Below are positions 1 through 64,000 of a stretch of DNA of 64,000 bases, one piece after another. A program made the translations under genes and the position numbers. A model generated the notes under the pieces. The model saw only the letters and a list, made by a program, of their open reading frames with translations, was not told the DNA's origin and searched no databases. Source of the DNA: Pseudodesulfovibrio sp. JC047 (GTDB lineage Bacteria > Desulfobacterota > Desulfovibrionia > Desulfovibrionales > Desulfovibrionaceae). Each line of letters starts with the position of its first letter. The first letter of the stretch is position 1. The stretch is from the NCBI RefSeq assembly GCF_010468615.1, contig NZ_WUEH01000006.1, forward strand, positions 62,001 to 126,000, written 5' to 3'.

Positions 1-769
1 ATGCCAGCATGGCGTTCAATGTGCTGACATTTCGTTTCTGGCTGGCCGGGTACACCTTGTTTGATCTGCTGTGTGCGCTGGCCGGTGCATTTCGGACCAT
101 GGTTGGCGTGATGGTCTGCGAAAAAGAGTCTCTGACCTTGGTGTTCAGGTCGTGGTGAAAAATGTCGGCGTAGGCACTGGCCGTGATATTCGGGGAGTCG
201 AGAAAGGAATAGATGTGACTGGTGTCGATACCCGGACGTTTGGCCGCTTCATAATCAAAGATGTAATGATACAGGGTGATGAAAACCGCGTCGATGCGGC
301 TGGCCGAAAGCCGGTGAACAGCTTCGCGAACCAGCGCGTAATCTGTCGCCAGGTCCTGACTGCTCAAGGCGAGATTGAGCATTTCGTGGTCGAACACGTC
401 CGCATTGAACCCGTTGAACGCATATGAATTCCCGGTGATGAGAATGGTCTGGCCGGATTGCCGTTGCGCGTGTTCCAGCTCAAGCAGCAAGCTCAATGTG
501 AAGTCGATGACTCTGGTGGGATCAAGGGCCTTTTCCCGGAGCAGTTGGGAGGTGATGTCCAATGCCCAGCTGGATGCGATGAAGATGGCTGCCGGGGCGG
601 AGTCAAGTATGTCGGGAAGGCCGTGTACGGGATGTCCGCACAGGTGCGTGTCCTGTTTTTGGGGATCGTTGTCGATGAATCCGGCCAGTTTGACGTGGGG
701 TCTCAACGCGTGCATGTGCGCTCTGCCGTTTCCCCCGGCTCCCCATAAGTAGATGGATTTTGTCTGCAC
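1..769 (-). CDS. Partial Rossmann-type protein with SGNH-like tail, unrecognised
   Basis: The reading frame is open from a GTG at 769 to the window edge, about 256 residues, so the C-terminus is missing. The start is followed at once by a dinucleotide-binding glycine signature (YLWGAGGNGRAH, residues 7-18) and an acidic FIDND motif about 15 residues later. This is the usual beginning of a Rossmann fold or PglD-like sugar-modifying N-domain. A second half (TILITGNSYAFNGFN) resembles the nucleophile strand of an SGNH/GDSL-type hydrolase, but the family cannot be confirmed. Upstream in-frame codons lack a better start, and no good ribosome site is visible before the GTG. The overlapping plus-strand frames at 71-752 are treated as shadows because only the minus frame gives a recognisable fold signature. 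Function unknown; a polysaccharide or surface-glycan locus would be a reasonable context. Confidence 0.6.
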   Translation of the reverse strand, partial: MQTKSIYLWGAGGNGRAHMHALRPHVKLAGFIDNDPQKQDTHLCGHPVHGLPDILDSAPAAIFIASSWALDITSQLLREKALDPTRVIDFTLSLLLELEHAQRQSGQTILITGNSYAFNGFNADVFDHEMLNLALSSQDLATDYALVREAVHRLSASRIDAVFITLYHYIFDYEAAKRPGIDTSHIYSFLDSPNITASAYADIFHHDLNTKVRDSFSQTITPTMVRNAPASAHSRSNKVYPASQKRNVSTLNAMLA

Positions 770-962
770 GTGACAACTCGTGTTTTGTTGTATGAATTGA
801 TGTTCCGTTCTATGTATAAAATGACGTATACTGCGAGGGTGTTTTCTTCAACCATGTTTTGCGTGTGGTCGGTCGATTTTTTTGTCTGATTTTGAAAACA
901 CTGGTTTTGACGGTGTTATTTAGGCAGAGGGAACAAACGCTTTTCATTGCCAAATCTGTAGT

Positions 963-993
963 GTATAGCTGGTATACTGTTTAGTTACTAAAC
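963..993 (+). promoter_or_regulatory. Extended -10 promoter with overlapping palindromic operator
   Basis: An extended -10 (TGGTATACT, 970-978) stands 38 bp before the ATG at 1017. It lies within an inverted repeat GTATA-N5-TATAC (963-977) and is followed directly by a perfect 15-bp palindrome GTTTAGT-T-ACTAAAC (979-993) covering the expected transcription start. This placement is typical of a repressor operator. The regulator is unknown. The rest of the gap from 770 shows no other feature. Confidence 0.45.
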
Positions 994-1016
994 TCTTTAT
1001 GCCATACGGAGGCAGT

Positions 1017-1982
1017 ATGCGAAAAGTGCTTGCGGAAGTCGATGCGGTGACGATCTTGACACTCCAGGATAATTATATCGATGTGCTTGCCATGGATGGA
1101 AATGCGGTTGTCAAGCGGCCTATTTTGGTGAAAAATCCGACCAACACCGGGGCCACATTGTCGTTCAGTCCATTGGCCGAGCATGGTTTTTCCACATATA
1201 TCACCGTGTCTGTTGACGGGCAGAGTCGAAGCATGGTGTTCGATTTCGGGTGCTCTCCGCACGGCGCGGCCTTCAATGCGGATTTGTTGTCCGTGGATTT
1301 GACGCAGGTTGAGGCCTTGGCCCTTTCTCATGGGCACATGGACCACTTCGGTGGCATGGAACAGATCGTGGAAAAGATTGGCCGAACGGATTTGGATCTG
1401 GTCGTTCATCCCGAGGTGTTCAAAAAACGTCGGTTCGTGAAGACGCCGACAGCGTATGAAATAGATTTTCCGCCATTGGCCCGTGCTGACGTGGGGGCCT
1501 TGGGGGTGACAGTGTGCGAAACAACGACTCCCCGACCAATGCTGGACGGGACCGCGCTTTTCCTCGGAGAAATTCCGAGAACGTGTGCCTTTGAACAGGG
1601 AATGCCCAACGCCTATGAAGAGCGGGATGGCACGGTTTCCAAGGATATGATCGAAGATGACTCGTCCATGGTGTTTCATCTTCGCGGCAAGGGGTTGGTC
1701 GTGCTGTCCGGCTGCGCCCATGCCGGAATCGTCAATACCGTCGCCCACGCGCAGGCCGTGACAGGGGTGGAACAGGTTCACACGATCATGGGTGGATTTC
1801 ATTTGACCGGCCCGGCGTTTGTTCATGCCATTGAACCGACCATTGCGGCTTTTCAAAAGTTTTCCCCGCAGTATGTGGTTCCGGCGCATTGCACGGGACG
1901 AGCGGCCACGCTCGCCATCGAAAAAGCCATGCCCGAGGAATTCATTGTCAACATGGTCGGTACAACGCTTGCTTTTTCCTGA
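1017..1982 (+). CDS. Metallo-beta-lactamase-fold hydrolase (COG1237-like)
   Basis: A 321-residue cytosolic protein of the metallo-beta-lactamase superfamily. The di-metal motif HGHMDH is at residues 105-110, a second histidine ligand is probably H235 in SGCAHAG, and GGFH (259-262) supplies a further ligand near the C-terminus. The spacing and the SGCAH signature resemble the COG1237 group, whose archaeal relative MptE-type protein was annotated as a dihydropterin-linked ribofuranosylaminobenzene phosphate synthase; the substrate here is unknown. The longest frame begins at 999, but GGAGG at 1008-1012 sits four bases before the ATG at 1017, which is the better start. The gene stands alone behind a promoter with a palindrome over the start site, so it is probably repressor controlled. 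Confidence 0.85.
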   Translation: MRKVLAEVDAVTILTLQDNYIDVLAMDGNAVVKRPILVKNPTNTGATLSFSPLAEHGFSTYITVSVDGQSRSMVFDFGCSPHGAAFNADLLSVDLTQVEALALSHGHMDHFGGMEQIVEKIGRTDLDLVVHPEVFKKRRFVKTPTAYEIDFPPLARADVGALGVTVCETTTPRPMLDGTALFLGEIPRTCAFEQGMPNAYEERDGTVSKDMIEDDSSMVFHLRGKGLVVLSGCAHAGIVNTVAHAQAVTGVEQVHTIMGGFHLTGPAFVHAIEPTIAAFQKFSPQYVVPAHCTGRAATLAIEKAMPEEFIVNMVGTTLAFS

Positions 1983-2136
1983 GTCTTTCGCCGTGCATTC
2001 GAGTGTTTGTTGTCGGAAAACCCGTTGCCATGGGCGGGCTCTCTTGCGTGGGCATCGGTGGACACATGGCGTCTTTCAGCGTATTCATTTCCAAGTCTTA
2101 ACATTATCTAGACTTTCAACGCTTGAGAGATGATTC

Positions 2137-4830
2137 ATGGAAAAGCAAACGGTTTTTGCGGGAATTCCCGATATACTTGATGAACAGAAATACGCGCATG
2201 GTGGCAATACTCGGCGCCTTGCCGAAACTCTTGGATGTTCGCCCGAGGATATTCTTGATTTTTCGGTCAATGTGAACCCGCTTGGTCCGCCGCCGTGGTT
2301 GGGGCAGGTCGTGGGGCAGGCGTTGCAGGATGTGGATGCTTATCCCGACCCGGAGTGTCACGATTTGGTGATGGCCGCGTCGGAAAAGTTCAAAGTCTGG
2401 CCCTCGCAAGTTTTGGCTGGCAATGGCGCGTCCGAATTGTTGTTCGGTATCGCGGGTATGGGGCAGCACCGACAGGCCATCATCCCCACACCCACGTATG
2501 TGGACTATGCCCGGGCGTGCAAGGCGCATCATCTTTCGGTTGTCGAAGTGCCTATGACAGATGCGTTTCAGGTGGATTTTCCGGCCATGGGAACGCTGTT
2601 GACGACGCCGTCAATCGTGTACCTGTGCCGTCCGAACAATCCTACCGGAACCATGTTTTCTCCGGATGATCTGCGTGAAGTGGCGGCCATGTTCCCGCAA
2701 TCGTTGTTTGTGGTGGATTCGTCCTTTAGCGATTTCCTGCCCGAGGATGCGGACAGACTCATTCGAAATCGGCCCTCGAATGTCATTACCGTCCTGTCCC
2801 TGACTAAATTTTACGCCATTCCGGGTATTCGGCTTGGCTTGGCCTTTGCCGATCCTGATGTGATCGTGCGGCTTAAACAGCGGTTGCCAACGTGGTCCGT
2901 GAATACCGTGGCCCAACGGGTGGGGATCAAATGCCTGCACGACGTTGGGTATGCTGCCAAGACCCGGGAACAGACCGCTCTGTTGCGGGACGCGCTCGCG
3001 TCCGGATTGCGGAGTGTGCCGGGGTTGAAGGTCCTGCCGGGGGCCGCAAATTATCTGTTGTGCCGTGTGGAACGCGTGGGACAGGACGCGGCCATGCTCA
3101 GTGAACGGCTTTTGGCAGATCACCGTATCGCCATCCGACTGTGTGGCAACTATACGGGTTTGGACAACCATTGGTTTCGGGTCGCGGTGCGCGGTCAGGA
3201 AGAGAATGATCGGCTTGTGCGGGCCATGCAGGCCGTGAATGGGACTGCGCGTCCTCCGGTCGTGAAACGGACCAAACACACACCGGCCCTGATGCTTCAG
3301 GGGACCAGCTCCAATGCGGGTAAATCCGTGTTGGCGGCGGCGTTCTGCCGAATCCTTCTGCAAGACGGGTTCAACGTGGCTCCGTTCAAGGCGCAAAACA
3401 TGTCCTTGAATTCCTTTGTCACGGATCAGGGCGGAGAAATGGGCCGAGCTCAGGTCACGCAGGCCATGGCCTGTCGCCTGAAACCGGATGTGCGCATGAA
3501 TCCCGTGTTGCTCAAGCCCGGTTCCGATGTGGGGTCGCAGGTCATTGTCATGGGCCAGCCCGTGGGCAACATGGCGGTGCGGGAGTACGTCGAATACAAG
3601 CCCCGTGCCTGGAAGGCGGTCAAGGCTGCGTATGATTCATTGGCCAACGAATATGACATCATGGTGCTGGAAGGTGCCGGTAGTCCCGCAGAAGTGAATT
3701 TGAAGCATCACGACATCGTGAACATGGCCATGGCGCGCTACGCGGATGCCCGTGTGCTGTTGGCTGGTGATATCGATCGGGGCGGCGTGTTCGCCTCTAT
3801 GGTCGGGACCATGAGTTTGCTTACGCCCATGGAGCGGTCATTGGTCGAAGGATTTCTCATCAACCGATTCCGGGGTGACGCGAGTCTGCTCGAACCCGCG
3901 TTCGGTCAGATGTTCGAACACACGGGCAAGCCGGTGCTCGGCACCATCCCCTACATTCATTCTCTTGGTCTGCCGGAAGAGGATTCCGTGTCTTTCAAGG
4001 AAGGGTTGCGGCCTGATGGCGAGAAGCGTCCTGAATCAGAGTGCGTGGATATCGTGGTGGTGGACCTGCCTCGCATCTCGAATTTCAATGATATCGATCC
4101 ACTCTTTGCCGAACCGGATGTGCGGATTCGGGTGGTGACCGACGCTCGAGACGTGGGCACGCCGGATGCCGTGATTCTCCCCGGATCGAAATCCACCGTG
4201 CCGGACATGAAGGCACTTCGGGGAACCGGCATGGCCGCCGTGCTGCGCGAGTTGGTTCGCGGCCCGCACAGGACGCGTATTGTGGGTATCTGTGGTGGTT
4301 TCCAGATGCTTGGCGAGATCGTGGACGACCCGTATGGTCTTGAATCCGAGACGACCCGTGTGGAAGGTTTTGGCCTGTTGCCGATCCAGACCACGCTTGC
4401 CCCGGAAAAGACCCTGACTCGGACACATGGTGTCCATTCCGCTTCTGGTCAGAAAGTGCATGGCTATGAGATCCATCATGGTCAGACCAAGCCGCTTTCT
4501 GACGGGCTTCGTGTGGCCCTCCGCAATAACGACGGTGACCCGTTGGGATATGGTTTGGCTGACGGTCGGGTTTTCGGCACGTATCTTCATGGCCTGTTCG
4601 ATGCCGATGAATTCCGGCGTTGGTTCATTGACCAGTTGCGTATGGATAAGGGCTTGTCGCCGCTTGAACAGGTCCAGACCCGGTTTGATCTGGAAGATGC
4701 CATCGACAACCTGGCCAGTGTTGTTCGGGAAGCCGTGGACATGGACGCGCTCTATCGATCCCTTGGTCTGGGCGGGGGATGCTCTCAGGCGAGTTTGTTC
4801 TACCGAATCGGTAGGTTGTCCACAGATTAA
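2137..4830 (+). CDS. cobQ: Fused threonine-phosphate decarboxylase / cobyric acid synthase
   Basis: An 897-residue fusion for late cobalamin synthesis. Residues 1 to about 370 are a class I PLP enzyme of the CobC/CobD (HisC-like) family, with the PLP lysine at K224 in SLTKF and a PNNPTG loop at 166-171. This domain should decarboxylate threonine phosphate to aminopropanol phosphate. After a short linker (371-382), residues 383-897 are a full cobyric acid a,c-diamide amidase (CobQ). It has an ATP-binding GTSSNAGKS at 389-397, the glutaminase nucleophile C719 in GICGGFQ, and a C-terminal histidine H818 in GTYLHG. CobQ amidates side chains b, d, e and g using glutamine and ATP. The two activities are normally separate proteins. 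A GAGA ribosome site precedes the ATG. No B12-box-like riboswitch was recognised in the 154-bp leader. Confidence 0.93.
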
Positions 4831-4931
4831 TAGTTCTTTCTTTACCGGATATTTGAATTCATGGTATGAGGGCATTGTTTTCGAACAGTGTCCTCATATG
4901 TGTTGGTGACGGCTTCAAAGGAGCGAGTGTC

Positions 4932-5654
4932 ATGAAACGGAGTATCGGAGTGTGGTGGGCCGTGTGTCTTTTGTGTGCCACGCCTGTTCAGGCCTTGAAT
5001 CTGTCTGAAAATGAGCAGAATGCGGCCAGTATACCGCAATCGCTTGGCGCGGATTTCAAGTATGTGACAGTACCATGTTCCAAAATGGAGACGCATCGCT
5101 ATAAAACGATGCAGTGTGAATGTGCCGATTTCCCGGCTGTCGATGCCGATGGCCGGATGTATGTGTACAGCAATTTCAAATCAACCAACTTTAACAACAT
5201 GTATTTGTGGAATTTCCACGGGCAGTTCTGTGATTTTACCAGAGCTACGTTTGTCAACGCCGTGTTTCCGGGGGTGCTTATTAGCGGCTCTACCATGCAG
5301 CACTGTGATTTTTCTGGCATGGATACGAGTCCGATGGACGCCTTGACCCAGTTCAGACGGACGTCTTTGGTCGGAGCGAATTTTCAGGATGCCGTCTTGC
5401 GAAAGGTCTTTTTTTATCGGTGCGATTTGACCGGCGTTCATTGGGATCATGCTGAGTTCAGCGATCAAACCTGTTTTCAGGATTGCCTGCTTGATGTCTC
5501 GGCCAGATCCTCTCTCCGTGATGCCGGGGTGCGATTGGTCAACAATCAGTGGATTGGGTCTGAAGAGTCTCCCAAGCCTGCCGCGTCATTATCAGACACC
5601 TTTTATGATCCCGTGTCATACCCTCGAAAGGGGATGGTCCCTAAAGGACCATAA
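4932..5654 (+). CDS. Secreted pentapeptide-repeat-like protein
   Basis: A 240-residue protein with a signal peptide: MKRS, a hydrophobic core through residue 20, and probable cleavage after VQA near residue 22. The middle (about 75-185) is rich in the A/C-D/N-L/F-x-x pattern, for example FKSTNFNNMYLWNF, FCDFTRATFVNAVF and DLTGVHWDHAEF. This suggests a right-handed quadrilateral beta helix. Several cysteines at 37-80 and 110-165 may form disulfides in the periplasm. An upstream ATG at 4866 would add a poor N-terminus; AAAGGAG eight bases before 4932 fixes the start. A strong terminator follows. The molecular role is unknown; exported proteins of this kind often act as passive structural or inhibitory scaffolds. 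Confidence 0.7.
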   Translation: MKRSIGVWWAVCLLCATPVQALNLSENEQNAASIPQSLGADFKYVTVPCSKMETHRYKTMQCECADFPAVDADGRMYVYSNFKSTNFNNMYLWNFHGQFCDFTRATFVNAVFPGVLISGSTMQHCDFSGMDTSPMDALTQFRRTSLVGANFQDAVLRKVFFYRCDLTGVHWDHAEFSDQTCFQDCLLDVSARSSLRDAGVRLVNNQWIGSEESPKPAASLSDTFYDPVSYPRKGMVPKGP

Positions 5655-5672
5655 AAGAGCAGCCACACGAAT

Positions 5673-5700
5673 AAACGGCGACTTTCGAGTCGTCGTTTTG
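5673..5700 (+). terminator. Rho-independent terminator with UUCG loop
   Basis: An 11-bp stem (AAACGGCGACT paired with AGTCGTCGTTT, one G-U pair) closed by a TTCG tetraloop is followed by TTTTG and a T-rich stretch. It ends the pentapeptide-protein transcript. The remaining bases to 5949 hold only the leader of the next gene. Confidence 0.85.
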
Positions 5701-5949
5701 CTTTTGGTCCTGTCGAAGGCTGATTGACGTTTTTTGATACGCGTGAAAGCCTCCTGTCTCGCTTCATATGCAAAACAGCGGCATTCCCTTGACTTGTCGA
5801 GTGAAAACAGGTTTGAGAGTGACGAACCAGCGGCCCGTCGCCGGGTGATGGAATTGCACCGCTCAATGAAAACGTGTATCCATCCATAATTATCATACGC
5901 CATTGAGGCCCAACAGAGACCCAAAGCGGTCACCCAAGGAGGAGAAACC

Positions 5950-6606
5950 ATGTACGTCGGACTGAAAATGCTTCGCGACTTCGTAAAAACCACCCCCCAG
6001 ACTCTGGTCAAGGACGCCCAGAAGCAGCTTGAGGAAAGCAAGCTCTGGATGGCATTGGTGGTGGACGAAGATGGCAAGCTGCTCGGCTACGTGCGCAAGG
6101 AAGACATCTCCGCCGCCATGCCCAGCATTGTGACCTCTCTGGAAAAACACGAGATCAATTATCTGATGAGTCAGCTCACCATCGAGCAGATTTATCGGAC
6201 CGATATCAAGACCGTGGCACCGGAAACGGAAATCGAAGGTGCCGCCGACATGATGTACGAAATGAATCTTGCCGGACTGGCCGTGGTCGATGATGCAGGG
6301 AATCTCATCGGGTATATCAATCGGAATGTCATGCTTGACGTGCTCGCCGAAGAAATGGGCTACCGCGAAGGTGGAAGCCGATTGACCATCGAAGTCGAAG
6401 ATCGGTCCGGTGTTCTCTACGAAGTCGCCGGTGTGATCGCAAACATGAAAATGTCCATTATCTCCACTGGCACATTCTTTTTTAACGGCAGGCGCGTTGT
6501 CGTTGTCAGAATCGATACCGAAGATCCCTCACCCGTCGAAGCCGTGCTCAAGGAACGAGGATACAAACTCGTCGTTCCCAACGACTTCAAGGAAGCTTGG
6601 GCATAA
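5950..6606 (+). CDS. CBS-ACT domain protein
   Basis: A 218-residue soluble protein with two CBS motifs (about 1-68 and 75-135, marked by LWMALVVDEDGKLLGYV and LAGLAVVDDAGNLIGYI) followed by an ACT domain (about 143-218: LTIEVEDRSGVLYEVAGVIA). CBS pairs bind adenine nucleotides and ACT domains bind amino acids or similar small ligands, so this is a probable ligand-sensing regulator without an attached catalytic domain. A near-perfect ribosome site (AAGGAGGAGAAACC) precedes the ATG. The gene ends just before the tandem hairpin repeat at 6731, which probably terminates it. Partner unknown. Confidence 0.88.
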   Translation: MYVGLKMLRDFVKTTPQTLVKDAQKQLEESKLWMALVVDEDGKLLGYVRKEDISAAMPSIVTSLEKHEINYLMSQLTIEQIYRTDIKTVAPETEIEGAADMMYEMNLAGLAVVDDAGNLIGYINRNVMLDVLAEEMGYREGGSRLTIEVEDRSGVLYEVAGVIANMKMSIISTGTFFFNGRRVVVVRIDTEDPSPVEAVLKERGYKLVVPNDFKEAWA

Positions 6607-6730
6607 TTCTTCCAGCTCATACGTCAATCTCGGCCTGACTCTGCATTCATTGGAGTGTCAGGCTTTTTTCTGTCTTCCTACCGGGGGTCACCTTCGGTGC
6701 GACCAGGACGCTGTCCTGGACCTGCCAAAG

Positions 6731-7060
6731 GCCCTTTTGAAAAGGGGCCTCTGGACTCCCCGAAACTTTTTGTCGCTCGCTTCGCTCGAAGCTGTCGACG
6801 GCACGAATTCGTGCGGCTCTTGAGAGTACGTTGTAAAAAATTGTATTTTTTACATATTCTATAAAAAAGATGTAAAACACACTATTTGTACAATACCCTC
6901 TTTTTTTGAACTATTCCCTTATTTATTTTTCTGACTTCTTTAATCTTATTCGATGAATGTCGTGGAGTCTCGCCGAAGGCGCACTAAAAAGTTTTGGAGA
7001 TTCTCAAGAACCTTTTTCAAAAGGTTCCTGAGCCGCCGGAGGCATTCATTTTGTTCTTCC
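6731..7060. repeat. Hairpin-ended intergenic repeat, locus A copy 1
   Basis: The left end carries a hairpin (GGCCCCTTTTGAAAAGGGGCC type, 6731-6748), then ACTCCCCGAAACTTTTT and a GCTCGCTTCGCTCG hairpin. The right end carries the approximate inverse: CGCCGAAGGCG, AAAAAGTTTTGG and a long hairpin CTCAAGAACCTTTT-TC-AAAAGGTTCCTGAG at 7003-7032. The AT-rich interior holds a further inverted repeat GTAAAAAAT-N3-ATTTTTTAC. Together with copy 2 it fills the 698-bp gap between convergent genes at 6607-7304. No coding potential is credible here. Confidence 0.85.
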
Positions 7061-7350
7061 CGAAACTTTTTATCGCTCGCTTCGCTCGAAGCTGTCGACG
7101 GCACGAGTTCGTGCGGCTCTTGAGAGTCCGTTGTAAAAAATTGTATTTTTTACAGACTCTATAAAAAAGACGTAAAACATACCATTTCTACAATACCCTC
7201 TTTTTTTTGAACTATTCCCTTTTTTATTTTTCTGACTTCTTCAATCCCACTCAATGAATGTCGTGGAGTCTCGCCGAAGGCGCACTAAAAAGTTTTGGAG
7301 ATTCTCAAGAACCTTTTTCAAAAGGTTCCTGAGCCGCCGGAGGCATTCTT
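7061..7350. repeat. Hairpin-ended intergenic repeat, locus A copy 2
   Basis: This is a direct tandem copy of 6761-7050 at a 300-301 bp period, with only scattered substitutions and one extra base in a T run. The right-arm hairpin is at 7304-7333. It lacks the left GAACC-type hairpin that copy 1 has. The last 45 bp are translated as the C-terminus of the TetR gene on the minus strand. Confidence 0.85.
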
Positions 7351-8000
7351 TTTTTTTGATTCTCAAAGGAAATCAGCTCATCCGGATTGATGAACAGGTA
7401 GCGAGATGTCATATCGGCCAGTGCCGCGTACAACCTGCCTTGCTCGATTGATGGCGTGTCGAGAGCCACGGAATGAAGGGTCTCCTCAAAGGCATTGGCG
7501 ACAATCGCGGCGGCGGCATCCATATCGGTCACGCGTAAATGGTCGTTGATTGACGTGAAAAATTGACTCAGTTTTTGGATGATGTCTTCGCGTTCTTTGG
7601 TTGCGAGTTCTTGAAAATCCTCATCAATATAGCGCATGGAGAGCATCACTCGGAGCAGGTTGGATGACATGGAGTGTGATTCATGCCCGAGTCGAATGAT
7701 GTGCTGGACTATTTCTCGGCCAGTGATGCCTTTCTGGATTTTTTGTGCCAACAACGGGAAAATGGACTGATCCACTTCAAACAGGTGGTGATTGATGATT
7801 TCGAGCAGAATGGCTTTCTTGTCGGGAAAATACGCGTAGAATGTCCCGATGGATACCCCTGCGGCTGCGGCGATTTTTTTGGCATTGGTCCCATGAAATC
7901 CCTGTGCTTCGAATTCGAGCATGGCGGCATCCATGAGACGGTTCCGTTTTTCAATGCTTCGAGCCTGCTGGGGGATGCGTGTGGTGAGCTGCGTGGTCAT
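7305..8000 (-). CDS. TetR-family transcriptional regulator
   Basis: A 231-residue TetR/AcrR-type repressor. The N-terminal helix-turn-helix occupies about residues 20-65 (AMLEFEAQGFHGTNAKKIAAAAGV then GTFYAYFPDKKAIL); the remainder is an all-helical ligand domain. An ATG six codons upstream (8018) also exists, but GGAG six bases before 8000 supports the shorter form. The gene lies 27 bp after a methyltransferase gene in the same direction and is probably co-transcribed with it from the operator-bearing promoter at 8622-8654, implying autoregulation. The final 13 residues (MPPAAQEPFEKGS) and the stop codon are encoded inside the flanking repeat, so the original C-terminus was probably replaced when the repeat inserted. 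Confidence 0.9.
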   Translation of the reverse strand: MTTQLTTRIPQQARSIEKRNRLMDAAMLEFEAQGFHGTNAKKIAAAAGVSIGTFYAYFPDKKAILLEIINHHLFEVDQSIFPLLAQKIQKGITGREIVQHIIRLGHESHSMSSNLLRVMLSMRYIDEDFQELATKEREDIIQKLSQFFTSINDHLRVTDMDAAAAIVANAFEETLHSVALDTPSIEQGRLYAALADMTSRYLFINPDELISFENQKKRMPPAAQEPFEKGS

Positions 8001-8027
8001 ATCTGACTCCAGATACATTTCGGTCGT

Positions 8028-8597
8028 TTAATTCTTGGTGAGCACGGCGGCTCGACTCATGAATATGGCCGGGAGGGCTTCCAGTTCGAATCCGGCCTTG
8101 ATGGCCACATCTATTTCTTTTTGGAAATCCGCTGTGGAAACATGGAATTTCGGTTCCACAACCACCATGAGACAATGCTGTTTGACGCATGCCGCCATGC
8201 GTTCGAAATACCGTGTGACATCAGGAACTTCATGCACCATATACGCGGCAAGTGCAAAGTCCGCCTTGGGCAGATCGCCAATGTCGTGCGCTTCACAATG
8301 CCGTGTCTTGATGATGTGGTTCAACCCGGCCTGTCGTGCTTTATCTTGAAGAACCTCCAACGCCTCGGCTTGAAGATCGACCGCTGTGACCGTGCCGGTT
8401 CGGCCCACCATGCGCGCTAGGGCCAGAGAAAAGAATCCGGTGCCGCACCCCGTGTCCACAACCTGCATCCCTGGTTCGACCAAATGACCGAACATTTTGT
8501 TGGGGGATTGCAACATCCCGCGGACAGGGTTGTTGAGTGTCCATTGCTTGCGCCAGGACATGACATGGATTTCTCGGCTGGTGTCAGTTGAATTCAT
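8028..8597 (-). CDS. Class I SAM-dependent methyltransferase
   Basis: A 189-residue Rossmann-fold methyltransferase with SAM motif I at residues 48-54 (DTGCGTG), the acidic end of strand 2 at VDLQAEAL (74-80), and a motif near HEVPDVTRYFERM. It resembles the UbiE/type-11 methyltransferases encoded next to metal or toxin responsive regulators, but the substrate cannot be told from sequence. AAGGAGAC six bases before the ATG fixes the start. It is the first gene of a two-gene unit with the TetR regulator and should be derepressed when that regulator binds its ligand. Confidence 0.85.
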   Translation of the reverse strand: MNSTDTSREIHVMSWRKQWTLNNPVRGMLQSPNKMFGHLVEPGMQVVDTGCGTGFFSLALARMVGRTGTVTAVDLQAEALEVLQDKARQAGLNHIIKTRHCEAHDIGDLPKADFALAAYMVHEVPDVTRYFERMAACVKQHCLMVVVEPKFHVSTADFQKEIDVAIKAGFELEALPAIFMSRAAVLTKN

Positions 8598-8621
8598 GGG
8601 TGTCTCCTTTGTTGTGTGTGA

Positions 8622-8654
8622 AATATAAATATGAACTCATGTTCATATTGTCAA
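8622..8654 (-). promoter_or_regulatory. Promoter and TetR-type palindromic operator
   Basis: On the minus strand a -35 TTGACA (8654-8649) is followed by a perfect inverted repeat AATATGAAC-N4-GTTCATATT (8628-8649) that fills the spacer and reaches an A/T-rich -10 (TATTTA or TATATT). Nine-base arms separated by four bases between -35 and -10 are typical of TetR-family operators. The cognate repressor is most simply the TetR protein encoded at the end of this unit. Confidence 0.75.
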
Positions 8655-8693
8655 GCACAAAACTCAACTATCGCACAAGGAGAGGAGGGGTGG

Positions 8694-9830
8694 TTATGCG
8701 TGGCGCATGGTCAGCATGATGTCTGTTCCGGTCATTTCCGTGTTGATGATGCGGAAGTTGACAGCGTCCGCCATGGAGACGGAGGCCCGACCGGAGTAGG
8801 CGGCGGGGGCGAGATTGTCACCAAGTATGCGGGGGGTGACAAAATGAATGAGTTCATCAGCCAGCCCTTGTTCGATAAGGGTCATGGCGAATGTACCACC
8901 GCCTTCGCACAGGGTGTAGTGACATCCTTTTTCGTACCGGAGTCGTTCGAAGCCGTAGGCAAGTGTCAGGTTGCCGGGGGAGCCGGGCAGGGGCCAGACC
9001 GAGGAACCCCGGCTGCGGAGTCGGTCGGCGGCTGTGCTTCGGGCCGCTGATTCTGTGGTCATGAAGATAGCCTGTTCTGGGCGGTCCCTGAGCAGGGTGT
9101 GTGACGCCGGGTCTTCCGGCAGTCGAGAGGTCACTACCACGCCAAAGGGCTGAATGAAATCGTCGGGCAGGGTGTCAAGACGACAGGTCAGGCTGGGATT
9201 ATCGGCGTAAAAAGTGGTTCCCCCGACAACGACGGCACCGACCATTCCACGAAGAGCATGGACCCGAGCAAAAGATTCCGGGCTGGAAACAGGTTCTGGT
9301 TTTCGTTCACGGGAAGCGATTTTGCCATCCAGTGTGGCGGCCATCTTGACGATGTTGAATGGCGAGTGGGAGCGTTGCCACAGGAGAAAATCGGCAATGA
9401 GGTCGGTGCATTGCTGTTCGAGAATACCGACAGTCACTTGGATGCCGTGGTGCTTCAGCTTTTCGACACCACCGGCGGCAACAGGGTTGGGGTCGCGGGT
9501 CCCGACGCAGACTTTGGCGATACCGGCCTCGATGATGGCGTCGGTGCATGGCGGTGTTTTTCCGTGATGGTTGCACGGTTCGAGCGTGACAAACATGGTC
9601 ATCCCGGTCGGGTCAATGCCGAGTTCCCGGGCATTGGCCAGACATTCCCGTTCGGCATGGAGCTGTCCACATCTGGTGTGCCATCCACGAGCAACGATAC
9701 GCCCGTCGTCAACGAGGACCGCGCCGACGCAGGGATTGGGCGCGGTCGCACCTCGTCCTTGCGTGGCCAGTCTAATGGCTTCGGCCATGAAACGTTCGTC
9801 GTTAGATGAATTCGCCTTCCATGAACACAT
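8694..9830 (-). CDS. ribD: Riboflavin bifunctional deaminase/reductase RibD
   Basis: A 378-residue bifunctional enzyme of riboflavin synthesis. It deaminates the pyrimidine made by GTP cyclohydrolase II and then reduces the ribose chain with NADPH. The N-terminal cytidine-deaminase-like domain has HAE at 58-60 and the zinc cysteines C86 and C95 ([11 protein letters not shown]). The reductase domain spans about 155-378, with [12 protein letters not shown] and [12 protein letters not shown] six bases before the ATG at 9830 supports a start that overlaps the upstream dCMP deaminase gene by 29 bp, indicating translational coupling. Other rib genes are not in this window and no FMN riboswitch was seen. 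Confidence 0.95.
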
Positions 9831-10260
9831 AGTTCACTCCTGCTTCGGTCAGCATTTCTTCGGACAGTTCGTCTGGGTAGTTCTCTGCAAAGTAGATGTT
9901 CTGCACTTCGCAGTTAATAAGCATTTTTGTACAGAGAATGCAGGGTTTTGTCGTGCAATAGATGTCGCATCCCTTGAGGTCGACACTATGTGTGGCTGCC
10001 TGGATGATGACGTTTTGTTCGGCGTGAAGGCCTCGGCAGAGTTCATGCCGTTCTCCAGAGGGAATCCCCAGTTTGTCGCGGAGGCAGCCGACATCTTCGC
10101 AGTGTGGGATGTTGGTGGGAACGCCGTTGTATCCTGTCGCCAGAATACGTTTGTCGCGGACGGCGATGGCCCCGACAGCGCGGCGGATACAGGTGGAGCG
10201 CTGGGCCACCAGGTGGGCAATGCGCATGAAATATTCGGGCCAGGGTAATCGGTTTGGCAT
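9802..10260 (-). CDS. Deoxycytidylate (dCMP) deaminase family protein
   Basis: A 152-residue zinc deaminase that most likely converts dCMP to dUMP, feeding thymidylate synthesis. HAE at 79-81 provides the zinc histidine and the catalytic glutamate, and C107/C110 (PCILC) complete the zinc site. The extra conserved cysteine/histidine segment (HCEDVGC, 53-59) is typical of ComEB-type dCMP deaminases. GGAG precedes the ATG by five bases. It overlaps ribD by 29 bp, so the two nucleotide-deaminase relatives form one transcription unit. Confidence 0.9.
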
Positions 10261-10394
10261 GAAAGCTCCTCAAACAGTCGAAAAAAGTAAAAGATGGTAT
10301 GCCGTATTTATCAGGTCTTGCACTGAAAGAAAACAGGCGTGAACCGGCTTGTTCCATTGTGGGGTGAGCCGGTGGATGTGTGAGAGAAAGGGAA

Positions 10395-10412
10395 GCGCCC
10401 GTCCCGGGGCGC
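10395..10412 (-). terminator. Probable terminator for the zinc-ribbon gene
   Basis: GCGCCC-N6-GGGCGC forms a compact GC-rich stem 15 bp past the minus-strand stop at 10427. In the minus direction it is followed by TTCCCTTTC, a pyrimidine-rich but imperfect U tract, so termination may be partial. The remaining spacer to 10261 holds only the leader of the deaminase gene. Confidence 0.45.
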
Positions 10413-10426
10413 GAATATTAGATGCC

Positions 10427-10630
10427 TCAGCCGCCTCCAGAACCGCAGCCGGAATCCTGTACTGCATCGAGGTTCAAGCTTGGGCCGTCGGTTTGAATCG
10501 CGCAAACGCTGAGTTGTTTTTCTGTTTTTTCAGAACCACAGTTTGGACAGGGAACTGCGGCGTCTTGAGAAAAGACCAGTTCTTCGAAATTCGTGCCACA
10601 GTCCTGACAGGTATATTCATATATGGGCAT
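10427..10630 (-). CDS. FmdB-family zinc ribbon protein
   Basis: A 67-residue protein that begins MPIYEYTC and carries the four zinc cysteines C8, C11, C28 and C31, the hallmark of the FmdB/putative regulatory protein family. A Gly/Cys-rich tail (SGCGSGGG) is also usual in the family. A longer frame to 10696 would add 22 residues unlike relatives; GAGG about seven bases before 10630 supports the short start. It lies divergent from the zraP-like gene. FmdB was linked historically to formamidase/amidase expression, but its biochemical function is unclear. Confidence 0.85.
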   Translation of the reverse strand: MPIYEYTCQDCGTNFEELVFSQDAAVPCPNCGSEKTEKQLSVCAIQTDGPSLNLDAVQDSGCGSGGG

Positions 10631-10706
10631 GGAGAAACCTCGGGTAACATGATTGCTGTGCTGTTTCCAATGTGAAACTTTTGGGGCTGATGTCAAGGAA
10701 AGTCAC

Positions 10707-10753
10707 TTGCACTTTGCACCGAATTTGTGCAAAAAAAGTGCATATGGCTGCAC
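10707..10753 (+). promoter_or_regulatory. Upstream activator sites (TGCAC palindromes) for zraP promoter
   Basis: Two inverted repeats with the same half-site lie 65-110 bp before the sigma54 promoter. One is TTTGCAC-N7-GTGCAAA (10713-10733), preceded by an overlapping TTGCAC at 10707. The other is GTGCA-N6-TGCAC (10738-10753). Their position and symmetry fit enhancer sites for the NtrC-type regulator encoded at 14209-15600. The same half-sites recur upstream of the SHOCT gene at 27704-27750. Confidence 0.65.
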
Positions 10754-10816
10754 AGGGTATTGAGTCAGGTGTTGTTTGCTTTTTTGAAATATCATTGAAA
10801 TCGATGCATTGCAAAG

Positions 10817-10833
10817 TTGGCACGGCATGTGCT
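10817..10833 (+). promoter_or_regulatory. Sigma54 (RpoN) promoter
   Basis: TTGGCACGGCATGTGCT places GG and GC exactly ten bases apart and matches the -24/-12 consensus TGGCAC-N5-TTGC at all but one core base. The expected start is near 10844, giving a leader of about 59 nt before the ATG at 10903. Confidence 0.85.
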
Positions 10834-10902
10834 TTACCTAGGGCACAAGAGGGAAATCCCTTCTTCCTGTTTGCACCAACATTTTAACGTATCGGAGGAA
10901 CA

Positions 10903-11415
10903 ATGAAGAAAAGAAATATCACCATCACGGCTCTGGCCGCGGTTTTGGTTTTGAGCATGGCCGCAGTGGCCATGGCCGGGCACGGATATGGGCACGGCAA
11001 GCGGAGCGGGAACGGGTGTGCCGTTTATGGCATGTATAACCAGTTGACCCCGGAGAAGCAGGCGGCGGTCGATACGATCGTTGACAAATATCAGCCTAAG
11101 ATGACGGCAATGCGCGACCAGATTCGAGCTAAGCACACGACGTTGCAGGCCATGGTCAATGGCGGCAACGCCGATGAGCAGAAGATCACTGCGCTGACCA
11201 AGGACATCAGTTCCCTGCGTGATCAGATGCGTGATACCCGTGACGCCATGCACGCGGAATTGGAAAAGGAAACAGGTATCGTCGCTTTTAACGAACGTGG
11301 TCGCGGGTATGCCGGAGACTGTTATGGTCAGGGGCGTGGAGCCGGACACGGTTATGGCGGTCATGGTCAGGGTGGTCATGGGTACCATCAGGGACAGGGC
11401 AACCAGGTTCAGTAG
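10903..11415 (+). CDS. ZraP/CpxP-like periplasmic metal-responsive protein
   Basis: A 170-residue exported protein. A signal peptide ends near AMA-GHG (residue about 26), after which a His-rich stretch (GHGYGHGK) leads into a helical LTPEKQ-type core (about 47-120), the signature of the ZraP/Spy/CpxP fold. The tail (137-165) is rich in Gly and His (repeated GHG), a likely zinc or other metal ligand cluster. In enterobacteria ZraP is a periplasmic zinc-binding chaperone that feeds back on the ZraS kinase. Here it is the first gene of a unit with a membrane protein, a kinase and a regulator, behind a sigma54 promoter. The ribosome site is GGAGG eight bases before the ATG. Confidence 0.85.
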   Translation: MKKRNITITALAAVLVLSMAAVAMAGHGYGHGKRSGNGCAVYGMYNQLTPEKQAAVDTIVDKYQPKMTAMRDQIRAKHTTLQAMVNGGNADEQKITALTKDISSLRDQMRDTRDAMHAELEKETGIVAFNERGRGYAGDCYGQGRGAGHGYGGHGQGGHGYHQGQGNQVQ

Positions 11416-11450
11416 AAAATATTTCCTTTAATCAGGAAAACAGGATGCTT

Positions 11451-11484
11451 GTGGGACGGTCTACCATGGTGGTGGCCGTCCCGC
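11451..11484 (+). other. Intergenic stem-loop between zraP-like gene and DUF4405 gene
   Basis: GGGACGG (11453-11459) pairs with CCGTCCC (11476-11482), with a further G-U and G-C pair, followed by GCAAAAAG. With no U tract it is more likely an mRNA-stabilising or processing structure that lets the small periplasmic protein be made in excess than a full terminator. Confidence 0.5.
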
Positions 11485-11562
11485 AAAAAGTTGAAAAACA
11501 ACGTATGACTTCACGCGGAGGACTTGTTACAATGATTTGTCCTTTGCGTCGGGGGTTTTTTT

Positions 11563-12381
11563 ATGGTGAGGAAAATTGTTTCGCTGACCGGACTGCTGTC
11601 CTTTCTTGTCACGCTGTTGACCAGCGTGATTTTGTACATTGTGCCCGAGGGACGTGTTGCCTATTGGGCGGATTGGCACTTGATCGGTCTGACCAAACAC
11701 CAATGGGGCGACATTCATGTGACCATCGGGGCACTTTTTCTGGTGTCCATGGTTGTGCATATCTGGCTCAATTGGAAACCGCTTATGAGTGCGATGAAAA
11801 ATCGTGCGCGGGAGCTGGTTGTCCTGACCGGACCGATGTTCGTCAGCCTGCTCCTGACGCTGTTTGTTCTTGTTGGCACGTTGCTTGGCCTTCCGCCCAT
11901 GCAGCAGATTCTCGACTGGTCAGCTGAAATAAAGGAAGAGGCCACCGTAATATATGGCAATCCTCCGTATGGTCATGCAGAAACGAGTCCGCTTATGAAA
12001 TTTTGTGGATTCCTCGGCCTCGACGCGCATCAGGCCGTGAAAACGCTTCATGCCGCCGGATATGATCCCACATTGAATGAATATTCTGTCATCAAGGATA
12101 TTGCTCGTTCAAAAGGTGTCAGTCCTCAACAAGTATATGATACCATTCGGCAGGGTCAGGTCGTGGATCCGTATGCCTCCATGCCGGATCTGCCTCCCGT
12201 GGGCACTGGGAAATTCACGATCGCGACCGTGTGCGCCACCTACGGGCTTGACGTTCACGATGTTTTGGCGAAATTGAAAGCGGCGGGCATGGATGCCACG
12301 CCTGAGAGTTCTTTCAAGGCTCTGGCTGCAAAGCACGGGGGATCGCCCAAGGACATTTATTTGAGTATCAAGGGTCGGTAA
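11563..12381 (+). CDS. DUF4405-like membrane protein with duplicated tail domain
   Basis: A 272-residue inner-membrane protein. Three hydrophobic segments (about 6-27, 52-70 and 88-110) with histidines in HQWGDIHV and VVHIWLNW resemble the heme-ligand spacing of DUF4405/cytochrome b561-type domains. The cytosolic or periplasmic tail contains two copies of a 54-residue helical module (144-197 and 217-270), each with the pattern LD-x-H-x-x-x-x-L-x-x-AG and SP-x-x-Y. GGGGG seven bases before the ATG can act as a wobble ribosome site; a stronger GGAGG at 11517 points to an out-of-frame ATG at 11532. It lies between the zraP-like gene and the kinase, so it may participate in signal reception. Confidence 0.75.
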   Translation: MVRKIVSLTGLLSFLVTLLTSVILYIVPEGRVAYWADWHLIGLTKHQWGDIHVTIGALFLVSMVVHIWLNWKPLMSAMKNRARELVVLTGPMFVSLLLTLFVLVGTLLGLPPMQQILDWSAEIKEEATVIYGNPPYGHAETSPLMKFCGFLGLDAHQAVKTLHAAGYDPTLNEYSVIKDIARSKGVSPQQVYDTIRQGQVVDPYASMPDLPPVGTGKFTIATVCATYGLDVHDVLAKLKAAGMDATPESSFKALAAKHGGSPKDIYLSIKGR

Positions 12382-12385
12382 TCGT

Positions 12386-14197
12386 ATGGAAGTTGTTCAT
12401 TCCGATGAAAAAGAAAAAGGACCGTTGGTCGCCCTTGTCCTGGCACTTATCGTGCTGGGTGTGGGAAGTCTGTATCTGACATGGCGATCCATTGCGCAGC
12501 AGCGCAAGATTGTCGAGGATCACATGATAATGACCGGCAATTCGATTCTTCGCGGTGTGGACAACAATATCTTGCGCATTGCCAGGAATTTGCGCATTTC
12601 CCCACAGGCTCCGGAGCTTTTTCAGGCCATGTCGGAAGAATTGTTCGCCGAGTTGGTGAAATCCGAAGATATCGTCTTTATCACACTTTTTGGTGAGGAT
12701 GGCCGGTCTTTGGTCTCTTCGGGCGAAGAAGAGCCACCAGTGTTCAGCCTGCCCGACTCCGTGACGAGTGATATTGAACCAGGGCGGGCCTGGCATGTGG
12801 TCACGCAGATTGGTAAAAAGAGTGTGCTCATTTCCGGTGTCCGTACCCAGCCTGGAATTTCGACGTTGTGTGGACTGCATCCGCTGCCGGACGGGACGCG
12901 ACCTGGTGGGAACCACATGTCGCACCGTGGGCAAGGGATGATGCGTGGTTTGGGCAAGGATGGTAATGAACCACCGGCGTTTCTTGTGGTTGGTCTCAAT
13001 GCGGAAAAACATATGGCCCAGTTTCGACAATATCGTCGGGCCGCCACCTATCAGACCGGGTATGTGTTTCTCGCCGCCGTGGTGTTGTGGTCATTGGTCT
13101 TTGCCTATTTGCGTCGTCGTGGCGCGAGTCGCCAACTGGTTCGGTTGGAACGGTTTCAAAGCAAGTTGCTCGACAATATGCCTGATGGGCTGGTGACGTT
13201 GGCGGAAAGCGGAGAAGTACTGGCTGCCAATTATTCGGCCAAGAAATTGCTTGCGCCAAAAGGGACGGATGGTGCTCCTGAAATTATCGGGACCAATTGG
13301 CACGATTTTGATTTCGGTCTGATCCAAGGAGAGTCCGGGTTGGTCGTTCCCTACGAATGGGAACAATTCGATTATCAGGGACGACTGCTTGAAATTTTGA
13401 CATTGCCATTTCAGGAGGATGAAGCGGCCCCTGATTCTGATTTGGGACATCGGCTTGTGCTTATTCGTGACCGGACACAGCTTCGGTCATTGGAAGAAGA
13501 CTTGAACGAGGCCAAACGGTTGGCTGAAATCGGGTCGTTGGCCGCCGGTGTGGCCCATGAAGTCCGTAACCCGCTGAGTTCGTTGCGAGGATTTGCCCAG
13601 TTGTTCGCCACCAAGCTTAAAGGGCAGGCCCCGCTCGATCAGTATGCGGGGGCCATGGTGCAGGAGGCCGACCGATTGAATCGGGTGGTCACGGACCTAT
13701 TGTATCTGGCCCGACCCAGGGAGCTTGATCCTGTTGAAATCGATTTGTTGTCTTTGGGAGATTCCATCAAGCAGCTCATGCGGTTCGACTTTCAGGACAA
13801 GCTGACCACAGCGGAATTCGAATTTGGTCCGACAACGGTGTTTGCGGATCAGGATGCCCTCAGACAGATTTTGCTTAATCTGATAACAAACAGTCTTGAT
13901 GCCATTGAAGGATGTGCTGATTGCGACAAACCCGGCCATATCCTCCTGACATCGGTACAGGGTAAGGATGGGGTGTGGCTGATCGTGGCGGACAATGGAC
14001 CGGGCATGGACCCTGAATTGGAAGGGGATGTGTTCAAGCCGTTCATTACCGGCAAGAAGACGGGGACCGGCCTTGGATTGGCTATTGTCCAGAATTTTAT
14101 GCGTGCGCATCGAGGCGAGGTCGTTATTCATTCCGAACAGGGGCACGGTACTGAATTGAAACTTTTTTTCCCGAAAAATCCTGAAAGCGACAGCTAA
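12386..14197 (+). CDS. Membrane sensor histidine kinase, ZraS/NtrB-like
   Basis: A 603-residue two-pass sensor kinase. TM1 (about 13-33) and TM2 (about 225-245) flank a periplasmic domain of roughly 190 residues that contains a His/Met-rich patch (GNHMSHRGQGMM, near 173-184), a plausible metal site. A PAS-like segment follows (about 255-365), then the dimerisation/phospho-acceptor helix with H391 in GVAHEVRNPL and an HATPase domain with N-box, DNGPGMD and GTGLGLAI to the C-terminus. The family phosphorylates a sigma54 activator, here the product of the next gene. It starts 4 bp after the preceding stop; the ribosome site (AGGG) is weak. Confidence 0.92.
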   Translation: MEVVHSDEKEKGPLVALVLALIVLGVGSLYLTWRSIAQQRKIVEDHMIMTGNSILRGVDNNILRIARNLRISPQAPELFQAMSEELFAELVKSEDIVFITLFGEDGRSLVSSGEEEPPVFSLPDSVTSDIEPGRAWHVVTQIGKKSVLISGVRTQPGISTLCGLHPLPDGTRPGGNHMSHRGQGMMRGLGKDGNEPPAFLVVGLNAEKHMAQFRQYRRAATYQTGYVFLAAVVLWSLVFAYLRRRGASRQLVRLERFQSKLLDNMPDGLVTLAESGEVLAANYSAKKLLAPKGTDGAPEIIGTNWHDFDFGLIQGESGLVVPYEWEQFDYQGRLLEILTLPFQEDEAAPDSDLGHRLVLIRDRTQLRSLEEDLNEAKRLAEIGSLAAGVAHEVRNPLSSLRGFAQLFATKLKGQAPLDQYAGAMVQEADRLNRVVTDLLYLARPRELDPVEIDLLSLGDSIKQLMRFDFQDKLTTAEFEFGPTTVFADQDALRQILLNLITNSLDAIEGCADCDKPGHILLTSVQGKDGVWLIVADNGPGMDPELEGDVFKPFITGKKTGTGLGLAIVQNFMRAHRGEVVIHSEQGHGTELKLFFPKNPESDS

Positions 14198-14208
14198 GGA
14201 AGTGATAT

Positions 14209-15600
14209 ATGATGGAAGAACGCAGAGTCCTCATAGTGGACGATGAGCCGGGGCATCGAATGATGGTCCGGGCGGTTCTTGAAGATGATAACTGGACGGT
14301 CCTCGAAGCAGACTCCGGAGAACAGGCCTTGCAAGTGCTTGCCGAAGAAGCGGAGTCGCATGTTTATCCAGATGTGGCCATGGTGGACATGAAGATGCCA
14401 GGTATGAACGGGATGCAACTTCTCAAGGAATTGCAGGTCCGGCGACCGAGTATGCCGGTGGTGCTGCTCACGGCATTTGGGAGTGTGGGGAGTGCTGTTG
14501 ATGCCATGAAAAAAGGGGCTTTCGATTATTTGACCAAACCGGCAGATAACGATGAATTGACCGCAGTGGTTGGCAAGGCCTTTGGCTATCATAAATTGCT
14601 CAAGGAAAATGCTCGGCTCAAGGCCGAGGTCAGTGGTGAGGTGGATTTCATCGGAGCCAGCCCCGGCATCGAGCGGGTGCGCGATCTGATCGGACAAGCC
14701 GGTCCCACTGAAGCCACGGTCTTGATTCTCGGCCCGTCCGGCACTGGTAAGGAACTGGTCGCGGAAGGACTGCATCGGGCCAGCAATCGGGCTGATCGAC
14801 CGCTTATCAAGGTCAACTGCGCGGCATTGCCTGACGATTTGCTCGAATCAGAATTGTTCGGATACGAAAAAGGCGCATTCACCGGGGCGGTCAAGGACAA
14901 GCCCGGTCGATTCCAATTGGCGGACAGCGGGACGTTGTTTCTCGATGAAATAGGTGAGATGCCGGCCGCGCTTCAGGCAAAATTGCTTCGGGCTTTGCAG
15001 GAAAAGACCATCGAACCGTTGGGTTCGGTCAAGCCGATTCTTGTGGATACGCGCATCATCGCGGCGACCAATCGGAATTTGAAAAAGGAAGTGGATGCCG
15101 GGCGATTCCGGGAAGACTTGTACTATCGGCTGGCCGTGTTGGAAATCCGTATTCCTCCGTTGGAGGAACGCAAGGAAGACCTGCCGCTTTTGGTCAGTTT
15201 CTTGTTGCGTCGTCTCGGGAACAAGAACAATAAGATTATTCGGACGGTTACGCCCGCTTTTCTGGACGCGTTGTCTGGGTATGATTGGCCCGGCAATGTG
15301 CGTGAATTGGAAAATGTGTTGGAACGTGCGCTGATTTTGTCCCGAGCCGATGCCTTGGGACCGGACTTGTTGCCACCGCAGATCACTGGCGCACGCGAGG
15401 CCGCGATTCAGATCGATTTTGGTCCCCGGTTGGGATCATCCCCAGCCGCTCCAGCCAATCTTGAAGAAGCTGAAAAGCAGGCGATCATCCAGGCCTTGGA
15501 AGAAAATGGCAACCATCGTGAACGCACGGCAGAAGCCTTGGGAATCAGTCGGCGAACTTTGCAATACAAATTGAAAAAATACGGATTGACGCGACGTTAA
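14209..15600 (+). CDS. Sigma54-dependent response regulator, ZraR/NtrC-like
   Basis: A 463-residue NtrC-class activator. The receiver domain (1-120) has D11-D12 and the phosphorylated D60 (MVDMKMPG). The AAA+ domain (about 145-385) has Walker A GPSGTGKE at 175-182 and the sigma54-contacting loop GAFTGA at 222-227. The C-terminal Fis-type helix-turn-helix (about 435-460, ALGISRRTLQYKL) binds upstream palindromes. AAGGAAG precedes the start. It should activate the sigma54 promoter at 10817 and, by shared sites, the promoter at 27634. A good terminator follows, closing the four-gene unit. Confidence 0.94.
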   Translation: MMEERRVLIVDDEPGHRMMVRAVLEDDNWTVLEADSGEQALQVLAEEAESHVYPDVAMVDMKMPGMNGMQLLKELQVRRPSMPVVLLTAFGSVGSAVDAMKKGAFDYLTKPADNDELTAVVGKAFGYHKLLKENARLKAEVSGEVDFIGASPGIERVRDLIGQAGPTEATVLILGPSGTGKELVAEGLHRASNRADRPLIKVNCAALPDDLLESELFGYEKGAFTGAVKDKPGRFQLADSGTLFLDEIGEMPAALQAKLLRALQEKTIEPLGSVKPILVDTRIIAATNRNLKKEVDAGRFREDLYYRLAVLEIRIPPLEERKEDLPLLVSFLLRRLGNKNNKIIRTVTPAFLDALSGYDWPGNVRELENVLERALILSRADALGPDLLPPQITGAREAAIQIDFGPRLGSSPAAPANLEEAEKQAIIQALEENGNHRERTAEALGISRRTLQYKLKKYGLTRR

Positions 15601-15653
15601 TTCGTGAGTGAGGTTGTGAACGGCGCATTGCGTTCATGATCGGTCTCAGAGAA

Positions 15654-15690
15654 AAAAGACCGCTGTTCGTCATCCGTTCAGCGGTTTTTC
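15654..15690 (+). terminator. Rho-independent terminator after the response regulator
   Basis: ACCGCTG (15659-15665) pairs with CAGCGGT (15679-15685), flanked by AAAAAAG on the left and TTTTC on the right, about 55 bp past the stop codon. Confidence 0.75.
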
Positions 15691-15757
15691 ATGAGTCGTA
15701 TCCTTCATTGTGTGTCCGATATTTTAACTGATTGCGTACCGGAGCCGTTTGTCAAAT

Positions 15758-16384
15758 ATGAGTACAGTGACCATTGAACGTTTTGTCCTTGGGATGGAAG
15801 AAACTAATTGTTATCTGCTCACAGAGGGCAAGAATGCTGTCCTTGTTGATGTGGGGACCGAACCCCAACCCGTGATTGCACGCATCAGGGAACAGGGGCT
15901 GGCGTTGGTCGGGGTGTATATTACCCATTTTCATGTGGATCATGTCGGCGGGGTTCAGGAGGTGCTCGAAGCCTTTTCCGTGCCAGTTTACGCCAGTGGA
16001 CTGGATGCGTTTTTCAAGGAATTATCCATTGAAGCTGGAGGGTATCGGGAAATTGCCAATTTTCTCGAATTTCCGGTGGAAATAATTGCCCCAGGACCGT
16101 TTCGTGTCCTTGGGCAGGAGATGCATGTTCTCGACACTCCCGGGCATACGCCGGGGAGTCTGTCTTTTTTCTTTCCAGCCGCGAACAGTGTTTTTGTTGG
16201 TGACGTGCTTTTTAAAGGGGCGGTGGGCCGGACCGATCTGCCGCGCGGGAGTTCGTCCGAACTGTTTCAGTCCATTCGTTCCCGCATTTTTACTCTGCCT
16301 GATACCACCAGTGTGTATCCCGGTCATGGCCCCGTGACAACCGTGGCCCACGAAAAAAGACATAATCCTTATTGTATTCGCTGA
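15758..16384 (+). CDS. Metallo-beta-lactamase-fold hydrolase, glyoxalase II-like
   Basis: A 208-residue cytosolic hydrolase. The di-zinc motif THFHVDH places ligands at H57, H59, D61 and H62. Further ligands are the histidine in DTPGHTPGS, the aspartate in VFVGDVLF and the C-terminal histidine in YPGHGP, which match the glyoxalase II subgroup (COG0491). The gene is shorter than true GloB, so a thioesterase-like activity on an unidentified substrate is as likely. Start choice is uncertain: ATG at 15758 gives a standard N-terminus, but the GGAG at 15741 is better spaced for a TTG at 15749 that would add three residues. It is a single gene between terminators. Confidence 0.85.
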   Translation: MSTVTIERFVLGMEETNCYLLTEGKNAVLVDVGTEPQPVIARIREQGLALVGVYITHFHVDHVGGVQEVLEAFSVPVYASGLDAFFKELSIEAGGYREIANFLEFPVEIIAPGPFRVLGQEMHVLDTPGHTPGSLSFFFPAANSVFVGDVLFKGAVGRTDLPRGSSSELFQSIRSRIFTLPDTTSVYPGHGPVTTVAHEKRHNPYCIR

Positions 16385-16400
16385 AGCCATTTTTCATTTC

Positions 16401-16432
16401 TTTACATTTTGTATTATATACGATTATCGTAT
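16401..16432 (+). promoter_or_regulatory. Candidate porin promoter with palindromic operator
   Basis: A perfect palindrome ATACGA-TTA-TCGTAT (16418-16432) lies about 155 bp before the porin ATG. A TTTACA at 16401-16406 with 17 bp to TTATCG makes a possible -35/-10 pair overlapped by the palindrome. No known regulator consensus fits clearly. Confidence 0.35.
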
Positions 16433-16586
16433 GAGAGATACCGTTTAGCCCATTGCGCTCCGTTGGATTGATCCGTCTGCATGGGTATCGGGTTTCACCA
16501 AATGGAAAGTTGTGTGCCTGCCGTGGTCCGAGGGGACTGGGGGCGTCGGCGACAGAAAATCAAGTGTCTGAGCATGTGGAGTTGTC

Positions 16587-17828
16587 ATGATTCGTTCGTT
16601 GTGTCTTAGCCTGTGTGTTGCGTTTTTGATGTGCCTGTCCGTGCCTTCAGCCTTTGCCCAGGGAAAAGAGGTGTCACATTACGGGACGGTGACCGGGCAG
16701 GCCCGGATGTATTATTTTACCCAGCGCAACAAGACAACTGGCGATGATTTTGACAACGTTCGTGAATCATTGGCCTTGGGTGGTTTCCTCAAATACGAGA
16801 CGCCGTGGCTGGCCGACATCTTCGGATTTGGAGCTGCGGTCTATGGCACAGCCCCTGTGACCGGCGAGTTGAATCAGCGCGATCAGGGTGGTACTGGGCT
16901 TTTGACAAATAAAAACGAAGGTTTTGCTGTTCTCGGTGAAGCCTATCTTAAGGCGAAATATGACAAGACCGAAATGCGGCTGTGGCGGCAACGCCTCAAT
17001 ACCCCGTTTATCAACGGTAACGACAGCCGGATGCTGGCACAGACTTTTGAAGCCTATGGTGTGCAGTCCAAGGATATCGAAAATCTGACGTGGAGTTTGT
17101 ATTGGGTGGACAAGGAAAAGGCGCGTGATACCGATCTGTTTAAATCCATGTCCGAGTTGGCCGGTTTGGACGGAACTCGGTCCGGTGTGGTCATGGCCGG
17201 TGCGGATTGGACTCCCACGAAGAAACTGCCTCTGCGATTTTGGAATTACTACGCGCCTGATTTAGATAATACCTTTTTCCTGCAAGCGGATTACGCGTTT
17301 GGTGATCCTGACGATCTGGTCTTCAAACTTCAGTTTCAGGGGGTGGATCAGCGTAGTGTCGGCGATCAGCGGGCCGGTCAGTATGGCACGGCAGAGGGCG
17401 GTCTCAAAGGTGCCATTGCCTATAACGGCTTCACTTTTGACGTGGGTGGAACCATTGTCGGCAATTCTGCGGGTATCCGTAATTCATGGGGTGTGTATCC
17501 CTTCTTCAACAATCTCATGAGCTACGCCTTCAATCGGGCCGGTGAAAAGGCGTTGTATCTGGGTGCTGGTTATGATTTTGGCCGTCTTGGAGCTGACGGA
17601 TTCACCGCTAATATCAAGACCGGTTTCGGCGATACTCCGGACTCCGGAGATAACGCGTCCTTTGATCGCAATGAGTACAACCTGAACTTGAATTACGCAT
17701 TTGGCGGGGAGCTCAAGGGGCTTTCCGTTCTCAATCGGTGGTCCTATCAGGATACTGACGAAGATCTCGGTGGTCGGGATGGCTTTCAGGTCCGTCTGCG
17801 GTTCCAATATGACTTCCAGTTGCTTTGA
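16587..17828 (+). CDS. OprD-like outer-membrane porin
   Basis: A 413-residue outer-membrane beta barrel. A signal peptide ends near AFA-QGK (residue about 25). The mature chain shows alternating strands with aromatic girdles and Asp/Asn/Gly turns through to a terminal strand QVRLRFQYDFQLL. The N-terminal GTVTGQARMYYFTQ and the central WYWVDKEK-type segment match the OprD-family porins common in sulfate reducers and Campylobacterota, which pass small solutes. GGAG five bases before the ATG sets the start. It is monocistronic and may be regulated through the upstream palindrome. Confidence 0.8.
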   Translation: MIRSLCLSLCVAFLMCLSVPSAFAQGKEVSHYGTVTGQARMYYFTQRNKTTGDDFDNVRESLALGGFLKYETPWLADIFGFGAAVYGTAPVTGELNQRDQGGTGLLTNKNEGFAVLGEAYLKAKYDKTEMRLWRQRLNTPFINGNDSRMLAQTFEAYGVQSKDIENLTWSLYWVDKEKARDTDLFKSMSELAGLDGTRSGVVMAGADWTPTKKLPLRFWNYYAPDLDNTFFLQADYAFGDPDDLVFKLQFQGVDQRSVGDQRAGQYGTAEGGLKGAIAYNGFTFDVGGTIVGNSAGIRNSWGVYPFFNNLMSYAFNRAGEKALYLGAGYDFGRLGADGFTANIKTGFGDTPDSGDNASFDRNEYNLNLNYAFGGELKGLSVLNRWSYQDTDEDLGGRDGFQVRLRFQYDFQLL

Positions 17829-17953
17829 GAAAAATAGCAGGAAAGTATATCAATTTGTGCCTTGTTGACACGAAATAGAAATGGCTTTTTCTTCTTGGGT
17901 TTTTCTTTTAAAGTGCATACTTGGCTTGTTTTTCAAAACCTGAGGGATACTTC

Positions 17954-19021
17954 ATGGCAGACGATATCGTCGAGAGTGGCACGGACATCGAGACTTCGCC
18001 CGAAATACTTGAGGCTGCAAAAAAACTTCTTGTCAAACGTTTCGAATATATAAAAAACCCAGACGAATCGTTGAAGCGACTTGCGCTGTTGGGTGTCAAG
18101 TCTGTGGCTCGTGACATGGTCCGTTATCCTGAAAAATATACGGATGTGGCTTCATGTTCGGCCTTACCCGATGTTCGTCCATTGAATCCATTGGATATTT
18201 TGCGGCAGGATCGGCAACTTCCGGCTTTGCCACAATTCTTTCTTGAATTGCAGCGTGCGATCGCCAGCCCGTCCACCTCGGCGGATGATCTTGCCGATAT
18301 TATCAGTCAGGACCCGGGATTGACCGCGTTTCTTTTGCGGATGGTCAATTCGGCCTTTTACAGCCTGCCCATGCAGATTGACACGATTTCCCGCGCCGTG
18401 ACCGTGGTTGGTTTCAACCAGTTGTCTACATTGGCTGTCGGGACGTCCGTGATCAGCGTGTTCAAGAATATCCCCGAAGAAGTGCTCGACATGGAGCAGT
18501 TCTGGAAACACTCCGTGGCCTGTGGTCTCATTGCCCGACGACTGTGTCGCATCACTCGGCAGGGCGACCCTGAGCGGGCATTTGTCGCCGGGTTGCTGCA
18601 CGACATCGGTCAGCTCATTTTGTTGCAGGTTGAGCCGGAACGTGCGGCGGCGGTTCACGCTCATGCTCGGAGCAAGCAGCTCTTGTTGTTCGAAGAAGAA
18701 AAGGCCTTGCTCGGATTTGATCATGCCACACTGGGCGGCATGTTGCTGCGAAAATGGAACTTCCCTTTTGTCCTTGTGGCCGCAGTGTTGGAACATCATC
18801 ATCTCAAGGCGGATCAGAAAGCGGTTGAACCTGCGCTGGTTCATTGTGCCGAAACCATTGCAACCGGGCTTGGAATCGGTTCGAGTGGCGAATTTCTTGT
18901 GCAGCCGCCGGACTCGGATGCTTGGGATGCTATGGGGCTGACACCGGGCCGTATCGACGAGATGGTCGAGGACCTGGATGAAGAGCTTGAAGAATCTTTT
19001 CATGTGCTCATGAAGCGGTAA
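17954..19021 (+). CDS. HDOD-domain signalling protein
   Basis: A 355-residue cytosolic protein whose central region (about 75-280) is an HDOD domain: LPALPQFF, then [17 protein letters not shown], then [14 protein letters not shown]. The HD pair is retained in LLHDIG and a downstream HH is present in EHHHL, but HDOD proteins usually lack phosphohydrolase activity and act as regulatory scaffolds in two-component, chemotaxis or second-messenger pathways. A longer TTG-started frame exists at 17921; GAGGGA seven bases before 17954 supports the ATG. The N-terminal 70 residues are helical and specific to this protein. It is upstream of nfu and gltX with no obvious pathway link. Confidence 0.87.
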
Positions 19022-19121
19022 AAAGCGTCGCATACGGGCGGCACGGCGTGGTCTCATTGACAGGTCATGCGCAAAGCCGTATTTCTCAACATTCGAATAC
19101 ACATTGACGGAGACATATATC

Positions 19122-19343
19122 ATGCGTGAAAAAGTTGAAGCTATTCTCGATAAGGTCCGGCCCATGTTACAGGCTGATGGTGGCGATGTGGAATTGGTGG
19201 ACGTTACTGATTCCGGTGTGGTTCAGGTTCGATTGACCGGAGCCTGCAAAGGGTGCCCCATGTCCCAGATGACACTCAAGAACGGCATCGAGCGGATCGT
19301 TCTCAAGGAAGTCCCTGAAGTCAAGTCTGTCGAAGCCGTGTAA
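19122..19343 (+). CDS. NifU-like Fe-S scaffold (Nfu)
   Basis: A 73-residue protein that corresponds to the NifU C-terminal domain alone. The CxxC pair C42-C45 (ACKGCPMS) binds a transient [4Fe-4S] cluster for transfer to apoproteins; the [13 protein letters not shown] strand segment is highly conserved. GGAG lies nine bases before the ATG; a TTG at 19104 would give six extra residues. Small free Nfu proteins are usual in anaerobes with many Fe-S enzymes. No isc or suf genes are nearby. Confidence 0.93.
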
Positions 19344-19577
19344 TTCGGAGTGACCATCTAATTCACTATCTCTTGAAAGAGTGGAGTGCGTTTCCGTACC
19401 GCATGGACGGCTCTGGAACGCTGCCCTTTTTTCAAGACGGTTTCGTGTGTCGTGGATGGACTGTTTTTTAGATGATATCAACCGCTGCGTTCGTTGGTTT
19501 TCGTGGAGCGCGGTCTAAAATTTTTCTTCTCGGAGAGCGTTTTTGCGCGGTTTTCGAGTCGTCGGAGGCGTGTTTTT

Positions 19578-20975
19578 ATGACCAAGATTATTTCTCGTTT
19601 TGCTCCTAGCCCGACTGGGTTTCTCCACATTGGTGGTGCCCGGACCGCATTGTTCTCCTGGCTGCTTGCCCGGGCGGCTGGCGGAGAATTTCGGCTGCGT
19701 ATTGAAGATACGGACCGCGAGCGGTCTACGCAGGAAGCCACTGATGCCATTATTGATTCCATGAAATGGCTTGGCCTGGAGCACGATGGCGAAATCGTTT
19801 TTCAGTCCTCGCGTGTGGATCGGCATAACGAAGTCATCGACCAGTTGCTCGAAAATGGGCACGCCTATTACTGTCAGTGTTCCAAAGAGGATGTTGACGC
19901 CATGCGTGAAAAGGCCATGAAAGAAGGCCGGAAACCCAAATATGACGGTACCTGTCGTGAGAAAGGTCTGACCGAAGGCGTGGTCCGTCTCAAGGCCCCC
20001 CAGCAGGGGACCACCGGGTTTATCGATATGGTCAAGGGACCGATCAATATCGAGAATATCGAAATGGATGACATGATTCTTCGTCGTTCGGATGGCACGC
20101 CGACCTACAATCTCGCGGTTGTTGTCGATGACCATGACATGGGCGTCAATCGTGTGTTGCGTGGCGATGATCATGTGAACAACACCCCGCGTCAGATTCT
20201 GATTTATCGGGCCATGGGGTGGGATGTACCGCAATTCGGCCATGTGCCCATGATTCTCGGTCCGGACAAGAAAAAATTATCCAAACGCCACGGTGCGTTG
20301 TCTGTCATGGAGTACGAAAAGATGGGCTATCTGCCCGAAGCCGTGACCAACTATCTCGCTCGTCTCGGGTGGTCTCATGGCGACCAGGAGCTTTTCACCA
20401 TGGACGAAATGGTGGAGCTGTTTTCTACGGAGCATCTTGGCAATTCACCGTCCGTTTTTGATCTGAAAAAATTTGAATGGGTCAATGGTCAGTACATGCA
20501 GAAAGCCGACCCCGAACGGTTGGCCGAGTTGCTGTGCGATTTTCTGGCCCGTGAAGTCGGAGAGGAAGAGGCGGCCACGGTTTCCAAAGCCGATTTCGCT
20601 GCGGTTGCACCGTTGCTTCAGCCCCGAGCCAAATCGCTTGTGGACATGCTTGAACAGGCGCGGCCTTTCATTGTAGATGCCGGTTTTTTGCCGTATGATG
20701 AAAAAGCCGTGAAGAAATTCTTGACCGCAGAAAGCAAACTGTTGTTGCAGGATATTGCCGAACGGCTTGAAGCTCTCGACGAATTTTCCGAGAAAGCCCT
20801 GGAAGATGTCCATCGGAAATTTCTTGAAGACAAGGATATCAAGTTCAAGGTGATTGCCCAACCTATTCGCGTGGCAATCATGGGAAAAACACAATCGCCC
20901 GGCCTGTTTGAAACCATGATGGTCCTTGGCAAGGAGCAAACTTTGGCGCGTATGAAACGCGCTGTCGAATTGTAG
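19578..20975 (+). CDS. gltX: Glutamyl-tRNA synthetase
   Basis: A 465-residue class I aminoacyl-tRNA synthetase that charges tRNA-Glu (and tRNA-Gln in organisms using GatCAB). The HIGH-type motif is FAPSPTGFLHIGG (8-20) and the KMSKS-type motif is KLSKR (233-237). The anticodon-binding cage follows from about 310. A TTG-started frame from 19494 would add 28 unlike residues; GGAGG nine bases before 19578 fixes the start. The 234-bp gap before it, after nfu, holds no feature I can support. Confidence 0.96.
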   Translation: MTKIISRFAPSPTGFLHIGGARTALFSWLLARAAGGEFRLRIEDTDRERSTQEATDAIIDSMKWLGLEHDGEIVFQSSRVDRHNEVIDQLLENGHAYYCQCSKEDVDAMREKAMKEGRKPKYDGTCREKGLTEGVVRLKAPQQGTTGFIDMVKGPINIENIEMDDMILRRSDGTPTYNLAVVVDDHDMGVNRVLRGDDHVNNTPRQILIYRAMGWDVPQFGHVPMILGPDKKKLSKRHGALSVMEYEKMGYLPEAVTNYLARLGWSHGDQELFTMDEMVELFSTEHLGNSPSVFDLKKFEWVNGQYMQKADPERLAELLCDFLAREVGEEEAATVSKADFAAVAPLLQPRAKSLVDMLEQARPFIVDAGFLPYDEKAVKKFLTAESKLLLQDIAERLEALDEFSEKALEDVHRKFLEDKDIKFKVIAQPIRVAIMGKTQSPGLFETMMVLGKEQTLARMKRAVEL

Positions 20976-20992
20976 GATAAAAGATCGCCAGC

Positions 20993-21011
20993 AGGAAGAG
21001 AGCGTCTTCCT
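20993..21011 (+). terminator. Weak stem-loop after gltX
   Basis: AGGAAGA-N5-TCTTCCT forms a 7-bp stem 17 bp past the stop codon. There is only CGTTTC after it, so it is a weak or pause-type terminator. Confidence 0.3.
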
Positions 21012-21054
21012 CGTTTCATAGAGATATTCTTTGCAGGATGGCGAGTCGATTCTC

Positions 21055-21083
21055 TTGACAATAGGTATGGTGGGAGCTATCTT
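21055..21083 (+). promoter_or_regulatory. Sigma70 promoter of the tRNA gene
   Basis: TTGACA (21055-21060), 17 bp, then TATCTT (21078-21083). The start would fall near 21090, nine bases before the mature tRNA 5' end. Confidence 0.75.
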
Positions 21084-21098
21084 CCCGGACTCAACAAC

Positions 21099-21174
21099 GG
21101 GCCAGTAGCTCAGTTGGCAGAGCCACCGGCTCATAACCGGTCGGTCCCAGGTTCGAATCCTGGCTGGCCCACCA
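21099..21174 (+). tRNA. tRNA with CAT anticodon, probably tRNA-Ile2 (else tRNA-Met)
   Basis: A 76-nt cloverleaf with encoded CCA. The acceptor stem is GGGCCAG/CTGGCCC, the D stem GCTC/GAGC, the anticodon stem ACCGG/CCGGT with loop CTCATAA (anticodon CAT at 21132-21134), and the T arm CCCAG-GTTCGAATC-CTGG. The paired G1-C72 and the absence of three consecutive G-C pairs in the anticodon stem exclude an initiator. C4-G69 and C5-G68 are the pairs that TilS uses to select tRNA-Ile2, and the anticodon arm resembles the Ile2 form, so C34 is probably modified to lysidine to read AUA. Elongator tRNA-Met is the alternative. Confidence 0.9.
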
Positions 21175-21288
21175 ACGACCTCCAAACGGGAGACGTGTTT
21201 GAAGAAGTTTGACGCTGGAAGACAGTTCAACGCATATATCTTGAAGTATCCCGTAAAGGCCGATGGCTGGGTTATTGAAGAAGAAATC

Positions 21289-21327
21289 GATGCTCCCGAG
21301 GGGGAAACCCTACGGGAGCATCTTCTT
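21289..21327 (+). terminator. Rho-independent terminator downstream of the tRNA
   Basis: GATGCTCCCG (21289-21298) pairs perfectly with CGGGAGCATC (21313-21322). An inner AGGG/CCCT stem extends it, and TTCTTT follows. It lies 115 bp past the tRNA and 23 bp before the next ATG, so it may also attenuate the Nif3-like gene. Confidence 0.75.
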
Positions 21328-21349
21328 TACGCAAGGTGGTCGTAACCAT

Positions 21350-22348
21350 ATGAAAATTCAGGATATTTTATCGATTTTTCGCGTTTTGGCTCCGGAGGAA
21401 AACCAGAGTTCCTGGGATAATTCGGGTGTACAGATTGTCGGGGAGACAGTGGAAACCGACTCTGTTGCCGTGGCGTTGGAGCCGACTCCGGCGACGTTGG
21501 AGCGGTGTTTGAACTGGGGTGCCGGGGTCGTTATCACGCACCATCCATTGTCCATGAAACCCAAGGCATTGAACAGGGAGTCCATGTATATGGATGTGGT
21601 CCGGCGTGTTCTCAAAAAGGGCGCATGGCTGTATAGTGCCCACACGTCTCTGGATACCCGGCCCGGCGGTCCTGCATTCTGGCTGGGTGATGATCTTGGC
21701 CTGAAAGATCGGAAATTGCTTGAAGTCGAAAAAGGGTACACGCCTATTGAAGTATCCTTTTATTCGGAAGATCCTGTTTCGAGAGAGGCCGCTGATATCT
21801 GGGCGAATAATGATGGAATTCACTCTGTTTCCCAGAGTCGGACTGGCGAAGTCAGATTGGTGTGCGATGAAGCGCATTGGAATGAAGTTGCCAATAAAAT
21901 AGAATTTTCTTTGGGAAAACGTCCCTTGTTTTACATCCGTTCGCTGACCGCTCCCCGAGATGAAGTCGGTTTTGGCGAAGTCGGCAGATTGCCTGAACCG
22001 ATGTCGTGGGACGCGTTCGTGGCGATGTTGGATGATCGGATTCAACGTGATGTGCTGATGATTTCTGGACCGCAGCCGACCACGGTTGCTTCTGTGGCAT
22101 ATTGTGGAGGATCAGGGGCGGGACTTATTGAGACGGCCGCACGGTCCGGGGCGGATGTGTTCATTACTGGTGACATGAAATATCATCCGGCAGTTGAAAC
22201 GCCGATCTGCGTGATCGATGCGGGACATTTTTCATTGGAAGAGGAAATGATGCGTCGATTTGCCGACGAATTGGCCGGTGAATTGACGGACGTCAACGTG
22301 CGGTTTTTCGAGGGCGAAGACCCTTTCCGGGTTCACGTCAAAAAATAG
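21350..22348 (+). CDS. Nif3-like dinuclear metal centre protein
   Basis: A 332-residue member of the NIF3/YqfO family (GTP cyclohydrolase I type 2 homologues). Conserved metal ligands are H64 and H65 in ITHHPLSMK, the aspartate in HTSLDT, and the late histidine and glutamate in IDAGHFSLEEE. The insert between the two NIF3 halves is short compared with the YqfO PII-like insertion. These proteins form hexameric rings of unclear cellular role. The longer frame from 21263 runs through the terminator stem, so ATG 21350, preceded by AAGGTGG, is chosen. It is followed by the DUF164 protein, a pairing common in bacteria. Confidence 0.88.
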   Translation: MKIQDILSIFRVLAPEENQSSWDNSGVQIVGETVETDSVAVALEPTPATLERCLNWGAGVVITHHPLSMKPKALNRESMYMDVVRRVLKKGAWLYSAHTSLDTRPGGPAFWLGDDLGLKDRKLLEVEKGYTPIEVSFYSEDPVSREAADIWANNDGIHSVSQSRTGEVRLVCDEAHWNEVANKIEFSLGKRPLFYIRSLTAPRDEVGFGEVGRLPEPMSWDAFVAMLDDRIQRDVLMISGPQPTTVASVAYCGGSGAGLIETAARSGADVFITGDMKYHPAVETPICVIDAGHFSLEEEMMRRFADELAGELTDVNVRFFEGEDPFRVHVKK

Positions 22349-22405
22349 CGAAACAAGCCCATTGAATCAATGTGGCAAAATTTCAAATAGATAGAGAGGT
22401 TAACT

Positions 22406-23131
22406 ATGTATCAGAAACAAATTGAGCAGCTGATCGTTCTCCAGCAGGTTGACGATGAAATCCTCACCCTCAAGGATATCATCGAGCAAGCTCCCAAGGA
22501 GCTGTCCGATCTCGAAGCGCAGATGAGTGAGTTCGCCGAGCGTCGCAGCCAGATTGATGAAAAAACCGGTATCCTCAAAGAGCAGCAGAAAAAGCTGACT
22601 TTTGAAATCGACGAGGACGCAGGGAAAATCAAAAAGTCCAAAAACAAGTTGATGATGGTTGGGAACACCAAGGAATATCATGCCATGATGCGTGAGATGG
22701 ATTCCTTGGAAAAACTCAATCGGATGCGCGGAGACGAGCAGGAAGCCGTTCGAGAGGAACTGGTTCGTCAGGATGAGGCGACCACGGCCCTTACTGAAGA
22801 AATGAGTGGTGTTCAGGAACAGTACGATGCACTCAAGACCACCTTGGAAGAGCGTCTTGCCAAAGCGCAAAAGAAGCTTGACTCTTTGGGCCGCAAACGG
22901 AAGAAATCGTGCAAGGCTGTTCCGCCGCCGATTTTGGGCCGGTATGAATTTATTCGCGAACGGATGAAGAATCCGGTGATCGTGCCTGTATCCAAAGGTG
23001 TGTGTTCCGGTTGTAATATCATGATTCCGCCGCAGGCTTTCAATGATTTGCAAAAGGGCCATCAGATTTTGAGCTGCCCCAATTGCCAGCGCCTGATTTA
23101 TTGGAAGGCGCACATTGAGCCGGAAGCTTAG
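22406..23131 (+). CDS. DUF164 coiled-coil zinc ribbon protein
   Basis: A 241-residue soluble protein. A long coiled coil (about 8-170, heptads rich in E, K and L) is followed by a C4 zinc ribbon with C200, C203, C224 and C227 (CSGCN and SCPNC). The order coiled coil then zinc ribbon, near a Nif3-like gene, matches the CT398/CdsZ-type family. A proposed role is as a chaperone-like or nucleic-acid associated protein; the function here is not established. GAGAGG precedes the ATG. Its 3' end is 53 bp from RNase P RNA, with a short CGAGGT/ACCTCG hairpin at 23147-23164 between them. Confidence 0.88.
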   Translation: MYQKQIEQLIVLQQVDDEILTLKDIIEQAPKELSDLEAQMSEFAERRSQIDEKTGILKEQQKKLTFEIDEDAGKIKKSKNKLMMVGNTKEYHAMMREMDSLEKLNRMRGDEQEAVREELVRQDEATTALTEEMSGVQEQYDALKTTLEERLAKAQKKLDSLGRKRKKSCKAVPPPILGRYEFIRERMKNPVIVPVSKGVCSGCNIMIPPQAFNDLQKGHQILSCPNCQRLIYWKAHIEPEA

Positions 23132-23183
23132 GACGAGAAAGGATGTCGAGGTGAAAAAACCTCGCTGAAATTGAAACAAGTTT

Positions 23184-23537
23184 GGAGTCGGACAGGGTAT
23201 CGCCGCGGTCTTTGATCGGGGAGGAAAGTCCGGGCTTCACAGGGTAGGACGCTGGGTAACTCCCAGGGGGAGCGATCCCCGTCACGTGCAACAGAAAGTA
23301 GACCGCCTCCGGCATTGCCGGCGGTAAGGGTGAAACGGTGGGGTAAGAGCCTACCGGCTGTCGTGGTGACACGGCAGGCCAGGTGTACTCCGTCCGAAGC
23401 AAAACCAAATAGGACAGCGCTGTAGATCGACCCGATCGAGCTGTCGGGTAGGTTGCTCGAACCGGCTGGTAACAGTCGGTCTAGATGAATGATACTCACC
23501 CCGAAAGGGGGACAAAACCCGGCTTATGACCGGCTCC
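23184..23537 (+). ncRNA. rnpB: RNase P RNA (class A)
   Basis: This RNA is the catalytic subunit of RNase P, which matures tRNA 5' ends. The termini pair (GGAGTCGG with CCGGCTCC). The universal blocks occur in order: GAGGAAAGTCCGGGC (P4 5' strand), ACAGAAA, GGGTAAGAGCCTACCG, AGATGAATGATACTCACC-type J11/12-P4, and ACAAAACCCGGCTTA before the 3' end. The total of about 354 nt fits a class A RNA. The exact 5' and 3' ends are inferred from the terminal helix. No protein frame crosses it credibly. Confidence 0.97.
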
Positions 23538-23616
23538 AACTTGCTATATCGTGCGGGAATTGGCGCAATCCTTTTCCCGCGCGACCAATATTGCCTCCAA
23601 CGGCACAGGATTTTGC

Positions 23617-24813
23617 ATGACGCGCGCATTGAATACCATCTGGGGCATAGTGCTTGCCGCAGGCTCGGGCACACGGTTGGCCGAGGCGACACAGGGTGAG
23701 CGAAAGCAATACCTCGAATATAAGTCCGCACCGCTTTTCTGGCATTGTGCCCGGACCTTTTCCCGCGTGGCCCGCGTCAAGGGACTCGTGTTTGTCTTTC
23801 CCCCCGAAGATGTGCCGACCATGGAAAAACGACTTCGTCAGTATTTCAAGTCCGAAGATCTCGGTCTGAAATGGACCATCGTGGCAGGTGGCGCACGGCG
23901 TCAGGATTCTGTCCGACACGGACTGACCGCCCTGCCCAAGGACTGCGGTGGCGTTTTAGTCCATGACTCGGCCCGACCATTCGTTGCTCCACGGATTATC
24001 ACGGACCTCATCGCTTCCCTCGATACGGGGGCTCGTGGCGTCATCCCGGCCATTCCCGTGACGGATACGGTCAAACAGGTGACCGCCGGGACCGTGGCTG
24101 AGACCTTGGATCGAAGTGAACTTGTTGCGGTCCAAACCCCTCAGGCATTTGAGACGGTATTGCTCAAACAGGCCCACGAACAGGCGGAAGCCGAAGGGTG
24201 GGATGTCACTGACGATGCCAGCATGGTGGAACGACTCACAACTGTTTCCGTCATTCCCGGAGAAGCCAGAAATATCAAGATTACCGTCCCTGACGATTTG
24301 AAATATCTTGAGACAACGAAGACCACTGTCCCGTGCGTCGGATGGGGCTATGATGTCCACCGATTCGGCGGCAGTAACGACAGGCCGTTGGTCCTTGGTG
24401 GTGTACCCATCGCGGGCAGTACAACCATTGTCGCCCATTCCGATGGCGATGTTCTGCTTCATGCCCTTATGGATGCCATGTTGGGGACATTTGGTGGCGG
24501 TGATATCGGTCGTCATTTTCCGGATACCGACCCTGCATTCAAAGGGGCAGACAGTTCTGTTCTGCTTCGCGAGGTGCTGAGCATGGCCGAAGAGGCCGGT
24601 GTTCACTTTGTTCACACGGATCTGACGATTATTACGCAAAGTCCAAAATTGGCACCGCACGCAGATCAGATCACCAAAAATGTGTGCCGTTTGCTCGGAT
24701 TGGAACGGCATCAGGTGAATTTCAAGGCCACCACGGAAGAAAAAATGGGTTTCACCGGTGCCAAAAAAGGCATTAAGGCCGTGGCGTCAGTGACCGGATT
24801 ACGAGATCTTTAA
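23617..24813 (+). CDS. ispDF: Bifunctional IspD-IspF (MEP pathway)
   Basis: A 398-residue fusion carrying two non-consecutive steps of isoprenoid synthesis. Residues 1 to about 230 are MEP cytidylyltransferase (nucleotide loop LAAGSGTRL, HDSARPF, and the TPQAF segment). Residues about 238-398 are the MECDP synthase domain, with GYDVHRF, AHSDGDVLLHALMDA and the GDIGRHFPDTD metal/substrate motifs. Such fusions are typical of alpha- and deltaproteobacteria and Campylobacterota. A GTG start at 23551 would add 22 residues and overlap the RNase P region; AGGA six bases before the ATG at 23617 is preferred. It is followed after 2 bp by a membrane-anchored protein and then cysS. Confidence 0.95.
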   Translation: MTRALNTIWGIVLAAGSGTRLAEATQGERKQYLEYKSAPLFWHCARTFSRVARVKGLVFVFPPEDVPTMEKRLRQYFKSEDLGLKWTIVAGGARRQDSVRHGLTALPKDCGGVLVHDSARPFVAPRIITDLIASLDTGARGVIPAIPVTDTVKQVTAGTVAETLDRSELVAVQTPQAFETVLLKQAHEQAEAEGWDVTDDASMVERLTTVSVIPGEARNIKITVPDDLKYLETTKTTVPCVGWGYDVHRFGGSNDRPLVLGGVPIAGSTTIVAHSDGDVLLHALMDAMLGTFGGGDIGRHFPDTDPAFKGADSSVLLREVLSMAEEAGVHFVHTDLTIITQSPKLAPHADQITKNVCRLLGLERHQVNFKATTEEKMGFTGAKKGIKAVASVTGLRDL

Positions 24814-24815
24814 GC

Positions 24816-25697
24816 ATGAATAAAGTCGCTAAATTTCTCATTTCATTTGGTGTCTTCGTGGTTATCTGTGCGGTGGCACTCAATTGGTTTGTGCATTCCG
24901 AGGTCCGCAAGGAATTGGACCGAACCGTCGCTGAAACGCCGGGCTTGCAGGTTTCATACACCGATCTTTCCGTGGATATTTATGACCATGCCGTGACGTT
25001 GGAAGACGTTGCCGTCACCCTACCTTCAGGGCAGACCTTTACTGCTGATGCCCTGTGCATCAGTGATTTCGACCAGCGCAATCCGATTCCGCATCATGCC
25101 CGGGCCACGGCTTCTCGCCTTTCGTGCGACGTGACCACCGCGAATTTTGGAGCATGGGCTGACATCATGCGTAAATCCGGCATCGAGTCAATTGTTGGTC
25201 ATGGGGTCGTTGATTACATCTATGATCCTGATACCAAAATTTTTACATTAAAGACCTTGTCTCTGGATGATCAGAAATTGGGACGGGCGACATTGAATTG
25301 TGCGGTGACCGGCATTGATCTCAATGCGATTCGTTTGGAACAGTTGATTGGATTCAGCTTGAAAAATGCGACATTGCAGCTTACTGATCGGTCATTGACT
25401 CATACCGTGGTCGCACATTGGTCCCATGTCATGAAGACATCCGAAACGCAGACCGTCTCGCTTATCCGTCGAGAATTGGCGGGCCTGGCTGAAATCGCTG
25501 CCAAACAGGAAAACATGGTGGCTGAGGATGTCATGCTCGGCCTGAGACGGTTCATGGGTGACCCGGCGTCCATGACAGTTTCTCTTGCCCCGAACAAACC
25601 TGTTCCAGTTCTTTATTTTTTCATGGGACGGGATATTTTTGAGACCATGCAACTTTTGAATATGAAGATCGTGACAAATTCCAGCGATGGGATTTAA
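24816..25697 (+). CDS. Membrane-anchored periplasmic protein, unrecognised
   Basis: A 293-residue protein of unknown function. A single N-terminal transmembrane or signal anchor (about 5-25) is followed by a long soluble region. Alternating strand patterns such as VSYTDLSVDIYDHAVTLEDVAVTLPSG resemble AsmA/DUF748-type repeats, which often occur in envelope lipid-transport proteins; this likeness is weak. It starts two bases after ispDF and ends 43 bp before cysS, so it is in the same transcription unit. No catalytic motif is visible. Confidence 0.75.
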   Translation: MNKVAKFLISFGVFVVICAVALNWFVHSEVRKELDRTVAETPGLQVSYTDLSVDIYDHAVTLEDVAVTLPSGQTFTADALCISDFDQRNPIPHHARATASRLSCDVTTANFGAWADIMRKSGIESIVGHGVVDYIYDPDTKIFTLKTLSLDDQKLGRATLNCAVTGIDLNAIRLEQLIGFSLKNATLQLTDRSLTHTVVAHWSHVMKTSETQTVSLIRRELAGLAEIAAKQENMVAEDVMLGLRRFMGDPASMTVSLAPNKPVPVLYFFMGRDIFETMQLLNMKIVTNSSDGI

Positions 25698-25740
25698 TAA
25701 AATATAAATTATTTCAAATGAATAAGAATGGAGTAATTCA

Positions 25741-27198
25741 ATGAGACTGTACAATACGCTGAAACGACAGAAAGAGGAATTCATCCCGGCGAACGGCAAT
25801 GACGTCAATATGTACGTCTGCGGCATCACGGCATATGATCTCTGTCACATCGGTCACGCCCGCTCCAGCGTGGTTTTCGACGTGTTGTATCGGTATCTCA
25901 AGCGGAAGGGATATTCCGTCAATTTCATTCGCAACTTTACGGATATTGATGACAAAATCATCAAGCGTGCGAATGAGGTCGGAAAGGAAGCGGCTGAGAT
26001 TGCGGAAAAGTTCATTGGCGAATTTTACGTGGACATGGACAAATTGTCGGTGTTGCGTCCTGATGTGGAACCCAAATGCACTGAGCATATTCCCGAGATG
26101 ATCGCCTTGACCGAACGGCTCATCAGCAAGGGACATGCCTATGCCACGCCGTCCGGGGATGTGTATTTCAAGGTCCGTTCCTTTGAAGGATACGGCAAGC
26201 TGTCCGGTCGTAATATCGACGAACTCGAATCCGGCGCACGTATTGATCCGGGTGACGAAAAGCTTGATCCGCTCGATTTTGCTTTGTGGAAGAGCGCAAA
26301 ACCCGGCGAGCCGTCCTGGGAATCCCCATGGGGGCTGGGCCGACCCGGTTGGCATCTGGAATGTTCCGCCATGTCCGAAAAATATTCCCCGCTGCCGCTT
26401 GATATTCATGGTGGTGGTCAGGATTTGTCGTTTCCCCACCATGAGAATGAAGTGGCGCAGTCCGAGGCCGATACCGGCAAACCCTTTGCCAATTATTGGG
26501 TGCATAATGGGTTTGTCCAAATCAATTCGGAAAAGATGTCCAAATCTCTTGGCAATTTTTTCACCATTCGTGATATTCTCGATAAATTTCTTGCGGAAAC
26601 ACTGCGTTATTTCCTGCTGACCATGCACTATCGCAGCCCGCTTGATTTCTCTTTTGAGGCTTTGGAAGAAGCCGAGAAAGGCATCAAGCGCATTTATTCC
26701 GCGCTTGCGCAGGTCGATACGGAATTGACCAAATCCAAGTGGAAAAAATCGCCGTTCCCTGAAGAGCTTGTCAGCGAGCTTGCCCAGATCGAAACCCACT
26801 TTGACGAGGCCATGGAAGACGATCTGAACACTGCTGGTGCGATGGGCCATATCTTTTCCGCCATCCGTCTGGCTGGCCGTGTCATCGAGGACAAGACGCT
26901 TCGTAAATCCGAAGGTGGACGCGAGTTTTTTACCCGTATCAAGACCGACGTGGCCAATTGGGGTCAGGTCCTTGGAATTCTCGAACGGGAACCCGTTGAA
27001 TTTTTGACCGAGTTGCGTGATAACCGCGCCGCCCGTACCGGCATTGATCCGATGAAGGTGAACGCCCTCTTGGATGCCCGGCAACAGGCCCGTAAGGACA
27101 AGGATTTCGAAAAATCCGACGCCATCCGCGACGAACTCGCCGCAATGAATGTTGAAGTCAAGGATACCCCGCAAGGTGCAACCTGGGACGTTCAATAA
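25741..27198 (+). CDS. cysS: Cysteinyl-tRNA synthetase
   Basis: A 485-residue class I synthetase that charges tRNA-Cys. The catalytic zinc ligand C27 (MYVCGIT) and the HIGH motif (H36-H39) open the Rossmann domain. A cysteine in WHLECSAM and histidines in FPHHENE complete the zinc site. KMSKS is at 265-269. The C-terminal helical bundle is the anticodon-binding DALR region. GGAG precedes the ATG. The gene closes the unit that begins with ispDF and is ended by a strong bidirectional terminator. Confidence 0.97.
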   Translation: MRLYNTLKRQKEEFIPANGNDVNMYVCGITAYDLCHIGHARSSVVFDVLYRYLKRKGYSVNFIRNFTDIDDKIIKRANEVGKEAAEIAEKFIGEFYVDMDKLSVLRPDVEPKCTEHIPEMIALTERLISKGHAYATPSGDVYFKVRSFEGYGKLSGRNIDELESGARIDPGDEKLDPLDFALWKSAKPGEPSWESPWGLGRPGWHLECSAMSEKYSPLPLDIHGGGQDLSFPHHENEVAQSEADTGKPFANYWVHNGFVQINSEKMSKSLGNFFTIRDILDKFLAETLRYFLLTMHYRSPLDFSFEALEEAEKGIKRIYSALAQVDTELTKSKWKKSPFPEELVSELAQIETHFDEAMEDDLNTAGAMGHIFSAIRLAGRVIEDKTLRKSEGGREFFTRIKTDVANWGQVLGILEREPVEFLTELRDNRAARTGIDPMKVNALLDARQQARKDKDFEKSDAIRDELAAMNVEVKDTPQGATWDVQ

Positions 27199-27229
27199 GC
27201 GGTCACATTGAACCGCTTCCCGCGAGACT

Positions 27230-27296
27230 AGCCCCGTCGGGGGCTGACAATGGCATGAGAAAAGCCCCCACCGGGAGAGAGAACGGTGGGGGCTTT
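27230..27296. terminator. Strong bidirectional terminator between cysS and the SHOCT gene
   Basis: AAAGCCCCCACCG (27261-27273) pairs perfectly with CGGTGGGGGCTTT (27284-27296), with a T-rich end on each strand. A smaller hairpin, AGCCCC-GTCG-GGGGCT, precedes it at 27230-27244. It serves cysS on the plus strand and the SHOCT gene on the minus strand. Confidence 0.88.
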
Positions 27297-27330
27297 GTTA
27301 TGGGGAGGAGGAGTATTGTCGTGGTGAACT

Positions 27331-27600
27331 TTACAGATTCTTTTTCATGGTCTCATAATCTGTCACAGAGATTTCTCCGGCTGCGTAACGGCGTTTCAGA
27401 ATAGTCTCGGGATCATCTGGACCGGTGTGTGTGGCAGGTTTTCGAAACATGCGGACCGTGAAATAGATGATAAGTCCGATAATGATGAGCGGGAGGATGC
27501 CGCCAAAATGGAAGGGCATCCATCCTCCGGCACCGTGTCCGCCGCTGTGCCAGAACCCTGCGTTGCTACACCAATTCCCTATTGTGCTGAAAAATTCCAT
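27331..27600 (-). CDS. Small SHOCT-domain membrane protein
   Basis: An 89-residue protein. A Gly/His/Trp-rich start (FWHSGGHGAGGWMPFHFGG) is followed by one transmembrane helix (about 33-53) and a C-terminal SHOCT module (about 62-89: DPETILKRRYAAGEISVTDYE). SHOCT proteins are short, often oligomerising, membrane-associated proteins of unclear role, frequently induced by envelope or metal stress. GAGG eight bases before the ATG fixes the start; a longer TTG or other start is not supported. Its promoter is a near copy of the zraP sigma54 promoter, so it probably belongs to the same metal- or envelope-stress regulon. Confidence 0.85.
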   Translation of the reverse strand: MEFFSTIGNWCSNAGFWHSGGHGAGGWMPFHFGGILPLIIIGLIIYFTVRMFRKPATHTGPDDPETILKRRYAAGEISVTDYETMKKNL

Positions 27601-27633
27601 GTGAGTACCTCGTTCGTGCTTTTTAAAAAGCAA

Positions 27634-27650
27634 AGCACATACCGTGCCAA
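27634..27650 (-). promoter_or_regulatory. Sigma54 promoter of the SHOCT gene
   Basis: On the minus strand TTGGCACGGTATGTGCT differs from the zraP promoter at 10817-10833 by a single base (C to T in the spacer). GG and GC are ten bases apart. The start would be near 27623, leaving a leader of about 23 nt with a ribosome site. Confidence 0.85.
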
Positions 27651-27703
27651 AAATATATATGTCGAAAAAACAGTGGGTTAATGGAATTCCAACGTAAAAA
27701 TAT

Positions 27704-27750
27704 GTGCAAGTTTCAGTGCTTTGTGCAGTGGAGTGCGCATTCTTTTGCAC
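27704..27750 (-). promoter_or_regulatory. TGCAC half-site cluster upstream of the SHOCT promoter
   Basis: The 47 bp 55-100 bp upstream of the -24 element contain GTGCAAG (27704), GTGCA (27723), GTGCGCA (27733) and TTTGCAC (27744). These have the same core as the palindromes before the zraP promoter, though less symmetric. They are candidate enhancer sites for the NtrC-type regulator at 14209. Confidence 0.55.
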
Positions 27751-27798
27751 TGGTCAGCACCTGGGAATGAGAGGATGCAGTGCTCAGTCAATGAACGC

Positions 27799-27830
27799 AA
27801 AAAAGCTGCCACCGGCAATTCGGTGGCAGC
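27799..27830 (-). terminator. Rho-independent terminator of rpmB
   Basis: On the minus strand GCTGCCACCG-N6-CGGTGGCAGC is followed by TTTTTT, 34 bp after the rpmB stop. It is a textbook terminator. Confidence 0.92.
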
Positions 27831-27863
27831 ATAGCTTTTACTAGCTAAAAAATCTAAACGGAC

Positions 27864-28079
27864 TTAGGCGTCGGTTTTTTTGCGAGCAACAGGCTTGACC
27901 ACCGCACCGTTACGGATGCAGCGGGTGCAGACTTTGATGCTGACGACCTGTCCGGACTCGAGCTGATGACGAACCTTCTGCAGGTTGGGCATGAAGCGAC
28001 GTTTTGTTTTAATGTGTGAGTGACTGACGTTGTTGCCGCTCTGAGGGCCTTTTCCACAAATATCGCAAACCTGTGACAT
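27864..28079 (-). CDS. rpmB: 50S ribosomal protein L28 (zinc type)
   Basis: A 71-residue ribosomal protein of the large subunit. It retains both CxxC pairs (C5/C8 and C51/C54), the zinc-binding C+ form, rather than the cysteine-free paralogue that replaces it under zinc limitation. The N-terminal [18 protein letters not shown] and central [10 protein letters not shown] are family signatures. AGGAGG precedes the ATG by six bases. It is transcribed alone, divergent from the yceD operon. Confidence 0.97.
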
Positions 28080-28212
28080 TGCGACCTCCTAATGTATTCA
28101 AATGAAATAGTTCAATTTAGTTCGTTGCTCATAGCTCGGAGTTGGTAGCTTCCCCAAGCAGCGGGAGAGATTCATTACCGAGCCTTCAGGCAAATGGCAA
28201 GGTTTTTTTTCC

Positions 28213-28240
28213 TTGACAGGGGAATTTGTTACCATATAGG
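28213..28240 (+). promoter_or_regulatory. Sigma70 promoter of the yceD-rpmF-fab operon
   Basis: TTGACA (28213-28218) and TATAGG (28235-28240) are 16 bp apart and lie 48 bp before the yceD start. Confidence 0.7.
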
Positions 28241-28288
28241 AAGCAGCGGTTGTCCAGTGGGCCATAATGCCTTCGGATGGAGAATATT

Positions 28289-28807
28289 ATGTTTGAATTA
28301 TGGATACCAATAAGTGATAGTGCCGATGACGGCAGAGAGTTCACCTATGACGACCAGACGCTGTGGCGTGCGGGGTGGAAAGAGTTTTCCATGCCTGTCA
28401 AGCCAGGGAAGGATCTGGTGGCGATGTATTCCCTTTTGCCGCAATCCGATAAGGGCGTGCTTGTTCGTGGAACCTTGAAAGGGTCCGTGAATATTCGCTG
28501 TGATCGTTGTGCCGCTTTTTTCGAATTGCCCATTGACGCAACGTTTGATGCCTTCGAGCAGCTTCCCGATGAGGAATATGACGAAGAGCCACGCATTCGT
28601 GAGGAAAATGGTCAATTGCAGCTTGATTTAGGCTCCGTGCTCTGGGAAGAATTCGCCGTTGCACTGCCGTTTAAACCGCTGTGTTCAAAGGATTGTAAGG
28701 GTATTTGTCCTGGTTGTGGCAAGGACTTGAATACGTCCGAATGCGAATGTGAGCCGGAAGAAGGCGACGAAAGACTTGCGGTTTTCCGCAACTTGAAGAT
28801 AAAGTAA
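28289..28807 (+). CDS. yceD: DUF177/YceD protein
   Basis: A 172-residue member of the YceD (DUF177) family, almost always encoded directly before rpmF. In plants and bacteria the family is tied to 23S rRNA accumulation. The core CDRCAAFF motif in the middle is typical, and the C-terminal cysteine set (CSKDCKGICPGCGKDL) gives a probable zinc site found in many family members. ATG 28277 is also open, but GGAG six bases before 28289 supports the shorter protein. It is the first gene of the ribosome/fatty-acid operon. Confidence 0.9.
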   Translation: MFELWIPISDSADDGREFTYDDQTLWRAGWKEFSMPVKPGKDLVAMYSLLPQSDKGVLVRGTLKGSVNIRCDRCAAFFELPIDATFDAFEQLPDEEYDEEPRIREENGQLQLDLGSVLWEEFAVALPFKPLCSKDCKGICPGCGKDLNTSECECEPEEGDERLAVFRNLKIK

Positions 28808-28819
28808 CCCCCCTTGCTT

Positions 28820-28836
28820 GGATAGCCAGGCTATCC
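28820..28836 (+). other. Intergenic stem-loop between yceD and rpmF
   Basis: GGATAGC-CAG-GCTATCC is a perfect 7-bp stem with a 3-nt loop, extended by weaker pairs. It has no U tract and lies 45 bp before rpmF. It may be an RNA-processing or regulatory hairpin. Confidence 0.4.
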
Positions 28837-28880
28837 GAAGTGAGGAGCAGATCAAAAATAAAGAGTAAGAGGTATACACC

Positions 28881-29060
28881 ATGGCAGTCCCCAAGAAAAA
28901 GACATCCAAGTCCCGTAAGGGTATGCGTCGTTCCCATGATAAGGTCGCCGCTCCGAACGTTATTTACTGCGAGTGCGGCGAGCCCACTCTGCCCCATCGC
29001 GTTTGCGCCGCCTGTGGCACCTATAAGGGCCGTCAGGTAGTCAGCAACGACGATGCCTAG
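28881..29060 (+). CDS. rpmF: 50S ribosomal protein L32 (zinc type)
   Basis: A 59-residue ribosomal protein. It begins [20 protein letters not shown], the universal L32 N-terminus, and carries zinc cysteines C30, C32, C42 and C45 (YCECGE and CAACG). The ATG follows AGAGGTATACACC. Its stop lies eight bases inside plsX, so the two are translationally coupled, a conserved arrangement that links ribosome synthesis to phospholipid synthesis. Confidence 0.97.
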
Positions 29061-30111
29061 CATTGATTCCATCAAGGCTCCACGGATAGCCGTGGATGCC
29101 ATGGGGGGCGATTATGGCCCTCGAATTGTTGTACCCGCTGCGGTTGAAGCCGCACGCGAAGGTGTTGCTGTTGTCCTTGTTGGCGATCAGCCGCTCATTG
29201 AGCGGGAGCTTGCCGATTTGAATACCGCCGGGCTGGATATTTCAATCGTCCATGCTTCACAAGTTGTGGAAATGGACGATAAGCCTGCGGATGCGTTGCG
29301 ACGCAAAAAAGATTCGTCCATTCAGGTGGCATGCCGCCTGGTTAAGAATGGCGAAGCTGATGGCGTTGTTTCTGCTGGAAATTCAGGTGCTTCTGTTGCC
29401 TGTGGCATGTTTATCCTTGGCCGTATCAAAGGGGTTTTGCGTCCGGCTCTTGCCGGGATACTCCCCACGGAGAAGGATCCTGTGATTCTCATTGATGTGG
29501 GAGCCAATGTCGATTCCAAACCGCAACACCTTGCACAATTCGGTCTGATGGCCGACGTCTTTGCTCGATATGTTCTGGAAATGAAGGACCCGTCTGTTGG
29601 CATTTTGTCCATCGGCGAGGAAGAGGGCAAAGGAAACGCTGCTGTGCGTGAAGCCTTTGACCTGTTACGGAAATCCGAACTTCGTTTCATCGGAAATGTC
29701 GAAGGCCGTGATATTTTCACCGGCGAAGTCGATGTCGTTGTCTGTGATGGATTTGTTGGCAACGTGGCCCTGAAATTGTCCGAAGGATTGGCCCGGTCTC
29801 TGAGCCATATTCTCAAGGATGAGTTGAAGTCGAGTTGGCTCTCCAAACTCGGAACACTCCTGTCTTTTCGTGCATTTAAGCGATTCAAGAAAGTCGTTGA
29901 TTATGCGGAATACGGTGGTGCGCCATTGCTTGGGTTGAAGGATATTGTCATCGTTGCTCATGGAAAATCCAATGAGTTGGCGGTAATAAATTGTATCCGT
30001 ATGGCCGCGACTTTTGTTCGCAACAATGCAAACGCCCATCTGGCTGAAGGGTTGGCTGCACATGCCGCCTTGGCCAGCAAGGCAGGTACAAGCGACAAAT
30101 CTGCCGCTTAA
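29053..30111 (+). CDS. plsX: Phosphate acyltransferase PlsX
   Basis: A 352-residue peripheral membrane enzyme that converts acyl-ACP to acyl-phosphate for PlsY, the first step of phospholipid synthesis in the PlsX/PlsY route. Signatures are [13 protein letters not shown] near the N-terminus, [18 protein letters not shown] and GEEEGKGN. It overlaps rpmF by 8 bp and precedes fabH by 79 bp. Length and motif order are standard. Confidence 0.97.
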
Positions 30112-30190
30112 ACCGTCTCAAAAAACCAGGTTTGTGCAAAATGTCGCACTGCTTGACCACACTTGCCCCAGTGGCATACAGACCCAACCC

Positions 30191-31177
30191 ATGATGAACT
30201 TCATCCTACGCGGCTTTGGCAGTTACGCTCCCGAGCGTATACTGACCAACGCTGATCTCGAAAAAATCGTCGATACCACAGACGAGTGGATAACCACCCG
30301 TACTGGCATCAAGGAACGGCATATCGCTGCCGATGGTGAGACAACGTCCGCAATGGCGTTTGAAGCCTCGAAAAAAGCGTTGGCCGACGCGGGTATCGAA
30401 CCTGCCGAATTGACCCATATCGTTTTCGGAACTTTTACCCCTGATTCGGTCATTCCTTCAGCCGCGTGTCGCTTGCAGGAAAAACTGGGTATCAAAGGAC
30501 AGATGTGCGTGGACGTCCAGGCCGCCTGTTCCGGTTTCCTGTACGCATTGCAGTCTGCGCGAGGGTATTTGTGCCTGGAGCCGGAGAGCAAGGTGTTGGT
30601 GGTCACCAGTGAAATTCTGTCTCGCAGAATGAACTGGGAAGACCGTGCGACCTGTGTGCTGTTCGGTGATGCGTCCGGTGCGACCGTGTTGACCGGCGGC
30701 GAAGTGGCAGATGGTCCCCAGGTGCTGGATGTTATGTTGGCTGCGGATGGATCGCTTGGCGATCTGTTGACAGTCAATGGTGGCGGTTCGGCCTATTCAT
30801 ACGCCTTGGGCGATACGGTTGGGCCAGAATATTTTGTTGAATTTCAAGGACGCGAAGTCTTCAAACACGCGGTGCGCAACATGACGACCATGTGTGAAGC
30901 CATTCTGGAACGCAACGGGCTGGCCAAGTCTGATGTGGATGTCTTGATTACTCATCAGGCCAACATGCGTATCATTGACGCAGTGGGTCGCCGGTTCAAT
31001 ATTCCGGAAGAACGCGTTTTCGTGAATATTCAGAAATACGGCAACACTTCGGCCGCGTCCGTGCCTGTGGCGTTGGACGAGGCCGTCAAGTCCGGTTTTA
31101 TCAAGAAAGGCAATCTGGTGTTGACTCCCACTTTTGGTGGCGGTTTCACTTGGGGTGCTGCATTGATACAATTTTAG
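30191..31177 (+). CDS. fabH: 3-oxoacyl-ACP synthase III
   Basis: A 328-residue condensing enzyme that starts fatty-acid synthesis from acetyl-CoA and malonyl-ACP. The catalytic triad is C113 (QAACSGF), H255 (THQAN) and N285 (YGNTSAAS). Two adjacent ATGs (30191 and 30194) are possible, and neither has a good ribosome site, which is odd for this operon and suggests dependence on coupling or a leader structure. A longer frame from 30014 overlaps plsX and is not credible. Confidence 0.95.
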   Translation: MMNFILRGFGSYAPERILTNADLEKIVDTTDEWITTRTGIKERHIAADGETTSAMAFEASKKALADAGIEPAELTHIVFGTFTPDSVIPSAACRLQEKLGIKGQMCVDVQAACSGFLYALQSARGYLCLEPESKVLVVTSEILSRRMNWEDRATCVLFGDASGATVLTGGEVADGPQVLDVMLAADGSLGDLLTVNGGGSAYSYALGDTVGPEYFVEFQGREVFKHAVRNMTTMCEAILERNGLAKSDVDVLITHQANMRIIDAVGRRFNIPEERVFVNIQKYGNTSAASVPVALDEAVKSGFIKKGNLVLTPTFGGGFTWGAALIQF

Positions 31178-31315
31178 AATTCAAACATCCGTTTATTTGC
31201 TTTTTCTTTAGGAATGGTGAATAGACTTGTGCAATCTATTCGAAGTACGAATTTGCAGTCCGGGACCAATTGGTATATTGGATGCGGATCAACACGAGCA
31301 TCATGAGGACAATTG

Positions 31316-32059
31316 ATGAGCGATATGAGCAACGTCGCCCTGGTAACGGGCGGTTCCCGTGGCATAGGCCGGACGGTCGCCGAAAGGTTGGCCGCTGACG
31401 GATTTGAAGTGTACCTGACGTATGTCAGCCGACCCGAATCTGCTGAAGAGGTCGTTGCCGCTATTCAAAAGAGCGGCGGCAAGGCCAGGGCTTTTCAATT
31501 GGACTCCGGTGACCGTGACGCTGTCGCCTCTTTTTTCAAAGAGGAAATTAAGGGCAAAGTCTCGCTTGAAGTGCTTGTCAACAACGCGGGAATCACTCGT
31601 GATGGTCTGATGATGCGCATGAAGAACGATGACTGGGATAAAGTCCTCCACATCAATTTGACCGGGTGTTTTGTCTTCCTCAAGGAAGCGTCCAAGATCA
31701 TGGGCAAACAACGTCGTGGTCGTATTATCAATATTTCAAGTATCGTTGGCCAGATGGGAAATGCTGGACAGGCCAACTATTGCGCAGCCAAGGCTGGCCT
31801 TCTCGGGCTGACCAAGTCTGCGGCCAGAGAACTGGCCGGACGTGGAATCACGGTCAATGCCGTGGCTCCCGGTTTTATTGAAACCGACATGACAGCGGAA
31901 TTGCCTGAAAAGGTGGTTGACGCCATGCTCGCACAAATCCCATTAAAATCCCTCGGGCAGTCCGAGGATATCGCAGCCGCAGTCTCCTTCCTGGCATCAT
32001 CCGGTGCCGGGTACATCACCGGTCAGGTGTTGGGAGTCAATGGCGGCATGTATATGTAA
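31316..32059 (+). CDS. fabG: 3-oxoacyl-ACP reductase
   Basis: A 247-residue short-chain dehydrogenase using NADPH to reduce 3-oxoacyl-ACP. The cofactor loop TGGSRGIG is at 11-18, NNAG follows near 86, and the active-site tyrosine Y155 and lysine K159 lie in [12 protein letters not shown] one codon upstream (31313) extends the frame, but ATG 31316 with GAGG eight bases before is preferred. It lies 138 bp after fabH and 31 bp before acpP, in the usual order. Confidence 0.96.
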
Positions 32060-32090
32060 TTTAAGAAAAACACCGATATTGGAGGAAGTT

Positions 32091-32324
32091 ATGTCCGATG
32101 TAGCAGCAAAAGTGAAAGAGATTATTGTCGAGCAACTGGGTGTGTCCGAAGACGAAGTTGTCGAAGGTGCAGCCTTTGTTGAAGATTTGGGTGCAGATTC
32201 TCTGGATCTGACCGAACTGATCATGGCCATGGAAGAAGAATTTGATCTGGAAATCGATGATGAGGATGCTCAGAAGATTCTCAAAGTCAGCGATGCCATT
32301 TCTCATATCGAGAAAGCCCAGTAA
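32091..32324 (+). CDS. acpP: Acyl carrier protein
   Basis: A 77-residue acidic helical carrier. The 4'-phosphopantetheine attachment serine is S37 in GADSLDL. GGAGG six bases before the ATG is the strongest ribosome site in this operon and matches the need for high ACP levels. A longer upstream frame from 32004 overlaps fabG and is rejected. A terminator-like hairpin follows before fabF. Confidence 0.97.
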
Positions 32325-32353
32325 ATTCGCTCGACCGAAAAGGTATTTATTGC

Positions 32354-32392
32354 GAGCGTCTTATGCACCCACGTGGTGGAAGACGCTCCTTT
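32354..32392 (+). terminator. Terminator-like hairpin between acpP and fabF
   Basis: GAGCGTCTT (32354-32362) pairs with AAGACGCTC (32380-32388), with an inner CACC/GGTG extension, then CTTTTC. It is likely a leaky terminator that lowers transcription of fabF relative to acpP. Confidence 0.65.
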
Positions 32393-32426
32393 TCATTTCA
32401 ATACGTAGACACTACGGAAAGTTATT

Positions 32427-33665
32427 ATGAACAGGGTTGTTGTTACCAGCGTTTCCGCCATTACCCCACTTGGCAATGATGTTGATACCAGTTGGAACAA
32501 TCTGCTGGCCGGTAAGTCCGGCGTCGGCACGATAACCAAATTTGACGCCTCGGACTTCGCTACGCAGATCGCGGGTGAGGTAAGAGGTTTCGATCCGACA
32601 GGATTTATCGGCAAGAAAGAAGCGCGTCGCATGGAGCTTTTTACGCAATATGCGGTGTGTTGTTCGAAAATGTTGCTGGAATCCGCCGGATGGACCGTTC
32701 CCGAGTCTGAACGCGCTCGGGTCGGAACCGTCATTGGTGTCGGACTGGGGGGACTGCATTCCATTGAAGAAATGCATACCAAGCTTCTGAAAAAGGGGCC
32801 GGGTCGCATCTCCCCGTTCTTCATTCCCATTCTTATTGCAAACATGGCCGCGGGGCAGGTTTCTATCGAAGCCGGAGCCATGGGACCCAATATTTGTACA
32901 ACCACGGCTTGTGCGTCCGGGACGCATGGGATTGGCGTTGCCTATACGGATATCGCCATGGGTCGAGTCGATGCCATGATCTGCGGTGGATCTGAATCCA
33001 CCATCACCCCGCTTGGGGTGGCTGGGTTCAATGCGATGCGGGCTTTGTCCGTGCGCAACGACGAACCGGAACTTGCGTCTCGTCCCTTTGCTGTGGACCG
33101 GACAGGTTTCATCATGAGTGAAGGCTGTGGCCTGTTGTTGCTTGAATCCCTGGAACACGCCGAAGCGCGTGGTGCCGAGATTTTGGCAGAGGTGGTCGGT
33201 TTTGGCGCGTCGGGTGACGCCCATCACATGACCGCACCGCCGGAAGATGGCGCAGGCATGGCCTATGCCATGGAAGCAGCCATTCGCGAAGCGGGTATCG
33301 ATCCCTCTGAGGTCGATCATATCAACGCACACGGCACCTCGACCAAATTGAATGATTTGTGTGAGACCCGAGCCATCAAAAAGGTTTTCGGTGATCATGC
33401 GTACAATATCAATATTACCGCAAACAAGTCGCAGACCGGGCATTTGCTCGGAGCGGCCGGTGGTGTGGAGGCGGTCTTTTCCGTCAAGACATTGCATGAG
33501 GGGATTATCCCCGGCACCATCAACCAGGACAATCCGGACCCGGAATGTGATCTGGATGTTTGCGCTGACGGACCGCGAAAGGTTCAGGCCAATTACGTCT
33601 TGTCGAACTCGTTCGGCTTTGGCGGCACAAACGCCTGTATGCTTTTCAAACGATTCACACGATAG
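32427..33665 (+). CDS. fabF: 3-oxoacyl-ACP synthase II
   Basis: A 412-residue condensing enzyme of fatty-acid elongation. Catalytic residues are C162 (TACASGTHGIG), H302 (NAHGTST) and H339 (TGHLLGAAG). The frame ends with the usual FGFGGTNA segment. A strong terminator follows directly. It is the last fab gene of the operon. Confidence 0.97.
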   Translation: MNRVVVTSVSAITPLGNDVDTSWNNLLAGKSGVGTITKFDASDFATQIAGEVRGFDPTGFIGKKEARRMELFTQYAVCCSKMLLESAGWTVPESERARVGTVIGVGLGGLHSIEEMHTKLLKKGPGRISPFFIPILIANMAAGQVSIEAGAMGPNICTTTACASGTHGIGVAYTDIAMGRVDAMICGGSESTITPLGVAGFNAMRALSVRNDEPELASRPFAVDRTGFIMSEGCGLLLLESLEHAEARGAEILAEVVGFGASGDAHHMTAPPEDGAGMAYAMEAAIREAGIDPSEVDHINAHGTSTKLNDLCETRAIKKVFGDHAYNINITANKSQTGHLLGAAGGVEAVFSVKTLHEGIIPGTINQDNPDPECDLDVCADGPRKVQANYVLSNSFGFGGTNACMLFKRFTR

Positions 33666-33666
33666 C

Positions 33667-33698
33667 AAAAAGGGAGGCCGAACAGCCTCCCTTTTTTT
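33667..33698 (+). terminator. Rho-independent terminator of the fab operon
   Basis: AAAAAGGGAGGC-N6-GCCTCCCTTTTT forms a 12-bp perfect stem with a T run, beginning 2 bp after the fabF stop. Confidence 0.93.
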
Positions 33699-33758
33699 GT
33701 GGGTTTTCGGTCCTTCATTTCAATCTCTCCCTTTTTCTTGCGCCTCGGTCCCGAACAC

Positions 33759-33788
33759 TTTACAAAGACACAGTCGTACAGGCTTAAT
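33759..33788 (+). promoter_or_regulatory. Candidate glyA promoter in the 307-bp fabF-glyA gap
   Basis: TTTACA (33759-33764), 18 bp, then CTTAAT (33783-33788) gives a moderate sigma70 match. The gap 33666-33972 otherwise holds the fab terminator and a leader of about 180 nt in which I see no recognisable riboswitch. Confidence 0.35.
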
Positions 33789-33972
33789 CGGAAGGGTTGA
33801 ACAACCTTTTCGTGACGATATAAGGACGGATCTCCATACCGCATCCGCAAACGGCAGCTAGTAAACGGAGTCGATGAAAAAGTTGATCTTCGGGCACTGA
33901 CGTTATGACCGTATTGAGGAATGATCGGCATGGGAAGCCATTCGCATCCACATTCAACACGAGGGTATCTTC

Positions 33973-35211
33973 ATGGAAGAGCTGCTTATCCAGGATCCGG
34001 CAGTTGCAGCTGCCATTGCCGACGAGGTCGATCGTCAGGTTTCCAAACTTGAACTGATCGCAAGTGAAAATTTCGTGTCAACGGCCGTGCGCCAGGCACA
34101 GGGGTCGGTTTTGACCCACAAATATGCTGAAGGCTACCCTGGTAAACGGTGGTACGGCGGCTGTGAGTTTGTGGACGAGATTGAAGATTTGGCCCGTGAT
34201 CGTGCCAAGGAATTGTTCGGTGCCACCTATGCCAACGTGCAGCCTCATTCCGGATCACAGGCCAACATGGCCGTGTATTTTGCCGCGTGCAAACCCGGTG
34301 ACACCGTGATGGGCATGGACCTGTCTCATGGTGGCCATCTGACGCACGGCTCTCCGGTCAATTTTTCCGGCAAGCTGTTCAACATGGTTCATTATGGCGT
34401 GTCCAAGGAAACCCAGACCATTGATTATGATGCGGTTGAAGCCCTTGCCAAAGAGCACAGGCCTACCATGATTATTGCTGGTTCCTCCGCCTATCCGCGG
34501 ATCATTGATTTTGCCCGGTTCCGCCAGATCGCCGATGAAGTCGGTGCCAAGCTCATGGTAGACATGGCCCACATCGCCGGTTTGATCGCAGCTGGAGAGC
34601 ATCCGAGCTGCATCGAGCACGCGCACTACACGACCACCACGACACACAAGACCCTGCGTGGTCCTCGTGGCGGCATGATTTTGGCGAGTGAAGACCTTGA
34701 GCAGGAATTGAATTCCAACATTTTCCCTGGCATCCAAGGTGGCCCGCTCATGCACGTCATTGGTGCCAAGGCCGTTGCCTTTGGTGAAGCGTTGTCTCCC
34801 GGATTCGTGGAATATCAGCAGCAGGTGGTCCGAAATGCCAAACAGCTCGCTGTGTCCTTGCAGGAAGCAGGGTACAAGCTGGTGTCCGGTGGAACTGACA
34901 ACCACATGATGCTGATGGATTTGTCCGAAAAGGACTACACTGGCAAAGATGCTCAGATTGCTCTGGACAAGGCCGGTATTACCGCCAACAAGAATACGAT
35001 TCCCTTTGAGACCAAGTCTCCGTTCCAGACCTCGGGTATCCGTCTCGGTACTCCGGCTCTGACCACTCGCGGCATGATCGAAGAAGACATGATCGTGGTG
35101 TCGGAGGCGATTGTTGCGGCACTGAATAACATGAACGACGACAAGGCACTCAAGGCCATTTCCGAAGAAGTGGAAGAATTCGCTCGCGAATTCCCGATTT
35201 TTGCTTGGTAG
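33973..35211 (+). CDS. glyA: Serine hydroxymethyltransferase
   Basis: A 412-residue PLP enzyme that interconverts serine and glycine with tetrahydrofolate, the main source of one-carbon units. The PLP lysine is K226 in [15 protein letters not shown], and the N-terminal LIASENF and [13 protein letters not shown] segments are family signatures. GAGGG nine bases before the ATG sets the start. A clean terminator follows. Its place after fabF is common in Desulfovibrionaceae. Confidence 0.97.
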
Positions 35212-35234
35212 AGCCGTCGAATAGTACAGACTAT

Positions 35235-35269
35235 GCCCGGTCCAACTGATGTTGGATCGGGCTTTTTTT
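35235..35269 (+). terminator. Rho-independent terminator of glyA
   Basis: GCCCGGTCCAAC-TGAT-GTTGGATCGGGC forms a 12-position stem with one G-T mismatch, followed by seven Ts. Confidence 0.92.
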
Positions 35270-35273
35270 AGGT

Positions 35274-36065
35274 TCAAAAATGAGGCGTGGGTTGCGGGGA
35301 CGTCTCGAAATTTTGATATTTTTGGATGATTTGGGCGATGGTCCCATCATCATGCAGGACACGTATGGTTTGATTGATGATGGAAAGGACGGCATCCTGA
35401 TGCATGCTTTTATGAAAACCGATGTAATTGAGATCGTGGCTGAATGGGGTGTCCAAGAGGACGAATTTGTTTGTATGGGCCTTGAGGCAAGGATCATTTT
35501 GTGTGAGATGATGCAAGGCGGCGTAGCCCGGGCCTATCATTGCAGCGTCAGTGCGGCCTGCCAGAAGCATTCTGAGTCGGATGGTCGGGTCAGCGTCACA
35601 ACAACAAGAAAAAAGCGTTCCAGCGGCCTTGTCGAACGCTTTTCCATAGGTCGCGCCTCGGGTGATCCCAATGGTTTTCCCCTTGAGATCCTGTATGGAG
35701 TGATACGGAAGTTCTTTTCCCTTGAGCGTGACCAGGCAGATTTCATCGGTGAAGACTGGGGCGGAATAGTCGAAAAGGAGCAATCGAGCCGCTGTTTTTG
35801 ACAATCCGAAAATGCCGCCGCGACCCTCTTTCGCGTACAGGTATGCCCGTTTCCATGGGCATAAGTGGATGTCGAAGATCAGGTCAGTCCGCATTTCAAT
35901 TGCGTGCAGTATGTCAATGAAGATTCCTTTGGGCTTGCAGTCTTTGCTCCATGATTGGGGCGGCTTGGCATCGGTCCCGAACAGGATGACGTGATGCCGT
36001 GCCGTACATGGAGTTGCGGCCAAGGCAAGACAGATGGTCATGATGACAATGAATGACAAACGCAT
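35274..36065 (-). CDS. Periplasmic solute-binding protein, SBP_bac_3-like
   Basis: A 263-residue exported protein. The signal peptide ends near TCTA-RHHV (residue about 22). The body follows the family 3 solute-binding layout: VILFGTDAKPPQSW near the start, GIFIDILHAI, a TDEICLV hinge, DLKGKTIGI in domain 2 and a C-terminal helix. Such proteins bind amino acids or act as sensor-associated ligands. No transporter genes flank it, so it may be an orphan sensor component rather than part of an ABC system. AAGGA seven bases before the ATG supports the start. It converges on glyA. Confidence 0.8.
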   Translation of the reverse strand: MRLSFIVIMTICLALAATPCTARHHVILFGTDAKPPQSWSKDCKPKGIFIDILHAIEMRTDLIFDIHLCPWKRAYLYAKEGRGGIFGLSKTAARLLLFDYSAPVFTDEICLVTLKGKELPYHSIQDLKGKTIGITRGATYGKAFDKAAGTLFSCCCDADPTIRLRMLLAGRTDAAMIGPGYAALHHLTQNDPCLKAHTNKFVLLDTPFSHDLNYIGFHKSMHQDAVLSIINQTIRVLHDDGTIAQIIQKYQNFETSPQPTPHF

Positions 36066-36103
36066 GAATATCCTTGTTCTCCCTGAATCGTCGTCTGAAC
36101 CGG

Positions 36104-36286
36104 ATGGCAGATGCTGCTTCAGGTGTCGTTGACTTCAATTCCGTCGGTCTTTGTATACGGGAGGACGATAGGAAATTCAATGAATTTCTGAAAAAGTATA
36201 TCGACCCATCTATATTTTGTGAATATGACAGACTGTTTGACAAGGAAAAAGGAATGGTCGTTCGTGTCCCGACAAGGGGGATGTGA
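36104..36286 (+). CDS. Small hypothetical ORF, doubtful
   Basis: A 60-codon frame between the divergently placed solute-binding and radical SAM genes. The residues (for example REDDRKFNEFLKKYIDPSIF and YDRLFDKEKG) look like real protein composition, but no ribosome site or promoter is clear and no family is recognised. It could be a remnant of a longer gene or chance. Confidence 0.3.
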   Translation: MADAASGVVDFNSVGLCIREDDRKFNEFLKKYIDPSIFCEYDRLFDKEKGMVVRVPTRGM

Positions 36287-36290
36287 GTAT

Positions 36291-37952
36291 TTACGTGCTT
36301 CGTTCCATGCCGCACATGCCGCATTGGGCGCACGGTTTTGACGGACATTTGGGGGAGACTTTGGCGATTTTCGCTTTTTCCCATTCTTTGTAAAGGAATT
36401 CCCGTTTGACGCCAATATCGACGACCTCCCAGGGAAACGGTTCATCTTTTCCGCGTTCTCGATCGAGAATTTGGCTCGGGTCACCATTCCACCGTTTCAG
36501 GGCTTTTTTCCATCCACCATGATCTGCGGCGAGTTGGATGAACTCGGCTAACTCTTCGCCACCTCGGGCGAGCAGTCCTTGCAGGCGTGCCTGAAAGGGA
36601 GAGTCATGTTGCAAAGTCAATCCCTTGAATGGTTTGGCCATGTGGGTGAGTTGTTTCATGCGGGCATCAAGAGACGCTGTGTCCATCATCGGTGCCCATT
36701 GGAACGGAGTGAACGGCTTCGGGACCAGTGAACTGATTCCGACAGTGATGCGCATGAGATGTTTTTTCCGGCCACCGGGTTCTTCGGAGCGGATTCGGAC
36801 GATTTCATGGAGAAAGGCTTCGAGTTCGTCATAGTCCGCATCGGTTTCGCCGGGCCAGCCAACGATGAGGTAAATTTTCAGATGGTTGACGCCATATCGG
36901 GCACAGAGTCGGACCGCGTCAAGAAAATCCTGCGTGTCGAGTTTTTTGCTCATCATGCGCCGCAGTCGTTCCGACGCACCTTCCAGCGCGAGGGTGATGG
37001 TGCGGATACCGCGTTCTCGGAGATAGACCAGCAATTCTTCGGTGATGCCGTCGGCACGCATGGACGAGAGCGAAAATTTCTTTTTTTTGCTGTGCAGCCA
37101 TTTGAGGAACGGAACCAGGTCGGGCCAATCGGTCAAGGCGGTTCCGACAAGGCCGACCTTTGGTGGGTCAGCGAGTTCCACGATCCGTTTCAGCTCATCC
37201 ATTTTGGCCAAGCGGGGTGGGCGGTAAATATACCCGGCGGCACAGAAGCGGCATCCATACGGGCATCCCCGATTGACTTCCAGCAACATGGTATCGCGAA
37301 AGGCGGCATGGCCCGAGATGAAGCAGGAGAACGCAGGGTCGTTCAGCGTACCGGTCGGGCCGGAAGTGAGACGTTTGACCGGGGTTTTTGATCGGCCTGG
37401 TGCATAGATACCCGGCATGTCCTTGACCGTTTCAAGGATTGCTTCCTTGTCCTTGCCGTCAAAAATAAGCCGTTTCAGGGTGTCCATGAATTGCAGAAAT
37501 TTCGTATCGGCTTCTCCTACCCAGAAAAGATCGATGAATGGGGCGATCGGGGCTGGGTTGAGAAAGGCGATAGGGCCACCGGCGATGACCAGTGGAAGAG
37601 AAGGGCGTTCCGCCGCAAGAGGCGGAACGCCCGCTGCCCGGAGCGTTCGAGGAAGACTGAGGAAGTCCTCTTCGAACGTGATGCTCCAGGCGATTACAGG
37701 GAATGAGGATAGTGGGCTTTGTGATTCACGTGTTTTCGGTTCCGCGCCATCGGTCAATCCCAGCTTGTCGGGGAAGACACGTTCTACGGCCAAGCCGGGT
37801 TCCTCGGTGAGTGTGCGATAGACAGCCTGCCACCCAAGGGTGGATATGGCTGCTTTATCGCCTCCGGGGACGGCCAGTGCGACTGGCAGTCGGCCACCGA
37901 GGACGGGTGCGTCAGGTTCGCTGACGCCATAATACAGGGTTCGCTTAGAGAT
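36291..37952 (-). CDS. Radical SAM protein with B12-binding-like N-terminus
   Basis: A 553-residue radical SAM enzyme counted from a proposed ATC start. The cluster motif CxxxCxxC is at C230, C234 and C237 (RGCPYGCRFC). Upstream, ALAVPGGDKAAISTLGWQAVYRTL and GGPIAFLNPAPIAPFIDLFWVGE match the cobalamin-binding-like N-domain of the YgiQ/TIGR03960-type group. A Cys-rich tail (CPSKPCAQCGMCG) may bind an extra cluster. The conserved N-terminus lies entirely upstream of the first TTG (37793), yet no ATG, GTG or TTG exists before the in-frame stop at 37967. AAGGA is seven bases before an ATC at 37952. It follows ftsZ by 31 bp in the same direction. Substrate unknown. Confidence 0.85.
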   Translation of the reverse strand: MSKRTLYYGVSEPDAPVLGGRLPVALAVPGGDKAAISTLGWQAVYRTLTEEPGLAVERVFPDKLGLTDGAEPKTRESQSPLSSFPVIAWSITFEEDFLSLPRTLRAAGVPPLAAERPSLPLVIAGGPIAFLNPAPIAPFIDLFWVGEADTKFLQFMDTLKRLIFDGKDKEAILETVKDMPGIYAPGRSKTPVKRLTSGPTGTLNDPAFSCFISGHAAFRDTMLLEVNRGCPYGCRFCAAGYIYRPPRLAKMDELKRIVELADPPKVGLVGTALTDWPDLVPFLKWLHSKKKKFSLSSMRADGITEELLVYLRERGIRTITLALEGASERLRRMMSKKLDTQDFLDAVRLCARYGVNHLKIYLIVGWPGETDADYDELEAFLHEIVRIRSEEPGGRKKHLMRITVGISSLVPKPFTPFQWAPMMDTASLDARMKQLTHMAKPFKGLTLQHDSPFQARLQGLLARGGEELAEFIQLAADHGGWKKALKRWNGDPSQILDRERGKDEPFPWEVVDIGVKREFLYKEWEKAKIAKVSPKCPSKPCAQCGMCGMERST

Positions 37953-37983
37953 AGCGTTTTCCTTTCACGTGAGTATGTATGAC

Positions 37984-39243
37984 CTAGTCTACATTCTTGC
38001 GAATGAAGGCTGGGACTTCGAGATTGTCTTCCTCGAAAATGAATTCTTCTTCTCCGGGACCGGCGACAACCCGACGACGTTGCTGCATGGACGGGGCTTC
38101 TGTCGTGTTCAACTCGCCTCCGGCCTTGCGCAGATACGCGGGGATGTTTCTGTCGGTATTCAGCACTTTTTGGTGCCCGGACCGGCGAGACTGAGACGGT
38201 GCGGATTGTTCCATGCCGCGCGGTTTGCCGAGCAACAGGAGCTTTTGCTGCTCCGCCTTGCTCAGGACTGGTTCGGTTTCTTCCAGAATTGTTTCGATGC
38301 CGGTGGCGATGACAGTGATGCGCATTTCGTCGCCCGCATCGGGATCAAAGACCGTTCCGAAGAATATTTCGGCATCGTCGTGGGCTTCTTTGTAAATGAT
38401 GTCTGCGGCTTCGGAGACTTCGTCAATGAGCATGTCCGGACCACAGGTGATGTTGATGAGCACGCCTTTGGCACCTTCGATGGACACATCTTCCAGCAGC
38501 GGGCTGGTGATGGCTTTCATGGCGGCTTCTTTCGCACGGGTTTCGCCAGAGGCGATGCCCGTACCCATCAGTGCCATACCTGAGCTGGACATGGCGGCTT
38601 TGACGTCAGCGAAGTCAAGGTTGATGAGACCGTGGACCGTGATGAGGTCGGCAATACCCTTGACGGCGTAGTACAGTACTTCATCGGCCTTTTTCAGCAT
38701 GTCGGAGAACGAGGCTTTTTTGGCGGCCAATTGAAGCAGGCGGTCGTTGGGGATGGTGATGATGGAATCCACGACCTCGGACAAGGCCCTGGCACCTTCG
38801 TCAGCCTGTTCCAGACGACGTTTGCCTTCGAAATAAAATGGTTTGGTCACGACACCAACGGTGAGCGCGCCGAGTTCCTTGGCGACCTGTGCAACGACTG
38901 GGGCAGAGCCGGTGCCGGTGCCGCCGCCCATGCCTGCGGTGATGAAGACCATGTCCGCTCCGTCAAGTGCTTCGCGAATCTGGTCCATGGATTCCATGGC
39001 CGCAGAACGGCCGATTTCCGGGTTGGCACCCGCGCCCAGACCCTTGGTCAGTTTTTCACCGATCTGAATCTTGTGTTCGGCCAGAGATTTGTCGATGTCC
39101 TGGTGGTCGGTGTTCGCAACAATGAATTTCACGCCCTTGAGCGCGGATTGGATCATGTTGTTGACCGCATTGCCACCACCGCCGCCGCAACCGACGACTT
39201 TGATTTTGGCATTACTTTCGTGTTCGATTTCAAAGTATTCCAT
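37984..39243 (-). CDS. ftsZ: Cell division protein FtsZ
   Basis: A 419-residue tubulin-like GTPase that forms the division ring. The nucleotide loop GGGTGTG is at 106-112, with [13 protein letters not shown] at 18-30. A variable linker (about 330-400) leads to the C-terminal peptide [10 protein letters not shown] that contacts FtsA and other partners. GGAGG precedes the ATG. It is the last division gene of the dcw operon. Confidence 0.98.
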
Positions 39244-39307
39244 TGTGTGTCCTCCTCAGAATATTCCCTGTTGAATGTTCCCTGTATCCTCAGTAATTGC
39301 TCATTCC

Positions 39308-40543
39308 TCAAGCAATGTCCGTGAACCATTTTTTCATCCGCGATACAATTCGGTCGAACCCGGAATCGTCGCGAATCTTGAAGGGCCGGACCTTGTGAAG
39401 GCCTTCCTCTTCGGCCCCATGGAGCAGCAGACCGACTGCGGTGGCGTATTGGGGGCTGCGGACTTCGGCAGTGAGACCGCCAATTCCTTCGCCCGGTATC
39501 CCTATACGAACCGGCAGGTCGAAAATTTGTTCAGCAAGTTCCTGCATACCTTCAATCATTACAGTGCCTCCGGTCAAGACCACACCGGCAGCAATTCGGT
39601 TTTTAAAGCCGGATTTGATGAGTTCCTGGTCAACCAGGGCGAGAATTTCCTCGCAACGCGGTTCACAAATCTCGGAAAGCACGCGTTTGCTCATTTTTCT
39701 GGACTCTCGTCCACCGACACTGGGTACCTCGATAATCTCTTCCTGCGTGACCAGATCGGCCATGGCGCACCCAAAGTGCATCTTGATTTTTTCGGCGGAC
39801 ATCATGGGCGTGCGTAGTCCGTAAGCAATATCGTTGGTCAGGTTGTGACCACCGAGTGCGAGCACGCTGGTGTGTTTGATGGAATCTTTGGAAAAGACCG
39901 CGATATCCGTGGTGCCACCGCCGATATCCACCAGAGCCACGCCGATTTCACGTTCTTCTGGAGACAATACAGCCTTGCTGGAAGCGAGTGATTCCAGGAC
40001 GATATTGGAGACGTCCAGACCGGAACGGTTGCACGAGCGAATGATATTTTGGGCGGATGTGACCGCGCCTGTGACAATGTGGACTTTGACTTCAAGGCGA
40101 ACGCCGGCCATGCCGAGCGGGTCGGCAATGCCGCGCTGGTCGTCCACGATAAATTCCTGGGGCAGGGTGTGGAGCACTTCGCGATCCATGGGGATGGCGA
40201 TGGCCTTGGCCGCTTCAATGACGCGGTCCACGTCCCGTTGTGTGACTTCGCCGCCCTTGACCGCGATCACGCCGTGAGAATTGAAGCCCTGAATATGGCT
40301 TCCTGCTATACCGGCGTAAACGGTGCGGATGTCGCATCCGGCCATGAGCTCTGCATCTTCAAGTGATTTCTTGATGCACTGAACGGTCTTTTCGATGTTG
40401 ACGACCACGCCACGGCGCAGGCCTGTGCTGGGAGCCGTGCCGATGCCGATGATATCGACGCCGTTCTCGGAAGCCTCGCCCACCACAGTGCAAATCTTGG
40501 TGGTGCCGACATCCAATCCGACGATTAAATCATTACTAGCCAT
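39308..40543 (-). CDS. ftsA: Cell division protein FtsA
   Basis: A 411-residue actin-like ATPase that tethers FtsZ to the membrane. LIVGLDVGTTKICTVVGE at the N-terminus and VDIGGGTTD are the phosphate-binding motifs of the actin fold. The SHIQGFNSHG region marks the 1C domain, and the short amphipathic end (KKWFTDIA) fits a membrane-targeting helix. GGAG eight bases before the ATG. It is 64 bp upstream of ftsZ. Confidence 0.97.
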   Translation of the reverse strand: MASNDLIVGLDVGTTKICTVVGEASENGVDIIGIGTAPSTGLRRGVVVNIEKTVQCIKKSLEDAELMAGCDIRTVYAGIAGSHIQGFNSHGVIAVKGGEVTQRDVDRVIEAAKAIAIPMDREVLHTLPQEFIVDDQRGIADPLGMAGVRLEVKVHIVTGAVTSAQNIIRSCNRSGLDVSNIVLESLASSKAVLSPEEREIGVALVDIGGGTTDIAVFSKDSIKHTSVLALGGHNLTNDIAYGLRTPMMSAEKIKMHFGCAMADLVTQEEIIEVPSVGGRESRKMSKRVLSEICEPRCEEILALVDQELIKSGFKNRIAAGVVLTGGTVMIEGMQELAEQIFDLPVRIGIPGEGIGGLTAEVRSPQYATAVGLLLHGAEEEGLHKVRPFKIRDDSGFDRIVSRMKKWFTDIA

Positions 40544-40589
40544 AAATAACTCCTCTGTTATTCCCGGTAATCCTGTAATATTTGATGCG

Positions 40590-41456
40590 TTATCCCATTG
40601 AAGGGGATTGCCGCTTCTTTATCCAAATCTTGTCGCCGCTGGCTGCGATAATCGCAGCGTCCATAAATTCATTTCTGCGCATGAGGTCCCGCCACACGAT
40701 TTTGAGCCGTTCCAACTGCATTTCCCATCTGTCGGTGGACAGTTTGACGGTCAGCCCTTTGCCCATATCGTGGCCATCCAGGAATATTTCCAGCTCATGT
40801 GCGCTGGTCAGCTTGATCCAGGCCGTCTGAGATTGGGTAAATGGGGTCTGTCCTTCCTTGATCTTTTCAAGGATGCCGGTCAGCACCCGAGGCCCTTCCG
40901 TCACGCCATCCGCGACGCTCAGAATGGGCAATGAAGCCAGTTCTCCCGGATTCATGGGAGCGATGATGGTCCCTCTGGCATCCGCAAAATAGAGAGCGTC
41001 TCCCTGACGCATCCAGAATGCCGGGATTTTTTCTTCAATATCGATGTACAGGCGGTTGGGAAAATCCCGTCGTACTGTCGTTGATTCGATCCACGGATTG
41101 GCCGAAAGTTTCTGTTCGACTTCTCCTATGTTCATTTCCATGCAGTTGAGCCCCAGACTCACGTCTGCGGTACGCAAAATTTCGCCATGACTCAATCGTT
41201 TGTTCCCGGAAATATTGATTTCCTTGAGTTCAAAATACGGATGAGACGTAATGAGCCGGTAGCCGTACAGCAGACCCACGCCGAGTACGGCGATCAGGGA
41301 AAGGGTGAGCAGTCCCATGATGATTCGAACCAGCAGTTGTCCTGCATTGGTCAACTTGCGGGGCGATTTTGGCTTGCGCTTGAGCGAATTGCCCCGTTTG
41401 CTTCGGTTGGTCTTCAGGGAAAGACGGCTTTGTGTGCCCAAGGTCATGGTACTCAT
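40590..41456 (-). CDS. ftsQ: Cell division protein FtsQ
   Basis: A 288-residue single-pass membrane protein of the divisome. A basic cytoplasmic tail (1-40) leads to a transmembrane helix (about 43-66), a POTRA domain (about 73-140, YFELKEINISGNKRLS) and the beta domain. It scaffolds FtsB/FtsL and regulates septal synthesis. Its ATG overlaps the murB stop by four bases (ATGA), so the two are coupled. Confidence 0.92.
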   Translation of the reverse strand: MSTMTLGTQSRLSLKTNRSKRGNSLKRKPKSPRKLTNAGQLLVRIIMGLLTLSLIAVLGVGLLYGYRLITSHPYFELKEINISGNKRLSHGEILRTADVSLGLNCMEMNIGEVEQKLSANPWIESTTVRRDFPNRLYIDIEEKIPAFWMRQGDALYFADARGTIIAPMNPGELASLPILSVADGVTEGPRVLTGILEKIKEGQTPFTQSQTAWIKLTSAHELEIFLDGHDMGKGLTVKLSTDRWEMQLERLKIVWRDLMRRNEFMDAAIIAASGDKIWIKKRQSPSMG

Positions 41457-42334
41457 AGGGTGATGACCTCCAATTCAAGGGTGACGCCAAATTTGTCCTT
41501 GACCGTTGTCTGGGCCAGCTCGATCAGCTCCAAGGCATCCGAGCAGGTTCCATGTCCTTTATTGACCAGGAAATTGGCATGAATGTCGGAAAAAAGCATA
41601 TCCCCAAGCCGCACGCCCTTCATTCCGGCCGTGTCCAGCAACCGTCCGGCACTGTCATTTTCGGGATTTTTGAAAACGCATCCTGCGGTTTTGGCCGTGA
41701 CTGGCTGCGTGGCCTTTTTCTTGACATAATTGGTTTGCATGGTCGTGCGGATCTTTTTGGGATCGGCCTCCTTCAGGGCCAATTCCACTTCCCAGATCAG
41801 GCTGTCAGGCATGGAGACCGTGGTTGAAAAATGACGATAGGCGAATTCGCACTGCTCGCGATCCAGCCAGACCAGTCCGTGTGTCGGTGTCCAGAGGCGG
41901 ACTCGGGTCACGAGGCTGCCGACTTCCGTGCCATAGGAACCGGCGTTCATGGCCACGCCTCCGCCCACGGAACCGGGAATGCCGGTCAACCCTTCCAGTC
42001 CGGACAGGCCGGCCATCTGTGCCCAGCCGAGCAGGCCGGGAAGCCGTTGGCCCGCGCCGCAACGCACAATGAGGGTGTCGTCGATTTTTTCCACACGTTC
42101 AGGGCCGGGGGGAGTCTCCGCTCGGATGAGAGCCAAATCGAGCTGCCCGTCCCGTGCCAGGAGGTTGGAGCCTTCACCGATGACAAACGAACGCATTGGG
42201 TGTTTCGAAAGGAAATGGGACAGGGCTTCAAGGTCCTGTTTGTCGCGCACCACGACCTCCACTTCGGCAGTGCCGCCGAGGCGTAAGCTCGTCCGCTTTG
42301 AAAGCGACGGATTGGAGATGAATTCGAGACCCAT
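41453..42334 (-). CDS. murB: UDP-N-acetylenolpyruvoylglucosamine reductase
   Basis: A 293-residue FAD enzyme that reduces UDP-GlcNAc-enolpyruvate to UDP-MurNAc. LGGTAEVEVVV and the FAD segment VIGEGSNLL, GIPGSVGGGVAMNAGSYG and GCVFKNP are family motifs. The length, near 295 residues, fits the type II form that lacks the E. coli tyrosine loop. It follows murC by 9 bp and overlaps ftsQ by 4 bp. Confidence 0.95.
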   Translation of the reverse strand: MGLEFISNPSLSKRTSLRLGGTAEVEVVVRDKQDLEALSHFLSKHPMRSFVIGEGSNLLARDGQLDLALIRAETPPGPERVEKIDDTLIVRCGAGQRLPGLLGWAQMAGLSGLEGLTGIPGSVGGGVAMNAGSYGTEVGSLVTRVRLWTPTHGLVWLDREQCEFAYRHFSTTVSMPDSLIWEVELALKEADPKKIRTTMQTNYVKKKATQPVTAKTAGCVFKNPENDSAGRLLDTAGMKGVRLGDMLFSDIHANFLVNKGHGTCSDALELIELAQTTVKDKFGVTLELEVITL

Positions 42335-42343
42335 GCGTATTTC

Positions 42344-43783
42344 CTATTCCTTGGTGTCGTCTGTTTCTTCGGTTTGGTTGAGCCAGTTTTCTCCGATGCG
42401 CCAGATGGAGCCTGCGCCCTGTGTCATGAACAGGTCGCCGGGTTTGAGAATATCTCTGAGGCGTTTTTCAATGGAATCGAAGTCCGGGTAAAATTGGACT
42501 TTGGTTTCAGAGACCTGTTTGATTCCCTGTGCCAGCGAAAGGCCGGAAACACCCGGAATGGGAGATTCCGATGCCGGATAGATTTCCGTGAGCAACAGCA
42601 GGTCCGCGTCGGTAAAGGCCTTGCAGAACTCTCCGAACAGGGCTTTTGTCCGTGAAAAACGGTGTGGTTGAAAGACCACGACCAGCCGTCTGTCGGGATA
42701 ACATTCCTTGGCGGTTCTGAGATTGGCTCGGATTTCTGCGGGATGATGTCCATAGTCATCCACCACCATGACGCCTTTGTGCTCGCCCTTGCGGTCGAAC
42801 CGACGTCCCACACCACCAAAGTTGCCAAGACCATTGATGATGGATTCCTTGGATAATCCGGCTTCGAGCGCCACGCCGATGCAGGCCAGCGCATTGAGCA
42901 CATTGTGGGTTCCTGGCTGGGCCACCGTGACTTCGCCCCATTCCTCGCCATCCAGATAGACCTTGAACAACGAGCGCAGGTGCGAACTGATGATTTCGCC
43001 GCGCAAGCGGTTGTGCTGGCCGAGTCCATAGGTCATGTATGGGCGTTTGATCAGGGGAAGCAGTCGGTGGACACCTTCATCATCGCCACAGACCACATTC
43101 ATGCCGTAAAATGGTGTGGAGTTCATGAATCGGATGAACGAGAGATCAATGGCATCCTGATTGTCATAGAAATCCATGTGATCCTTGTCCACATTCGTCA
43201 CGACCGTGATGATCGGGGACAGACGCAGGAAGGACCCATCGGATTCGTCGGCTTCGGCAATGAGATAATCTCCGTCGCCAAGCCGGGCGTTGGCACCATA
43301 GGTGTTCAGCTTGCCACCGATGATGACCGTGGGATCGAGTCCCGCTTCCGTGAAAATTGTCGCCATAAGTGACGTTGTGGTCGTTTTGCCATGGGTTCCG
43401 GCAATGGCGATGCCAGTGCGTAACCGCATCAGCTCGGCCAGCATTTCGGCACGGGGAATGATTGGAATACCGCGTTCCCGCGCTTCCACGAGTTCCGGGT
43501 TCTTGGACGGGATGGCTGTGGATTTGATGAGCACATCCGCTTCGCCCACATTGTCCGCACCATGGCCGATGAACACCGTTGCGCCGAGTTTTTCCAGCCG
43601 TCTGACTGCCGCAGATGCGGACAGGTCAGAGCCGGTGATGGTGAATCCCATGTTGATGAGAACTTCCGCGATGCCGTTCATGCCGGACCCGCCGATACCC
43701 ACCATGTGGATGGTGTTGACTCGGGCGCGCATGGCCGGGCAGGTTTCGCCGCCAACGGTTAAATATGGTCCTTGTGCTGTCAT
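42344..43783 (-). CDS. murC: UDP-N-acetylmuramate-L-alanine ligase
   Basis: A 479-residue Mur ligase adding L-Ala to UDP-MurNAc. The N-terminal [14 protein letters not shown] binds the UDP part, GTHGKTTTT is the ATP P-loop, and [18 protein letters not shown] and the [14 protein letters not shown] segment complete the fold. AGGAG about eight bases before the ATG. It sits between murG and murB. Confidence 0.97.
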
Positions 43784-43793
43784 GTTATCACTC

Positions 43794-44873
43794 CTACGCC
43801 GTCAGGGCTTCAAGCCCGGACGCTATATCTGCGGCCGCTTTCACCGTGGCGAATTCGCGGGCCGCTGTTTCCATGTCAGTCAATTGCTTCGGGGTGTTGA
43901 GCAGATCGAGAATGACAGTGGTCACGGTTGTTCCTGTCAATTCCGACTGGGGAAGCAACCGGGCCGCGCCGATGTCCGACATGGCTTTGGCGTTCATTGT
44001 TTGATGGTTATGGGTGGCCTGGGGGAAGGGCACGAAAATGGCCGGAACCCCTGCCGCCGCGATTTCAAAGACCGTGGTCGCCCCGGATCGGCACAGTGCC
44101 AGATCACAGAGGGCATATTCGGTCCCCATATCCTCGATGAATTCGTGGACCTGTGCCGGGTCTGCCCCGGCAGTTTCATAGGCTGCGCGAACTCTGTTGA
44201 AATCTATTGGACCTGTCTGGTGAACCAGTGTGACTCCGGCCTGTTGCAGTGCCGGGAGTGCGTCGATGACCGCATCGTTGATGGGGCGGGCACCCTGGCT
44301 GCCGCCGAGGACGAGCAGCCGTTTGCCATCCGGTCTGTTGCGGCGTTTGGCCGCGGCCTTGATGATGTCCAGCCGCACCGGATTGCCGGTCAGATACGTC
44401 TTGTGGGCCGGGAAGACCCGCAAGGCGTCCGGGAAGCTCAGGAAAATTCGTTTGACCATTTTGCCCAGTACTTTGTTGGCCATGCCCGGGACAGAATTCT
44501 GTTCGTGAATGGCCGTGGGGATACCGAGGATTTTGGCCGCGAGCACGGGGCAGAATCCCGCATAGCCACCGAAACCAATGACCGCGTCAGGCTTGAATCC
44601 CCAGACCGCTGCGATGGCTTTGGGCAGTCCGGTGCCCAGCCAGCCGAGTCCGGAAATGATGCCGGGAATGCCGCGTCCCATGATACCCGAAGCAGGCAGC
44701 TCCAGGAATCGGAGGCCGTGTTTGCGCGCCATGTCGCCTTCCGGGCCGGGACCACCCATGAAAAGGATGTCCACACCCTTGTTGCGTAGGGTGAGTTCTG
44801 TCGCCACGGCCAGGGCCGGAAAGATGTGGCCGCCTGTTCCGCCAGTGGTGAGAACGACTCTGTTTAATGTCAT
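43794..44873 (-). CDS. murG: UDP-GlcNAc:lipid I transferase MurG
   Basis: A 359-residue peripheral membrane GT-B glycosyltransferase that converts lipid I to lipid II. The glycine loop [10 protein letters not shown] near the N-terminus, [20 protein letters not shown] and the C-terminal [14 protein letters not shown] are diagnostic. Its ATG overlaps the ftsW stop by four bases. Confidence 0.97.
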
Positions 44874-45994
44874 GCTTTCACCCTCCGGGAGAGGTTAAGC
44901 AGAATGCCAGCGCAGATGAAGGACACCGTGAGGCTGGACCCTCCATAGCTGATGAATGGCATGGCCACGCCCTTGGGAGGGACAGTCCCCAGGACCACGG
45001 CGAGGTTCAGGATCATGCCGAGGGCCAGGATACAGGTCACGCCAAATGCCGTGAATCGGTCTTGCAGGTCTTCGAGCTTGAGCGTGACGCGGAAAGCCCG
45101 GAATAGGAAAAAGCCGATGGCGATGAAGAAAAGGGACATGCCGACAAAGCCGAGTTCTTCGCCGACCACGGCCATGATGAAGTCGTTATGGGCTTCGGGG
45201 AGGAAAAAGAGTTTGCGTTGTCCCGCGCCAATGCCGGTCCCAAAGAGTTTGCCGGACCCGAAGGCATAGAGGGATTGGACCAGTTGATAGCCTTCGTTTT
45301 GGGCCGAGGCGAACGGGTCCAGAAATGCGGTCCATCGTTTGAAACGGTAGGGTGAGGATGAAATGAGCAACCAGCCCGCACCGCCAGCAAAAATCAGTGA
45401 AATGAACAGGTAGCTGAAGCGGGTGCCACCTACCAGACACATGAAAAAGAGGAGACCGCACATGACCACGGCCCCGCCGAAGTCCGGCTGGAGCAGCAGC
45501 AGGCCGCACAGGAATCCCGTGACCAGGAAGGGCGGCAGAACCCCCACGGAAAAAGTGCGGACCATTTCTTGTTTATGGGCGAAAAAGTATGCGAGATACA
45601 GCACCAGGGCGACTTTGGCGTATTCAAGCGGTTGCAGATTGAACGGGCCGATATCGATCCAGCGACTCGCTCCGTTCACAGAGATTCCCAGCGGCGAGAT
45701 GCACAGGCCGAGCAGGATGATGGCAATGGTCACCCAGACGTAGGTCAATGCGTAGAGAAGTTGGCGGGGCATTCGCATACAACAGACCATGGTCACCAGC
45801 CCCACGCCGGTGAAGATGAGCTGGCGTTTGAAAAAGTAGTAGGTGTCGCCGTAGACCCGTTCGGCCATGATACCGGACGAGGACAGGACCATAATCAGTC
45901 CGAAACCGCCGAGGATCATGGTTGCGGTGAGCAGCCACGGATCGATGCGGCCAGTGCCGCCGGAATGTTTTTTGGCGTTGAGGCGATTAGTCAT
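44870..45994 (-). CDS. ftsW: Septal peptidoglycan polymerase FtsW
   Basis: A 374-residue SEDS-family membrane protein with about ten transmembrane helices that polymerises septal glycan with FtsI. The start at 45994 is chosen because GGAGG lies six bases before it; the ATG overlaps murD by eight bases. Conserved loops include LEYAKVALVLYLA, GAGQRKLFFLPEAHNDFI and GTVPPKGVAMPFISYGG. A longer frame to 46057 would read through murD. Confidence 0.97.
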   Translation of the reverse strand: MTNRLNAKKHSGGTGRIDPWLLTATMILGGFGLIMVLSSSGIMAERVYGDTYYFFKRQLIFTGVGLVTMVCCMRMPRQLLYALTYVWVTIAIILLGLCISPLGISVNGASRWIDIGPFNLQPLEYAKVALVLYLAYFFAHKQEMVRTFSVGVLPPFLVTGFLCGLLLLQPDFGGAVVMCGLLFFMCLVGGTRFSYLFISLIFAGGAGWLLISSSPYRFKRWTAFLDPFASAQNEGYQLVQSLYAFGSGKLFGTGIGAGQRKLFFLPEAHNDFIMAVVGEELGFVGMSLFFIAIGFFLFRAFRVTLKLEDLQDRFTAFGVTCILALGMILNLAVVLGTVPPKGVAMPFISYGGSSLTVSFICAGILLNLSRRVKA

Positions 45995-47291
45995 CAAGCC
46001 CTCCCACCACGCGTTTGAAATCCGCTCCACGTTGAGCCATGCCGGTATACTGGTCAAAGCTGGATGTGGCCGGAGACAATAAAATCACGTCACCTGCGTC
46101 GGCCTGGGCAGCCTGTCGTTTGACCGCCAGTTCAAGCGTGGTATCCCAGGTCACGGGAAATGATTCGGCCAGGACGGGTTCCAGATGCTCGCGGGCACCG
46201 CCATACAAACCGACATGGATGACTGCCCCGGCGATATTCTTGGCAAATGCGGTCACGTCGCCGCCTTTCCAGACGCCACCCATGAGGATGCGGACTGGGC
46301 GATCAAAGGAGCGAACCGCAGCCAGTGCCGCGTCCAGTGTCGTGGCCTTGGAATCATTGACGTACAGGACGCCCTTTTTCTCTCCAACCGGCTCGATACG
46401 GTGGGCCAACGGTTTGAATGTACTGATGGCTTTGGCGGCCTGTGTTTCGGTGACGCCGAAGTGTTTGACCGCTTGCCATGCGGCTTCCACGTTGGACCGA
46501 TTGTGTTTACCGGGAAGATATGGTGCCTCGAAGCGGTCAGTGCCGTCGAACCACTGTATATGGGCGTTGGTAAAGGAGCGGTCGGTCAGGACAGGGCGCA
46601 GGGATTCGTGCAAAAGCGCGGTATCTTCGCCGGTCATGCGCCGGAATAATGCCAACTTGGCGTCCAGATATTCGTCCATGTTTTCATGATAATCCAAATG
46701 ATTGGCCGAGAAATTCAGGAACACGCCCACATGGGGTTTGAACTGGCGGCAATTCTGAAGCTGGAAACTGGAGACTTCCAACACGATGATATCCGCTGGT
46801 TCCGAATCCAGCACGTAATCACACAGCGGGACGCCGATGTTGCCGCCGGTAAAGACCGTGTGACCGGCCTGTTCCAGTATTTCGGTAATGAGTGTGGTGG
46901 TCGTGGTCTTGCCGTTGGAACCGGTCACCGCCAGCATGGGGGCTTCAATGAACCATGACGCGAATTCCAGTTCAGATATCAGGGTGCTCGGTGCGAGTCC
47001 TTCGAGGACTGGTGCAAGCTTTTTGACTGGCACACCCGGTGAGAACACCACGAGGTCCGCGTCTGCGAAATGGCGTTTTTCATGCGGCCCGGCAACGAGT
47101 TCCACGGTTCCCTTGAGCGGTCCCAAAATGGTTTCGGTCAGATCGGCATTGCTGTCCACCACACGGACTGTGGCCCCGAGCACGTCAAGGAGACGAGCGG
47201 CGGCCAGACCGGATTTGCCGCACCCGACCACCACGGCCTGTTTGCCGGTGAAGGTGCGTTGTTCGATGAAGGTGTGGACAGAATTTTTCAC
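45987..47291 (-). CDS. murD: UDP-MurNAc-L-Ala:D-Glu ligase MurD
   Basis: A 434-residue Mur ligase adding D-glutamate. GCGKSGLAAARLL is the N-terminal UDP-site loop, GSNGKTTTTTLI the ATP loop and the NDSKATT segment the third-domain lysine site. The start codon is GTG at 47291. It ends inside the ftsW start and follows mraY by 13 bp. Confidence 0.96.
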   Translation of the reverse strand: MKNSVHTFIEQRTFTGKQAVVVGCGKSGLAAARLLDVLGATVRVVDSNADLTETILGPLKGTVELVAGPHEKRHFADADLVVFSPGVPVKKLAPVLEGLAPSTLISELEFASWFIEAPMLAVTGSNGKTTTTTLITEILEQAGHTVFTGGNIGVPLCDYVLDSEPADIIVLEVSSFQLQNCRQFKPHVGVFLNFSANHLDYHENMDEYLDAKLALFRRMTGEDTALLHESLRPVLTDRSFTNAHIQWFDGTDRFEAPYLPGKHNRSNVEAAWQAVKHFGVTETQAAKAISTFKPLAHRIEPVGEKKGVLYVNDSKATTLDAALAAVRSFDRPVRILMGGVWKGGDVTAFAKNIAGAVIHVGLYGGAREHLEPVLAESFPVTWDTTLELAVKRQAAQADAGDVILLSPATSSFDQYTGMAQRGADFKRVVGGLDD

Positions 47292-47304
47292 AATGAAGCC
47301 TCTA

Positions 47305-48381
47305 TTACCGCAGTTTCAGGGTTGAAAGGGCCATGAGGGCCATGAGAATCGATAAAATCCAGAATCGAACGATGATCTTGGATTCCGGGATACCTTTGAG
47401 TTCGAAATGGTGATGGAGTGGGGCCATCTTGAAAATCCGTTTGCCGCCGGTGAGTTTGAAATAGCCCACTTGCAGGATCACCGAGAGGGTTTCAAAGACG
47501 AACACGCCGCCGACAATGGCGAGCAGGAGTTCCTGCTTGGCCAGGACGGCCACGAAGCCGAGCGCACCGCCGAGGCCGAGCGATCCGACATCACCCATGA
47601 AGACCTGGGCCGGGTGTGCATTGAACCAGAGAAAGCCGAGTCCGGCACCCACCATGGCACCGCAGAAGATGGTGACTTCACCGATGCCCTGAATGTTGTG
47701 GACTTGCAGATAGTCGGCCATGGTTGCGTGTCCTGACACGTAGATGAAGATGGCGAAGCAGGCCATGGCCACGACCATGGGACCGATGGCCAGCCCGTCC
47801 AGTCCGTCGGTCAGGTTGACGGCATTACTGGCACCGACCATGACCACCATGGCAAAGGGCAGGTAGAACCAGCCGAGGTCCGGGTTGAAATTCTTGAAGA
47901 ACGGCACGGATAATTGGGTGGAATACGCCGGTTCATTGATAAGCAGTGCAATGGCTGAAGCCGTGACCAGACATTGCAGGGTGAATTTGGCCTTGGCAGA
48001 CAATCCCTGATTCTGTTTCTTGACGACCTTGATATAGTCATCGGCGAACCCGATGGCACTGAATCCGACGTAGACCAGCAGGGTCAGCCAGATATAGACG
48101 TTGGACAGATCGGCCCAGAGCAGAGTCGAAATGCCGACGCTGATGAGGATCATGATGCCGCCCATGGTGGGGGTGCCTTCCTTGGCTTGATGGTGTGGTC
48201 CGTCTTCACGGATGTATTGTCCGCATTTGATCCGTTTGAGCCAGCGGATCATGGCCGGGCCAAACATGATGGAAATGATGAGCGCAGTCAGCAAGGCCCA
48301 CACAGATCGGAAGGTGATGTATCGAAAAACGTTGAGAATCCCGAGGTCTGTCGAGAGCGGGACGAGAAGATTATATATCAC
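47305..48381 (-). CDS. mraY: Phospho-MurNAc-pentapeptide transferase MraY
   Basis: A 358-residue integral membrane enzyme that makes lipid I on undecaprenyl phosphate. It has about ten transmembrane helices and carries the Mg2+ motifs [10 protein letters not shown] and [10 protein letters not shown] and the loop [10 protein letters not shown]. It starts with GTG at 48381, overlapping the murF stop (GTGA), with GGAGG upstream. Confidence 0.97.
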
Positions 48382-49766
48382 TGATTGCCTCCTTGGGCGT
48401 CTTCAGTGCGTCCGGCACAGAGTGCAGACACGAAGTGTTCCATTTCAAGCGATCGTGACCCTTTGACCAGAGCCACACCTTTGGCCGCGCCAAAGGACTG
48501 CCACGCATGGACGAAATCTTCACGCGTGTCGATCTTGTGCATTTTTTTGCCGTAAGCCTGTGCAACGGCATTGAAATGGTCCCCTTTGTAGAAGACAATC
48601 GTTGGTTCGATTTCCCTGAGAGTGCGTCCCAATGCTTCATGGTGTTTGCGAGTTTCGTCCCCGAGTTCCCGCATATCGCCAAGAATGAGGGCCAGGGGCT
48701 TTCCGTCGGCCATGTCGGCCGCTGTCTGAATGGACCGCTGCATGGACAACGGGTTGGCGTTGTACGTGTCGTCAATGACCATCAGGTTGCCGTTGCGCTT
48801 GCAGCAGAACCGTTGGGTATCGGGTTCAAGCGATTGAACGCCGCGAATGACGGCATCGCGATTCAGACCAAGGGCGTGAGCCACAGCGGCTACGCAGGCG
48901 AGGTTCTCGGCGTAATGTTCGCCACAGAACGGGGCTTCGAATTCTCCGTCGCCGTCGGGCGTTGTCAGCCGGAAACGACCATTGCCCTCGGTTCCGGGGC
49001 CGAGGAATGTGGCGACAAAGTCGGTCTTTGCATCGAGATTCGTGGAAAATCCGACCGGCATGTCAACGAGTTCACGGGCTGCATCCCAAAGGAGCGGGTA
49101 GTCTTTTGAAATAATGGCTGAACCCGGTTGCCGCAGATATCTGAGCAAAACGGATTTGGCCTGCGCCACACCGGCTTCGTTGCCCAGTCCTTCAAGATGG
49201 CCGGGACCGACATTGGTGATGACTGCGATGTCCGGGCTGGCGATGGGGGCCAATTCTTCCATGTCGCCCCGGTGGGAAATACCCAGTTCCATGATCCAGA
49301 GTTCCTGATCCACCGTCGCCTTGAGCATGGACAGGGGCAGGCCGATCTGGTTGTTGAAATTCCGATAATTCTTGGCTGTTTCGAATTTTTCTGAGGCCAC
49401 GGCGTAGAGCATTTCCTTGACCGTGGTTTTGCCCGCTGTGCCGGTGACGGCAACGAGCTTTGCCCCGCATATGTCTCGCCAGCACGCGGCCAGTCTCCCC
49501 AAGGCGTTGACCGTGTCGCGAACCATGAGAATCGGTGCGTCCACATCGTCGATCATGCGGGATGCCACCACTGCGACGGCTCCCTGCTTGACGGCTTGAG
49601 CCGCGAATTCGTGCCCGTCGAAATTATCTCCGCTGACGCAGAAGAACAGATCGCCTTTTTCCACGGTACGAGAGTCCGTCTTCACCGAGGCGATGATGGT
49701 TTGGGAGTGGCTCTCTTCAGCCAAGCCGCCGAGGCAGCGTACAACGTCAGCCAGTGTTAGATTCAC
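48378..49766 (-). CDS. murF: UDP-MurNAc-tripeptide:D-Ala-D-Ala ligase MurF
   Basis: A 462-residue Mur ligase adding the D-Ala-D-Ala dipeptide. [12 protein letters not shown] is the ATP loop, and [11 protein letters not shown] and [11 protein letters not shown] are typical. The start is GTG at 49766, overlapping the murE stop by four bases. No ddl (D-Ala-D-Ala ligase) gene is present in this cluster. Confidence 0.96.
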
Positions 49767-51235
49767 GAATACATTTCCTCAAGCAGTTCAGCGGTGACAT
49801 GGGTGTCGAGAAACGGAATCATTTCACCGTTGATTTTTTGGTTTGGTTCATGGCCGCGTCCGGCAATAAGCAGGACGTCGCCCGGTTCCATTTCTTCAAG
49901 GGCCATGGCTATGGCGGTGCGTCGATCAGGATGCTCGATGATTTTGGGAACCCCAGCGAGTCCGGGACGGATGTCGTCCAGAATGGCGACCGGGTCTTCG
50001 GATCGGGGGTTGTCCGAGGTGAGCACGGCGACGTCTGCGTATCGTGCCACGGCCTGTCCCATGATCGGGCGTTTGGTCCGATCGCGATCGCCACCGCAGC
50101 CAAACAGGGTGATGAGCCGTTTGAAATCCAATGATTTGAGGGTGCGTTGCACATTTTCCAACGCATCCGGGGTGTGGGCGAAATCCACGAATACGTCGAG
50201 ACCGTGATCATTGATGACCCGTTCCAGCCGACCGGGCACGCCTGGAAAATCCTTGAGCGCGCGCATCTGTTTGCAATTCAGCCCGAGTTGCAGGGCAACG
50301 GCCTGTGCCGCCATGAGGTTCATGGCGTTGAACGAGCCGATCAAGGGAGAATGGATGGTCCAGCTTTTGCCCTTGTACGCGGTTTCCAACTCGATGCCTT
50401 GGCCGTCCATGGACACGATACGGCCCTGAATCATGGGATGATCGCCGACTTCGTTCTGGACCGCCGCGATATCGCCGATGCCGTATCCGATGGCTCCGGG
50501 GCATTCTGACAAGAGTCTGCGGCCATGCGGGTCGTTGTAGTTGGTGATGTTGACCTTGGAGTCGAGCGGATAGTCTGTGAACAGTTTGGCCTTGGCCTTG
50601 AAATATGTTTCCATGTCGCCATGGTAGTCGAGGTGGTCCTGAGTGAGATTGGTGAAGACTCCGGCGTTGAAATCGAGACCAGCCACGCGGTATTGTTCGA
50701 GGGCGTGGGAAGACACTTCCATGAGCACCACGTCCACGTCATCCTTTTTCATGTTGAAAATGAGTTCGTGGATCATCCAGCAGTCCGGGGTGGTCAGGGA
50801 CGCTTCGATCTGAAAGCCGGGCCAGCGATAATTGACCGTGCCGAGCACGCCGACCTTCAACCCGGCCGAAGCGAGCAGGTGCTCGATGATGTACGTTGTG
50901 GTGGTCTTGCCGTTGGTGCCGGTGATGCCGACCAGCTTCACATTTCGGTCCATGCGATGAAAATGAGTCCGAGCCAGTTCGCCCAAGGCGATTGCCGGAT
51001 TGTCCACGTACACGGCAAGGGCCTTTTTCTCCACAACCGGGGCCACGAGGTCACGGGCTTCTTTTGGCGCCACGATGTATCGTGCTCCGTTGTCCAATGC
51101 ATTGGGGATGTAGTCGAGACCTCGGACCGCAGTTCCGGGCATGGCGACAAAGCATTCGCCTTCCTGGATCTTGCGCGAATCCGTGCGCACAACAAGCCCT
51201 TTTTTTGCTTCTTTGAGCAGGGTTTCAAATTCCAT
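49763..51235 (-). CDS. murE: UDP-MurNAc-tripeptide synthetase MurE
   Basis: A 490-residue Mur ligase. GTNGKTTTT is the ATP loop, and DNPRSEDP carries the DNPR motif that recognises meso-diaminopimelate, so the cell wall is predicted to be of the DAP type. The start at 51235 is preferred to 51301, because GAGG precedes it and the extra 22 residues are unlike relatives. It follows ftsI by 31 bp. Confidence 0.96.
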   Translation of the reverse strand: MEFETLLKEAKKGLVVRTDSRKIQEGECFVAMPGTAVRGLDYIPNALDNGARYIVAPKEARDLVAPVVEKKALAVYVDNPAIALGELARTHFHRMDRNVKLVGITGTNGKTTTTYIIEHLLASAGLKVGVLGTVNYRWPGFQIEASLTTPDCWMIHELIFNMKKDDVDVVLMEVSSHALEQYRVAGLDFNAGVFTNLTQDHLDYHGDMETYFKAKAKLFTDYPLDSKVNITNYNDPHGRRLLSECPGAIGYGIGDIAAVQNEVGDHPMIQGRIVSMDGQGIELETAYKGKSWTIHSPLIGSFNAMNLMAAQAVALQLGLNCKQMRALKDFPGVPGRLERVINDHGLDVFVDFAHTPDALENVQRTLKSLDFKRLITLFGCGGDRDRTKRPIMGQAVARYADVAVLTSDNPRSEDPVAILDDIRPGLAGVPKIIEHPDRRTAIAMALEEMEPGDVLLIAGRGHEPNQKINGEMIPFLDTHVTAELLEEMYS

Positions 51236-51266
51236 CACGCCTCGTTCCTCGTCTTTTTCCTTGCCG

Positions 51267-53228
51267 CTATGAGAGCCAGAGAACAAAAACATCATCCGCA
51301 CCCTCCGTGTTGTGGCCTTTGGGCCAGGGTCGCCCAGCTCCGGGCTTCTGGCTTTTGACCGTCATTCCCTGGCCTTTGAGCACAGGGACTATTCCCATTT
51401 TCGTCAACAGCTCCAATGCCCTGCGAACGGGCATTCCGGTAATGTCGGGGACTGTTTCGGTGACCGCCTGGACCGAGGGACTCGGCACCGCTTGTGGCAG
51501 GGGCTGCTCGGCCAGTTCGTCCACGGACACGTTTTCCGTGATGACGCTGTCGAGTGTTTCGGACAGTTTGCCGTGATAGGCCAACGTTCTGACAGTGATT
51601 TCACGACAGACCGGTGCCGCCACTGTGGAGCCGTAGTTGGATTTTTGTGGTTCATCGATCATGGTGATGACCAATAATTCCGGTTCGTCTGCCGGAACCA
51701 GTGCCACAAATGAAGAAAGATATTGATCGCCATACCCGCCCTTGGGTGAGGCTTTTTGCGCGGTGCCTGTTTTACCGGCCATGGAAATGCCCTGGATGCG
51801 GGCACTGCGTCCGGTGCCGTCTTCGTGGACAACTTCTTTCATCATGGACAGCACCTGAGCCGTTGTTTTCGGGCTGAAAATTTGTGTGGCGGTGTGTTTT
51901 CGTTGCACAACAGGATTCTTGACCAGATTGAGGTCCTTGGTGATTCCCTGATTGGCGAGACACAGAAAGGCCTTGGCCAATTGGACAGCCGTGGTGCCAA
52001 TGCCCTGTCCGAAGCTGATGGCCGCCAGATCGACAGATGTCCACTTTTTGGCGGGCATGAGAATGCCGGATGATTCGCCGGGCAGGCCGAGGTTGGTTTT
52101 TGCCCCGAAACCGAGTTTGGTCAGGTAGGAATGGTAGACACTCGCCCCCATATCCATGCCTATTTTTGCGGTGCCGATATTGGACGAATACCGGAGGACT
52201 TTATGAGCGGGCAGCCATTTGGCGGGGTGGGTGTCCCGAATGACCTTGCGTGCCACACGCCACCGGCCGTTTTCGCAGTCGATGAGAGTCTCAGGCTCGA
52301 TCACACCTTCTTCCAGGGCTGCGGCGAACAAAAACGGCTTCATGGTTGAGCCGGGTTCATAAATATCGGTGATGGCGCGCAATCGGCGTTGGGCAGCGTT
52401 TGACGTCCTGACCATATTCGGATTGAAAAATGGCTGGTTGGCAATGGCCAGAATGTCGCCGGAGTCCACGTCAACCACCAGAACGATTCCGGCACGGGCT
52501 TCGTTTTTGGCGATGGATTTTGCCAGCGATTGTTCGGCTGCGTGTTGAATGTGGGTGTCAATGGTAAGTTGGACGTCTTGACCGTTGATATCCACTTTAC
52601 GACCATGGGCATCAAGATACATGCGGTGCCCTGTGGCGTCGCGGGGCACGACGAATTCCGCCTTGCTGGGCGTCATCTGCTTGTTGAAAATCAGCTCAAT
52701 GCCTTCCCGGCCCTGGCCATCGATATCCACGAATCCAAGGAGTTGGCCGCCAAGATGTCCGTTAGGATAAATGCGATTGAACTCACTGGTCAGGCGAACG
52801 CCGGGAAGCGCAGCCTTGGAGATTGCGGCGGCTTCGCGATCCGTGACCTGCCGTTTTATCCAGACAAATTTTCGTTTGGACTTGAGTTTCTTGTAGACTG
52901 TACGGCGAGACATTTTGAGATCGCGAGAGAGGGTGTCTGCGGCAACGTCGATGTTGTCGATGGCATACGGACGGGCGAAAATTGATTTGGCTTCGACAGA
53001 GGTGGCGAGCATCTGACCGTTGCGATCAAAGATGCGGCCCCGTTCGCCATATTCACATTCGGCGGCGAGGCTCTGTTTTGCGGCTTTGGCAGCCAGATAA
53101 TCACCGTCATGGAGTTGAACCCATCCGGCTCGTGCCCACAGACCAGTAAGCGCAACTGTAAACAAGGCTATGACGAGCCCTATCTTGATGCCGCTTAAAT
53201 CGGTGCGCCTTTTACTATCCTTTGCCAT
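51267..53228 (-). CDS. ftsI: Septal transpeptidase FtsI with PASTA domain
   Basis: A 653-residue class B penicillin-binding protein that cross-links septal peptidoglycan. One transmembrane helix (about 12-35), a dimerisation/pedestal region, and the transpeptidase domain with S294 in EPGSTMKPF, the SSN-type motif YSSNIG and KTGT. The last 60 residues (from about 590, VPDITGMPVRRALELLTKMG) are a single PASTA module, present in some FtsI proteins outside Gammaproteobacteria. A GTG seven codons upstream gives a longer frame; ATG 53228 with AGGGA is chosen. Confidence 0.96.
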   Translation of the reverse strand: MAKDSKRRTDLSGIKIGLVIALFTVALTGLWARAGWVQLHDGDYLAAKAAKQSLAAECEYGERGRIFDRNGQMLATSVEAKSIFARPYAIDNIDVAADTLSRDLKMSRRTVYKKLKSKRKFVWIKRQVTDREAAAISKAALPGVRLTSEFNRIYPNGHLGGQLLGFVDIDGQGREGIELIFNKQMTPSKAEFVVPRDATGHRMYLDAHGRKVDINGQDVQLTIDTHIQHAAEQSLAKSIAKNEARAGIVLVVDVDSGDILAIANQPFFNPNMVRTSNAAQRRLRAITDIYEPGSTMKPFLFAAALEEGVIEPETLIDCENGRWRVARKVIRDTHPAKWLPAHKVLRYSSNIGTAKIGMDMGASVYHSYLTKLGFGAKTNLGLPGESSGILMPAKKWTSVDLAAISFGQGIGTTAVQLAKAFLCLANQGITKDLNLVKNPVVQRKHTATQIFSPKTTAQVLSMMKEVVHEDGTGRSARIQGISMAGKTGTAQKASPKGGYGDQYLSSFVALVPADEPELLVITMIDEPQKSNYGSTVAAPVCREITVRTLAYHGKLSETLDSVITENVSVDELAEQPLPQAVPSPSVQAVTETVPDITGMPVRRALELLTKMGIVPVLKGQGMTVKSQKPGAGRPWPKGHNTEGADDVFVLWLS

Positions 53229-53279
53229 TGTTATCCCTGTTGTTCCCACTGTGCGGCGCGTTTATGGCAGTACGCGTCG

Positions 53280-53564
53280 CTACCTTGTGTCCGTTATCCG
53301 CCGAATCTGCCCCGGCGCGGCCACTCCCAAGCCGAGTTGACTTGCAAGCTTCTTGAGCTGATACGGTGAAACCAGGTTGTTCCTCTCAACCGTCAGTTTC
53401 ACAGCCAGATCCTCTTTCTGGCTCAGTTGCAGCTCCATCTTGCGCAGATCATATGCCAGATCGATACGCTCGATGTTCAACCAAACAGCTCCCAAACCCA
53501 GAGTAAGCGCCATGCCGAAAAGGCTTAACGTCATCCAGAGGAGTGTTTTGTCGGTTTTGCTCAT
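53280..53564 (-). CDS. ftsL: Cell division protein FtsL-like
   Basis: A 94-residue bitopic membrane protein. A short basic tail is followed by one transmembrane helix (about 8-29) and a coiled coil rich in leucine heptads (about 35-65) with a basic C-terminus. It links FtsQ and FtsB to FtsWI. Sequence is poorly conserved in this family; the identification rests on size, topology and its position between rsmH and ftsI. It overlaps rsmH by four bases. Confidence 0.85.
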   Translation of the reverse strand: MSKTDKTLLWMTLSLFGMALTLGLGAVWLNIERIDLAYDLRKMELQLSQKEDLAVKLTVERNNLVSPYQLKKLASQLGLGVAAPGQIRRITDTR

Positions 53565-54541
53565 ACGGTTTCCCCGTTCGGTCCGAGTTTCTCCGCTACC
53601 CTGAGTTTTGCACTCCTGGCGCGGGGGTTTCCGTCCCTTTCAGTGTCCGAGGCGCCCAACGGTTTCTTGGTGAGCACTTTCATTTCGGGGATACCTCCGC
53701 AGGTGCAGTGAAGTTGTTGCGGGGGGCATTTGCACCCCTTGGCTGCATCCCGAAATGCGTGCTTCACCGCCCTGTCTTCCAGGGAGTGAAACGAAATGAT
53801 GGCCACTCTCGCGCCTGGTTTCAGGCGTCCGATGATGGTTTTAAGGTAGTACTCAAGTTCCTCAGTCTCTCTGTTGACTGCGATACGCAGTCCCTGAAAA
53901 GTTCGGGTCGCCGGATGATTCCGCGCGGTGTGCCGCATTTTTGGCGGGTATGCCAGACGCACAATTTCGGCCAATCGGAGCGTTCGTGTGATCCGTTCCT
54001 TGTCCCGAGCCTTCAATATTGCCGACGCTATTTTCCCGGCCAGGGGATCTTCCCCATAGACCCTGATGATCCGCGCCAGATCACCGTGTTTCAGTGTATT
54101 GACCAACTCTTCGGCCGAAGCCCCGGAGTCGGGGTCCATGCGCATGTCCAAAGGACCGTCGTGGATAAAGCTGAATCCTCTTTCAGCAACATCCAGCTGC
54201 ATGGACGAGACGCCGAGGTCCAAGACCGCGCCGTCAATCGTGTCCCAGCCGATATCGTCCAGGGCTTCCTCAAACCGGGAAAAAGGGGCGTGGTACAGAT
54301 GAATACTGTTTTCGAAATCCACGAGACGCTGTCTTGCCAGCGTCAAAGCCTTTTCGTCCCGGTCAAGCCCTAAAAGTTCGGCCGTGCCTCCTGCCGCCTG
54401 TAAAAGCGCCAGACTGTGACCTCCCATGCCCAATGTGCCGTCCATGTAACGGCCTCCTGGCTTGGGCCGAAGCCACTCGACAACTTCATGTAAAAGAACA
54501 GTCGTGTGCAGTGATGCGGGATCTTGGGTGCCCTGTTTCAT
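53561..54541 (-). CDS. rsmH: 16S rRNA m4C1402 methyltransferase RsmH
   Basis: A 326-residue class I methyltransferase that N4-methylates C1402 of 16S rRNA. MDGTLGMGGHSLALL binds SAM, GAVLDLGVSSMQLD and SFHSLEDRAVKHAF are diagnostic. Its ATG shares one base with the mraZ stop (TGATG), and it overlaps ftsL by four bases. Confidence 0.97.
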   Translation of the reverse strand: MKQGTQDPASLHTTVLLHEVVEWLRPKPGGRYMDGTLGMGGHSLALLQAAGGTAELLGLDRDEKALTLARQRLVDFENSIHLYHAPFSRFEEALDDIGWDTIDGAVLDLGVSSMQLDVAERGFSFIHDGPLDMRMDPDSGASAEELVNTLKHGDLARIIRVYGEDPLAGKIASAILKARDKERITRTLRLAEIVRLAYPPKMRHTARNHPATRTFQGLRIAVNRETEELEYYLKTIIGRLKPGARVAIISFHSLEDRAVKHAFRDAAKGCKCPPQQLHCTCGGIPEMKVLTKKPLGASDTERDGNPRARSAKLRVAEKLGPNGETV

Positions 54542-54987
54542 CAGAAAGGAAGGGCGACGTTGTTTTCAGCCAGCTCGCCGGACACGTCATTGTCCTCTTC
54601 GAGCAATTGGTCGAAGCTCTCTGCCGACCAGATTTCAAACCGTTTACCAGCTCCCATGACCACTACGTCCTTTTCCAATTTGCCTGATTTGCGCAGATGC
54701 GCGGGAATGGCGATGCGTCCCTGCTTGCCAACCTTGACTTCTGTATAGCCGAGGTTGAAAAGTCGAATGATGTTCTGGAGTGCCCGGCTCGGAGCCTTGA
54801 TCCCGTCCAGTTCACTTTCAAGTTGCGTCCATTGCTCGGGGGTGATGCCGATGACATGCTTGTCATAGATGGTCAGCACCATGACCGCGTCCGATGACTC
54901 GGCGCGTATCAAATCCTTGAACTCGGGCGGCAATATGAGCCGTCCCTTATCGTCAAGGCTTCGGTGTGCATGACCTTTAAACTTCAT
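54541..54987 (-). CDS. mraZ: Transcriptional regulator MraZ
   Basis: A 148-residue protein of two AbrB/SpoVT-type halves (about 5-52 and 78-125; KGRLILPPEF and QGRIAIPAHLR), which form ring-shaped oligomers. MraZ binds its own promoter and represses the dcw operon. GGGGGA precedes the ATG. It is the first gene of the cluster, and the tandem GTG boxes just upstream are its expected binding sites. Confidence 0.97.
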   Translation of the reverse strand: MKFKGHAHRSLDDKGRLILPPEFKDLIRAESSDAVMVLTIYDKHVIGITPEQWTQLESELDGIKAPSRALQNIIRLFNLGYTEVKVGKQGRIAIPAHLRKSGKLEKDVVVMGAGKRFEIWSAESFDQLLEEDNDVSGELAENNVALPF

Positions 54988-55011
54988 TTTTCCCCCGGGA
55001 GATCTGTGTCT

Positions 55012-55057
55012 TCCACATTCTTACACTAGTTTTACACTGATTTCCACTTCTTCCCAC
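55012..55057 (-). promoter_or_regulatory. Tandem MraZ-binding boxes upstream of mraZ
   Basis: Five GTG(G/T)(A/G) units occur in tandem on the minus strand, centred 10, 10, 11 and 10 bp apart (first bases at 55057, 55047, 55037, 55026 and 55016). This matches the known MraZ operator design, GTGG/GTGT boxes spaced about ten bases. A sigma70 -35/-10 pair is not clear. Confidence 0.75.
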
Positions 55058-55127
55058 CTGTGCTTGAAAATCAAGGGAAAGTCAACCTCTCCTGTTGAGA
55101 ATCATTGGTAAAAATAACCCGGGCTTA

Positions 55128-55156
55128 TTGCTTTTTTCAGGTGCGCGGCCTAGACT
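55128..55156 (+). promoter_or_regulatory. Candidate sigma70 promoter of pyk
   Basis: TTGCTT (55128-55133), 17 bp, then TAGACT (55151-55156), about 112 bp before the ATG. Confidence 0.4.
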
Positions 55157-55268
55157 TCGCATACATCCGAGAGGGTGACCTGTTGAAAAGTCGAAGAAAA
55201 TCAGCGCAGAGGATGTTTCCTTTTTGGCCTTAACCGCCAACAGGAGGAAACAGAGCAAGGAGGCTGTC

Positions 55269-56711
55269 ATGGATAGGCATATTAAGATCATTGCGACACT
55301 GGGACCGGGAACCGAAACATATGAAGCTGTGAAAAATCTGGTGGCATCCGGTGCCAAGATATTTCGGTTGAACTTTTCCCATGGCGGTCGGGAATTTTTT
55401 GCGAGGATGGTGGAGATCATCCGGCGGTTGGAAGTGGAGACCGGCTACACCCTGACGGTGCTTCAGGATTTGTCGGGTCCGAAAATCAGGACCTGCGATG
55501 TGGGGCTTGGTGCGTTTGAAGTGAACAAGGGCACGGAAGTTCTGTTGGGCACGCCCGATGAATATAAGGAAGATGGGAGCCCATTCATTTGTCTCGATAT
55601 CCCGGAGATGTTTGCCGGGGTGAAGGAAGGGGATCAAGTCGCTTTGGGAGATGGCGTGATCCGGTTCAAAGTGGCGAAGATTGAGCGGAAGCATCTGATC
55701 CGGCTGGTTGCGACCAACTCCGGTATCTGTCCGCCCAGAAAGGGCATCACGTTTCCCGGAACCACGACCCCGTTGGCTCCATTGACCGACAAGGACAAGG
55801 CGGACCTCGCCATCGGCATGGATTTGGGAGTGGACGTGGTTGCCATGAGTTTTGTCCAGAAGGCGCAGGACATCAGAAATTTACGGGATAAAATGGTGCA
55901 ATATGGACGGCGGGTTCCCATTATTGCCAAGATCGAACGGACAGCGGCTTTGGACTGTCTTGATGAAATTATCGATGAAGCCGATGGTATCATGGTGGCG
56001 CGTGGTGACCTTGGTCTGGAGCTTGATCTGGCAGAATTGCCCACCGCGCAGAAACGGATCATCCGGGCTTGTAACAAGCTCGGCAAGCCGGTGATCGTGG
56101 CGACCCAGATGTTATTGTCCATGGTCAATTCGCCCATGGCGACCCGCGCGGAGACAACGGATGTGGCCAATGCCATTCTGGACGGTGCGGATTGCGTCAT
56201 GCTGTCTGAAGAAACGGCTGTAGGGCAATATCCGAGCGAGGCGGTCAAGTTCATGCGCAAGATTGCCTATGAGATCGAGGCGTACATGTTCGAGACCGGT
56301 TTGGGGAATGTGGCCGTGGATGGAGTCAAGGAACACCCGTCCACCTTTTTGGCGCACGCCGCTGCCATGCTGGCCGGGAAAGTCGATGCCAAGGCGATCA
56401 TCTGTCATTCCACCTCGGGTGCCACGGCCCGTATCCTGTCATCCTGTCGCCCCAAGCAGTCCATTTACGCCTTGAGCACGGATTCTTCGGTCAGGCACTT
56501 CACAAATCTTTCATTGGGGGTTATTCCTGCGGAACCTCTGGATGTCATTGACGACCATCAGGAGCGGGCCGAAGTCTTTGTCAGGCAATGCCCCTCGTTC
56601 AAGGAAGGGGATGTTGTCGTGGTGACGGCCGGACAGCCGGAAAAGGGCAAGACCGTGACCCAGACCAATGTGGTCAAGCTGTACGAAAAGCTCAAAAAAG
56701 AAGAGATTTGA
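55269..56711 (+). CDS. pyk: Pyruvate kinase
   Basis: A 480-residue glycolytic enzyme that makes ATP and pyruvate from PEP. The N-terminal KIIATLGPGTE, DLSGPKIRT, the IIAKIERTAALDCLDEI segment with its catalytic lysine, and MVARGDLGLE are diagnostic. The C-terminal allosteric domain (about 350-480) is present. ATG 55269 with AAGGAGG is chosen over an earlier start. Its stop overlaps the next ATG by one base (TGATG), so the downstream HD gene is coupled. Confidence 0.97.
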   Translation: MDRHIKIIATLGPGTETYEAVKNLVASGAKIFRLNFSHGGREFFARMVEIIRRLEVETGYTLTVLQDLSGPKIRTCDVGLGAFEVNKGTEVLLGTPDEYKEDGSPFICLDIPEMFAGVKEGDQVALGDGVIRFKVAKIERKHLIRLVATNSGICPPRKGITFPGTTTPLAPLTDKDKADLAIGMDLGVDVVAMSFVQKAQDIRNLRDKMVQYGRRVPIIAKIERTAALDCLDEIIDEADGIMVARGDLGLELDLAELPTAQKRIIRACNKLGKPVIVATQMLLSMVNSPMATRAETTDVANAILDGADCVMLSEETAVGQYPSEAVKFMRKIAYEIEAYMFETGLGNVAVDGVKEHPSTFLAHAAAMLAGKVDAKAIICHSTSGATARILSSCRPKQSIYALSTDSSVRHFTNLSLGVIPAEPLDVIDDHQERAEVFVRQCPSFKEGDVVVVTAGQPEKGKTVTQTNVVKLYEKLKKEEI

Positions 56712-57724
56712 TGGCTGCTGCTCAGAAACACGATATCCCTGACGGTCTCAACGAGGAATACTACCAGATCAGTGCCGACATTCTGGGCAGTTTCAACAAA
56801 TATCGTCCACCCTTGAACATCTTCTTGTTCAAGGAGGATGTGGCGCGGATTCTTCCCTATTATAAGGTTGGGGGCCGGTTGAGCAACGAGCAGATCGATG
56901 AATTGCTCGCTTTGACCCGACAGGGAGTGATTTTTGTCTCTCGTGACGATCACCCTGTCTATGTCGAACATATCAGTTATCAGCTTGATCTGGTGCTTGT
57001 GGACAGGAACCTCAAGGAAAAGGAAATCGCGGACATTTTTACGCAGGCCCTCACCCGAAGGCTGGCGGAGTTTTTTGCCCAACCCGTGAAGAATGTTTTT
57101 GAGAAACTGTGGGTCGATCTCATGGTCCTGTCCGAATATCTCTATGCGGACATGAGTCGGTCTCGTGCCCTGGTCCGGCGGTTGCACACCGAACATTCCC
57201 TGGAAAATCATTCCGTGAATACGGGCTTTTTGGGGCTTGCCTTGTGGGGAAAGCTCAAGGAAAAAGATTTTCACGAGGCCGTCAAGCGAAAGACCTTTGA
57301 CCGGGTGCTGGCCGGATTGTTCCTCCATGATCTCGGCATGGCCAAGGTCCCGGCTTTTATTCGATCCAAGGACAAGCCGCTGACCGGCGATGAACGGACC
57401 AAGGTGAATGCGCACACAAAGACTGGCTATGAGATGCTCGGCAAGCTCGGGGTGCGTTTTGCCGAAATCGATCAGTGTGTCACGCAACATCATGAACGGA
57501 TCAACGGGGCTGGCTATCCGCTCAAGAGCACCGAGCAGGATTTCCCCGGACGACTCTGTGCGGTCGCGGATTCCTTTTGCGCCATGATATCCCGGCGGCC
57601 TTATGCCAAGTCCATGGGATTTGTGCAGGCCTCTATGTCTTTGCTGCAAGATACAAAGTATGACCGGGCAATCACCAAAGCCTTGCAAATGTATCTCATG
57701 ATGGATCTCAAAATGAAGCCGTGA
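56711..57724 (+). CDS. HD-GYP-like phosphohydrolase
   Basis: A 337-residue protein with a C-terminal HD-GYP-type domain. HSLENHSV, LHDLGMAK (HD pair) and HHERINGAGYP are present, the last being the GYP signature that marks c-di-GMP phosphodiesterases. The N-terminal 150 residues (GLNEEYYQISADILGSFNKY onward) are helical, of unknown type, and resemble DUF3391-like input regions. It is coupled to pyk, an unusual pairing. The hydrolase is plausibly active, but the substrate is not proven. Confidence 0.85.
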   Translation: MAAAQKHDIPDGLNEEYYQISADILGSFNKYRPPLNIFLFKEDVARILPYYKVGGRLSNEQIDELLALTRQGVIFVSRDDHPVYVEHISYQLDLVLVDRNLKEKEIADIFTQALTRRLAEFFAQPVKNVFEKLWVDLMVLSEYLYADMSRSRALVRRLHTEHSLENHSVNTGFLGLALWGKLKEKDFHEAVKRKTFDRVLAGLFLHDLGMAKVPAFIRSKDKPLTGDERTKVNAHTKTGYEMLGKLGVRFAEIDQCVTQHHERINGAGYPLKSTEQDFPGRLCAVADSFCAMISRRPYAKSMGFVQASMSLLQDTKYDRAITKALQMYLMMDLKMKP

Positions 57725-57798
57725 TTCATTCGTGGTGAAAAGTTCGATATTTGACAGAGATAACTTTTTTATTCCCGGGCTTTGCCCGGACCCACCAG

Positions 57799-57992
57799 AG
57801 AACCCTTTGAAAAGGGTTCTCTGGACTCTCCCAAACTTTTTATCGCTCGCTTCGCTCGAGGCTTTTCGATATCGGGACAAAATATCATGGGAAATCAGTC
57901 TCTTTGCTGACGAATGGCTGATGCCGAACCCGCCGAAGGCGCATCAAAAAGTTTTGGAGATTCTCAAGAACCTTTTTCAAAAGGTTCTTGAG
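57799..57992. repeat. Hairpin-ended intergenic repeat, locus B copy 1
   Basis: The left end is a perfect inverted repeat AGAACCCTTT-GA-AAAGGGTTCT (57799-57820), and the right end a perfect CTCAAGAACCTTTT-TC-AAAAGGTTCTTGAG (57963-57992). Inside these lie GCTCGCTTCGCTCG and, inverted, CGCCGAAGGCG, and AAACTTTTT facing AAAAAGTTTTGG, so the two ends are approximate inverted copies. It is preceded by a CCCGGGC-TTT-GCCCGG hairpin at 57774. The two copies fill the 555-bp gap 57725-58279. Confidence 0.88.
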
Positions 57993-58046
57993 CCGCCGGA
58001 GGCATTCCTTTCTTCTTCCTTCCCGGGCTTTGCCCGGACCCACCAA

Positions 58047-58240
58047 AGAACCCTTTGAAAAGGGTTCTCTGGACTCTCCTCAACTTTTTATCGCTCGCTT
58101 CGCTCGAGGCTCTTCGATATCGGGACAAAATGTCATGGAGAATCAATCCCTTTGCTGACGAATGACTGATGCCGAACCCGCCGAAGGCGCACCAAAAAGT
58201 TTTGGAGATTCTCAAGAACCTTTTTCAAAAGGTTCTTGAG
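58047..58240. repeat. Hairpin-ended intergenic repeat, locus B copy 2
   Basis: This copy is 248 bp downstream of copy 1, nearly identical, with left hairpin at 58047-58068 and right hairpin at 58211-58240. The frame at 57964-58215 that reads through it on the minus strand ends in the same MPPAAQEPFEKGS peptide as the TetR gene and is not a real gene. Confidence 0.88.
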
Positions 58241-58279
58241 CCGCCGGAGGCATTCCTTTCCGCCATCTTCTAGCGAAAA

Positions 58280-58768
58280 TTATTTGAATATTGGGATCAT
58301 GTCTCTGGTCATTTCTCGGTAGACGTCAGTCACATAGACCACCCCCATCACGCGATCACCTTCAACGACCAGTGCCCAGTCTCGGCGAGATTTGAGAAAG
58401 ATATCGAGCACGACGAGGATGGGATCGTTGGGCTTGAGGATTGGCGGGTTGGTAATGAGATATTCATCCAGTCTGAGCTGGGTGCAGATGAGACAGGCGT
58501 TGGCGAATTGCTGATCCCAATCCACTTCGCCGTCGGCTTTGAGATTGTCATCCTTGAGGACTGACTTCTTGACTGCTTTGAAGAGTTTCCACAGATTGAT
58601 GGTTCCGGCGAGTTTGCCACTCTTGGTCTTGACCACCACGACTTGGGAATCAGGGGCATCGACCATGGCTTTCCGCATGACTCGAATGGCTTCGGCCAGA
58701 CTCGCGTCGTCCTGAACAGTGGGATATTCGTCGCGCATCATGTCCCAGGCGCGTTTTCTCAGCATCAT
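58280..58768 (-). CDS. CBS-pair protein
   Basis: A 162-residue protein that consists of one CBS pair (about 12-60 and 105-155; VVVVKTKSGKLAGTINLWKL and WALVVEGDRVMGVVYVTDVY). It has no attached catalytic domain and probably binds adenine nucleotides as a small regulatory module. AGGAG lies before adjacent ATGs at 58768 and 58765. It ends 40 bp from repeat locus B, which probably terminates it. Partner unknown. Confidence 0.85.
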   Translation of the reverse strand: MMLRKRAWDMMRDEYPTVQDDASLAEAIRVMRKAMVDAPDSQVVVVKTKSGKLAGTINLWKLFKAVKKSVLKDDNLKADGEVDWDQQFANACLICTQLRLDEYLITNPPILKPNDPILVVLDIFLKSRRDWALVVEGDRVMGVVYVTDVYREMTRDMIPIFK

Positions 58769-58914
58769 ATGAGTATCTCTCCTTGGTCAACATGGTGTTC
58801 GTCAGGGGCTTACCTGCTTCACTCGTATCTGTTGTCCTTTTTTTTGTCCATACTAACAACAGGCAAAGCGAGGCGTGGCTTGACTTGGAGGGAAAAGATG
58901 GCAAAAGTGCTCTT

Positions 58915-59697
58915 ATGCGAAAACCTGTCATCCTCGTGAGTCTTGTTTGGGTGCTTCTGGCCGCACCCTTGGCCCATGCCGTAGAAACCGTCCCTTTTGG
59001 GCCGGGAGAAAAACTTTCCTACGAAATATATTGGACGTTTATCCATGCGGGTGATGCCGTGCTGGAGGTCATGCCGGATACGGAGATCAACGGTACCCCT
59101 GCCCGATATTTCAAGGCCACGGCCTCGACCGTGCCGTGGGTGGATGCGTTTTATAAAGTGCGTGACGTGCTTGAAGCGTGGACGGATCTGGAAGTGACGC
59201 ATTCTTTGCGGTACACGAAAGACCAGAATGAAGGGACGTACCACAAGAAGGTCGATCTGGTGTTCGATAAGGAGACCAATCAGTCCAGACGATATACGCG
59301 GGGCATTTTGCAACACACTTTGGACCAGCCCGTGGACGTTTTTGACCCCATGTCTGTCCTTTTTAGTTTTCGCAAACAGATTTTGTACAAATCCATGCAG
59401 TTTGGCGCCAATGTTTCTGACGGCAAGAAAACCGTTGTTGGTGAATCCACGGTAGAAGCCATGGAAACCATCAAGACCGGGATCGGACCGATACAGTGCT
59501 TCCGGGTTCGGCTGGATATCAAACACCTGTCCGGGGTGTTCAAGAAATCCCGCGACGCCGAATTGCTTGTCTGGTTCTCGGCAGATGCCAGACGAATTCC
59601 GGTGAAAGTCAAATCCAAGGTCAAGGTGGGGCATTTCACCATGGAGCTGGTCGGGTATCAGCCTCCTTCGTCTTCAAAGAAAGAGACAGCTCGTTAA
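58915..59697 (+). CDS. DUF3108 periplasmic protein
   Basis: A 260-residue exported protein. The signal peptide ends near AHA-VETV (residue about 22). The remainder matches DUF3108, a barrel-like periplasmic domain: FGPGEKLSYEIYWTFIHAGDAVLEV, an FDPMSVLFSFR segment and a C-terminal GHFTMELVGYQP. Its role is unknown, with a proposed link to outer-membrane or lipid homeostasis. The longer frame to 58783 adds an unlikely N-terminus. The best ribosome site upstream (GGAGG at 58888) faces an out-of-frame ATG at 58898, so initiation at 58915 may be coupled. Confidence 0.85.
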   Translation: MRKPVILVSLVWVLLAAPLAHAVETVPFGPGEKLSYEIYWTFIHAGDAVLEVMPDTEINGTPARYFKATASTVPWVDAFYKVRDVLEAWTDLEVTHSLRYTKDQNEGTYHKKVDLVFDKETNQSRRYTRGILQHTLDQPVDVFDPMSVLFSFRKQILYKSMQFGANVSDGKKTVVGESTVEAMETIKTGIGPIQCFRVRLDIKHLSGVFKKSRDAELLVWFSADARRIPVKVKSKVKVGHFTMELVGYQPPSSSKKETAR

Positions 59698-59746
59698 TTT
59701 CATCCTTTTCAAGTCCTTATTGCGAACGACAACACGTTCTTTGCAT

Positions 59747-59790
59747 CGCTCCATGACTTTTGCGAATGGAGCGGTGTGAGTTTTTGTTGC
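59747..59790 (+). terminator. Rho-independent terminator of the DUF3108 gene
   Basis: CGCTCCAT (59747-59754) pairs with ATGGAGCG (59766-59773), then GTGTGAGTTTTTG. The U tract is delayed, so efficiency may be moderate. The rest of the gap to 59948 shows no other feature. Confidence 0.55.
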
Positions 59791-59948
59791 TAAACTTGAA
59801 TGTTTTCAGTATGTTGTAATAATCATTGATTCGTTCTCGTATAATTGTGTGCAAATGCTGGATTGTCAATCTTGTCAGTAGTTTGCTGGCTACTGTATGG
59901 TAGACACAGGCTGTTTTTGGCACACTATAGAGCAATGATGAGGCGGTA

Positions 59949-61286
59949 ATGAGCATACTTTTTGGAAATTACATCCGAGGGCGACGTGAATCGTTACGAA
60001 AAGACAATCCCGAGTATTCCATCCGGCGCGTTGCCAAGCGGATAGGCATCCATCATTCATATTTGAGTAAGGTCGAGCGGGGGGAGCCTGCATCGTTTTC
60101 CGAGCGGACTGTGAAGGCGTTGGCAAAGGAACTGGAGGAGGATCCTGATTTGCTGATGGCCATGAACGGAAAGATTTCCGAAGAGATTCGCCGGGCGATT
60201 TTTGATGTCCCGGAATTGTTTCCCTGTTTTGTGCGTCATATCAAGTCGTCACCCCGGCCCGATGCCGGGCAGTGCGAGTTGGCTGTCTTGCGGAGTTTGC
60301 GAGATATGAGTGTGGTGCAGATGGATTCGTCCATGCGGATTGTCTGGGCCAAGACGGATGGAACGTGTTCCCGGTGCATGGAAGGGCGAAAGTGCTATGA
60401 ATTTCTGTATGATTCAGGAGAGCCATGTGCAGGGTGTCCAACGTTGGAAGCCTTGCAAAAAGGGGAATACGCAGGCGGAGAGATCCGTTTGCCCAATGGG
60501 GATGTGCGTTTGGTGGGCAGCACGCCACTTGGACGAGGTGCACAGGTAACTGGTGCGATCAATTTTGCGGTGGATGTATCCAGCGGGAAAAAAAGGGAAC
60601 ACGTTCGCCGGGAGGCTGAGGCGATGATGTTGCACGATATCCGGTCGCCGCTGGCTGGCCTGATCGGCATGATTCGGACCATGCAGTATGATACCAATTT
60701 GACCAGTATGCAGGTTGCCGACCTTGCGATGATGGAGCGGGCGGCAGAGGAATTGTTGACGCAGGTGTCCGGGGCTTTGGATATGCAACTGATTGAAAAC
60801 GGGCAGTTGCCGTACACACCGGGCACGGTGAACGTGGGGGAGCTGATTTGTTTGTTGGCAAAAGGGTTTACCGCTGGCGAACGGTTTCGGGGTGTTGACC
60901 TTTCCTTGTCTGTGAATGGTCGGCCCCTGGCGAGTGAGGATCGGGTCTGGGCCAGGGCGGATAGCGGTTTGACCATGCGGCTGTTGAGTAACCTGATGAC
61001 CAATGCCATGGAAGCGTCTGGTGCGGGGGATACCGTGCAGGTTCGGTTAGAGAATGGCTCGGGCGTCCGGGTCAAGGTTTCCAATCCGGCGGTGGTGCCG
61101 CAGGAGATGCGAAGCCGTTTTTTCGAGAAATCGGTGTCGTGGGGAAAAACCAATGGGTTCGGATTGGGGACCTATGGCGCGAAGCTCATGGCGGAATTCA
61201 TGAATGGGTCCATTGATTTCACGAGCAATGAAGCGGATGGCACAACCGTGACCGTGTCCCTGCCCGGGGCTGTGGCCAGAGCCTAA
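59949..61286 (+). CDS. XRE helix-turn-helix / PAS / histidine kinase-like fusion
   Basis: A 445-residue cytosolic protein with an unusual order. Residues 1-70 are a Cro/CI-type helix-turn-helix (RRVAKRIGIHHSYLSKVERGE). Residues about 105-215 form a PAS-like domain with cysteines C140, C143, C149, C160 and C163 (CxxC, C, CxxC). Residues about 220-285 are a HisKA-like helix with H229 in MMLHDIRSPL, and 295-440 an HATPase fold with N348/N352 (LLSNLMTNAMEA) and a GFGLGTYGAKLM G2 box. The G1 box is SNPAVV instead of DxGxG, so ATP binding may be impaired. The ribosome site is GAGGCGG. Its stop overlaps that of the convergent small gene by two to three bases. No dedicated response regulator is near. 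Confidence 0.85.
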   Translation: MSILFGNYIRGRRESLRKDNPEYSIRRVAKRIGIHHSYLSKVERGEPASFSERTVKALAKELEEDPDLLMAMNGKISEEIRRAIFDVPELFPCFVRHIKSSPRPDAGQCELAVLRSLRDMSVVQMDSSMRIVWAKTDGTCSRCMEGRKCYEFLYDSGEPCAGCPTLEALQKGEYAGGEIRLPNGDVRLVGSTPLGRGAQVTGAINFAVDVSSGKKREHVRREAEAMMLHDIRSPLAGLIGMIRTMQYDTNLTSMQVADLAMMERAAEELLTQVSGALDMQLIENGQLPYTPGTVNVGELICLLAKGFTAGERFRGVDLSLSVNGRPLASEDRVWARADSGLTMRLLSNLMTNAMEASGAGDTVQVRLENGSGVRVKVSNPAVVPQEMRSRFFEKSVSWGKTNGFGLGTYGAKLMAEFMNGSIDFTSNEADGTTVTVSLPGAVARA

Positions 61287-61552
61287 TCCACCGGGTGTAT
61301 CCGGACTTTTCGGCTGCGGGGGAATTCTCGTTTCAGCAGTGTCTTGAGCTGCTTTTTTATCTGAGATATATCGGTTTGAACCGTTGTATGGTAAAATCCT
61401 GATTCCGTGACTGTGCAGGTCGTGTCCGTATCTTTGACAATGCGCACGAATCGGTCTCGTTTGTAGGTCAACAGGACAAGGCCCTGCCCGGGAGTGAGCT
61501 TTTTCAGCCGGGTGAGGGTGTGCGGAATGACATTTGACAGGTCGAGCATCAT
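61283..61552 (-). CDS. Small basic protein, tandem paralogue 2
   Basis: An 89-residue, Lys/Arg-rich soluble protein. The C-terminal segment KKQLKTLLKREFPRSRKVRI is nearly identical to the matching part of the upstream neighbour, and HALTRLKKL and LTYKRDRFVRI also align, so the pair arose by duplication. No known domain is recognised. Its ATG overlaps the neighbour's stop by four bases. It converges on and overlaps the XRE-kinase stop. Confidence 0.8.
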   Translation of the reverse strand: MMLDLSNVIPHTLTRLKKLTPGQGLVLLTYKRDRFVRIVKDTDTTCTVTESGFYHTTVQTDISQIKKQLKTLLKREFPRSRKVRIHPVD

Positions 61553-61854
61553 ATCTTTTTCCGGGCGATGTGGGTGTCGGTCTCAGCGGGACCAAGGTCG
61601 TAAAGTCGGATTTTTGTCGATCTGGGAAATTCTCGTTTCAGTAATGTCTTCAGCAACTTCTTCATGCGAGTGGACGGAATGAGAAATCGTTCTTCGTGAA
61701 AGCCTTTTTCTTTGACCTCAAATTGGTCGTCGACGAGACGCTTGATGACAACGGATCTGTTTCGTTTGTAGGTCCGCAGGTCGATGGCGTGCCCTTCGGG
61801 CAGTTTTTTGAGGGTGCGCAATACGGTTTGCAGGGCTGTGGCCTTGTCGATCAT
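61549..61854 (-). CDS. Small basic protein, tandem paralogue 1
   Basis: A 101-residue, Lys/Arg-rich soluble protein. LRTLKKLPEGHAIDLRTYKRNR and KKLLKTLLKREFPRSTKIRL align with the downstream paralogue, while the C-terminal tail (GPAETDTHIARKKI) is unique. Ribosome site is weak. It is divergent from rlmD over 68 bp. Possible roles are nucleic-acid or partner binding near the kinase; not known. Confidence 0.8.
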   Translation of the reverse strand: MIDKATALQTVLRTLKKLPEGHAIDLRTYKRNRSVVIKRLVDDQFEVKEKGFHEERFLIPSTRMKKLLKTLLKREFPRSTKIRLYDLGPAETDTHIARKKI

Positions 61855-61922
61855 GTCGAATACAATAGACAGCCGGAGAAAAGCATGTCAAACGACCTCT
61901 CCGGCAACTAATCGGAGGAACC

Positions 61923-63293
61923 ATGCCCTTGAAAAAAGAAGATCTCGTCGAATGTACTATTGAATCCCTTGCCTTTGGTGGCAGAGGGGTGGCCCATGTG
62001 GACGGTATGGCCGTCTTTGTGGCGGACGCACTGCCCGGTGATACGGTCAAAGTCCGTATTGTCCGTGCCAAGAAACGCTTTGCCGAGGGTGTGGCAGAAA
62101 CCGTGGTCACGCCGTCTTCGTTTCGGGTTGCGCCGAAATGTGCGCATTTCGGACAGTGCGGCGGATGTGCTCTCCAGAATCTGGACTATTCTCGCCAGCT
62201 CGAAGAAAAGGCGAATCAGGTCCAGAATGCTCTTTCCCGGATCGGTCAGGCGGACATCGCCATGGATGCTCCGGCCCCGTCTCCGTCTCTCTGGACATAT
62301 CGCAACAAGATGGAATTCGCCTTTGAACAACAGGACGGCAGCCTGCATCTCGGTTTGCGAAGCCGACTCCCGGCCGGAGAAAAGGGGTTGCCCCCGGTGC
62401 TCGACATCGAGGAATGCCATCTGTGCGCGGAACGGGATATCGAAATTGTACGCATGGTCCGCGAATTTTGTCGTGAATCCGGTATTCAGGCATATGACCC
62501 GAAAACACAAAACGGGTTTTGGCGACATCTCGTGATCCGGCACACCGCGCTCGGTGAGATGCTGGTTCATGTCATAACTTCTTCTGATTCGCGGAAGTAT
62601 TCGTCGGTGGAAGCTTTGGGTGCGGCCCTGGTCGAGCGGTTTTCCGAATTGACTTCCTTTGTCCATTCGTCCCGTTCAAAGCGGAGCACGCAGGCAGTGG
62701 GTGAATATGTCGAGTTTCGACTTGGAACAAAAGCCATCGAGGAAAAGGTCGGACATACTCGATATCATGTTTCTCCCAATATGTTTTTCCAGACCAACTC
62801 CGCCGGAGCCGAGGTCCTCTTTAATACCATTCGAGAATACGGGGAATTTGATGGCTCGGAGAGCCTCCTTGATCTGTATTGCGGCGCAGGAGCCATCGGG
62901 CTGTACATGGCCGATTCGGTCGAGCGTGTCGTGGGCTTCGAAATAAGTGAAGAATCCATTGCCAAGGCCTTTTCATCGGCAAAGCTCAATGAGTTTGAGA
63001 ACTGTGATTTTGCGGTCGGTTCGCTGGATGACGGACTTGGCAACCTCAAGAAGTTTCCGAAATTCGATATGGTGGTGGTCGATCCGCCCCGTTCAGGGAT
63101 GCATGAAAACATGGCCAAGGCCCTGCTTATTCTCGCACCGCCCAAGATTGTGGCCGTGTCCTGCGATCCCGCCACATTGGCCAGAGACGTGAAACGACTG
63201 TCTGACAAGTACGATATTGTTCGAGCGCGTGCCGTGGATATGTTCCCGCATACCCATCATATTGAAACCGTGGCCTTGCTGGTCAGAAAGTAA
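61923..63293 (+). CDS. rlmD: 23S rRNA m5U methyltransferase, RlmD/RumA family
   Basis: A 456-residue SAM-dependent rRNA uracil-C5-methyltransferase, probably modifying U1939 of 23S rRNA. A TRAM domain occupies about 5-62. Cysteines C73, C79 and C82 plus the later CHLC cysteine hold a [4Fe-4S] cluster. The SAM motif DLYCGAGAIGLY is present and the nucleophile is C414 in VSCDPATLARD. Membership of RlmD versus RlmC cannot be fixed from sequence alone. GGAGG precedes the ATG by six bases. Confidence 0.95.
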   Translation: MPLKKEDLVECTIESLAFGGRGVAHVDGMAVFVADALPGDTVKVRIVRAKKRFAEGVAETVVTPSSFRVAPKCAHFGQCGGCALQNLDYSRQLEEKANQVQNALSRIGQADIAMDAPAPSPSLWTYRNKMEFAFEQQDGSLHLGLRSRLPAGEKGLPPVLDIEECHLCAERDIEIVRMVREFCRESGIQAYDPKTQNGFWRHLVIRHTALGEMLVHVITSSDSRKYSSVEALGAALVERFSELTSFVHSSRSKRSTQAVGEYVEFRLGTKAIEEKVGHTRYHVSPNMFFQTNSAGAEVLFNTIREYGEFDGSESLLDLYCGAGAIGLYMADSVERVVGFEISEESIAKAFSSAKLNEFENCDFAVGSLDDGLGNLKKFPKFDMVVVDPPRSGMHENMAKALLILAPPKIVAVSCDPATLARDVKRLSDKYDIVRARAVDMFPHTHHIETVALLVRK

Positions 63294-63328
63294 TTTCTTC
63301 CCGTTGAGTGGATTTTAGCATTCATTCA

Positions 63329-63361
63329 GGCCCTGATGCCACGGTGCATCAGGGCCTTTTT
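63329..63361 (+). terminator. Rho-independent terminator of rlmD
   Basis: GGCCCTGATGC-N6-GCATCAGGGCC followed by TTTTTG: an 11-bp perfect stem 35 bp past the stop. Confidence 0.93.
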
Positions 63362-63457
63362 GTGATGTTGCGATTGGTCTGACGTTTGTTTTTTCGTCCC
63401 TTGCCTTTGTTTCGTATTTTCGGCACAGTTTTTTTTCATCCGAAACAGGGAGCGATC

Positions 63458-64000
63458 ATGTCTGTCATCATCAGGAAGAGCTTGCTTGAACTCGTTTTCT
63501 CCGGCGCATTCATGAAACGGTGGAACGATAAGTTGCGGCCCATGGAGTTGGTAGAAGTGGATAAACAGGGGCACAAGATGATTGTGGCCTGGCTGCTTTT
63601 TTTGTTGAACTCGAAGACCATGGATGTGGCCCGGAAACGCGCGCTCGGTGAATCCATCATCAAGGGTGGCATCTACGATTACCTGTATCGGCTGGTCATC
63701 ACGGACATCAAGCCGCCGGTGTTCTATCGGATCAAGGAAAATGCCGAAGACTATCGAACCCTGTCCAATTGGGTGCTGGATCAGCTCAAACCCCGGATCA
63801 TGCCGTTGGGCGAAGACTTTATGCAGGGGATGCACGAATATCTTATGGAGCCGGAAGACAAAGGGCTTGCCCGGCGCATTTTGAATGCGGCCCACCTGTA
63901 TGCGAGTTATTCCGAATTCAAGTTGCTGAAATCCATCAATACCATGGACCCTGAACTCATCGAGATCGAAGCAAGTTTCGTGTCTCGTCTGGAGCATTTG
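63458..64000 (+). CDS. Partial HD-type protein (YfbR-like)
   Basis: The frame runs 181 codons from ATG 63458 to the window edge and is truncated at the C-terminus. The visible sequence (MIVAWLLFLLNSKTMDVARKRALGE, IKGGIYDYLYRLV, ILNAAHLYASYSEFKLL) resembles the helical HD/YfbR-like nucleotidase group, but the full HD motif is not visible before the edge. GGGAG five bases before the ATG supports the start. Confidence 0.75.
   Translation, partial: MSVIIRKSLLELVFSGAFMKRWNDKLRPMELVEVDKQGHKMIVAWLLFLLNSKTMDVARKRALGESIIKGGIYDYLYRLVITDIKPPVFYRIKENAEDYRTLSNWVLDQLKPRIMPLGEDFMQGMHEYLMEPEDKGLARRILNAAHLYASYSEFKLLKSINTMDPELIEIEASFVSRLEHL

Follow-up and report, generated by a model that had tools for sequence, protein, structure and literature searches.

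The window analysed here, a 64,000-nucleotide stretch of DNA from Pseudodesulfovibrio sp. JC047, carries near its end a gene whose product combines an XRE-type DNA-binding head, a PAS-like region and a histidine-kinase core (Table 1). Pfam assigns HTH_3 to residues 20–69 (34.8 bits against a cut-off of 23), which places the protein among the XRE-domain regulators, and also recovers HisKA (32.0 bits, cut-off 26.9) and HATPase_c (54.6 bits, cut-off 26.4). With these two domains, the phospho-acceptor His, the N-box Asn and the G2 glycines all present, the protein also has the sequence features of a HisKA-type kinase, the G1 box excepted. A first-pass annotation had proposed that an XRE domain, a cysteine-bearing PAS domain and a HisKA/HATPase module occur in one chain, and this is confirmed by the reading frame, by Pfam and by a Cys motif shared with other proteins (see below). 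No transmembrane stretch is evident by eye.

The neighbouring genes are pyruvate-kinase-like (judged by eye), HD-domain, CBS, DUF3108 and RNA m5U methyltransferase-like genes. Because the next genes downstream are on the opposite strand, the fusion gene looks monocistronic. Two adjacent small genes at 61283–61854 on the minus strand encode paralogues of 89 and 101 aa that are 44% identical over their tblastn match and to which no Pfam family could be assigned; such genes occur beside the methyltransferase gene in two copies in 28 of 34 genomes and in one copy in the other 6. No plasmid match was found for positions 1–25000 of the window.

Table 1. Features of the XRE–PAS-like–kinase gene and its promoter (positions in the window).
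Feature	Position	Strand	Basis
Predicted operator GGCTAC-TGTATG-GTAGAC, 6-bp arms, 6-bp spacer	59888..59905	+	conservation, pattern scans
Sigma-70-like promoter TTGTCA, 18-bp spacer, TATGGT within the predicted operator	59872..59901	+	
XRE-PAS-HisKA-HATPase gene, 445 aa, ATG start	59949..61286	+	ORF, Pfam, AlphaFold
XRE head, aa 1–101	59949..60251	+	Pfam HTH_3; free-standing protein at the same site in 9 other genomes
PAS-like region, aa 117–212, with C140/C143/C149/C160/C163	60297..60584	+	motif in L094 PAS_4; low-confidence fold
HisKA dimerisation/phospho-acceptor domain, aa 220–285, H229 in LHDIRSPL	60606..60803	+	Pfam, alignment
HATPase_c, aa 342–439; N352, N379 (G1), K400, G403/G405/G407	60972..61265	+	Pfam, alignment, PDB matches
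G1 codon of N379; canonical DxGxG has Asp	61083..61085	+	class alignments

The AlphaFold model of the protein, for which a 29-row alignment (A4) served as input, has a mean pLDDT of 81 and a pTM of 0.56. Within the HATPase domain the ten-residue pLDDT means are 93–97, falling to 78–83 in the part that forms the ATP lid. The best fold matches found by VIA-align, whose list for the whole-protein model contains kinase cores only, have Z scores of about 20: a bacteriophytochrome (9eut; Z 21.1, rmsd 2.7 over 219 residues), ThkA with ADP (3a0t; Z 20.8, rmsd 3.1 over 148 residues) and DivL (4q20; Z 20.7, rmsd 5.6 over 220 residues). In these comparisons, the modelled HATPase domain resembles nucleotide-bound kinases.

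Pfam identifies no PAS domain in the protein at E<=1. We nevertheless use the PAS label for the region ahead of the kinase core because its three-Cys motif also occurs at residue 207 of another XRE-headed protein, L094, within a Pfam PAS_4 domain (178–273), and because AlphaFold folds the region, with low confidence (ten-residue pLDDT means of 50–74), into a mixed alpha/beta structure. The window protein has all of the cysteines C140-x2-C143, C149 and C160-x2-C163; C143 occurs only there, and C149, C160 and C163 are common to all four fusion or split copies of the gene (see below). The CxxC...CxxC arrangement that had been pointed out earlier is thus present in the letters, but the idea behind it is weakened by the restriction of C143 to the window protein. 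Three-Cys motifs like C149/C160/C163 are also found in kinase-bearing and kinase-free XRE proteins and in a small number of further signalling proteins, and the motif would fit metal, heme or redox sensing by the PAS-like region. PAS-specific relatives in the genus come only from the four genomes with fusion or split copies (E<=1e-6).

At the G1 position the kinase core reads S378-N379-P-A-V-V in place of DxGxG, as the first-pass annotation had recognized. That annotation took the loss of the box as a sign that the protein may not act as a kinase, a conclusion that its relatives do not bear out. The closest kinases carry an xN...VP stretch where DxGxG is expected. Asn occupies G1 in 28/28 related kinases and the phospho-His is present in 27/28 (each counted once in the alignment), while H229, N352, N379, the lid Lys K400, G403, G405 and G407 (window numbering) are invariant in 23/23 kinases of alignment A1, 17 of which are encoded at loci without a match to the XRE head. 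The G1 loss is hence family-wide, a variant of the class, and a peculiarity of the window protein is ruled out; because Asn is class-wide, the variant alone is no sign of a dead kinase. Alignment A1 omits L047 (stop codon in range), L033, L041, L003 and L050 (displayed motifs identical to those of L049), and L009 of the window's own genome, which also has Asn at G1, is poorly aligned and was left uncounted. L047 (from G035) belongs to the Asn-G1 class and has Arg at the phospho-His position, so single members of the class can be dead.

The relatives were taken from a genome similarity search; a single-sequence pattern scan of the genome contigs returned two remote kinases only. At E<=1e-45, the Asn-G1 class was detected in 3 of 39 genomes of the phylum, the window's own included. 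No solved structure with an Asn-type G1 was found among 5 structure alignments of the 29 listed. On sequence grounds, the kinase body of the window protein most likely binds ATP, with Asn379 standing in for Asp, and phosphorylates its own H229.

Using a receiver profile built for this analysis, we detected no receiver, in frame or in the short fetched flanks of about 1.5 kb, at any of 25 loci of the Asn-G1 class (L002, L003, L022–L034, L036, L038, L040, L041, L044 and L046–L050), whereas in the window's genome 12 of 14 loci for DxGxG kinases have one (L004–L008, L010, L011 and L013–L019, some of which overlap; L012 was dropped because it had no alignment). Asn-G1 therefore marks a class of orphan kinases. 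Relatives with an intact G1 box and a cognate regulator nearby, named beforehand as the finding that would tell against the earlier model, did not appear among these class loci. Within the 64-kb window the profile identified a single receiver ORF (14209–15600), about 44 kb from the gene and adjoining an ORF at 12386–14197 with a weak kinase-profile match, and for this reason the earlier statement that no partner regulator is adjacent holds.

At E<=1e-10 the XRE head is matched in 20 of the 36 genomes of the genus; at E<=1e-12 it is matched in 51 of the 288 genomes of the family and in 65 of the 348 of the class. The same genomic site was compared in 34 genus genomes, the other 2 of the 36 yielding no anchor gene, and contains a fusion in 3, a frameshifted fusion in 1, an XRE-only gene in 9 and no such gene in 17, with 4 sites rearranged. 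The fusion is rare, being intact in only 3 of the 36 genomes of the genus and frameshifted in one more, and seems to have been lost in close relatives. In the frameshifted copy (L121, from G021) the fusion is broken after the head into two overlapping frames, and because the kinase frame retains the residues that follow the head we regard it as a frameshifted fusion, or one broken by an assembly error, and not as a precursor. A midpoint-rooted tree built from four neighbouring proteins has one starred group that unites the 3 fusions and the split copy with 13 empty genomes; the XRE-only genomes fall outside it. Since a tree rooted at its midpoint cannot separate gain from loss, we inferred the order of events by parsimony: the XRE-only state would be ancestral, the PAS-kinase part a later addition, and several losses would have followed. 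Of the 36 genomes, 13 have the XRE site and 7 have a gene of the XRE-receiver type elsewhere, with no overlap between the two sets; this would occur by chance at 0.03, uncorrected for kinship, and we draw no conclusion from it.

The promoter of the window gene agrees with the sigma-70 consensus at 9 of 12 positions, and the region has 6 promoter-like sites against 1.4 in shuffles. All 13 carriers of the head at this site share the upstream sequence CAATCTTGTC...TTG.TGGCTACTGTATrGTAG.C, with TTGTCA in most of them, a spacing of 18 bp and TATrGT, and with the -10 box inside the 18-bp palindrome. Of the 42 columns of this promoter block, 29 are invariant in all 13 genomes; of the 78 columns that flank it, only 1 is. 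The palindromic 18-mer occurs at 0–1 mismatch once per genome in 13/13 carriers (with one substitution in the window copy), and at <=2 mismatches in 0 of the 23 other genus genomes. There are 12 remaining matches, each of which has 3 mismatches, whereas the reversed pattern used as a control gives 71, and a scan with GGCTACNNNNNNGTAGMC gave 22 further rows against 39 control matches; a regulon beyond the gene's own promoter is rejected because further matches are fewer than in the controls. One genome without the head (G016) has a site with the window's 14-bp core and 3 mismatches over the 18-mer. Neither the 18-mer scan nor the GGCTACNNNNNNGTAGMC scan identified a second operator target in the window's genome, and with its own promoter as the only clear site the head has no obvious downstream output.

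In the 288 family genomes, matches to the 16-mer GGCTACTNTANNGTAG hardly exceed those of its reversed control in number (17 versus 14), and only their location is special. Thirteen are the genus XRE promoters, one is in G066, one is in G040 and two are elsewhere (one in G177 and a second match in G013); 15 of the 17 lie at genes or probable operons of the XRE family, 14 of them directly at XRE-head promoters. The matches to the reversed control fall in 13 genomes, only two of which have the head at this site. Upstream of the XRE-HK gene of G066, a genome from another genus, the arrangement is TTGTCA-10 nt-GGCTAC...GTAGCC, with the same spacing as in the window. Palindrome tests on single sequences are weak, since the 13 genus sites pair 5 of 6 arm positions, which is the chance level in shuffles, and perfect-arm palindromes arise in about 2–9% of shuffles. 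The match in G040 (L093:270–285) is a perfect-arm palindrome upstream of a gene for a Cache-HAMP chemoreceptor, and an XRE-PAS gene comes directly after that gene. These two genes may share an operon; the locus is interrupted by contig ends in the related genomes G041 and G042.

Different 6-6-6 palindromes are found upstream of other XRE sub-families. In the XRE-receiver group, the best palindrome lies at -73 to -79 in 9/9 members (including L087, which is without a receiver) and is perfect in 4. Heads of genus g39, which are attached to PAS arrays, have GTGCAC-N6-GTGCAC with <=1 mismatch in 11 of 14 genomes, where it occurs only at the XRE gene; among 6 other genomes scanned, there is a single, unrelated site in G000 and another in G069. 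No perfect palindrome was found in the 120 bp upstream of the head genes of g46 (12 rows), g12 (8), g4 (3) and g17 (2), of six 118-aa stand-alone heads, or of L094 and L142. Most g46 rows share the GIHHSYLS recognition-helix motif with the window protein, yet the operator is absent; it is likewise absent from L094, an XRE-PAS-HK protein with a recognition helix very similar to that of the window protein.

The modules that follow the head were classified in 70 XRE-headed rows with profiles built for this analysis, and at 10 loci Pfam gives the same picture in its main lines. Sixteen rows, G021 among them, have XRE alone; in the other classes the head is followed by PAS arrays without a kinase, by PAS and a receiver, by a degenerate kinase core and then a receiver, by HK, by PAS and HK, or by other modules. 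A complete kinase core stands behind the head in three lineages, that of the window, G066 (L091, without PAS) and G210 (L094). L094 groups with kinase-free heads (starred in the XRE tree). This tree, which has few columns and many open forks, does not fix the position of L091, which may share its origin with the window lineage. The mid-region of the XRE-receiver group is a decayed HisKA/HATPase (profile comparison, probability 96.9, E 1.5e-10), for which reason these sister proteins are likely to contain a pseudokinase. Eight aligned members (L083–L086, L088, L089, L098 and L101) have no conserved His, N-box or glycine boxes in the kinase core, and the receiver that follows is intact, with its acidic pair, Asp and Lys kept.

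In genus g46, a chemoreceptor gene and a CheW gene come after the XRE-PAS gene at two loci examined with Pfam (L130 and L134). These neighbours hint that kinase-free relatives control chemotaxis genes. ORF choice in the downstream operons of other genera is unreliable owing to high GC content; the MCP and CheW neighbours are those confirmed by Pfam.

We hypothesize that the window protein is an autogenously controlled DNA-binding sensor in which a PAS-kinase has been grafted onto an XRE head, and we consider this the probable reading. Based on the position and conservation of the predicted 18-bp palindrome, the head would dimerize on this site over its own -10 box and repress its own gene. The PAS-like region and kinase body would have been added behind an older stand-alone XRE protein, a direction that we inferred from the distribution at the site. 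The PAS-kinase body, acting through its DHp coiled-coil dimer, may then set whether the head binds, and the phosphate could be kept as a switch in cis or passed to an unlinked receiver. Part of the regulator model in the first-pass annotation survives in this scheme: the DNA-binding head on a kinase fold, the candidate operator in its own promoter, and relatives with no kinase or a degenerate one all speak for it, but the step from G1 loss to a non-kinase does not stand.

Alternatively, the kinase might act on an unlinked response regulator, with the XRE head only setting the amount of kinase by autorepression. We regard this as rather unlikely. It would be compatible with the catalytic residues kept in the class, with an operator whose only close match is at the gene's own promoter and with the apparently monocistronic gene, but the head occurs alone at the same promoter site in nine genomes that have no kinase there, and elsewhere on kinase-free PAS arrays, and therefore has a role independent of the kinase; moreover, the partner receiver could not be named. 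Also unlikely, and given somewhat less credence, is the model of the first-pass annotation, a kinase-dead repressor gated by a ligand or by redox state in which the kinase fold is a mere switch. The XRE-receiver proteins with their degenerate HisKA/HATPase and intact receiver, the Arg of L047 and the precedent of DivL for a kinase core acting as a sensor (PMC4211667) lend it some support, whereas the lineage of the window protein keeps H229, N352, K400 and the G2 glycines, and its Asn is class-wide. That the kinase part is a decaying passenger and only the head matters is very improbable: the whole gene is missing in G008, G009 and an 11-genome clade and is frameshifted in G021, but the other two intact fusions keep the catalytic residues although their full-length identity to the window protein is only 60% and 58%.

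More tentatively, heads of this kind may be "self-only" across the order, each with one clear operator at its own promoter and with PAS arrays, receivers, dead kinases or complete orphan kinases of an Asn-G1 class plugged in behind. If these readings are true, the window protein would be a sensor kinase monitoring and restraining itself at its own promoter, with transcriptional feedback placed within the kinase chain. One-component and two-component signalling are usually held apart, and here one head would span both. The head alone, with a sensor, with a receiver and with a kinase forms a natural series for studying the control of a DNA-binding domain by a kinase core in the same chain. Judging from its sequences, the Asn-G1 orphan class may in addition provide a case of a changed nucleotide pocket.

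Among the literature matches listed, none of the titles and abstract openings of open-access papers reports an XRE head on a histidine kinase. Cro/C1-type (XRE) regulators can carry a sensor domain, as in the XRE-cupin type, and these share with the window protein an N-terminal XRE head and a C-terminal sensor module; the predicted palindromic operator in its own promoter would also liken it to them, whereas its sensor module is a complete histidine-kinase core. The hybrid two-component systems of Bacteroides are membrane proteins with a receiver and an AraC-type output. They too combine a kinase and a DNA-binding domain in one chain, but the window protein has an XRE domain, no receiver and, by eye, no membrane segment. 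NreB senses oxygen through a PAS domain with a four-Cys Fe–S site (CxxC plus CxxC) and likewise has cysteines ahead of its kinase core; in contrast, the four fusion or split copies have no more than three cysteines in common, and an NreB-type site is therefore not conserved among them.

HK853, ThkA and the bacteriophytochrome kinases have in common with the window protein the Pfam domains, a fold match with Z of about 20, and the H, N and G2 boxes; unlike them, it has Asn in G1, a DNA-binding head and no nearby receiver. In DivL of Caulobacter, a kinase core has been repurposed as a sensor and Tyr550 stands at the phospho-acceptor position (PMC4211667). The resemblance lies in the possible use of the kinase fold as a sensory switch, in the PAS input and in the fold match. 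The window protein differs in keeping the phospho-acceptor His, by which it is not a DivL-type pseudokinase, and in its DNA-binding head, none being mentioned for DivL in the part of PMC4211667 drawn on here. The parts of the window protein are thus of known kinds, and their combination with a conserved candidate operator of its own is new.
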